From contig PLQC01000157.1 in assembly GCA_003159675.1 (NCBI GenBank), positions 1-35,584 of the forward strand: a stretch of 35,584 nt of DNA. Reading direction: 5' to 3'. Under the pieces are notes generated by a model. That model searched no databases and was not told the DNA's origin. It saw only the letters and a list, made by a program, of their open reading frames with translations. This document shows, piece after piece, positions 1 through 35,584 of this stretch. Within the stretch, counting starts at the first letter, position 1; the number at the start of each line of letters is the position of its first letter. Source of the DNA: Limisphaerales bacterium (GTDB lineage: Bacteria; Verrucomicrobiota; Verrucomicrobiia; Limisphaerales; BOG-1460). The translations under genes were made by a program, and so were the position numbers.

Positions 1-2
1 AC

Positions 3-1634
3 GGCGCGGGCAAGACGACGCTAATGCGGCTGGCAGTGGGATTATTCACGCCGGACGCGGGCCGGATCATCGCGCTGGGCTTCGACGCGACACGCGAGTC
101 GCTCGCGGTGCAGTCGCAGGTCGGCTACATGCCGCAGCGGTTCGGCCTTTACGAAGACCTTTCCGTCCAGGAAAACCTCGACCTTTATGCGGATTTGCAG
201 GGTCTGCCGACTGCGGCGCGGGCGGAACGGTATCAGGAATTGATGCACATGACGGGTCTGGCCCGGTTCACCCAACGGCTGGCCGGGAAGTTGTCCGGCG
301 GAATGAAACAGAAACTTGGCCTCGCCTGCACGCTGGTCCGGCCGCCGCAATTATTGTTGCTGGACGAGCCGACTGTCGGAGTTGATCCGGTGTCGCGGCG
401 CGAACTCTGGCAGATCGTCTATCGCCTCGTGCAACAGGAAGGCATGACCGTGCTGCTCAGCACGGCCTACATGGACGAAGCGGAACGCTGTGACGAAGTC
501 ATCCTGCTGCACGAGGGAGAAGTGCTCGGCCACGGTCCGCCGCAACAGTTTCGCGACCGGTTGCGCGGACGCGCCTATCTGGTGAGCGCGCCGGGACTGA
601 AGAAGCGGACGGTGCAGGAAAAACTCGCGGTGGCGGCCAACGTGGTGGATGCGGTCATCCAGGGCGGGCGGGTGCGACTGGTCATGGAAACTGACGCGAT
701 CCCCGACGCGGGACGGTTGCTGCCGGATGTCGCCGGGGTTTCAATCCAGCCGGCGCCACCGCGACTGGAGGACAGCTTCGTGGCGATGTTGCGCAAACGG
801 CGCGCGGACGACGGCACCGCGCCGCGCCGCCATCCCGCGCCGCGAAACTCCAGGCGCGGGAACAACGGGACCGGTCCGGTCATTGAGGTCAACCACGTCA
901 AACGGCGGTTTGGCGATTTCTATGCGGTCAAAGACGTGAGCTTTCACGTCGAACGCGGGGAGGTGTTCGGGTTGCTGGGGGCGAACGGCGCCGGCAAATC
1001 AACGACGTTTCGGATGCTGTGCGGGCTGTTGCCGGTCACCGAAGGCAGCGTGCGCGTTGCCGGGCTGGACCTGCGGCACGCGGCGGCGGCGGCACGGGGG
1101 CGGATCGGTTATATGTCGCAGAAGTTTTCGCTCTATGGAAATCTCAGCGTGCGCGAGAACCTGCGGTTTTTCAGCAGCGCTTACGGGCTGTCGGGAGCGC
1201 GCCAACGCGAACAGATGGACCGGGCACTGGACGAGTTTGAACTGACCGCGGTGGTCGAGGCCCCCAGCCTCGATCTGCCGCTCGGCCACAAGCAGCGGCT
1301 GGCGATGGCCTGCGCCCTGATGCACGAGCCGGAAATTCTGTTTCTGGACGAACCGACTTCGGGCGTGGACCCGCTGGCGCGGCGTGAGTTCTGGAGTCGC
1401 ATCAACGCGCTGGCGGAACAAGCCGTCACCGTCATGGTCACCACCCATTTTATGGAGGAAGCCGATTACTGCGACCGGCTGGCGATCATGGCCGACGGCG
1501 GGATTCTGGCGCTGGGCACGCCGGAGGAAATCAAACAACACCAGCGCTCCGCCGCGCAACCGGAACCGACGATGGAAGAGGCGTTCATCGCGCTCATCGA
1601 ACATCCGGAACCACCCGCCGGAGCCGCCCGATGA
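3..1634 (+). CDS. ABC transporter, fused double ATP-binding protein (YbhF-like), 5' end outside window
   Basis: This is the ATPase subunit of an ABC-2 exporter, with two nucleotide-binding domains in one chain. The reading frame is open to the window edge and already encodes GAGKTTL from base 3, which is the Walker A motif of the first domain, so the true start lies upstream and the ATG at 24 is internal. The first domain has a good signature (LSGGMKQKL) and Walker B (LLLLDEPTVGVD). After a linker, the second domain has its own Walker A (GANGAGKST) and Walker B (LFLDEPTSGVD). Its signature reads LPLGHKQRL instead of LSGGQ, as is usual for the second half of YbhF. The stop codon overlaps the next gene by 4 bases, so ATPase and permeases are one operon. 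In related operons an HlyD-type adaptor precedes this gene. The substrate cannot be read from sequence; drugs or other cations are typical. Confidence 0.93.
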   Translation, partial: GAGKTTLMRLAVGLFTPDAGRIIALGFDATRESLAVQSQVGYMPQRFGLYEDLSVQENLDLYADLQGLPTAARAERYQELMHMTGLARFTQRLAGKLSGGMKQKLGLACTLVRPPQLLLLDEPTVGVDPVSRRELWQIVYRLVQQEGMTVLLSTAYMDEAERCDEVILLHEGEVLGHGPPQQFRDRLRGRAYLVSAPGLKKRTVQEKLAVAANVVDAVIQGGRVRLVMETDAIPDAGRLLPDVAGVSIQPAPPRLEDSFVAMLRKRRADDGTAPRRHPAPRNSRRGNNGTGPVIEVNHVKRRFGDFYAVKDVSFHVERGEVFGLLGANGAGKSTTFRMLCGLLPVTEGSVRVAGLDLRHAAAAARGRIGYMSQKFSLYGNLSVRENLRFFSSAYGLSGARQREQMDRALDEFELTAVVEAPSLDLPLGHKQRLAMACALMHEPEILFLDEPTSGVDPLARREFWSRINALAEQAVTVMVTTHFMEEADYCDRLAIMADGGILALGTPEEIKQHQRSAAQPEPTMEEAFIALIEHPEPPAGAAR

Positions 1635-2797
1635 ACGCGAAACGCCCGGCACCAAATCCGGCGGTTGCGCCGGCGCGCGGCGGCGGCCGGATGCGGTTGC
1701 GCGGCCTGATCCGCAAGGAATTTTACCAGGCGCTGCGCGATCCGAGCAGCATTGCCATCGCGTTTCTGTTGCCAGTGGTCCTGCTGCTGATCTTTGGCTA
1801 TGGCGTGTCGCTGGACGCCGAGCACGTGCCGCTGGCGCTGGTGGTGGAAGCGCCGAGTGCAGACACGGCCAGCTTTACCGGACGTTTCCAACACTCGCGG
1901 TATTTCGCGCCAGTCGAGATGCGGGACGTGCGCGCGGCGGAGGCGGCGCTGATGGCGGGGCGTGTGGACGCGATTGTCCATCTGCGCAGTGATTTTGCGC
2001 GGCAGTTGCGCACGCCGGACGGCGCGCCGGTTCAGGTGATTGTCAACGGCGTGAACGCCAACACCGCGCAACTGGTGCTCGGCTACGTCCAGGGCGTCTG
2101 GCAGCGCTGGCTGACGCAACAGGCGCAGGCGCGGGGCGGGACGCTGAACGCGCCGTTGCAGGTCGAGTCGCGGGTCTGGTTCAACAGCGAGCTGCGGAGC
2201 CGCGATTTTCTCGTGCCGGGCCTGATCGCGATCATCATGACGCTGATCGGCGCGCTGTTGACGGCGCTGGTGATGGCGCGGGAATGGGAGCGCGGCACGA
2301 TGGAGGCGCTCATGGTCACGCCGGTGACGATGGGCGAGGTGTTGCTGGGCAAGCTGCTGCCCTATTACCTGATGGGCATGGGCGGCATGGCGTTGTCGGT
2401 GGTGATGGCCGTCTGGTTGTTTGATGTGCCGCTGCGCGGTTCCCTCTGGCTGCTGTTCGCCACCTCGTCCTTGTTTCTGCTGGCGGCGCTGGGAATGGGG
2501 CTGCTGATTTCCACGGTGACGAAGAACCAGTTCGTTGCCGGCCAGGTCGCCATCATCACAACCTATCTGCCGGCCTTCATCCTGTCGGGATTCATCTTTG
2601 ACATCGGCAGCATGCCGGGCGTGGTGCAGGCGATCACGCATATCGTCGCCGCGCGCTATTTCGTGGCGATTTTGCAGACGCTGTTTCTGGCGGGCAACGT
2701 CTGGCCGGTCATCCTGCCCAACGCGCTGGCGTTGACGCTGATGGCGATATTTTTTCTCGGCCTGAGCCGGCGCAAAATGCGGAAACGGCTGGAATAG
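1631..2797 (+). CDS. ABC-2 type permease (YbhS-like)
   Basis: This is the first of two inner-membrane permease subunits of the exporter, 388 residues. It has the ABC-2 layout: a short cytoplasmic start, one membrane helix (about residues 35-60), a large extracytoplasmic domain to about residue 195, then five hydrophobic segments. The block around AREWERGTMEALMVTPV is the conserved cytoplasmic motif of this family, following the membrane segment that starts near residue 195. The ATG start at 1631 overlaps the ATPase stop (ATGA), which implies translational coupling. The next gene is a paralogue that starts 9 bases later, so the pump probably contains both permeases as a heterodimer. Confidence 0.92.
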   Translation: MNAKRPAPNPAVAPARGGGRMRLRGLIRKEFYQALRDPSSIAIAFLLPVVLLLIFGYGVSLDAEHVPLALVVEAPSADTASFTGRFQHSRYFAPVEMRDVRAAEAALMAGRVDAIVHLRSDFARQLRTPDGAPVQVIVNGVNANTAQLVLGYVQGVWQRWLTQQAQARGGTLNAPLQVESRVWFNSELRSRDFLVPGLIAIIMTLIGALLTALVMAREWERGTMEALMVTPVTMGEVLLGKLLPYYLMGMGGMALSVVMAVWLFDVPLRGSLWLLFATSSLFLLAALGMGLLISTVTKNQFVAGQVAIITTYLPAFILSGFIFDIGSMPGVVQAITHIVAARYFVAILQTLFLAGNVWPVILPNALALTLMAIFFLGLSRRKMRKRLE

Positions 2798-2806
2798 GCG
2801 GCGACC

Positions 2807-3937
2807 ATGGGACAATTTCTCCATCAATTCCGGCAACGGCTGCAGGCGCTGGTGATCAAGGAATTTCTGGCGCTGCTCAAGGACAAGCGGAGCCGGATGG
2901 TGGTGCTCGTGCCGCCGCTCATCCAACTGCTGGTGTTCGGCTATGCGGCGACGTTCGACCTGAACCGCGTTCCCTATGCGGTCTATGACGAGGACCACGG
3001 CGCGGCGGCCCGCGACCTGGCCGCGCGGTTCGCCGGTTCGCCCATCTTTCGGCAGGTAGCGGTGGTGGCGCATGACGATCAAATCGCGCCGTGGGTGGAC
3101 GGCAAACGCGTGCTGCTGGTGCTGCATATCGGACCGCAGTTCAGCCGGGAACTGAACAGCGGCCGGTCCGGCCCGGTGCAGGTCATCATTGACGGTCGCA
3201 ACTCGAACACGGCGGCCATTCTGCTGAACTACGTCAACACCATCCTGGCCGCGTTCAACGCCGATTGGGAACGGCAAACCGGCGGCCCCGGCGCGCAAGC
3301 CCGGCTGGAAACGCGGGCGTGGTTCAACCCGAACCTGTTGAGCCGCTGGTTTATCGTGCCCGGCATCGTGGGACTGCTGACGCTGGTGGTCACCACGCTG
3401 GTCACGGCGCTGTCGGTGGCCCGCGAACGCGAGCAAGGCACGTTCGACCAACTGCTGGTCACGCCGTTCCGGCCCTGGGAAATTCTGCTGGGCAAGTCGC
3501 TGCCGGGTTTTCTCATTGGCTGGTTTGAAACCACCCTGATCGTCGTGCTGGCGATCGTCTGGTTCCACGTGCCGTTCCGCGGCAGTCTGGTGACGCTGTC
3601 CGTCGGCCTCTTTTTCTTCCTGCTCTCGACGGTGGGCATGGGGCTGATGATTTCCTCGTTGTCCGTCACCCAGCAACAAGGGTTGCTGGGCGCGTTCCTG
3701 TTCATCGTGCCGTCCATCGTCCTTTCGGGTTTTGCCACGCCGATTGCCAACATGCCGCACTGGGTCCAGCAGATCACCCTGCTCAATCCGCTGCGCTATT
3801 TTCTGGTGATCTTGCACGGCGTGTTTCTGGAGGGCACACCGTTTCATCTGCTCGTCGCTCAATTCTGGCCTATGGCGGTCATCGGCCTGGTCAACCTGAC
3901 GCTGGCGGGTTTCCTCTTCCGTCACCGTTTATATTGA
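2807..3937 (+). CDS. ABC-2 type permease (YbhR-like)
   Basis: This is the second permease subunit, 376 residues, a paralogue of the preceding gene with the same layout: an N-terminal membrane helix, an extracytoplasmic domain, and five C-terminal hydrophobic segments. The conserved motif reads AREREQGTFDQLLVTPFRP, equivalent to AREWERGTMEALMVTPV in the neighbour. It starts 9 bases after the previous stop and is the last gene of the operon; the next gene faces it from the other strand. The pair of dissimilar permeases with one double ATPase is the YbhFSR arrangement. No clear terminator hairpin with a T-run is visible after the stop. Confidence 0.92.
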   Translation: MGQFLHQFRQRLQALVIKEFLALLKDKRSRMVVLVPPLIQLLVFGYAATFDLNRVPYAVYDEDHGAAARDLAARFAGSPIFRQVAVVAHDDQIAPWVDGKRVLLVLHIGPQFSRELNSGRSGPVQVIIDGRNSNTAAILLNYVNTILAAFNADWERQTGGPGAQARLETRAWFNPNLLSRWFIVPGIVGLLTLVVTTLVTALSVAREREQGTFDQLLVTPFRPWEILLGKSLPGFLIGWFETTLIVVLAIVWFHVPFRGSLVTLSVGLFFFLLSTVGMGLMISSLSVTQQQGLLGAFLFIVPSIVLSGFATPIANMPHWVQQITLLNPLRYFLVILHGVFLEGTPFHLLVAQFWPMAVIGLVNLTLAGFLFRHRLY

Positions 3938-4072
3938 GCCGGAGCGATGCCATAAAAAAGGGGAGGCGCCCGCCGCAAACCCGCCTTGCCACGAGGTTGA
4001 CTTTGTTCTGGAACGCCCGGGCCTGAATCGGCGATGATGATGTGGACAGCATCGGCATGCTGGATCAAAACC
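3938..4072. other. Convergent intergenic gap with possible gene remnant
   Basis: This 135-base gap separates the ABC operon from the convergent serpin gene. On the minus strand an open stretch encodes a peptide containing QHADAVHIIIADSGPGVPEQ. It has the look of a conserved acidic motif, such as the catalytic Asp strand of a DDE transposase or the G1 box of a kinase, but it has no start and no further homology that can be recognised. A six-T run on the minus strand follows GC-rich sequence without a convincing stem. It is most likely a small remnant or chance. Confidence 0.25.
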
Positions 4073-5275
4073 TCAACGCAACGCACCCGGGTTGGAGACG
4101 ATTCCCACAAACAAAATGGAGCGCGTGGTTTTGTCACCGATCACGAAGAAGAACGGACGATCCAGAATCATCTCAAAAGGATTTTCCGGTCGCATCACGG
4201 CCATGGTGCGGAGCGTGGCAGTGGTAACCGCTGCCGCTTCGGTTCCTTCCTCGTTCACTTCCACAAAACTTTTCTGCTTCACCTCGCTCAAAAACAATTT
4301 CTCGGCTGACATGGCCGAAAAGTCCGCGTCAGTGGAAAAGGCGCGCTTCATGCCCAGCGCTTCGAGCGGTTCGTTCAAGATCACATTGTAATTCAATTTG
4401 AAGCGCGGGAACACCACCATGCCTTCGCGGTCTCTAAATTGCGGCAGGATTTTATTTTGCCAGACTCTGCCATCGAAGCTGGCAAGGAGTTTTTTGATGT
4501 CAGAACCGTTGTTTGGAAGAATGAGACACATTTGCAGACGCCCGCCGGCATAGGGCAGACGCACGGCTTGAAATCCCTCCGCCTGAAAATAATCAAAATG
4601 CCCGTGCTGCTGCATCATCGGAACTTGTATTTGAGTTTCATCGGGCGGGGTGAACGCGCGATCCTTCGTCGCGCCCTTGTCAAACTCGTGCGCCCAACGG
4701 CCTTTGAAATAAATAGCGTTGGCAAGGATGACGCGGGTCAGCGGGTTCATCGGCCATTGGACGATGTCTTTGATTCGTCCGTGAGTATTTACCTCCGCCC
4801 AGTTGTTGATGATTTTGGCCGATTGCGGGCTGGCAAAATCCAGTGCGCCGATTTTCGCCTGGAAATAATTGGTGCTGCGAGCCATAAACTCCGGTTTCAA
4901 TTCGACGCCCTGCTTATACCAGATGGAATTGGCCAGACTCAGAGTGACATCGTTCTGACCGCTCGTGATGGATTGATCCAAACTTTTGCAAGCCGCGTCC
5001 CGCGCTGCCAGTCCGTTCACATGCAGGACGCTTTCCATTTCCTGTTTCGTCCTGCCCGCCGCGCCGTCGCCGACTATTTGCAGAACGGTTGAAACGCTGT
5101 AAGGCGAAATGAAAACATTGCCGCCAGGCTGTTTGCCGGCGATTTGTTTCAGCAAGTCAAAGGCAAAACCGGTGTTGGCCGCCGTCAGACTGTCCTGATC
5201 GGCCTGCGCATCCGCTAACGCAGAAAACCCGGCAATACAGATCAACACCAGCAGGCCTTGCCGCGCGATTTTCAT
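4073..5275 (-). CDS. Secreted serpin, inhibitory type
   Basis: This is a serine protease inhibitor of the serpin fold, 400 residues, close to the usual size. An N-terminal signal peptide (about residues 1-24, ending ALADAQA) sends it out of the cytoplasm. The hinge of the reactive centre loop reads EEGTEAAAVT (residues 342-351), with the Gly, Thr and small residues at P15 to P9 that are needed for loop insertion, so it should be inhibitory and not a storage-type serpin. The family signature is present as LDRPFFFVI (residues 371-379). The scissile bond falls somewhere in RTMAVMRP (356-363). The residues there favour an elastase- or chymotrypsin-like target over trypsin, but exact P1 is uncertain because the loop is slightly longer than in antithrombin. 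The gene starts 7 bases after the stop of a response regulator on the same strand and may be co-transcribed with it. No strong ribosome site is visible. Confidence 0.95.
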   Translation of the reverse strand: MKIARQGLLVLICIAGFSALADAQADQDSLTAANTGFAFDLLKQIAGKQPGGNVFISPYSVSTVLQIVGDGAAGRTKQEMESVLHVNGLAARDAACKSLDQSITSGQNDVTLSLANSIWYKQGVELKPEFMARSTNYFQAKIGALDFASPQSAKIINNWAEVNTHGRIKDIVQWPMNPLTRVILANAIYFKGRWAHEFDKGATKDRAFTPPDETQIQVPMMQQHGHFDYFQAEGFQAVRLPYAGGRLQMCLILPNNGSDIKKLLASFDGRVWQNKILPQFRDREGMVVFPRFKLNYNVILNEPLEALGMKRAFSTDADFSAMSAEKLFLSEVKQKSFVEVNEEGTEAAAVTTATLRTMAVMRPENPFEMILDRPFFFVIGDKTTRSILFVGIVSNPGALR

Positions 5276-5282
5276 AGGGCAG

Positions 5283-5843
5283 TTAAGATGAGCTGCCGGG
5301 CTTCACTGGCTGGCCAGTTCTTCCAGCGGCGTAGCGGAACGGCACGTCGCGCCCCGCAAGCCGTGCGAGGCGCGTCTCGACCGATTCAGCGAGCAATCGG
5401 GTGATGGTTTGGAGCAGGATGGGAATGTTCAGGGGCTTTTCCAACAATGCACCCACGCCCGCCCCCACCGCCGCGAACAATTGGTTCGGCCTCGCGGTGA
5501 TGAGGATGACCGGCACAAGCGGATGCTCGGCACTGAGGCGTTCAAAGGTGTCCCAGCCGTTCTTGTGTGGCATGTTGAGGTCGAGAAGCACAACGTCAAC
5601 CGAGGTGGAAGCGACGATTTCCAGCGCGTGTTGACCGTCATTGGCGGGAATCACCAGGTAGCCTTCCTCAACCAGCATATCTTGGAGTGAACCGCGCACG
5701 CTGGCATCGTCATCCACGAGCAGGATGCGGCGGCGGGCGGGCGGCTTCGTCGTTGTTGCGTTGGTTGCGGCGGAAGCGTCGCGCGTTGGCTGCTCCTCTG
5801 TTCCCTCATGTTTCCGGCTTCGGGACTTTGTCTGGGCTTTCAT
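5283..5843 (-). CDS. Receiver-only response regulator
   Basis: This single-domain response regulator has no output domain after the receiver. With the ATG at 5843 it has 186 residues: a charged, low-complexity N-terminal tail of about 37 residues, then a receiver with the acidic pocket DDD (44-46), phosphoacceptor Asp 88 in VVLLDLNMP, Thr 116 and Lys 136. The frame is open further upstream, but that part overlaps the preceding gene. The chosen ATG comes one base after that gene's stop; an ATG at 5870 is the alternative. It is closely similar to the preceding receiver protein and both are divergent from a histidine kinase at 6561, which suggests branched or relay phosphotransfer. It may signal by protein contact. 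Confidence 0.85.
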   Translation of the reverse strand: MKAQTKSRSRKHEGTEEQPTRDASAATNATTTKPPARRRILLVDDDASVRGSLQDMLVEEGYLVIPANDGQHALEIVASTSVDVVLLDLNMPHKNGWDTFERLSAEHPLVPVILITARPNQLFAAVGAGVGALLEKPLNIPILLQTITRLLAESVETRLARLAGRDVPFRYAAGRTGQPVKPGSSS

Positions 5844-5844
5844 G

Positions 5845-6369
5845 TCAGGAATGGTTTGCGGTGTTGGCATTGAGCAGCCGCGTGACAAAGGCTCGGTTGG
5901 TAATGCGCTCGGTGTGTCGTTTTTCCGGTTCGTGCGTGAACTTGCGGATGGCCCGCAGTAGCACCGGGAAATCCAGCGGCTTTTCCATGAACGCATCCAC
6001 GCCCAGCCGCACGGCTTCCTTGTATTGGTGCGGGCGCGCCGTGATGATGATGACCGGCATCAGCGGACACACACGGTCGAGCTTTGTGAACGCAGTCCAG
6101 CCATCCACGTTGGGCATGTTCAAGTCCAGCAGCACGAGATCCGGGGGATGAGCGGTGGCATGGGCGACCGCTTGACGGCCATCCGCAGCCACGTCCACGT
6201 CGTAGCCTTCCGATTCAAGGACGGCGGCCAGCGCGGCGCGCACCACGGCATCGTCCTCGGCAATGAGAACACGCTTGCGATTCGCGGTGGCGAATGAACC
6301 GGCAGAATCAGGCGCCAGCGCGCCCAGTGCGAAAGTGGGGGTTTTCGGGAATTTATCGGGTAATTTCAT
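5845..6369 (-). CDS. Receiver-only response regulator
   Basis: This is a 174-residue protein whose only recognisable domain is a receiver (about residues 32-150). The acidic pair is D39-D40, the phosphoacceptor is Asp 82 in LVLLDLNMP, and Thr 110 and Lys 130 complete the active site. About 30 unstructured residues precede the domain and a charged tail follows. The ATG at 6369 is preceded by purine-rich GAAAGAAAG, a plausible ribosome site. It is the first gene of a minus-strand unit with a second receiver protein and perhaps the serpin, and it diverges from the kinase gene at 6561, its likely phosphodonor. Confidence 0.9.
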   Translation of the reverse strand: MKLPDKFPKTPTFALGALAPDSAGSFATANRKRVLIAEDDAVVRAALAAVLESEGYDVDVAADGRQAVAHATAHPPDLVLLDLNMPNVDGWTAFTKLDRVCPLMPVIIITARPHQYKEAVRLGVDAFMEKPLDFPVLLRAIRKFTHEPEKRHTERITNRAFVTRLLNANTANHS

Positions 6370-6560
6370 ATTCTTTCTTTCACAGGTTGTTCTTTTTTAC
6401 TGGGCCGCCGCAGCGGGCGCTCGAACGAGTTAAACCTAAGCCGCCGGGATGCCAACCGGCTGGCGGGTTGATTTGCTGGGCTTTAGTTCAAGAACGAATC
6501 CACCGCGTCACTTTTTTGGTTAAGAAGTTACCGCCGTCTGGTAAGCTGCTGGCCATTGAT
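6370..6560. promoter_or_regulatory. Divergent promoter region between receiver gene and histidine kinase
   Basis: This 191-base gap lies between divergent two-component genes and must carry promoters for both. No consensus sigma-70 pair stands out. The sequence at about 6460-6480 resembles a -24/-12 element, but the GG to GC distance is 11 bases instead of 10, so it is not called. Confidence 0.4.
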
Positions 6561-7949
6561 ATGAACTCCGCTGCCCGCCTGCGCATGACGATGTTGATCG
6601 GAGCTATCGCTTTGATGGCTGGCCTGACGCTTTGGGGCGTTCAGGATTCCTGGCGGCGCATCGCGCAACTCGAACGCAAACTGACCGCCTCGCAGCTGGG
6701 AAGCTTCCGGCTTGCCGAAGAATTCCAGCAGCGGCTGCTGACCTTGGACAACCTCTTGCTCCGCTACACCGCCCGGCGCAACCCGGCGACATGGAATCAA
6801 TTCCAAGAGGACAGCGTCCAGCTCGACCAATGGATTGACCAGCAAACCTCGAAGCTCACCACTCCGCGCGAGCTTGACCTCTTCCACCAACTCAACACGG
6901 CCTATGACGACTACCTTGCCGCCGCCGCTCAAGTGCAGACCAACGGACAGCCCGCAGGCATCACGGCGGAGGCTTTTGCCCAGCTTGAACACGTCGAACG
7001 CCACGAAGACCGGTTGCACCAACTCGGCATCCAACTCGCCGGCGCGCACCGCGAGGCGGAGAGACTATTCCTGGCCGACGTGAACCACACGCTCGCGAAC
7101 CTGCGCGTCTTCCTTTTCATCGGCGTGGTTCTGCTGCTCGCGCTCGTCGCCGTGCTCGGCGTCGTCCTCTACCGCGACCTCATCGCGCCACTCCGCACGA
7201 AACTCGTGCAGAGCGAAGTCCTGCTTGAAAAGCAGGAGAAGCTCGCCACGCTCGGCACACTGGCCGCCGGCATCGCCCACGAAATTCGCAACCCGCTCAC
7301 GTCCATCAAGGCCCGGCTTTACATGCTCGGCAAACGCGTTGCCACCGACGCGGCCAGCATGGCGGATACGGGCGTCATCAGTTCCGAAATTGGCCGGCTC
7401 GAACGCATCGTGCAGGATGTGCTCCATTTTGCCCGCCCTTCTGAACCGCAACTCAAAATCGTGCGCGCCGATGTGCCCTTGCGCGAAGTAGCCTCGCTCA
7501 TGGGCAGCACGCTCGAGCATGGCCGCGTACAACTCGCGCTCGAAGGCGGTCCGGAGTTGCACGTTTCAATGGATACTGCGCTCATCAAGCAGGTCCTCAT
7601 CAATCTCGTCCGCAACGCCGCCGAAGCCATCGAAGACCAGGGCAGCGTCACGCTGCGGGTGCGGGCGAGCCATGCCAAGCTTCACGGCAAATCAAGTGAC
7701 GTGGCTGTCCTCGAAGTCACCGACACCGGCAAAGGCATTCCGCCCGAAGTCGAGAAGCGCCTGTTCGACCCGTTCTTTACCACGAAGGAAGCGGGCACGG
7801 GTCTCGGCCTTTCGATTGCGGCGCGCATTGTCGAGAAGCAAGGCGGCGCGCTGGAATATCAGACCCGGCCCGGTCACGGCACGACTTTCGGCATCATGTT
7901 GCCTGCCGTGCCCGCGCCTGCGACCGATTCATCCATTCCGCCCGCATGA
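6561..7949 (+). CDS. Membrane sensor histidine kinase, NtrB/ZraS-like
   Basis: This kinase autophosphorylates on His 240 and should pass phosphate to the NtrC-like regulator encoded next. The open frame extends upstream to 6294 but there overlaps the divergent receiver gene, so the ATG at 6561 is chosen (462 residues), which puts a membrane helix right at the start (about 10-27). A helical extracytoplasmic sensor region of about 155 residues follows, then a second helix (about 181-204). The dimerisation/phosphoacceptor motif is AGIAHEIRNPLTSIK. The ATPase domain has the N box (LINLVRNAAEAI), G1 (DTGKGIP), F box (FDPFFTTK) and G2 (GTGLGL). The stop overlaps the next start by 4 bases (ATGA). 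The sensor shows no named ligand domain, so the signal is unknown. Confidence 0.93.
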   Translation: MNSAARLRMTMLIGAIALMAGLTLWGVQDSWRRIAQLERKLTASQLGSFRLAEEFQQRLLTLDNLLLRYTARRNPATWNQFQEDSVQLDQWIDQQTSKLTTPRELDLFHQLNTAYDDYLAAAAQVQTNGQPAGITAEAFAQLEHVERHEDRLHQLGIQLAGAHREAERLFLADVNHTLANLRVFLFIGVVLLLALVAVLGVVLYRDLIAPLRTKLVQSEVLLEKQEKLATLGTLAAGIAHEIRNPLTSIKARLYMLGKRVATDAASMADTGVISSEIGRLERIVQDVLHFARPSEPQLKIVRADVPLREVASLMGSTLEHGRVQLALEGGPELHVSMDTALIKQVLINLVRNAAEAIEDQGSVTLRVRASHAKLHGKSSDVAVLEVTDTGKGIPPEVEKRLFDPFFTTKEAGTGLGLSIAARIVEKQGGALEYQTRPGHGTTFGIMLPAVPAPATDSSIPPA

Positions 7950-9385
7950 GTTCTTCACCACGCATCCTCCTCATCGAAGACGATACCCAACTCGCTGCCA
8001 ACCTCCGGCAGGTGCTGGAGGACGCAGGCTTCACCGTCACCCACTCTGCGCGAGGCGACGATGGCTTGCGCCGTGCCGGGAGCGTCGCGTTTGACGCCGT
8101 GCTCACCGATTTGCGCTTGCCCGGACTCGGCGGACTTGACCTGGTGCGCCAACTTCACGAGATCCAGCCGCGCCTGCCCGTCGTCCTGATGACGGCGCAC
8201 GGCACAATCGAGACGGCTATCGAAGCCACCAAACTCGGCGCTTACGACTACCTGCAAAAACCGTTCGAGATGGAAGAACTGCTCGCGCTGCTCCACAAGG
8301 CAGCGGATGCCGGACGGCTCATGCGTGAACCCGTGGCGTTGGCGGACGCGCCGCCCGCCCGCACCGCGCTCGTGGGCGTCAGCCGGGCCATGCGGGAGGT
8401 GTGCAAGGAAATCGGCCGCGTCGCCGCCAAGCCGGTCACCGTTCTCATTCGCGGCGAAACCGGCACGGGGAAGGAACTCATCGCCCGCGCCATTTACCAG
8501 CACAGCGAACGCGCGAAGTCTTCGTTCATCGCCATCAACTGCGCCGCTGTGCCTGAGAATCTGTTGGAAAGCGAACTCTTTGGTCACGAACGTGGCGCGT
8601 TCACCGGAGCGGACCAACGCCGCATCGGACGTTTCGAGCAGGCGAACAAGGGCACGTTGTTCCTGGATGAAATCGGCGACCTGCCGGCGAACACTCAAGT
8701 CAAATTGCTCCGCGTCCTCCAACAGCAAACATTCCAGCGCGTTGGCGGCAGCGAAACCATTTCCGTGGACGTGCGCATCATTGCCGCCACGCACCGCGAC
8801 CTCGAAGCGATGATTCGCGAAGGAAAATTCCGCGAAGATTTGTTCCATCGCCTGAACGTCGTCGCCATCCAACTCCCGCTGTTGCGCGAACGACGCGAAG
8901 ACGTTCCTGCGCTCGTCCAGCATTTCCTCCGCAAATACGCCGCTGACTTCGGCATGGCCGCGCCCGCCATCACGCCCGACGCTCTCGTCGCACTGCAAGC
9001 CGACCCGTGGCCTGGCAACATTCGCGAACTGGAGAACGTAACGCGACGCCTGCTGCTGGAAGCTCGCGGCCTCTCCATCACCGTCGAGGCCGTGTGCGCC
9101 ATTCTCGCTGCCCACGCATCGGTCGGCGGGCAGGCCGCGAACTCGCTTCCATCACTCGCCGCTACGTTGCTGGCCCGCGCTCAACGCGGTGAAATCAGCG
9201 ACACGCACGCGCAAATCGTCGCCGAGGCTGAACGCGAAATTCTCACTCAGGCCATCGCGCTCGCGGAAGGCAACCAGGCCAAAGCCGCCCGCTGGCTGGG
9301 CATTTCGCGCCTGACGCTGCGCGAGAAGCTCAAACAACTCGGCCTGCATCCGGGCGCGAACAGCGACTCCGCCGCCGTGGACTGA
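7946..9385 (+). CDS. Sigma-54-dependent response regulator, NtrC family
   Basis: This 479-residue regulator has the full NtrC layout. The receiver (about 5-120) carries the phosphoacceptor Asp 55 (AVLTDLRLP) and Lys 105. The central AAA+ domain (about 142-375) has Walker A GETGTGKE (170-177), the sigma-54 contact loop GAFTGA (217-222), and Walker [12 protein letters not shown] Fis-type helix-turn-helix ends the protein ([20 protein letters not shown]). Phosphorylation by the kinase encoded just upstream, with which it overlaps by 4 bases, should drive oligomerisation and ATP-dependent opening of sigma-54 promoters. A candidate sigma-54 promoter lies 150 bases after its stop, making the next genes the obvious targets. 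Confidence 0.96.
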
Positions 9386-9679
9386 AGTGCTCCCGCTCCT
9401 GCCGTCGCTGTCGGTAATCGGTTTATCCATCCCTGAGCAACGCCTGACCACCGGCGCGGCGCGATTTTCTCCCGCTTCGTTCGTAAACCCTTGAGCCTTC
9501 GCACAACGGCCTTCGAAACACCTCTGAATATAGGCTGGCACACGCGACGCTTAAAGTTCACGCGACGGTTGAGAACTCGCTCCGGAGAGCGTGAACAAAA
9601 ACCGCCGGACGAAAGTGAAAGCCAGGAATCGCACTCATCGTGGACGACGACCAGAACACAACCAATGGAAAGGCATCAT
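9386..9679 (+). other. Intergenic region with candidate sigma-54 promoter and untranslated leader
   Basis: This 294-base gap lies between the NtrC-like regulator and the BON-domain gene. It holds the -24/-12 candidate at 9535-9551 described separately. The 149 bases before that are where activator-binding sites would be expected, but no clear palindrome was seen. An open frame runs through much of the region without codon or homology support. Confidence 0.5.
9535..9551 (+). promoter_or_regulatory. Candidate sigma-54 (-24/-12) promoter
   Basis: The sequence CTGGCACACGCGACGCT has an exact TGGCAC -24 block, and exactly 10 bases separate its GG (9537-9538) from the GC (9549-9550) of the -12 block. 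The -12 element is ACGCT instead of the usual TTGCT, so it is imperfect. Transcription would start near 9562, about 118 bases before the BON-domain gene. It lies directly after a gene for a sigma-54 activator, which raises its credibility. Confidence 0.5.
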
Positions 9680-10084
9680 ATGAAAATGAAAAGAAAACAA
9701 GATCTGACTTGTTCCGCTGCACGGATCGGCAAGGCACCGGTCATTCTGGCAGCTTTAACCGGTTTGCAAATGTTTGTGTTGCTGCCGCTCCCGGCGGCGG
9801 AACCCGGCAAAGTTATCACCGACAGCGGAATTACCGCTGCCGTTGGAACGGACTTCCAGCATGACAATGGCGTGTCGGGGGCTTCAATCGCCGTCCAGAC
9901 CAGTCAGGGCATCGTCAGTCTTTCCGGGTCGGCGAACAACTTGTTGGCCAAAGAACGGGCGGTCAAGATTGCCGAGAGCGTCAGGGGCGTGCGCGAGGTG
10001 GTTGACCAGGTTGACGTGACGCCGGTTTCCCGTCCCGATGAGGACATCCGGAAGGACATAAGAGTGGCGCGCCCGTCGTATTGA
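9680..10084 (+). CDS. Secreted BON-domain protein, apparently truncated
   Basis: This is a 134-residue exported protein with one BON domain, a fold found in OsmY-type periplasmic stress proteins that is thought to bind membranes. The ATG at 9680 is chosen because AAAGG stands at the right distance upstream; the frame is open further back without support. A long signal peptide (about residues 1-39, ending LLPLPAA) is followed by the BON domain (about 45-115: SQGIVSLSGSANN, then VRGVREVVDQVDV). The tail PDEDIRKDI looks like the beginning of a second BON domain, but the protein then stops. In another frame just after it lies VVLNRLKVK followed by TAA (10075-10104), which looks like a family C-terminus. 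This suggests an internal deletion with loss of frame. It lies downstream of a sigma-54 candidate promoter. Confidence 0.85.
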   Translation: MKMKRKQDLTCSAARIGKAPVILAALTGLQMFVLLPLPAAEPGKVITDSGITAAVGTDFQHDNGVSGASIAVQTSQGIVSLSGSANNLLAKERAVKIAESVRGVREVVDQVDVTPVSRPDEDIRKDIRVARPSY

Positions 10085-10112
10085 ACCGGCTCAAGGTCAA
10101 GTAAGCCGCCGG

Positions 10113-10145
10113 TGGTGGGCACGCTAAAGCATAGCGTGCCCACCA
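10113..10145. repeat. Perfect 14-bp inverted repeat (hairpin)
   Basis: The arm TGGTGGGCACGCTA (10113-10126) is followed by a 5-base loop and its exact complement (10132-10145). It lies between the BON gene and the next membrane-protein gene. There is no T-run after it, so it is not a standard terminator on the plus strand. It could be an attenuator, an mRNA-stabilising hairpin or a REP-type interspersed element. Confidence 0.85.
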
Positions 10146-10191
10146 GAGTAAAAACCAAAAACAAAATGCAAGAGCGGAAAGAAATATAATT

Positions 10192-10755
10192 ATGACAACT
10201 ACAACGAACAAGAATAATGCAGTCGTGGCGATCTACAAATCGCACGTTGAAGCCGAAGCGGCCATCAAGGAACTACAGCGATCCGGTTTCGATATGAAGA
10301 AACTGTCGATTGTTGGCCGCGAATATCACACGGATGAACATGTGGTTGGCTACTACAATGCCGGGGACCGCATGAAGTATTGGGGGAAATTGGGCGCTTT
10401 CTGGGGTGGCTTTTGGGGATTGCTGTTTGGCTCCGCGTTCTTTTGGATTCCAGGGGTCGGGCAGATTTTGGCGGCGGGGCCGCTCGTTGCCTGGATTGTC
10501 GGAGCGCTGGAAGGCGCTGTTTTAGTGGGCGGTCTGAGCGCGATTGGCGCCGGCCTCTATAGCATGGGAATTCCAAAGGACAGCATTGTGCGCTACGAGA
10601 CGGCGATTAAGACGGGGAAGTATATCCTCATCGCCCACGGCACCCCGGAGGATACGACCCGGGCTCACCACATCATCCAAGGGACCAACCCGGAGGCGTC
10701 GGAGCACCATCAGCCTTCACGCACCAGCCCGGAGCCGCGCCTCGTGGGAGCATAG
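10192..10755 (+). CDS. General-stress-type membrane protein (YflT / DUF1269-like)
   Basis: This 187-residue protein begins with a cytoplasmic domain AVVAIYKSHVEAEAAIKELQ (about 10-29) that resembles the heat-induced stress protein YflT domain. A glycine-rich hydrophobic centre (about 66-125), with repeated G-x-x-x-G-like spacing such as GKLGAFWGGFWGLLFG, probably forms two membrane helices. A second cytoplasmic segment (KTGKYILIAHG) and a polar tail follow. Such proteins are found near osmotic and envelope stress genes; their biochemical role is unknown. The ATG at 10192 has a purine-rich stretch, GGAAAGAAA, a little far upstream. The perfect hairpin at 10113-10145 lies just before it. Confidence 0.75.
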   Translation: MTTTTNKNNAVVAIYKSHVEAEAAIKELQRSGFDMKKLSIVGREYHTDEHVVGYYNAGDRMKYWGKLGAFWGGFWGLLFGSAFFWIPGVGQILAAGPLVAWIVGALEGAVLVGGLSAIGAGLYSMGIPKDSIVRYETAIKTGKYILIAHGTPEDTTRAHHIIQGTNPEASEHHQPSRTSPEPRLVGA

Positions 10756-10900
10756 TTTGACGGGATAACCTCGGTCGTGGTGGGCTTGGCGGTTGACTTG
10801 TGGGATGGTAAGCAAACTTAAGCGGTTCGCGGCAGCCGGTCCAAGTGCTGGCCGGCGGACAGTCCTGCAATGAGTGGTTGCGCCAAAGCCGAAACTGACC

Positions 10901-13234
10901 ATGACCATCGCCAACAACAACCGCCGTGGGCTGACCACTGCCGAAGCACATAGACTGCTGAAGCAGTTCGGCCCCAATGCGGTTGTTGAGGAAAAGGCCC
11001 ACCCGCTGAAGAAGTTCCTGAAACGGTTCTGGGCACCCATCCCCTGGCTTCTCGAAGCGACGATCATTATCCAGCTCTTCCTCGGCGAGAACGTGGAGGC
11101 GGCGGTGATCGGCGGACTGCTCGTGTTGAACGCCGTCTTGAGTCTGCTGCAGGAAGGCCGCGCGCAAAAGGCCCTGGCGCTCCTGCGCCAGCAATTGCAC
11201 GTGCAGGCGCGGGTGCGCCGTGAGGGCGCCTGGGTTACGCTGTCGGCCGAGGAACTGGTGCCCGGCGATGTCATCCATTTGCGCCAAGGCACCATTGTGC
11301 CGGCGGATGTGCGTATGGACGAAGGGTCGCTGCTGGTGGACCAGTCGGCGCTCACCGGCGAATCGGCCGCCGTGTCGGTCGAGGCGGGCAAAACCGCCTA
11401 CGCTGGCTCAATGGTGCGCGGCGGCGAAGCCACCGGTGAAATCACCGCCACCGGCGCGCATACCTTCTTCGGCAAGACCGCCGAACTCGTCCGCACTGCT
11501 GGATCGGCCAATCGGCAGGAACACGAGATTGTGGGCGTGGTGAAGAATCTGTTTGTGGTCAATGCGGCGATGGTGGTGATCGTGACGGGCTACGCGCACC
11601 ACACGGGGATGTCGCTCGAACATACTCTACCCCTGCTGCTCACCATTCTGCTCGCCTCCATTCCAGTGGCTTTGCCCGCCGCCTTCACTCTCGCGGCCGC
11701 GCTTGGATCGCTGGAGCTGTCCAAGCGCGGGGTGTTGATCACGCGCCTCAGCGCCTTGCATGACATCGCCTCGATGACTGTGTTGTGCAGCGACAAAACC
11801 GGCACACTGACGCGCAACGAGGCCACGGTAAATGCGCTTTGGGCAGCCCCGGACTTTTCCGAAAGCGACCTTGTGCGTGCTGCCGCGCTGGCCAGCGATC
11901 CGGCCGGGCAAGACCCGGTGGACGGCGCGATCGTCAAGGCCGCCACTGATCGCGGTTGGCACGAGGGCGAGGGTGAGCGCATTGACTTCAAACCGTTCGA
12001 TCCGGTCACCAAGCGCGCCGAGGCGGTGTATCGCGAGGAGCACGGCTCACGGCGTTATGTGAAGGGCGCGCCCGCTGTGGTCGCGAAACTCACCGGCGCG
12101 ATGGAATCTGTCTGGCAGCCGCAGGCCGAAGGCATGACTGCGCACGGGGAGCGGGTGCTCGCGGTGGCGGTCGGCGATGAAAAAGCGTTGCGGTTCGCAG
12201 GTTTGCTCGGCCTCGCGGACGCCGTGCGGGACGATTCGAAGGCCGTCGTGAGCGCCATCCGCGACGCTGGCGTGCGCACGGTCATGGTGACGGGCGACAA
12301 CGCGCTCACGGCGCGCGCCGTGGCCGAACAGGTGGGCATTCCAGGGAACGTGTGCTCGTCCGAGAAGCTGCACGGAGACCTCTGCGGTGACGCGCTCGAC
12401 TGCGGCGTGTTTGCCGGGGTGTTCCCGGAAGACAAGATCAAGCTGGTGCGCGCCTTCCAGAAGCGCGGCGCGGTGGTCGGCATGAGCGGCGACGGGGTCA
12501 ACGACGCTCCCGCGTTGCGCCAGGCGGAGGCGGGCGTGGCCGTTGCCAACGCGACGGACGTGGCGAAGGCCGCTGCGGCCCTGGTGCTGACCCTGCCGGG
12601 TCTGGGTGGCGTGGTGCCCGCGATCGAGACGAGCCGGCGTGTCTTCCAGCGCATCATCACCTACACGCTCGCCATGCTGGTGAAGAAAATCGAGATGATG
12701 GCGTTGCTGGTCATTGGTTTCTTGGTGACAAGGCAAACGCCGCTGACGCCGCTGCTGATGGTGCTGATCCTGTTTCTCAACGATTTCCTCACCATGTCCA
12801 TTTCGACCGACCGGATGGAATTCTCGCGTCAGCCGAACCGCTGGAATACGCGCGGCATTTTGCTGGCCGCCGTGGTGCTCGCCGCGTGCAAACTGATATT
12901 CTCGCTCGGTGTCTTCCTGTACGGGCACTACTCGCTCAGGCTCGACACGCGGTCTTTGCAGACGCTGACCTTTGCCACACTGATTTTCAGTTCGCAGGCC
13001 GGGGTCTATCTGCTGCGCGAGCGCGGGCATTTCTGGCAATCGCGGCCGGGTCGCTACCTCGTGGGCAGTTCGGTGTTGGGCTTGGGCGTCACCGCGCTGC
13101 TTGCGCTGGGCGGCATATTCATGCCAGCGATCAGTTCTTCGATCCTGCTCGGCGTCGTTGGCGTGGGCGTAGTGTATTTTTTCTGCCTCGATTGGGTGAA
13201 GGTTCGGCTGTTCGCCCGGCTGGAGTTGCGATGA
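10901..13234 (+). CDS. Plasma-membrane-type proton-efflux P-type ATPase (P3A)
   Basis: This is an ion-pumping P-type ATPase that most resembles the fungal and plant H+-ATPase group found in some bacteria. With the ATG at 10901 it has 777 residues; a GTG at 10874 in the same frame is an alternative start, and neither has a good ribosome site. The actuator domain has TGES (152-155), helix M4 has SIPVALPA, the phosphorylation site is Asp 298 in CSDKTGTLT, and the hinge motif is GDGVNDAPAL. There are two N-terminal membrane helices, two around M4, and a C-terminal hydrophobic block. There is no N-terminal metal-binding CxxC and no CPx motif, which argues against a heavy-metal pump. It would export protons and generate potential or hold internal pH, consistent with the stress-type genes before it. 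Confidence 0.92.
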   Translation: MTIANNNRRGLTTAEAHRLLKQFGPNAVVEEKAHPLKKFLKRFWAPIPWLLEATIIIQLFLGENVEAAVIGGLLVLNAVLSLLQEGRAQKALALLRQQLHVQARVRREGAWVTLSAEELVPGDVIHLRQGTIVPADVRMDEGSLLVDQSALTGESAAVSVEAGKTAYAGSMVRGGEATGEITATGAHTFFGKTAELVRTAGSANRQEHEIVGVVKNLFVVNAAMVVIVTGYAHHTGMSLEHTLPLLLTILLASIPVALPAAFTLAAALGSLELSKRGVLITRLSALHDIASMTVLCSDKTGTLTRNEATVNALWAAPDFSESDLVRAAALASDPAGQDPVDGAIVKAATDRGWHEGEGERIDFKPFDPVTKRAEAVYREEHGSRRYVKGAPAVVAKLTGAMESVWQPQAEGMTAHGERVLAVAVGDEKALRFAGLLGLADAVRDDSKAVVSAIRDAGVRTVMVTGDNALTARAVAEQVGIPGNVCSSEKLHGDLCGDALDCGVFAGVFPEDKIKLVRAFQKRGAVVGMSGDGVNDAPALRQAEAGVAVANATDVAKAAAALVLTLPGLGGVVPAIETSRRVFQRIITYTLAMLVKKIEMMALLVIGFLVTRQTPLTPLLMVLILFLNDFLTMSISTDRMEFSRQPNRWNTRGILLAAVVLAACKLIFSLGVFLYGHYSLRLDTRSLQTLTFATLIFSSQAGVYLLRERGHFWQSRPGRYLVGSSVLGLGVTALLALGGIFMPAISSSILLGVVGVGVVYFFCLDWVKVRLFARLELR

Positions 13235-13354
13235 AGCATCCTAGCCGCGACACGATTCGCTCCGGTCAAGGCGTATTTCGAGTAAATGCGAGGAGGCTGA
13301 ACTACCCGATAGGGCAACTCAAAGGTGGCCGGCAAAGCGTGCAAGCACCAAGGT

Positions 13355-13387
13355 TGTAACTTTTTGCGCCCTCCCGGCTCAGTCATA
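13355..13387 (+). promoter_or_regulatory. Possible ECF-type promoter before thioredoxin
   Basis: TGTAACTTTT (13355-13364) and GTCATA (13382-13387), 17 bases apart, resemble the AAC-containing -35 and GTC-containing -10 elements used by many ECF sigma factors. The site is 25 bases before the thioredoxin start. An ECF sigma factor is encoded at 20457-20981, but no link between them is shown. Confidence 0.28.
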
Positions 13388-13411
13388 GCAGAGACGAATA
13401 AAGTCAAAGCT

Positions 13412-13753
13412 ATGAAAAACATCATCGAACTGACGGAAGCGAATTTTGAGCAGGAAGTGCTGAAGGCGGAAGGACCGGTCGTGGTGGATTTTTACGCGCC
13501 GTGGTGCGGGCCGTGCAAAATGCTCGCGCCGCTGCTTGAACAACTGGCCGTTCAATTCAACGGCACAATCAAGTTCGCCAAATTGAACGTGGACGACGCC
13601 CCGGTGCTGGCCGGTCGTTACGACATCACCGGTGTGCCGACGCTGATGTTGTTTCGCGGCGGCAATGTGGTGGACCGGGTTGTGGGATTCCCCGGGCCAC
13701 GTGTGCTCAAAGTATGGCTGGACAAAGCGGTCGGCGCGGCAGTTTCAGCTTAA
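13412..13753 (+). CDS. trxA: Thioredoxin
   Basis: This is a cytoplasmic disulfide reductase of the classical thioredoxin type, 113 residues. The active site is WCGPCK, with Cys 32 and Cys 35, and the cis-proline loop GVPT is present. The ATG at 13412 gives the standard N-terminus (MKNIIELTEANFEQ); the frame runs open upstream without support. No signal peptide is present. It heads a series of tightly spaced genes (small membrane proteins, then an RND pump), a grouping that suggests a redox or metal-linked role, although thioredoxin itself is general. Confidence 0.96.
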   Translation: MKNIIELTEANFEQEVLKAEGPVVVDFYAPWCGPCKMLAPLLEQLAVQFNGTIKFAKLNVDDAPVLAGRYDITGVPTLMLFRGGNVVDRVVGFPGPRVLKVWLDKAVGAAVSA

Positions 13754-13775
13754 TGATCCAATGAAAGGAAGGACC

Positions 13776-13832
13776 ATGATCTTGCGCATTCTCATCGGAG
13801 CATTATCCAACCAAACTGAATCCTCGTTATGA
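13776..13832 (+). pseudogene. 18-residue leader ORF, possible remnant of a DUF6132-like membrane protein
   Basis: A short frame encodes MILRILIGALSNQTESSL. It has a strong ribosome site (AAAGGAAGGA, 13764-13773) and its stop overlaps the next ATG by 4 bases (ATGA). The start MILRILIGAL resembles the first residues of small glycine-rich membrane proteins (DUF6132) that often neighbour DUF2892 proteins; the rest of such a protein is missing. It may now serve only to couple translation to the next gene. The homology is too short to be proven. Confidence 0.4.
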
Positions 13833-14062
13833 AAAGAGAATCCATCATCCGCCTGTTTGCTGGCACGGTCATTCTTGCGAGCCTGGCGCTCGCGCATTAC
13901 CACAGCCTGAACTGGCTCTGGTTCACCGCGTTCGTCGGCTTCAACCTGCTGCAATCGTCGTTCACAAAATTTTGTCCGCTCGAAATCATCCTGAAAAGAC
14001 TTGGCGTGGGCGGGTCTTGCGGCGCAGGCGAAAAATCAGGTGACTCTTGCTGCACCCGATGA
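13829..14062 (+). CDS. DUF2892 / YgaP-type small membrane protein with Cys-rich tail
   Basis: This 77-residue protein has two hydrophobic helices (about 7-24 and 30-47) and the family motif FTKFCPLEIILKRLGV, in which the CPL triplet is typical of DUF2892. The tail adds three more cysteines (GGSCGAGEKSGDSCCTR), unusual for so small a protein and suggestive of metal or thiol chemistry. In YgaP the equivalent membrane part is fused to a rhodanese. Here it sits between thioredoxin and a TolC/RND export operon. Its ATG overlaps the stop of an 18-residue leader frame, and its own stop overlaps the TolC start. Confidence 0.8.
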   Translation: MKRESIIRLFAGTVILASLALAHYHSLNWLWFTAFVGFNLLQSSFTKFCPLEIILKRLGVGGSCGAGEKSGDSCCTR

Positions 14063-15372
14063 AACGGCAACTGGGATTTCTCACGCTGTGGCTGACGTTT
14101 TCGCTGGCGGTGAACGCCGCCGAATCGTGGACGCTGGACCGCGCCTTGGATTACGCGCTGGCCCACAACCCGGACGCGCGGATCGCGCAGCAGCGCATCG
14201 CGGCGGCGCAAGCCGGACTGGAACAAGCCAACTCCGCCTTCTGGCCGCGCCTGCAAGTCCAGTCGAGCTACACCCGCACCGACAATCCGATGATGGTTTT
14301 CGGCAGCATTCTCAATCAACGGTCTTACAATTCTTCGCTCAACTTCAACGATGTTCCCGACGTGGATGACCTCAACGCGCGGGGCATCGTCACCGTCCCG
14401 CTTTATGCCGGCGGACGAAATGTCGCGGGCCGGCAGGCCGCGAAGGCGAACACTGAAGCCTCGAAGCAGGACAGCGCCGCCGTCCGCAACGCGCTGGGCT
14501 TCGAGGTGTCGCAAACATTTTACACCGTGCTGAAGACACGGCAGTTCATCCACGCCGCCGAGGCGGCGGTCAATTCTTTTGAGACCAACCTGGTCGTTGC
14601 CCAAAAGCGGCTGGACGGCGGCACGTTGTTGAAGTCCGACGTGCTGGACATTGAAGTGCGTCTGGCGCAATCACGCGAAGATCTGGTCCGCGCCCGCAAT
14701 GCGAACATCCTGGCCGAACGTGCGCTACGCAATCTGCTGGGCATCGAAGGCGGTGAGTTCGCCGTGGCCGACACCGCGCCCGTCATCAGCGCGCCGGACG
14801 CGGAAGATTTTTCGCAACGCCCGGAACTGGCCGCCGCCCGCGAGCGGGAAAGCGCCGCGCAAGCGCAAGTCCGCAGCTCGAAAAGCGGCTACCAGCCGCG
14901 GGTGAGCGCCTTCGGCAGTCTGGATCATGATTACGGCTGGGTGACTGGCGGCGATGGAAACAGTTACACCGCTGGTGTGATGTTGCAGTGGGTCTTATGG
15001 GACGGCTTCTCGACCCGCGCCAAAGCTCGTGAGGCCAAAGCAAACCTCGAATCCGCCCGCGAGGAGCAGCGCAAGCTGCGACTGGCGCTCGATCTGGAAG
15101 TCGAACAGGCCCGGCTTGAACTCAAGGCGGCGAACGAGCGTTTGGCGGTGAGCAGCAAAGCCGTGGAGCAGGCGGAAGAAAGCGCGAGCCTGACCCGCAA
15201 CCGCTTCGAGCAAGGGCTGGCCATCTCGACGCAGTTGATTGACTCCGAAACCGCGCTGGTCGCGGCCCGTGTTCGCCGCGCCGAAGCCGAGTCGGATCAG
15301 TGCATCGCCGTTGCTGCCCTGCGCAAGGCGCTCGCGTTGCCCCAACTTGATTCCCAGCCGATCCGCAAATGA
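14059..15372 (+). CDS. TolC-family outer membrane efflux protein
   Basis: This is the outer-membrane channel of a tripartite RND pump, 437 residues. A signal peptide (about 1-20, ending AVNAAES) precedes two OEP repeats with long heptad-rich helices such as LDYALAHNPDARIAQQRIAA and QARLELKAANERLAVSSKAV. The ATG at 14059 overlaps the DUF2892 stop (ATGA); a TTG at 14047 is a less likely start. No lipobox Cys follows the signal peptide, so it is not a lipoprotein. The next gene, its periplasmic adaptor, begins 1 base after the stop. Confidence 0.93.
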   Translation: MKRQLGFLTLWLTFSLAVNAAESWTLDRALDYALAHNPDARIAQQRIAAAQAGLEQANSAFWPRLQVQSSYTRTDNPMMVFGSILNQRSYNSSLNFNDVPDVDDLNARGIVTVPLYAGGRNVAGRQAAKANTEASKQDSAAVRNALGFEVSQTFYTVLKTRQFIHAAEAAVNSFETNLVVAQKRLDGGTLLKSDVLDIEVRLAQSREDLVRARNANILAERALRNLLGIEGGEFAVADTAPVISAPDAEDFSQRPELAAARERESAAQAQVRSSKSGYQPRVSAFGSLDHDYGWVTGGDGNSYTAGVMLQWVLWDGFSTRAKAREAKANLESAREEQRKLRLALDLEVEQARLELKAANERLAVSSKAVEQAEESASLTRNRFEQGLAISTQLIDSETALVAARVRRAEAESDQCIAVAALRKALALPQLDSQPIRK

Positions 15373-15373
15373 T

Positions 15374-16407
15374 ATGAAACGATCGATCCCTAGAACTCTG
15401 GCTTTTCTTCCGACCGCTGTCGTCGCGTTCGCGCTCGTCGGTTGCGGCTCGAAGCACGAAAATGAGAATTCAGCCAGCCTGCCGACGGCCCAAGTCCGCG
15501 TGGAGACCATCGAGAATAAATCGCGAACGATGACCGAGGAAGTGGTCGGCACGGTGCGGGCGAAGTTGCGCGCGACGCTGGAAGCCAGGTTGAGCGGTCG
15601 CATCGAGAAGATGCCCGTGGCCGTGGGCGACCCGGTTCAGAAAGGCCAGTTGCTCGCCCGGCTGGATGCCGGTGAAATTGCCGCCCGCCTGGAGCAGGCG
15701 GAAGCCTCGCTGGAAGAAGCCGGTCGCGATTGGAAACGCGTTTCCGCCCTGTTCGATCAACAGAGCGCCACCCGGGCGGAATACGATTCCGCGCAGTCCC
15801 GCCTGCGGGTGGCCAAGGGCGCGGTGGCCGAGGCCAAAGCCATGATGAGTTACGTCGAAATCATGGCTCCGTTCGACGGCGTCGTCACAAAGAAGTGGGC
15901 CGACGTGGGCGACCTCGCCGCGCCCGGCAAACCGTTGCTGGAAATGGAGGAGACAGGCGGTTTGCGGCTTGAAGCCGACGTGCCGGAAGCGGTCATTGGC
16001 CGTCTCACGCTCGGCGACAAACTGGGCGTGCGCGTGTCGGGCGTCAGCAATGAACTTGAAGGCGTTGTCAGCGAAATCGCCCCGTCCGCCGATTCCAACA
16101 GCCGCACGTTCCTTGTCAAATTCGACCTGCTGGCGACAGCCGGTCTGCGCGCCGGACAATTTGGCCGCGTGGCCGTGCCGGTGGGCGAAACTTCGGCGCT
16201 GCATGCGCCTGCGTCCGCCGTAGTGCAACGCGGACAGATGGAATTGGTCTTCGTGGTGGTGAACGGACGCGCGCAATTGCGTATCATCAAGACCGGCAAA
16301 CGCATTGGCGACGAGGTGGAATTGGTTTCCGGCGTGGATGCAGGCGAGCAGGTGGTGGTGGACGGCGCCGGTAATGTGGTTGATGGGCAACCATTGACCC
16401 TCAAACC

Positions 16408-16411
<4 letters not shown>
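15374..16411 (+). CDS. RND efflux periplasmic adaptor lipoprotein
   Basis: This is a membrane-fusion protein linking the RND pump to the TolC channel, 345 residues. It starts at the ATG at 15374, 1 base after the TolC stop; the open frame upstream is within tolC. The N-terminus is a lipoprotein signal with the lipobox ALVGC (Cys about residue 23). Then come the first half of the lipoyl domain ([19 protein letters not shown]), an alpha-helical hairpin ([18 protein letters not shown]), the second lipoyl half ([18 protein letters not shown]), a beta-barrel and the membrane-proximal domain. The stop overlaps the pump gene by 4 bases. Confidence 0.94.
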
Positions 16412-19728
<3,317 letters not shown>

Positions 19729-19867
19729 AGTCTTGTTTGTTCTATTCGACCAGGGAACGGGCTCTTCAGTCGAGCCTGGAACCGGCAGGAATCCAAATGG
19801 AAGTTTTATTTTCATGGTTTGAACTTGAGTCGTGAACCCGTTGATCCGGTGGGTTGGGTGTGAGGTT

Positions 19868-20467
19868 TCATTCAAGGCCGGCCAGGAGGGTTTCCAGTTC
19901 TTGCCGGCGCGGGTCCAACGCTCTCCGCACGGCACACTGGTTCAACCAATAAATGCCCCAATAGAGCAAGGCGAGAAACAGTGCAGAAATCACTCCGACA
20001 ATCACTGCCGGAAAGCCCGAATTTCGCGCGGGCCAGGTCGAATAGCAGATGGAAATTCCCAAAGCCGCCGCAAACGGCAGCAAATACCACCAAAAGATAT
20101 TTTTCAGAAGCCAGATCTGGTGGTTGACCTGAAGCAATGAACTTTCAATACAGGCCTTGAGGGAATCATTTGAGACTGGCTGTTTTCTGCGTTGCAGCAG
20201 GCGATCCAACACCATAAATGTGCCGACGCCGAAGCCGGCAAATGCAACCAGATAATCAGCCCAATCGTGATGCCGCATACCCTGATGCAAGAAAAACAAA
20301 GTCAGCAAAAAGGCCACGCCCACTTCCCGCACGTCGCGCCAGAATATTGTCGCCCTGAACTGTTGTTGGTTGCGCCGGACTTCCTTCAGCAGGATGTCGG
20401 CATTGATCGTCACTTGGGCGCCGGCGTCCTGGGATTGCCACGCCTTTTGCAGATCTTCAAAGTTCAT
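19868..20467 (-). CDS. Membrane protein, possible anti-sigma partner of ECF sigma factor
   Basis: This 199-residue protein is encoded right after the ECF sigma factor and overlaps it by 11 bases. The N-terminus (MNFEDLQKAWQSQD) is a short cytoplasmic segment that matches the start of many membrane proteins partnered with ECF sigma factors. Two pairs of hydrophobic helices follow: about 49-62 and 68-86, then about 123-142 and 149-171. No zinc-binding anti-sigma motif (HxxxCxxC) is present. Sequestration of the sigma factor is an inference from gene order alone. Confidence 0.75.
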   Translation of the reverse strand: MNFEDLQKAWQSQDAGAQVTINADILLKEVRRNQQQFRATIFWRDVREVGVAFLLTLFFLHQGMRHHDWADYLVAFAGFGVGTFMVLDRLLQRRKQPVSNDSLKACIESSLLQVNHQIWLLKNIFWWYLLPFAAALGISICYSTWPARNSGFPAVIVGVISALFLALLYWGIYWLNQCAVRRALDPRRQELETLLAGLE

Positions 20468-20981
20468 CGGGTGCTCCTTTCAGTTGCTCCGCCAATTGTT
20501 TGCGGATGCGATTCAGTTTCACGCCGACATAGTTTTCCGAAATGCCGAGCACCTCGGCCATCTCCTGGTAGCTCAAGCCGTCGAGGTGCATGAGCGCCAG
20601 CGAGACGTCCACCTTGGGTAGTTGGCGGATGGCGGCATAGAGCCGTTCCACAATTTCCTGTTCCGGCAGCAAATCCACATGACTCGGCTGGGCTCGGGGT
20701 GATGCGTCCAACTTCAAAAATGTTTCATGCCTCTCCCGCCGCCGCCGCTCCACGCGTCGCCAGGCCAGTGCGGTGTTGAAGGCCACGCGATAAATCCAGG
20801 TCGTCTCCTTGGCCTCGCCGCGAAAGGCCGGGATGGATGACCACAGTTGCAGAAGAACATCTTGAAACAAATCGTCCTGATCTTGCGGCGCAGTCGCGCA
20901 GCCACGAACCACCTTCAACATGAGCCCGAGATGCTCCTCCAGCCATCGCCGAAATATCGTTTCCTGTTCCTGAGCGGTCAT
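20457..20981 (-). CDS. ECF-family RNA polymerase sigma factor
   Basis: This is an extracytoplasmic-function sigma factor of 174 residues. Region 2 contains DQDDLFQDVLLQLWSSIPAF and the promoter-melting part ETTWIYRVAFNTALAWRR. Region 4 has a helix-turn-helix LSYQEMAEVLGISENYVGVK that would read the -35 element. A TTG at 20996 lies five codons upstream, but the ATG at 20981 is preferred; neither has a clear ribosome site. It overlaps the next gene, which encodes a membrane protein that may control it. It is divergent from the radical SAM operon across a 217-base gap. Confidence 0.94.
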   Translation of the reverse strand: MTAQEQETIFRRWLEEHLGLMLKVVRGCATAPQDQDDLFQDVLLQLWSSIPAFRGEAKETTWIYRVAFNTALAWRRVERRRRERHETFLKLDASPRAQPSHVDLLPEQEIVERLYAAIRQLPKVDVSLALMHLDGLSYQEMAEVLGISENYVGVKLNRIRKQLAEQLKGAPDEL

Positions 20982-21027
20982 TGAAGGCGTCTGCAATCAA
21001 TTGAATAGTGACCATGCCCCACCCTTT

Positions 21028-21057
21028 CTTACATAGAAAATGCGCTTTTTTTACAAT
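21028..21057 (+). promoter_or_regulatory. Candidate sigma-70 promoter for the radical SAM operon
   Basis: CTTACA (21028-21033) and TACAAT (21052-21057) are separated by 18 bases in an AT-rich patch within otherwise GC-rich DNA. The -10 matches 5 of 6 consensus bases and the -35 matches 4 of 6. Transcription would begin near 21064, giving a leader of about 135 bases before the ATG at 21199. Confidence 0.4.
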
Positions 21058-21103
21058 GGAAAGACACAAATCTTCTTTGACTCGACGGCCATTTCCGTAT
21101 TGG

Positions 21104-21120
21104 ATGGCACCTGCCACGCA
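21104..21120 (+). promoter_or_regulatory. Second candidate sigma-54 (-24/-12) promoter
   Basis: TGGCACCTGCCACGCA (21105-21120) has an exact TGGCAC block and a GC exactly 10 bases after the GG. Like the site at 9535 it has ACGC instead of TTGC at -12. It lies 79 bases before the radical SAM gene. By chance about one such match is expected in a window of this size, so the position and orientation are the main support. Confidence 0.35.
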
Positions 21121-21198
21121 GCAGGCGACCTGTCGCGCCTCTTCTGAATCCCAGACGAGCATCCATCTCGCCCGACCCGATCTTGCGGGACAATATTT

Positions 21199-23151
21199 AT
21201 GAATAAGAAAGTTCTCTTGACCAGCGTCTGCCGTCCCATGGGACCGGACTTCGGTGATGCGCCTTCCGTCGGTTACGAACTCCTCCATCGGCAGGTGACG
21301 CGCGCCCAGGGGATGTTCAGCCCGCGCACGGTGAACGTGCATTTTTCCCTCGATTACATCGCCGAAAACCTCGACATGCCCACGGTGGTCCTGCAGTACC
21401 CATCCCGGCGGGAGCTGATCCGCGAACTCAAGAAGGGATACGATTACGTGGGCATCTCCTTCATCATGGCGGTCATGCACAAGATGAAGGAGATGGTCGC
21501 CCTGATCCGGCAGTATGCGCCTCAAAGCAAAATCGTCCTCGGCGGCTACGGCACGGTGTTGAAAGACGACGTGCTCAAACCTTATGCCGACTACATCTGC
21601 CGCGAGGAAGGCGTCGCCTTTTTTCGGCGGCTGTTGGGTGAACCCGAAATTCCCATGCCGTACAAGCACCCGCTGATCGTGAGTTGGCTGCGGATTTTCG
21701 GCTGGAAAGTGTCGGGCACGGGCAAGATCTTCGCCGGGCTTGGCTGCCCCAACGGCTGTGATTTCTGCTGCACCTCGCACTTCTTCTCCCGCAAACACAT
21801 CAAGCTCCTGCCCGACGGCAAAGACATCTTTGCCGTGGTCGAGCGTTACCTGGACATGGACCCGGACCTGGTGTTCCTGATCCTGGACGAGGATTTTTTG
21901 CTCAATAAAAAGCGGGCGATGGAATTCCGGGAGTGCGTGATGAAAAGCGGAAAGACGATTTCCGTTTTCGCGTTCTCGAGCGTCAAAGCGATCAGCCAGT
22001 ACACCATCCAGGAAATCCTGGAAATGGGGATAGACGGCTTCTGGATCGGTTACGAAGGGACGCGTTCGAACTACGCAAAACAGCAGGGACGGCCCATTCA
22101 GGAAATTCTCACGGAGTTTCGCGAGCATGGCATCACCGTACTGACGTCGATGATCGTGGGGTTCGATTACCAGAATCGCGAGATCGTGGCGAAGGAACTG
22201 GAGGGTCTGATGGAGCTCAAGCCCGCGCTGGGGCAGTTCCTGATTTACGGACCCGTGCCCGGCACGCCTTTTTACGAACGTATCATCAAGGAAAACCTGT
22301 TGCAGGACGTTTACACCACCGACAAGGATCTGTTTTATCGTCGGGCGGATGGATTCCGGACCATGATCAAGCACCCGACGCTTTCGCCCGAAGCGATCGA
22401 AGACATTCAGCGCTGGTGTTTCGAGGAAGACTTCCAGCGGCTGGGCCCGAGCATCTTCCGGGTCCTGGAAGCGCGGCTGCTTGGTTTCCAGAAACTCAAG
22501 GATTCGCCGAACCCCTTTCTGCGCGCAAAAGCCGAATACTACGCCCGGGAATTGAGGGTGGCCTACCCGGTCTTTTTGACGGGAAGACTGCTGGGTCCAA
22601 ACGCCCGGATACGGCGCTGGATCAGGGAATTGGAACGGCGGGTTCACGCCGAACTGGGTCGCCCCACGCGTGCGCAACAATCCAAGTCCTTGCTGGCGGT
22701 GGGCGCGGCGTTGTGGGCCGGGCTCACGTTGAAGTTGAACCTGTTTCAGCATCCCAAACTGGTGCGGACGACCTACCGGATGCCGAGCGAGCGCTGGAGC
22801 GCGTTCGGTCTTTGGGAGGAAATCGCGCGCAAGACCCGAAGCCCCGAACTGTCCGTCCAGGTTGATCTGCAGCATGCCAAGCAACAGGTCTGGATGCGTC
22901 TGGAAGGCACTCTTTCGGCAGCCAATGCATATGGCCTGGGGCAACGCATCTCCGAATCCCTGGCGCGCAGCAAGAGTCGTCTCGTCCTGGACTTGAAGAA
23001 GCTCCGCTGGGACAAGGCGGAGGACCTGCGTCCCTTGAGGGAAAAACTTTCACCCAACCGCTCGCGCATCCGGCTGGTCTTGCCCACACTGTCGGCAACC
23101 CATCCTGAACTGATCCTTCTCGCAAACGTGTTTCAACATTACAGGGGATGA
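21199..23151 (+). CDS. Cobalamin-binding-type radical SAM enzyme with STAS-like C-terminal domain
   Basis: This 650-residue enzyme is of the B12-binding radical SAM class. Residues 1-150 form a cobalamin-binding-type Rossmann domain (YDYVGISFIMAVMHKMKEMV, then KIVLGGYGT); the DxHxxG motif is missing, as in many class B members. The radical SAM barrel has the iron-sulfur motif GCPNGCDFCC with Cys 183, 187 and 190 (CxxxCxxC). A helical extension follows. The last 95 residues (about 555-650) look STAS-like: VWMRLEGTLSAANAYGLGQR, then SRLVLDLKKLRW. Class members methylate or rearrange unreactive carbons; the substrate is unknown. Two exporter genes follow on the same strand. The ATG at 21199 has only a weak GCGGGA ribosome site and overlaps the stop of a short upstream frame. 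Confidence 0.85.
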   Translation: MNKKVLLTSVCRPMGPDFGDAPSVGYELLHRQVTRAQGMFSPRTVNVHFSLDYIAENLDMPTVVLQYPSRRELIRELKKGYDYVGISFIMAVMHKMKEMVALIRQYAPQSKIVLGGYGTVLKDDVLKPYADYICREEGVAFFRRLLGEPEIPMPYKHPLIVSWLRIFGWKVSGTGKIFAGLGCPNGCDFCCTSHFFSRKHIKLLPDGKDIFAVVERYLDMDPDLVFLILDEDFLLNKKRAMEFRECVMKSGKTISVFAFSSVKAISQYTIQEILEMGIDGFWIGYEGTRSNYAKQQGRPIQEILTEFREHGITVLTSMIVGFDYQNREIVAKELEGLMELKPALGQFLIYGPVPGTPFYERIIKENLLQDVYTTDKDLFYRRADGFRTMIKHPTLSPEAIEDIQRWCFEEDFQRLGPSIFRVLEARLLGFQKLKDSPNPFLRAKAEYYARELRVAYPVFLTGRLLGPNARIRRWIRELERRVHAELGRPTRAQQSKSLLAVGAALWAGLTLKLNLFQHPKLVRTTYRMPSERWSAFGLWEEIARKTRSPELSVQVDLQHAKQQVWMRLEGTLSAANAYGLGQRISESLARSKSRLVLDLKKLRWDKAEDLRPLREKLSPNRSRIRLVLPTLSATHPELILLANVFQHYRG

Positions 23152-23517
23152 AGAGTTGAAACCCGGCGCGCCGGTCCGTGTTGGCACGCTGCCCAGGCGC
23201 CGCCTTTTCCATCGGCCGTTCAACTCGCGGCGATGAGCGGGTGGGCGCGGGATGCACCAGACCCCGCTTGTCGTTCGCGGATCGGAAGCGGCCTTGGCCG
23301 ATGCCTGCAACCGCATTGCACCTGCCGTTCTCATCGCCGGCAGACCACGCCTCCGCCGGCGCTTCCACCGGCTCCGGACAAACCAGGAAACTCACCAGAT
23401 TGGCGGGGTTCAACACACCGATTCCGCCGGCGCGCAGTCCGAACATTAACCTCCGCTGAAAGCGGATTAAAATTCTGGATTGGACGAATCCCGAACCCGT
23501 ATCCTGACAGGCTGAAT
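23152..23517. other. Intergenic region with palindromic repeat element
   Basis: This 366-base gap lies between the radical SAM gene and the first exporter gene. The first 75 bases hold a palindromic repeat element, described separately. The remainder has open frames on both strands without start, codon or homology support. No convincing precursor peptide was found. AGG at 23509-23511 is the ribosome site of the next gene. Confidence 0.5.
23153..23226. repeat. REP-like palindromic element
   Basis: The ends GAGTTGAA (at about 23153-23160) and TTCAACTC (at about 23219-23226) are inverted repeats. Inside is a perfect 12-bp palindrome CCGGCGCGCCGG. Read on the minus strand it gives the frame SPRVERPMEKAA, a string that I recall from many hypothetical proteins of Verrucomicrobiota, suggesting an interspersed repeat family. 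That recollection needs a genome search. Confidence 0.5.
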
Positions 23518-25392
23518 ATGACCTTCCCCGATCCCGCCAGCCAGAGCGAGCGCCGGTATTCCAACGGCGAACTCGTCCGCCGTTTGCTCTCGCTGGCGTG
23601 GCAGTTCCGCCGGGATTGTCTGCTGTCGCTACTGCTCGGCCTGACGCTCCTGCTGCTGGGTCTGCTGGGACTGCAGTTGTTGGGAGTGGTCATCGACGTT
23701 ATCCGGCACGCGCTGGATGCGACGCAGCGCGCCCCGGCGTATCCGTTTGGCTGGACGCCACCGGAAAGCTGGACTCCGCTCCGAATCGTCACGGCGCTGT
23801 CGCTGGCGATCGTCGCGCAGGCCCTGCTGCGGGCCATCCTGACCTACCAGTACAACATGGTCACGGCCCGGTTGACCCAGGGAAAAATCGTGCCGGATTT
23901 GCGGGGCCGGATCTACGCCCGGCTGCAGCAGCTCAGCTTCCGCTTCTTCGAGATGCACGGATCCAGCTCGATTTTCAATCGCGTGACCGGCGATGTGCAG
24001 AACACGCGATTGTTTGTGGACGGCGTTGTGTTACAGGGCATCAACATGCTGCTCACGCTGGTTGCCTACCTGCTCTTCATGTGGCGCATCCATCCATCGC
24101 TCACCCTGGCGTGCCTGTCGGTAACCCTCGCCCTCGGGTGGGTCACGCAGCATTATTCGGCGCGGTTGCGGCCGGGTTACCTGCGCAACCGGGAGTTGTA
24201 CGACGGCCTGGTCGAACAGTTCAGCGAAAGCATTCGCGGCGTGCAAACCATCAAAGGGTTCGCCGCGGAAGCGCTCCAGGTCCGGCGGTTTGAAGAGGCG
24301 AACGGGGAGGTTTCCCTCCAGCAACGGCAGATTTTTCTCGACCTGTCCGTGTTCACCCCGGCAACACAGTTCCTGTCGCAGTTGAGCCTGGTCATCCTGT
24401 TCGCCTATGGCGGCTGGCTCTATGTCCACGGACGCATCGCGCTCGGCAGCGGCCTGGTCGTCTTCGCCGCCCTGCTCCAGCAGTTTAATGGACAGGTCGC
24501 CAACATCACCACGATCGCCAATTCCGTCCAGCAAAGTTTCACGGCCGCGCGCCGCGTCTTCGAGGTGCTGGACACGCCCTCCGAGGTGCAAAACCGGCCG
24601 GCCGCGATCGTGCCGCCACGTCTGAAAGGCGAAATTGTGTTCGAGGAAGTCACGTTCGGTTATTCGCCCGAGGCGCCCGTGCTGCGGAAAATCTCATTCG
24701 CGGCGGCGCCCGGCCAGATCCTCGGCATCTTTGGAATGACCGGGGCCGGCAAAAGCTCGTTGCTGGGTTTGATTCCCCGCTTTTACGATCCGCAGCGCGG
24801 GCGGATTCTGGCGGATGGCCGGGATCTGCGGGATCTGGACCTGGACGCGTACCGGCGCCAGATCGGAATCGTGTATCAGGAGAGCTTTCTGTTTTCGAAC
24901 ACGGTGGCCGCGAACATCGCGTTCGGCATCCCGCACGCCACCCAGGATCAAATCGAGCAGGCCGCCCGCGTCGCCTCGGCGCACGAGTTCATCCGCGAAT
25001 TGCCCCACGGTTATCACACCGTCCTCGGAGAGTCGGGCGTGGACCTCTCCGGCGGGCAGCGCCAACGCCTGGCACTCGCCCGCGCGCTGCTGCTGCAGCC
25101 ACCGATTCTGATCCTCGACGACCCGACCGCCGCGGTGGACCCGAAAACGGAGCACGAGATCGCCTCGGCCCTGCGCCATGCCATGGCGGGTCGCACGACC
25201 TTCATTGTCTCCAATCGACTGAGCCTCCTGCGCCGGGCGGGCGTGATCCTGGTGCTGGACAAGGGGCGCCTGATCGAAATGGGACGGCACGAAGACCTCG
25301 CGCAGAAGCCGGGGCCCTACCGCGAAACAGCGCTGCTCCAATTGATGGACCTGGGCCCGGATCCCGAGGGAGTGGAGATGGGAACAGGATGA
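23518..25392 (+). CDS. ABC exporter half-transporter with degenerate catalytic site
   Basis: This is a membrane-plus-ATPase half-transporter of 624 residues. It starts at the ATG at 23518 (AGG ribosome site 6 bases before); the open frame upstream is unsupported. Six hydrophobic helices (about 30-320) precede the nucleotide-binding domain: Walker A GMTGAGKS with Lys 412, Q-loop VYQESFLF, signature LSGGQ (510-514), and Walker B ILILDD. The residue after the Walker B Asp is Asp 535, not the catalytic Glu, and the H-loop His is Asn 566 (VSNRLSLL). Both are typical of the non-hydrolytic site of heterodimeric exporters such as TM287/288. Its intact signature would serve the partner's ATP site. Its stop overlaps the partner gene by 4 bases. 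Confidence 0.93.
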   Translation: MTFPDPASQSERRYSNGELVRRLLSLAWQFRRDCLLSLLLGLTLLLLGLLGLQLLGVVIDVIRHALDATQRAPAYPFGWTPPESWTPLRIVTALSLAIVAQALLRAILTYQYNMVTARLTQGKIVPDLRGRIYARLQQLSFRFFEMHGSSSIFNRVTGDVQNTRLFVDGVVLQGINMLLTLVAYLLFMWRIHPSLTLACLSVTLALGWVTQHYSARLRPGYLRNRELYDGLVEQFSESIRGVQTIKGFAAEALQVRRFEEANGEVSLQQRQIFLDLSVFTPATQFLSQLSLVILFAYGGWLYVHGRIALGSGLVVFAALLQQFNGQVANITTIANSVQQSFTAARRVFEVLDTPSEVQNRPAAIVPPRLKGEIVFEEVTFGYSPEAPVLRKISFAAAPGQILGIFGMTGAGKSSLLGLIPRFYDPQRGRILADGRDLRDLDLDAYRRQIGIVYQESFLFSNTVAANIAFGIPHATQDQIEQAARVASAHEFIRELPHGYHTVLGESGVDLSGGQRQRLALARALLLQPPILILDDPTAAVDPKTEHEIASALRHAMAGRTTFIVSNRLSLLRRAGVILVLDKGRLIEMGRHEDLAQKPGPYRETALLQLMDLGPDPEGVEMGTG

Positions 25393-27248
25393 AGCCACCG
25401 GACCCGACTCTCGACAGTCTCGACCACGCGCGCGAGGCGATCACCTGGTTTCGCCCGATGGAGGACCGGGAAGCCGATCACGCTCCATTGAGAGCGACTC
25501 TCATCCGCCGGATCTTCACTTATGCGCGACGATATCGCGGGCGGCGCAACTGCCTTTTTGTTCTCACCTTCCTGCGTGGCCTCCAGTTGCCCGCCCTGGC
25601 GTGGATGATCGGGCAGACGATCAACGGCCCGATCGCGGGCCATGATCTGCCCGGCATCTATCTCCATGCCGCGATTTATCTGGTCCTGGTTGTGTTCATG
25701 GTGGTGACGCTGCACTTTCGGCAGCGGCTCGCACTCGAACTGGGCGAAGCCGTCGCGCACGACATGCGTGCGGAATTATTTCAAAAGCTGATGACGCTGC
25801 CGATGTCGTTCTTCAACAAGACCAAATTCGGCCGCATCATCAGCCGGATGACGTCGGACATTGAAAATGTACGCGTGGCCGTGCAGGACGTGGCATTCGT
25901 CGTCACGATCCAGGCCGTGCAAATGGTCGTGGCCGCCGGGCTCATGGTCTGGTACGACTGGAAGCTGTTTTCGCTGATGCTGATGCTGGTGCCGGCCATC
26001 TGGGTGCTGAACGACAACTACCGGCGTGAAGCCAGCCATCAGTTGCGAAAAGTGCAGGAAACCTGGAGCCGCCTGACCTCCACGCTCGCCGAGTCGGTCA
26101 GTGGGATCCGCGTCACGCAGGCGTTCGTGCGACAGGAGATCAACGCGGGGTTTTTCCGCAAGCTGGTGAACGTGCATGGCGAAAACAACGTCGGCGCCGC
26201 GCATGCCTCCGCGGTGTTCATTCCCCTGCTCCAGATGAAGAGCCAGCTTTTCCTGGGTGTCATGGCCCTGCTCAGCGGCTATGGCGCGCTCCGCTGGCAC
26301 GGATGGCTGCACATGAACGTCACCGACCTCGTCATGTTCTTCTTCCTGGCCAATTTTTTCTTCGACCCCATCCAGGTGATCGGGAACCAGTACAACCAGG
26401 CGCTGGCCGCCATGGCTGGCGCCGAACGCTTCTTCCGGCTCATCGACCTCGAACCCGAATGGAAGGATGCGCCGACGGCAAAGCCGCTGCCTCCGGTCCG
26501 CGGACACGTCGAATTCCGAAAGGTGTGCTTCGAATACGAACCCGGTCGCCCGGTCCTGACGGATATTTCGTTCATTGCGGAACCGGGGCAGACGGTGGCC
26601 CTGGTCGGCCACACAGGCAGCGGCAAGACCACGCTCGCCGGCCTGCTCCAGAAATTTTATCTGCCGACACGCGGGAGCGTGCGCGTGGACGGCCGGGATC
26701 TTCTCGAGACGACCAGCGACTCGCTCCATCTGCAGATGGGAAGCGTGCAACAGCACAACGTGCTGTTCGCCGGTTCCGTCTCTGACAACATCCGGTTCGC
26801 GCGGCCGAACGCCGGAGAGGCTGACGTGCGCGCAACGCTCCGGGCTTTGGACTGCCTCGACCTGTTGGAGGCGCTGCCACGCGGCCTGGAAACGCAGGTG
26901 GGCGAGAAAAGCGCCGCCCTCTCCGCCGGTCAACGACAGCTCGTCTGCTTCGCCCGGGCGCTCCTCGCCGACCCGCGCATCCTCGTCCTCGATGAGGCCA
27001 CCAGCGCCATCGACACCGTCACCGAATCCCGTTTGCAACGGGCACTGGAAGTTCTCCTCCGCAGACGCACGGCCTTTGTCGTCGCACATCGCCTCAGCAC
27101 AATCCGCAAGGCCGACCTGGTGCTCGTGCTCGAGCAGGGCCGGATCGTCGAGCGGGGGACGCACCCGACCCTGCTGGCGGCCGGGGGTATTTACGCCCGA
27201 CTACACAGGGAATTCGTTCGCGGGAGTCTCGATGGCAGAACAGGTTAG
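25389..27248 (+). CDS. ABC exporter half-transporter with consensus catalytic residues
   Basis: This is the partner half-transporter, 619 residues, with the same six-helix plus ATPase layout. Walker A is GHTGSGKT with Lys 413. Walker B is RILVLDEATSAID with catalytic Glu 536, and the H-loop has His 567 (AHRLSTI). Its signature is LSAGQ (511-515) instead of LSGGQ; this motif would pair with the degenerate Walker B of the other subunit. The two proteins are therefore complementary, with one consensus and one degenerate ATP site. The ATG at 25389 overlaps the previous stop. No C39 peptidase domain is present, so it is not a leader-cleaving peptide exporter. It could move a lipid, drug or the product of the radical SAM enzyme. 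Confidence 0.94.
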   Translation: MKPPDPTLDSLDHAREAITWFRPMEDREADHAPLRATLIRRIFTYARRYRGRRNCLFVLTFLRGLQLPALAWMIGQTINGPIAGHDLPGIYLHAAIYLVLVVFMVVTLHFRQRLALELGEAVAHDMRAELFQKLMTLPMSFFNKTKFGRIISRMTSDIENVRVAVQDVAFVVTIQAVQMVVAAGLMVWYDWKLFSLMLMLVPAIWVLNDNYRREASHQLRKVQETWSRLTSTLAESVSGIRVTQAFVRQEINAGFFRKLVNVHGENNVGAAHASAVFIPLLQMKSQLFLGVMALLSGYGALRWHGWLHMNVTDLVMFFFLANFFFDPIQVIGNQYNQALAAMAGAERFFRLIDLEPEWKDAPTAKPLPPVRGHVEFRKVCFEYEPGRPVLTDISFIAEPGQTVALVGHTGSGKTTLAGLLQKFYLPTRGSVRVDGRDLLETTSDSLHLQMGSVQQHNVLFAGSVSDNIRFARPNAGEADVRATLRALDCLDLLEALPRGLETQVGEKSAALSAGQRQLVCFARALLADPRILVLDEATSAIDTVTESRLQRALEVLLRRRTAFVVAHRLSTIRKADLVLVLEQGRIVERGTHPTLLAAGGIYARLHREFVRGSLDGRTG

Positions 27249-27523
27249 CCTGGTTCCCGAAGGCTGTCGCCAGTGGTGGCAGCGATTTGCCGCCGCGCGT
27301 CCCATCCCGCCTGCAGGTCGGCCTTCCGCGACCGGAACATCGTCCGCCGAATTGCTTCCATTAAGCCGGACCGAGCAACACCGGATTCCAGAGTCACCAA
27401 ATTACCTTATAAAGTTCATTCGATAACTGCCGATAACGAACAATGCAGACTCTTCCCAAGCACGCAGATCCGGGCGGGCGATGGCTCGAATCTCATCCTG
27501 CGGAGCCACTGATATCTTCGTTG
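27249..27523 (+). other. Intergenic region before the kinase pseudogene, possible weak promoter
   Basis: No gene is supported in these 275 bases. A weak sigma-70 pair may exist: TTCCAG (27386-27391) and TATAAA (27408-27413), 16 bases apart. The open frame of the following pseudogene reaches back to 27443, but that part has no resemblance to the intact paralogue. Confidence 0.3.
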
Positions 27524-29947
27524 ATGCCTGCGCGAGCGAGGCTCGGAAAATCGCTGTGCGGAACAGCGGTTGGATGGCTTTTGCTCGGCATTCCCGCGGC
27601 CTGGGGCCAGGCATCCACCCCCCCTCCGATGGCAGAACGGGTCCTGACCAACATCTATGAGATTTGGACCATGCCGCATCAGCAGAAGAGTCAGCCGTAT
27701 CGGATACGGACCGAGATGGTGATCTATTATTTCGATTCCGAGTGGAACAACGCGTGGGGGGAATGCGAAGGAATACCGGCTTACCTGCCCATCTTCGACT
27801 GCCCAACGCCATTGAAGCCCGGCCAACGAATTGCCATCGATGGAGTCATCGTGCCGATCCGCGAACGATTCATCTGGGATCAAACCCGCGTCCGGATCCT
27901 CGAGGATGCGGTGCCGCTCAAGCCCGAGATGATACGGAATCTGAGCGACAACCCCAAAGCCTTGAAGGGGCATTTAATATCAGTGGAAGGGTTGATCGAC
28001 GGCCTGCTGGAAGATTCCACCCACATCACAATCAACTTTCTTGCGGGCGAAACCACGGCCAAGGCGTACCTGGTGAAGGAGGCCAAGGGCCAGCCACTTC
28101 AATTAAAAGAGGGGGACTTCGTGCGAATGGAGTGCGTGTACTCGCCTCAGTTCGACGTAAACGTGGATATCAATGACCTGAGCCTGTTGGTCCCCCGGCC
28201 GGCGGACGTTGAAGTGATCGGCTCCTTGAACACGGATCGCCGCTTTAACATTCCCATCACACCCAGCCAGGAGATACGCGAAGACACGCCGACGAACGAC
28301 ATCATCCATGTTCGGGATGTGGTGCGCAGCCATTAGCCGGGCAAATGGGTGACCCTCTGGGATGACACCGGACAGGTGATCGTCAAGAGCAGGCAGACCC
28401 AGCCCTTGCGCTTCGGCGACCGAGTGGATGCCATCGGCTACCCTTCCGTAATGGGCGTGGAACAGTGCCTGGAAGGGAGCCTCTATCGGCTGGCATCTTC
28501 CACCTCCAATCCGGTTTCCACCGGCCGGCCGGATAAATCTCCCCTGAGTCTGGCGGAACGGGTCCGGGACTTGAGCCGGGAGGAGACGACCCGACGGCTG
28601 CCCGTGAACCTTCACGCAATCGTCACGTGGGGGCATCTGGAACTGCCTTTCGCCTACGTGCAGGACGCCAGTGGCGGCATCCGCGTGGTGAACCCAAAGT
28701 GGGAGGAACGGGACGCCTGGAAACCGGGAACGATTGCGGCGGTGCGAGGCGAGGTTTGTGAGGGAGATTACGTGCCGGTCATTACAAACGCCGTGATCAG
28801 CCGGATGAGCTTTTGGAACCTGGAACCGGGCCGATCCGTGACACTGGAACAGGCGCTCACAGGAGTGGAGGATGGACATTGGGTAGAGATGCGGGGGTTT
28901 GTGCGTGATGTGACACCGACCAACAGTCTGGTGCGGCTGGATCTCAGCACCTCAAGCGGCGAGTTCCAGGCGTGGCTCCCCGCCTCGCAGTCGCTGGCCT
29001 ATTTGCGAGGTTCCATCATCCGATTGCAGGGCGTCTGCGCGGCTGTTTCGAATCCACGACATCAACTGACAGGGATTGAGCTTCTGGCACCCGACGTCAA
29101 GTACCTCCAAGTCGAAGAACCCGCGCCCGATGATCAGTTCTCCGGACCGCTGCGGCCCCTGGACAGCCTGCGGCGCTTCAGCCTGCAGAACGGGCTCAAT
29201 CAGCGTGTGCGGACGACCGGCACGGTGGTGTTGCACGCGCCGGGCAGCTACCTGTACGTGCAGGACGGTGTTGACAGCGTGCTCGCACTCAGCCAGCAGC
29301 GGGAGGTGCTCCAACCAGGCGAGCGGGTCGAAGTCGTGGGCTTCCCCGGCAACGAAGGTCGAAGGTTCCTCCTGCGAGAAGCCGCCTACCGTTCAAGAAC
29401 AGGTGATCGCCAAGGAACGGGCTCGCGAGGAACTGGCCGTGGCGCAGAGGAGCCTGATGCTCGCGTCCCGGCAGGCGGGCATGGCCGAAGTGGCCACCGG
29501 CGTCCTTCACAACGTCGGCAATGTCCTGAACGCCATGCCGTCAACCTCAAACGCGAGTTCTCCGACGTGCCGCCCATCGTGTCGGACCGCCACAAGGTCC
29601 TGCAAATCCTCACAAACCTCTTTCACAACGTCAAGTATGCCTGCGATGCAAACAACACCGGCGACCGGAAGATCACGGTGCGCCTGGGCCGCGCGAATGC
29701 AAACCGGATCAAGATCGAAGTGGCCGACAACGGCGTGGGAATTCCGCAGGAGAACCTCACCCGCATCTTTTCCTTCGGGTTCATCGCGCGCAAGAACGGG
29801 CATGGGTTCGGACTGCACAGCGGCGCTTTGGCGGCGAAGGAAATGGGCGGCTGCCTGTCCGCCCAAAGCGAGGGCGCAGGCAAGGGCACCACGTTCGTCC
29901 TCGAACTCCCGCTGAACCCGAGATCCGACACAAAAGCATCCGCCTGA
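27524..29947 (+). pseudogene. Decayed sensor histidine kinase, tandem paralogue of the gene at 30255
   Basis: This is a broken copy of the next kinase. It starts with a signal peptide (MPARARLGKSLCGTAVGWLL) and follows the intact protein through the repeated domains. An in-frame TAG at 28334-28336 interrupts it where the paralogue has GAA (SHEPGKW). The same frame continues to about 29393. There a deletion of about 524 bases relative to the paralogue removes the last repeat, the membrane helix and the start of the coiled coil, and shifts the frame. A second deletion of about 355 bases, near 29535, removes most of the phosphoacceptor helices and restores the frame, so the ATPase domain (DNGVGIP, GHGFGLHSG) is again in frame to 29947. 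A short out-of-frame segment still encodes VATGVLHNVGNVLN. The first 270 residues could still be exported as a truncated protein. Confidence 0.88.
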
Positions 29948-30254
29948 GGAAACGATTCAGGCGCCGGGGACCCGGAACGGGAGCGATTGCCGTCGATGCC
30001 TCCTGCAGGACTTCTCCAGACGGTGCCCAAGTGAATAAGTCTCTAAAGTTCCCTTCTGCGCAACCGATTACAGTTCGGGTTCTCCCATGCACTGCCCACG
30101 CACGCGGGCAGCGACCGGAACCCGATACCGTGGCACCGCTTATTTCTTTCCATGAGCCTGGCAGGGCCGACCTGCCGGTCAGCCCGAACGCGCAGCAGCG
30201 CGTCCCCACCCGGCTCATGACGTGCGAGCACCTCCGAAGAAGCAAGGGGGCTCC
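29948..30254. other. Spacer between kinase copies with palindromic repeat
   Basis: This 307-base spacer separates the broken and intact kinase copies. It contains the repeat element at 30151-30219, and the ribosome site AAGGGGG at 30244-30250 for the next gene. A 75-codon frame runs across the repeat (30031-30258), but its part over the repeat (RADLPVSPNAQQRVPT) is just translated repeat; it is not called a gene. Confidence 0.5.
30151..30219. repeat. REP-like element with two inner hairpins
   Basis: The outer inverted ends are CATGAGCC (30151-30158) and GGCTCATG (30212-30219). Inside are two perfect 6-bp hairpins: GGCAGG/CCTGCC (30160-30176) and ACGCGC/GCGCGT (30188-30203). This compound form is typical of REP or BIME elements. 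Its translation resembles strings I recall from many Verrucomicrobiota hypothetical proteins, so it may be an abundant family. Confidence 0.6.
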
Positions 30255-33200
30255 ATGAACCGTGGACACCGCCGCCAGGTTTTGGATTGCGCCAGTCCTC
30301 TGGCGCTTTCCTTGCGCGCGTTGATATTTCAAAAGCGGCAGAGTGCTGCCGCAGTCCAGGACGCTATCGCGCCAAGCCGGACCCATGGCGGTTCACGGTC
30401 CCCTTGCGCTCCCGATCTTTTGGGATTGAAGGCTTCCCATAAGCGTGGCCGGGCGAAGCAATGTGGCGCATGGCCGGGCGGAACGCTGTTTGGAACAGCG
30501 ATCGCACTCCTTTTGTCCGGCCTTCAGACCATTCGCAGCCAGACTCTGAACCTGCCCCCGGTCGGCGCAAGAGTCCTGACCAACATCTACGAGATTTGGG
30601 AAATGCCCCAGTCGCTCCGGAACGAAGCCTTCCGGATGGAAACCGAAATGGTAATCTACTATTTCGATCCCGAATGGAGAGTCGCCTGGGGAGAGTGCTG
30701 CGGGCGACCTTCCTTTCTGCCCATCGCGGACTCGCCCACTCCTTTGAAGGCCGGCCAACGGATTGCCCTCGACGGAGTCATCGTCCCGACACAGGAAAAG
30801 TTTGAATGGGACAAAACCCGGATCCGCATTCTGGCCGGTTCGGCCGACACCAAACCGGAGGCAATTCAGAGCCTGACGCGTAATGCCGCGGACATCAAGG
30901 GGCACCTGGTGTCCGTGACGGGCCTCATCGACCACCAGATCGAGGATCGGACGCATCTGACCCTCAACTTGCTTGTCGATGGCGAGACCGCCAGCGTCTA
31001 TGTCCTCAATAGCGGAAGCGGGCCGGCACCTCGCTTCAAGGCGGGCGATTTCGTCCGCATAAAGTGTGTTTACTCGCCGCAATTCAACAAGAACGGAAAC
31101 CTGAGCGATCTGACGTTGTGGGCTGCGCGGCCGGCGGACCTAGAGGTCATTGGTTCCCTGACGACGGATCCGCGTTTTGCCCTTCCGGTCACCCCCAGCG
31201 AACGAATCCGGGACGACACTCCCACGAATGACTTGGTCTGCGTCCAGGGCATTGTCCGCAGCCATGAACCGGGCAAATGGGTCACACTCTGGGATGTCAC
31301 GGGCCAGATCATGGTGCAGAGCAAGCAAACGCAACCGCTGCGCCTGGGCGATTCCATCGAGGCCATCGGCCATCCGTTTGTTCTGGGTGTGCAGCAGTGC
31401 CTTCAAGCCGGTTTGTACCGTCTGACAACCCATTCCATCCAAACCGCATCCACTCACACCGCCAAGCCGGACCAAACCGTCCTGCGGCTGGCTGAGCGCG
31501 TCCGTGACTTGAGCCGCGAGGAAGCGGCGCGGCACCCGCTCGTCATTCTTCACGGGGTGCTCACCTGGTATCATGCGGAAACCCCCTTCGTCTTCGTGCA
31601 GGACGCCAGTGGAGGCATCCGCGTGCTCAACCCGAAATGGGATGACCTCAACACAACGAAGCCGGGGACCATCGTGACGGTGCGCGGCGAGGTTGCTGAG
31701 GGCGATTTCGTGCCGGTCGTCACCAACGCCATGATCCGCAGGACCGGATGGTGGAACCTGGATGAGGCGCAAGCAATCTCGCTGGAGCAGGCCATGACGG
31801 GCGTGGAGGACGGGCGTTGGGCGGAAATGCGCGGTTACGTGCGGGACGCAACACAGGACAATGGCCTGGTGCGCCTGGATCTCAGCACCTCCAGCGGCGA
31901 ATTCCAGACGTGGACTCCGGCATCCCAATCCTTTGCCGCCCTGCGGGGCTCCATCGTTCGCGTGCAGGGAGTCTGCGCCGCCATCTCCAATTCGCGGCAC
32001 CAGTTGACCGGGATCCAGATCTGGGCGCCGGAGGCGAAATACATCCAGGTTGAGGAACCCGCGCCCGACGATCTGTTCGCCGGGCCGCTGCGCTCCCTGG
32101 GCAGTCTGCGCCGATTTAACCTGCAGAATGCTCTCAACCAAAGGGTGCGGACGACCGGCACGGTCGTTCTGCACGCGCCGGGCCGATACCTGTACCTGCA
32201 GAATGGAGCCGACAGCGTCTTTGCCTTGAGCCAGCAGAGCGACCCGCTGGAACCGGGAGATGAGGTGGAGGTCGTGGGGTTTCCGGGCGTTCAGGGCCGG
32301 AGGTTCCTGCTGCGAGAGGCCGCTTACCGCCGCATCTCGACCGGCAAAGAGCCGGCTCCCGCGCGATTGTCCTCAATGCAATCCGTGAATGTCGATATGG
32401 AAGGGGTGCTCGCCATCGCGGAAGGCACGCTGCTCAATATGGCCGAAAAAGAAGGCGAGTCGCGCCTGCTGATCCGCTCCGGAGATTCCACCTTCGAGGC
32501 GAGCCTGGATTCGACCGCAGACGATTCTCGAAAGCAAATTCAGGCTTTGGAGCCGGGCAGCCGGCTTGCCGTGACCGGGGTTTACGAAATGCAAAGCGAT
32601 GAATATGGAAAGCCTCGTTCTTTCCTGCTTCATCTTCGTTCCAAAAACGACATTCGTCTCCTCCAACTACCACCCTGGTGGACCCTGGCACGTCTGTTGT
32701 GGGTGCTGCTCGGCGTGCTGGGGGTGTCTGTCGTCGCGCTCACCTGGGGCCTCCTGATCTCTCACAAAAGCAAGTTGCTCAAGCAGGCGCAAAGCGCCCT
32801 GCAGGCGGCCAACGACCGGCTTGAACTCCGCGTGCAGGAACGGACGCACGAACTCCAGGAACAGGTCGCCGCCAAAGAACGCGCCCGCGCCGAACTCGCC
32901 GAAACGCAGGAAAACCTCGTGCTCACGTCCCGCCAGGCGGGAATGGCCGAGGTCGCCACCGGCGTCCTCCACAACGTCGGGAATGTCCTCAACAGCGTGA
33001 ATATCTCCTCCGGACTTCTGGGGGAACGGTTGCGGCGATCTTCCATCGAATCCGTCGGCAAAGTCGCCGACCTGCTCCGGAAACATCACGACCAGCTTGG
33101 CCGGTTCATGACAGAGGATCCCAAGGGCAAAGCCCTTCCCGGTTACCTCGAGAAACTGGGCGAGTTCCTCGTCCAGGACAAGCGTGAGATGCAGGCCGAA

Positions 33201-33776
33201 GTCGAATCCCTGGTCAAAAACGTCGACCATATCAAGGTCATCGTGTCCATGCAGCAAAGCTATGCCCGGGTCGGAGGCGTTCTGGAGGAACTTGATCCCA
33301 AGGACCTGGCCGAGGACGCCATTCAGATCAACAGCGCCGCCCTCGACCGCGACAGGATCCAGTTGATCCGCGATTACCATCCCGTGCCGCGCGTCATGGT
33401 GGACCGGCACAAAGTTCTCCAAATCCTGGTGAATCTTATCAGCAACGCCAAATATGCCTTGGACGAAACAACCGCAGACAAAAAAATGACCATGGCTATC
33501 TCCGCCATCGGCTCCGACCGCGTTCGCCTCACGGTAAAGGATAACGGCATCGGCATCCCTACGGAGAACCTCAACCGTATCTTCTCTCAGGGCTTCACCA
33601 CCCGGAAAGACGGCCACGGATTCGGCCTTCACAGCGGCGCAAACGCGGCCAAAGAACTCGGGGGATCCCTGACCGTCCAAAGCGAGGGGACAGGACGCGG
33701 GACGACCTTCATCCTCGAACTGCCCACGGCAACGGCTTCGCCCGCCCGAGCCTCCGTGCCCACGCCGGACCATTAG
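30255..33776 (+). CDS. Large sensor histidine kinase with OB-fold-like repeat array
   Basis: This is an intact membrane histidine kinase, 1173 residues from the ATG at 30255, which follows a strong ribosome site (AAGGGGG). A GTG at 30222 is an alternative. After an odd 70-residue leader comes a hydrophobic segment (GGTLFGTAIALLLSGL, about 76-91) acting as signal or anchor. Residues 105-800 form about seven OB-like beta repeats, with recurring patterns such as VQGIVRSHEPGKWVTLWD, FVFVQDASGGIRVL and VRTTGTVVLHAPG. A membrane helix (814-835) leads to a coiled coil, a phosphoacceptor helix TGVLHNVGNVLNSV (His 906, followed by Asn instead of Glu or Asp) and an ATPase domain with N1060/N1064, DNGIGIP (1096) and GHGFGL (1120). 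It has no receiver domain, and no regulator gene adjoins it. The signal is unknown. Confidence 0.9.
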   Translation: MNRGHRRQVLDCASPLALSLRALIFQKRQSAAAVQDAIAPSRTHGGSRSPCAPDLLGLKASHKRGRAKQCGAWPGGTLFGTAIALLLSGLQTIRSQTLNLPPVGARVLTNIYEIWEMPQSLRNEAFRMETEMVIYYFDPEWRVAWGECCGRPSFLPIADSPTPLKAGQRIALDGVIVPTQEKFEWDKTRIRILAGSADTKPEAIQSLTRNAADIKGHLVSVTGLIDHQIEDRTHLTLNLLVDGETASVYVLNSGSGPAPRFKAGDFVRIKCVYSPQFNKNGNLSDLTLWAARPADLEVIGSLTTDPRFALPVTPSERIRDDTPTNDLVCVQGIVRSHEPGKWVTLWDVTGQIMVQSKQTQPLRLGDSIEAIGHPFVLGVQQCLQAGLYRLTTHSIQTASTHTAKPDQTVLRLAERVRDLSREEAARHPLVILHGVLTWYHAETPFVFVQDASGGIRVLNPKWDDLNTTKPGTIVTVRGEVAEGDFVPVVTNAMIRRTGWWNLDEAQAISLEQAMTGVEDGRWAEMRGYVRDATQDNGLVRLDLSTSSGEFQTWTPASQSFAALRGSIVRVQGVCAAISNSRHQLTGIQIWAPEAKYIQVEEPAPDDLFAGPLRSLGSLRRFNLQNALNQRVRTTGTVVLHAPGRYLYLQNGADSVFALSQQSDPLEPGDEVEVVGFPGVQGRRFLLREAAYRRISTGKEPAPARLSSMQSVNVDMEGVLAIAEGTLLNMAEKEGESRLLIRSGDSTFEASLDSTADDSRKQIQALEPGSRLAVTGVYEMQSDEYGKPRSFLLHLRSKNDIRLLQLPPWWTLARLLWVLLGVLGVSVVALTWGLLISHKSKLLKQAQSALQAANDRLELRVQERTHELQEQVAAKERARAELAETQENLVLTSRQAGMAEVATGVLHNVGNVLNSVNISSGLLGERLRRSSIESVGKVADLLRKHHDQLGRFMTEDPKGKALPGYLEKLGEFLVQDKREMQAEVESLVKNVDHIKVIVSMQQSYARVGGVLEELDPKDLAEDAIQINSAALDRDRIQLIRDYHPVPRVMVDRHKVLQILVNLISNAKYALDETTADKKMTMAISAIGSDRVRLTVKDNGIGIPTENLNRIFSQGFTTRKDGHGFGLHSGANAAKELGGSLTVQSEGTGRGTTFILELPTATASPARASVPTPDH
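30280..30361. repeat. REP-like double hairpin inside the kinase reading frame
   Basis: Two hairpins lie about 28 bases apart: GCGCCAG/CTGGCGC (30289-30306, 4-base loop) and GCGGCAG/CTGCCGC (30335-30352, 4-base loop). The two arms are also inverted copies of each other (about 23 of 30 bases), with paired C/G differences that keep each hairpin perfect. The element is translated as LDCASPLALS and KRQSAAAVQDAIA within the kinase N-terminus. Confidence 0.65.
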
Positions 33777-33872
33777 CGCGTCGTCGCGGGTCCCAGGCAC
33801 TTTCCGACCGCCACCGCCGCGCCCGCTCCATGCGCTCTCCGCAGCGGGAGGACCGCATCCCGCGCGAGAGCC
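33777..33872. other. Convergent gap with small hairpin
   Basis: This 96-base gap separates the kinase and the convergent transporter gene. GCGGGA (33844-33849) and TCCCGC (33858-33863) form a 6-bp stem with an 8-base loop. There is no T-run, so a role as a bidirectional terminator is only possible. Confidence 0.3.
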
Positions 33873-35420
33873 TCAACGGCCCCGGCCGGCGCGGTACCCG
33901 TAACATCCGTAAAACGCAACGTAGGCAAAGGCGAAGATTGGAACCACAAATGAGGTCTGGATGCCCCAGCCATGCGAGGCCGCCATCTGTTGCAGGTCGG
34001 GGATGGATGCGGCGGGCGCCACCGCCCGGGCCGCATGCATCCCGATCAGGTCCGCAACCTTGCCCTGGATCGGAGGCAGCACGGCGCCGCCGAGGATCGC
34101 CATCACCAGAAGCGACGAACCCTGACTCTTCATCGGACCCAACCCTTCGATGGCCAGCGAAAAGATATTCGACCACATCACGGAATCAAAAAGTCCGATG
34201 CCAAGAATCGCCCATTTCGCAGTCTCGCCGCCGGTCGTGATGCCGGTGATCAACAGCACGATGATCACCACGCTGAACAGCGCCAGCATCCGATGCGGAC
34301 TGGCTTCGCCGGCAAAGAACGCGACGAGCAGGATCCCCAGCAGCACGGCGTAATGCGCGGCGTTGGCGGGGCTGCACACGCCGGCGGCAGCCTGCGCCCA
34401 GCCCAGGTGCAACACAGCCGCAATCCACGGCATCGCGAGGATGACAGCAAGCGCCGCGATGGGCACGGCCACCACCAGAAGATGTTTCAGCCAACGGCGC
34501 ATCTCGCTCAGCGCAAACGCCCCCATAAACCGCCCGATCATCAGGCCGCCCCAATAGAAGGCCAGATATTGGCTGGCGGTTTCATGCGGCAGGTTGCCGA
34601 GCTTGTCCGAACCGAGAAACAGAATGATCGCGCTGCCAATCGTCACTTCGCCACCGACATACATGAAAATGGCGAGCATCCCCAGCGCCGTGTGCGGATG
34701 TTTCAAGGCGCCCAGTCCGCGGCCCATTTGCTCCTGGTTCGTGAAGGCCGGCAACCGGGCGAATGTGAACAACACCGCGATGACAAGAAATACCCCGGCG
34801 AATACGAGATAGGGAACCCGGACCGAATCGGCCCCGTGCGCCCCGGCGCGCGCAAAAACCTCAAAAATCAGGTAGCCGCCGAGGATCGGGCCGAGCGTCG
34901 TGCCACAGGAATTGAACGCTTGCGAAAGGTTGAGCCGGCTCGAAGCGGTGCGTTCCTGGCCCAGAATCGTCACATAAGGATTCGCGGCAATCTGGAGCAT
35001 CGTAAACCCGAGTCCAAGGATGAACAGCGCGAAAAGAAAAAAGCCGTACGAAACCATCAAGGCCGCGGGATAAAAAAGCGCGCTGCCCAGCGCGGACATA
35101 AGCAGTCCGAGGATGACACCGTTCTTGTAGCCAATGCGGTTGATCGGGTCGCCGGAAGTGGTCGAGACGGCGTAATAAATGATCGCGCCGATGAAGTAAG
35201 CGCCGAAAAAGGCCAGTTGCACCAGCATCGCCTGAAAGTTACTGAGTCGGAAGGCTTCCTTGAATCTCGCAATGAGCGGATCATTCAACACCGTCATGAA
35301 TCCCCACATGAAGAACAGGGTCGTCATGACCGCAAAGGGACCGCGATGGGATTGTCGCTGGCCGGATTGCGAAGCGGAGGTTGCAGCTATTGTTTCACCC
35401 GGTCTGGAGTCGGTTGCCAT
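33873..35420 (-). CDS. MFS sugar:proton symporter, FucP-like
   Basis: This is a 12-helix major facilitator transporter of the sugar/FucP family, 515 residues from the ATG at 35420. The frame is open for 52 more codons upstream, but these lack family similarity. The first helix region (FAVMTTLFFMWGFMTVLNDPL) contains the FucP-type motif FFMWGF followed by LND. NPYVTILG and SQAFNSCGTTLGPILGGYL in the N-terminal half are also family typical, as is GEVTIGSAI in the second half. A long loop and the C-terminal helices follow. It likely imports a hexose or deoxyhexose such as fucose with a proton. It stands alone on the minus strand, convergent with the kinase; sugar-processing genes may lie beyond the window. 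No ribosome site is obvious. Confidence 0.93.
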   Translation of the reverse strand: MATDSRPGETIAATSASQSGQRQSHRGPFAVMTTLFFMWGFMTVLNDPLIARFKEAFRLSNFQAMLVQLAFFGAYFIGAIIYYAVSTTSGDPINRIGYKNGVILGLLMSALGSALFYPAALMVSYGFFLFALFILGLGFTMLQIAANPYVTILGQERTASSRLNLSQAFNSCGTTLGPILGGYLIFEVFARAGAHGADSVRVPYLVFAGVFLVIAVLFTFARLPAFTNQEQMGRGLGALKHPHTALGMLAIFMYVGGEVTIGSAIILFLGSDKLGNLPHETASQYLAFYWGGLMIGRFMGAFALSEMRRWLKHLLVVAVPIAALAVILAMPWIAAVLHLGWAQAAAGVCSPANAAHYAVLLGILLVAFFAGEASPHRMLALFSVVIIVLLITGITTGGETAKWAILGIGLFDSVMWSNIFSLAIEGLGPMKSQGSSLLVMAILGGAVLPPIQGKVADLIGMHAARAVAPAASIPDLQQMAASHGWGIQTSFVVPIFAFAYVAFYGCYGYRAGRGR

Positions 35421-35584
35421 GCTGGTTGTTTGAAAGTGGTTCGGTTCGCCGGCGCAGGACCCCCAGGCGCGGCATGAGCCTGACACCCCGCTCCGAAACG
35501 CACGAACCGATGCTACCGCGCGCCTTGAAAATGGAAAGGCCGAAGTGAAGACAACCACAACGGCGAATTGCCTCAAAAAGAAAG

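Follow-up and report, generated by a model that had tools for sequence, protein, structure and literature searches.

Introduction

In the relevant part of a survey of myxobacterial two-component genes, the formation of pseudogenes by small insertions and deletions, local duplication, and gene loss are presented as normal (PMC4603909). The corresponding part of another paper reports that GTAG-type REP repeats are highly enriched in O. terrae (PMC3733652). Our literature search found no paper on an OB-fold periplasmic sensor domain of a histidine kinase, on tandem duplication or pseudogenes of histidine kinases in Verrucomicrobia, on two-component systems of Limisphaerales, or on the gene described here.

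The window that we analysed is an entire contig of 35,584 bases from a Limisphaerales genome (4.11 Mb, 182 contigs, 96.7% complete), in which two sensor histidine kinase paralogues lie next to each other. The upstream one, copy A, is very probably a recent pseudogene that stems from an old tandem duplication, and the downstream one, copy B, its intact, diverged paralogue.

A broken paralogue directly upstream of an intact one

Copy A (27524-29947) lies directly upstream of copy B, an intact sensor histidine kinase ORF at 30222-33776 whose true start is uncertain; both, like all window features below unless stated otherwise, are on the plus strand. Copy A is read in a single frame as two ORFs (27443-28336 and 28349-29947), with one TAG at 28334-28336 between them. 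A preliminary description had proposed that the broken segment tracks its intact neighbour almost domain by domain, and alignment of the two copies bore this out. Four collinear blocks were obtained with blastn, with E-values from 0 to 3e-8, which excludes a chance match: the sensor (A 27641-29391 against B 30573-32329, 69.6% identity over 1772 columns), the H-box (29394-29531 against 32856-32993, 80.4% over 138), and two blocks in the ATPase region (29566-29642 against 33383-33459, 75.6% over 78; 29726-29910 against 33540-33724, 72.4% over 185). At the protein level, the two sensors are 64.6% (about 65%) identical over 583 columns.

Three lesions interrupt copy A. Counting from the ATG at 27524, the in-frame TAG is preceded by 270 codons; it lies inside the third of the OB-like barrels that make up the sensor (see below), which it is predicted to cut just after its first strand; in the alignment, B and five relatives have Glu at this residue. 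The size of the first deletion, whose junction is at 29391/29392, comes to about 512-524 bp, depending on the sequence used for comparison: 524 bp with B, 521 bp with the relatives G228 and G282, and 512 bp with UBA7542. This deletion shifts the frame, and with it copy A has lost barrel 7 together with the end of barrel 6, the membrane helix and most of the coiled coil. The other deletion, at 29531/29532, measures 355 bp against each of the same four sequences; it restores the frame and leaves little of the phosphotransfer (DHp) domain. These sizes were derived from alignment coordinates, and all four comparisons agree modulo three. Both junctions fall within 29390-29545, where deletions had been expected.

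Because the two deletions sum to a multiple of three, the HATPase_c fragment of copy A (29532-29944) is back in the sensor frame; in it, the GFTTR motif has become GFIAR. Between the junctions, 140 bp remain of the coiled-coil end and H-box (29392-29531). Their old frame still reads QEQVIAKERAREEL...GVLHNVGNVLNA and is out of frame in the present ORF, as is the His codon at 29508-29510. When this 140-bp stretch was shuffled, 28% of the resulting sequences were still open, and the continuous ORF across it is therefore no evidence of function. Under pure decay, the frame would be regained after the second deletion by chance only, about 1 in 3 times 0.28, a point that counts against this reading. 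Of 74 sites in the kinase remnant at which six homologues agree throughout, copy A has changed at 6, two of them in the GFTTR motif; in the other six rows of the alignment, the same region shows 1 to 10 changes at 69 to 78 such sites.

Copy A cannot yield a membrane-anchored kinase: it no longer encodes the anchor, the codon for the phospho-acceptor His has fallen out of frame, and the ATPase fragment lies downstream of the stop. In having an intact homologue and a product abolished by the TAG and two deletions, it matches a pseudogene, and it lacks the anchor and in-frame His of a working kinase.

We consider it improbable that the lesions are assembly errors or a strain mixture and that the cell carries an intact copy A. 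The assembly is fragmented (182 contigs), the UBA7542 MAG homologue also has an in-frame stop, and the two deletions jointly preserve the frame, all of which would suit an artefact. Yet the two copies are only 70% identical, so that collapse of the pair is unlikely, and conserved kinase residues are altered in the remnant as well. Three lesions in one 2.4-kb gene also contrast with the 18 other ORFs scanned in the window: 17 have a Pfam match, each as one uninterrupted frame (in one case under the cut-off), and the remaining one runs antisense to an ORF with a match. The window further contains a serpin gene at 4073-5275 on the minus strand (Pfam PF00079, 371 bits).

Purifying selection and the timing of the loss

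To estimate selection, a codon model was fitted to the sensors of A, B, G228, G282 and UBA7542 (582 codons). Omega was 0.116 on the A branch, 0.083 on the B branch and 0.210 on the rest; these values are rough, since the model was purpose-written and synonymous divergence is high, near saturation. For copy A, 2dlnL stays within 3 units for values between 0.08 and 0.15, and fixing omega at 0.2 or 1.0 costs 6.4 or 53. Such strong purifying selection on both copies implies that the duplication is old and the loss of copy A recent. The sensor omega of copy A is not raised after the loss, a comparison with little power because the loss is recent.

The counts of deviations at otherwise invariant sensor sites are 11 of 159 in A (one being the stop) and 6 of 154 in B; the relatives give 4/152 (G228), 6/154 (G282), 21/169 (G147), and 30/178 in both G057 and G059. 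An excess of third-position differences from B is still present in the kinase remnants of A: at codon positions 1, 2 and 3, the copies differ at 5, 5 and 17 of 46 sites in the H-box, and at 11/62, 8/62 and 32/61 sites in the ATPase region. Codon-model estimates for these remnants were discarded, for the ATPase because the fit ran to its bounds with synonymous sites saturated, and for the H-box because it offered too few codons.

The preliminary description had suggested that the part of copy A up to 28333 could still be made and secreted as a decoy or ligand-binding subunit, and had proposed dN/dS of the N-terminal part as a check. In the form weighed here, the first 270 codons would be expressed as a secreted two-barrel ligand-binding protein serving B as a decoy or co-receptor. 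The start codon and a signal-peptide-like N-terminus are intact (27524-27616, beginning MPARARLGKSLCGTAVGWLLLGIPAAWGQA..., a probable signal peptide read by eye from the sequence), and two complete barrels precede the stop. Omega is 0.112 over the 231 codons before the stop, low enough to fit a retained product, but it is alike over the 351 codons after it (0.124), which speaks against a separate constraint on the N-terminal part, with the reservation that a recent loss leaves this test little power. The cut through the third barrel also tells against a secreted product, as does the finding that, among 320 genomes of the order, no relative has such a truncated gene. The region 27200-30600 held no sigma-70-type promoter match, against 0.8 expected in shuffles, which is weak evidence. 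We therefore do not uphold the suggestion and regard a secreted product as very improbable. Even less credence is due to the fuller proposal that copy A is now a secreted two-barrel binder tuning B, whose sensor would be a seven-barrel OB array outside the cytoplasm, of a kind not yet described. A short truncated product would be of consequence only if its expression were demonstrated.

Relatives and ancestry of the pair

With the N-terminal 297 residues of copy A as query, matches at E 1e-30 were found in 9 of 320 genomes of the order, and matches in 3 of 384 genomes drawn from the class; both counts include the genome itself, and the two draws overlap. The named relatives that carry the sensor are Verrucomicrobia MAGs, and those searched belong to the same order, with none from the same genus or family among them. 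Both copies had been proposed as something to look for in related genomes: intact homologues exist in the order, and the tandem pair is absent from all other genomes among the 320. Besides the genome itself, only G282 has two matches, which lie on different contigs and are distantly related to each other. No synteny was found between the other window genes and genes of the relatives beyond general two-component matches. The kinase is followed by a convergent MFS-type gene in the window and also in G059, with no mutual match between the two MFS-type genes reported at E 1e-8. The UBA7542 homologue has an in-frame TGA just before its H-box (L134 2209-2211) and is either a pseudogene or affected by a sequence error. 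In G147 (L124 4003-7770), the same sensor is joined to a different kinase with PAS, HATPase and receiver domains, a sign that the sensor has been shuffled.

Over the same 583 columns, protein identity is 61.9% between A and G228, 61.2% between B and G228, and 59-61% between either copy and G147; by sequence, A and B thus appear roughly as far apart from each other as either is from G228 or G147. That A is an anciently separate second paralogue, or a transferred copy, standing beside B with no local duplication in this lineage is the most serious alternative, though still an unlikely one. It draws on the A-B identity, which is only slightly above that of A and G228, and on the AU test, which does not reject trees placing A beside G228/G282 (p 0.47) or beside G228/G282/UBA7542 (p 0.21); A could then have its origin in another ancestral copy or in transfer. 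Against it, A and B are nearest relatives in the best tree of both data sets (support 57/75 and 74/87, below the trust mark of the tool), and the corresponding placements of B are rejected (p 0.025 with G228/G282; p 0.042 with G228/G282/UBA7542). Local duplication is the simplest reading of the pair and is not proven. Of the earlier claim of a tandem duplication with loss of one copy, the tandem paralogues and the loss of A by a stop and two deletions stand, and the local duplication itself is left as this simplest reading.

Copy B, its start and its predicted sensor

Copy B is a sensor histidine kinase by its HATPase_c domain (33402-33731, residues 1061-1170; Pfam PF02518, 70.8 bits against a cut-off of 26.4). 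Both this ATPase domain and the membrane helix (32679-32765 by the structure model) are intact. Among solved kinase cores, ZraS (9jfj) is the closest to it in sequence (E 8.5e-14). No Pfam match to HisKA was reported for B, and the H-box was assigned by alignment: coiled coil and H-box span 32856-32993, and the motif GVLHNVGNVLN is conserved in B and its relatives. We infer that the His of this motif (codon 32970-32972) is the phospho-acceptor. All displayed NCBIfam matches were far under their cut-offs.

The start of B at 30255, as given in the preliminary description, is doubtful, since both 30146-30219 and 30251-30443 recur as dispersed repeats at other places in the genome. A search with 29948-30500 gave 43 genome matches, its own place included, and inverted repeats are present. 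The first repeat (30146-30219) is palindromic and REP-like and occurs at many genome places, several copies having GTAGGG at one end. The second, palindromic with paired hairpins, forms with an adjoining repeated stretch the segment 30251-30443, which covers the proposed start and is found again at a few places. Translations from two other genome places match residues 15-68 of the long B ORF. Upstream of the signal-peptide-like stretch of B are two in-frame TTG codons, at 30420 and 30426, and both lie within the repeated stretch as well. As far as the cited account of GTAG-type REP repeats goes (PMC3733652), the window repeats resemble them in being palindromic and dispersed, with several genome copies ending in GTAGGG, and differ in that the window copy reads GCAGGG, without the exact tag.

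The sensor of B (30570-32672) is predicted to consist of seven consecutive OB barrels, followed by one membrane helix. An AlphaFold2 model of 30570-32765, built with 20 aligned sequences, had a mean pLDDT of 86.8 and showed seven five-strand units in a row (counted manually from the strand list) and then a long hydrophobic helix of 26 residues, an arrangement that would place the sensor outside the cytoplasm. The OB-like barrels are modelled at 30627-30839, 30897-31160, 31230-31430, 31533-31757, 31812-32063, 32139-32348 and 32403-32672. VIA-align superposed five-strand barrels of the model on solved OB domains with Z up to 12.5 and rmsd of 2.3-2.8 A over 90-96 residues, mainly asparaginyl-/aspartyl-tRNA synthetases and replication protein A; these matches cover model residues 399-576 and 598-703, and the other barrels were assigned by strand order only. 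No Pfam family exceeded its cut-off across the sensor, and the Pfam OB-fold PF01336 gave weak matches, at E 0.1 or better, in 9 of 20 members. Many top Foldseek rows for the sensor are DNA-binding OB proteins. We do not claim nucleic-acid sensing by the array, as the barrel charges are balanced and a shared fold shows no function.

In three relatives, G228, G282 and UBA7542, the last bases of the kinase gene are shared with an overlapping hybrid kinase/receiver gene (L123 12034-13818, L122 1991-3775 and L134 3051-3665; the last, from UBA7542, is cut by the contig end). In G228 and G282, this gene matches two receiver stretches, HisKA and HATPase in Pfam, and it is probably the receiver for the kinase in the three genomes. 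No hybrid gene follows A or B in the window. The closest hybrid homologues in the genome itself are 38-55% identical over their parts; no partner was assigned among them, since a quick tree did not group them with the hybrids of G228, G282 and UBA7542.

Discussion

In the reading that we prefer, an old tandem duplication would have produced two adjacent sensor histidine kinase genes, each with a barrel array and one membrane helix. For most of the time since they parted, purifying selection would have maintained both, as the codon model shows, until copy A was recently inactivated by a nonsense change and two internal deletions. Copy B most likely senses an extracytoplasmic ligand through its seven OB barrels, and the signal would pass through the one membrane helix and the coiled coil to the H-box/HATPase kinase, which would phosphorylate a receiver encoded elsewhere. 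The locus is a clean case of paralogue loss among bacterial sensor kinases after long selection, by the ordinary mechanism of gene decay; the noteworthy part is the large seven-OB-barrel sensor, which has no named Pfam family.

As in the part of the myxobacterial survey cited above, copy A shows the loss of a two-component gene, here after a probable local duplication (PMC4603909); the present case differs in that it comes from another phylum and that the copies had long diverged before one was lost. With HATPase_c kinases, including ZraS, copy B shares the membrane helix, the H-box and the ATPase domain. It differs from them in having no reported HisKA match and in its sensor, a predicted array of seven OB barrels.

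Follow-up and report, generated by a model that had tools for sequence, protein, structure and literature searches.

A seven-barrel OB-fold array as the predicted extracytoplasmic sensor of a Limisphaerales histidine kinase, and its relatives in Verrucomicrobiota and Acidobacteriota

The window analyzed here, a 35,584-nt stretch of a Limisphaerales genome (contig PLQC01000157.1), encodes on its + strand a single-pass membrane sensor histidine kinase with about 700 extracytoplasmic residues (30420..33776; placed from the ORF list, relatives, start candidates and a repeat that overlies earlier starts). The reading frame is open from 30156, and its first listed GTG stands at 30222 (frame 30222-33776). 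This codon is unlikely to be the start because a dispersed repeat, matched at 8 other places in the genome, occupies 30272-30378; translation therefore probably begins at TTG 30420 or 30426. The repeat is palindromic, lies 5' of the likely start and covers the gene's earliest start candidates.

The sensor region is bounded by one or more membrane segments: hydropathy identifies one strong transmembrane helix at aa 828-846 (32703..32759, + strand), after a PPWWT motif, which places the preceding ~700 residues outside the membrane, and an N-terminal hydrophobic segment that is weak in this protein and clear in its ortholog L075. Beyond the helix, the candidate phospho-acceptor motif GMAEVATGVLHNVGNVLNSV (32940..32999, + strand), is recognized from its sequence and common to L075; the candidate His917, in GVLHNVGNVLNS, is conserved in L075, and Pfam reports no HisKA match. 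A HATPase_c catalytic domain follows (33402..33731, + strand; PF02518, E 1.6e-19) with recognizable N, G1 and G2 boxes (NLISNAKYAL, DNGIGI and GHGFGLH), and the protein terminates after it, with no receiver or HTH_AraC found by Pfam. The only other Pfam match is a sub-cut-off piece of tRNA_anti-codon OB; the scan returned no nuclease domain. PAS, Cache and CHASE domains, which a sequence-only reading of this DNA had already noted as not evident, likewise gave no match at E up to 1. That reading had also seen no adjoining regulator, and this holds for the window gene: the nearest receivers found with a home-made profile, which may miss divergent regulators, are at 5286-6396 and 7700-9382.

The neighboring gene, convergent with the sensor gene, encodes an MFS transporter of the glucose/galactose type that scores over its NCBIfam cut-off; no glycoside hydrolase lies beside the sensor gene. 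Elsewhere, the window carries a complete serpin gene on the - strand (4073-5275; Pfam, 371 bits); serpins are uncommon in bacteria. Upstream of the sensor gene is a tandem paralog detected by tblastn (27545..29941, + strand), 63% identical over 618 aa, which is a pseudogene. It is interrupted by an in-frame TAG at 28334-28336 and bears two large, frameshifted deletions: one, with its frameshift near 29392, has removed the last repeat unit, the transmembrane helix and most of the coil, and the other is an internal DHp deletion near 29535, after the His motif. The dN/dS between the two copies is ~0.2 (dN 0.26, dS 1.3), so selection acted on both for a long time and the paralog decayed recently, barring errors in the assembly.

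The extracytoplasmic region consists of seven consecutive units spanning residues ~112-818 (30555-32675), in agreement with the ~700-residue array before the membrane helix that had been proposed at 30570-32690. Comparison of unit profiles by hhalign splits them into two classes: units 1, 3, 4 and 6 (class a) match one another with 88-99.8% probability and units 2, 5 and 7 (class b) with 98-99.5%, whereas matches between the classes reach at most 10%. We therefore distinguish two repeat families instead of one. The repeat pattern first proposed for all units, D-x-x-G ... G-x-x-V-x-V-x-G, fits class a but does not serve as a common signature.

Units are ordered a-b-a, then a-b-a-b, all on the + strand. 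The N-terminal triplet comprises unit 1 (30564..30878, class a), unit 2 (30879..31172, class b) and unit 3 (31173..31442, class a), which hhalign pairs with units 4, 5 and 6 at 99.8%, 99.5% and 99.5%, respectively. The four-unit core opens with unit 4 (31476..31787, class a), the site of the partial, sub-cut-off tRNA_anti-codon match, and continues with unit 5 (31788..32090, class b), which holds the family-conserved residues C585, N590 and Q594, unit 6 (32091..32357, class a), which carries the signature GDxVEVVGFP, and the membrane-proximal unit 7 (32358..32675, class b). Unit 5 is supported by a single-unit AlphaFold2 model, Foldseek and conservation, and the others by AlphaFold2 strands and hhalign. 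We read the array as a triplet added to a core because aa 117-406 align, with 90.8 bits, to the first three units of a core profile (A1) built from the last four units of 22 sequences.

An AlphaFold2 model of the array, made with 60 relatives, reached a pLDDT of 91.8 and a pTM of 0.75 and shows five main strands in each of the seven units, forming five-stranded barrels; its sole low-confidence stretch is the linker between units 3 and 4. When compared with the PDB by Foldseek, the whole array gave 168 matches at E up to 1e-3; of these, the 50 listed are virtually all proteins known to have an OB fold, including the CST complex (best E, 1.4e-13; presumably via its CTC1 chain), HIN-200, RPA, Teb1, BRCA2 and AspRS/AsnRS. 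Unit 5 folded singly (pLDDT 89.1) resembles the OB domain of AspRS (TMq 0.65), with TM scores of 0.63-0.67 to the AspRS/AsnRS OB domains. When the PDB was searched with the sequence profile, no match was significant, but OB proteins made up most of the top ones. PF01336 scores 21 bits in the window protein, below its curated threshold of 27, and passes it in the relative L076 (30.3 vs 27), while PF08661 passes in the relative L078 (32.2 vs 23.5). The OB assignment has thus been tested for both classes by AlphaFold2, Foldseek and Pfam OB matches in relatives, the single-unit model covering class b only. We conclude that the region is, almost certainly, an array of OB barrels outside the membrane, as the suggestion of about seven OB-like repeats had anticipated; structure prediction produced neither of the outcomes named beforehand as counting against it, a single known domain or a propeller. 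Among other folds considered, beta-propeller, PAS and Cache were rejected on the evidence of Pfam and the AlphaFold2 model with its Foldseek matches.

OB folds are textbook binders of nucleic acid and oligosaccharide, and in RPA, CST and HIN-200 proteins they bind nucleic acid. The tandem barrels could sense extracellular nucleic acid, binding ssDNA or RNA outside the cell: the closest PDB folds among the matches listed are nucleic-acid-binding OB arrays, and the extracellular nuclease ExeM has two putative OB nucleic-acid-binding regions (PMC6085458). An OB fold is by itself no proof of nucleic acid, however, and the arrays are acidic (pI 5.7 in the window; below pI 7 in 82% of 60 relatives), which disfavors such a ligand and weakens the oligonucleotides that the sequence-only reading had listed as possible. 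The neighbors of array genes are also carbohydrate genes, described below, and in surveying them, which was no targeted search for such genes, we noticed none for nucleases or DNA uptake; we regard nucleic-acid sensing as improbable.

The array is not confined to this gene. Two further array proteins are encoded in the same genome, of which the first has PAS domains and the second PA14 together with HisKA_3, and matches occur in 21/38 relatives, 53/188 genomes of the class and 18/145 genomes of a phylum sample. PA14 is a carbohydrate-associated domain; the own-genome array kinase at L035 6035-9334 (G000:C152) bears it in addition to the array. A contig scan by the motif GDxV[ED][VA][LV]GFP yielded 201 confirmed loci; it used a five-sequence alignment, the 22-sequence alignment being too divergent. 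The best 80 of the 201 fall mostly in Verrucomicrobiota (Limisphaerales/Pedosphaera and Opitutaceae) and Acidobacteriota. Most loci have the four-unit core, 16 of these best 80 an extra triplet, and L077 two extra triplets. The array is joined to HisKA_3 kinases, HisKA kinases with PAS, GAF or receivers, hybrids, atypical kinases like that of the window, and GGDEF domains; in L123 and L142, both from Bryobacterales, the output is a GGDEF diguanylate cyclase. Among 80 array kinases away from contig ends, 30 have a receiver, 15 more an adjacent regulator and 35 neither, the last including the window gene as well as its degenerate paralog, so that the orphan state noted for the window gene does not extend to the family, in which hybrids and adjacent regulators are common.

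Taken together, these results show the four-unit core to be a mobile sensor cassette found in many Verrucomicrobiota and Acidobacteriota receptors with differing outputs. As no Pfam or NCBIfam model covers the module, the input domain of hundreds of sensors, in two major phyla of soil and sediment, at present lacks annotation. In open-licence literature linking OB folds with histidine kinase sensors, Verrucomicrobia, Acidobacteria or Opitutaceae, we found no description of the module, nor an earlier account of stacked OB folds as the ligand-sensing part of such a kinase. The array is very likely a widespread, unmodelled sensor module, apparently undescribed so far.

Some relatives encode membrane-anchored four-unit arrays that lack a kinase (L103 4722-6191, L106 317-1801 and L092 2941-4452), and in L103 this gene is followed by a pseudopilin-type gene. 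Such proteins would suit an array that acts mainly as a spacer and protein-docking rod spanning the periplasm and is read by a partner in the envelope or outer membrane, for example a TonB receptor. The change of array length by whole triplets agrees with this, extra triplets lengthening the rod, as do the TonB/Oar receptor genes adjoining several Acidobacterial array kinases. A rod leaves aside the conserved non-structural residues in the core loops (C585, N590, Q594 and D461), however, which suggest a specific site, and the window gene has no TonB neighbor; we hold this explanation to be unlikely.

The survey of neighbors in related genomes, which the earlier reading had proposed, connects the array with carbohydrate use. 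Across a small set of eight genomes, a GH2 or GH3 gene lies within 8 kb of 9/41 array genes, where 2.1 would be expected (P 0.00016, an approximate value because GH genes tend to cluster and the null simply models their density); in one family, the count is 8/24 against 1.2 expected. Several Acidobacterial loci share the order GH30 (with CBM6/35), array kinase, TonB/Oar, at times with GH3 as well, and in Limisphaerales, array kinases are flanked by GH3 with CBM6/35. L076 and L077, both among the arrays most closely related to that of the window, adjoin GH2 genes, and the window gene itself has the glucose/galactose-type transporter as its neighbor. Polysaccharide, another of the ligands first proposed, thereby gains indirect support, and we lean slightly toward a carbohydrate-related signal for the array family. 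Most array genes, two-thirds or more of those tested, have no GH2 or GH3 nearby, and OB folds bind highly diverse ligands, so the array might instead respond to envelope components such as peptidoglycan fragments, metal or other small molecules. As this would leave the GH enrichment and the conserved GH30/TonB clusters unexplained, we give it little credence.

While anatomy, fold, modularity and spread of the array are established by computation, what it senses is a matter of interpretation. In our best reading, which we hold to be somewhat better than an even bet, the window kinase is a glycan-responsive sensor resembling the hybrid-type HTCS receptors of Bacteroidetes, but with an OB array where these have beta-propellers. 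The array would bind an extracellular or periplasmic oligosaccharide in the grooves of its OB barrels, with the surroundings of the conserved core loops as the most likely site. Binding may change the shape of the array or the packing of a dimer, and this change could reach His917 and the ATPase domain by way of the PPWWT helix and the coiled coil. The phosphate would then pass to a response regulator whose gene lies elsewhere and which would turn on genes for carbohydrate use. Several points speak against this reading: the proteins closest in fold are nucleic-acid binders, most array genes have no GH2 or GH3 nearby, the enrichment comes from few genomes, the window gene adjoins no glycoside hydrolase, the helix with the putative phospho-acceptor has no Pfam match, and the search for a partner regulator found none. 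If the glycan reading is true, it offers a handle on substrate choice by these polysaccharide degraders, and the conserved GH30, GH3 and GH2 neighbors point to first candidate ligands.

Several known systems share parts of this design. AtoS/ZraS/EspC-type sensor kinases, the nearest NCBIfam kinase models, have the HATPase domain in common with the window kinase, which nevertheless scores far below all model cut-offs, has LHNVGN as its candidate phospho-acceptor motif, lacks PAS and is an orphan. The tandem OB nucleic-acid binders (CST complex, RPA70, HIN-200, BRCA2 and Teb1) have the same fold and the same consecutive barrels, but at 9-15% identity, and the window array is extracytoplasmic, acidic, bacterial and joined to signaling outputs. 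The anticodon-binding OB domain of AspRS/AsnRS is the best single-domain fold match, to unit 5, although the window protein is no tRNA synthetase; likewise, Pfam tRNA_anti-codon and Rep_fac-A_3 pass their cut-offs in relatives, while the window units stay below them. The extracellular nucleases YhcR and ExeM also place bacterial OB units outside the cytoplasm (PMC6085458), a likeness of location and fold to a protein that has a signaling output instead of a nuclease domain.

The closest functional parallel is with the HTCS of Bacteroidetes, in which propeller sensors of 700-900 aa bind complex oligosaccharides (PMC3243724). The window protein is not an HTCS, because propellers, receiver and HTH are absent: Pfam finds no match to Reg_prop beta-propellers or the YYY domain, whose place the OB array takes, and the glycan ligand, known for HTCS, is here our proposal; some relatives may carry receivers. 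Like the window kinase, however, an HTCS couples a large repeat-built extracytoplasmic sensor (~700-900 aa) through one transmembrane segment to a histidine kinase (PMC3243724), and relatives of the window kinase share with it the glycoside hydrolase and TonB neighbors. We tentatively suggest, as a possibility we rate somewhat below even, that the OB array is a new class of glycan receptor, built of two alternating barrel types, growing by whole triplets and swapped between kinase and cyclic-di-GMP outputs, which would make it the Verrucomicrobiota and Acidobacteriota counterpart of the propeller HTCS of Bacteroidetes.
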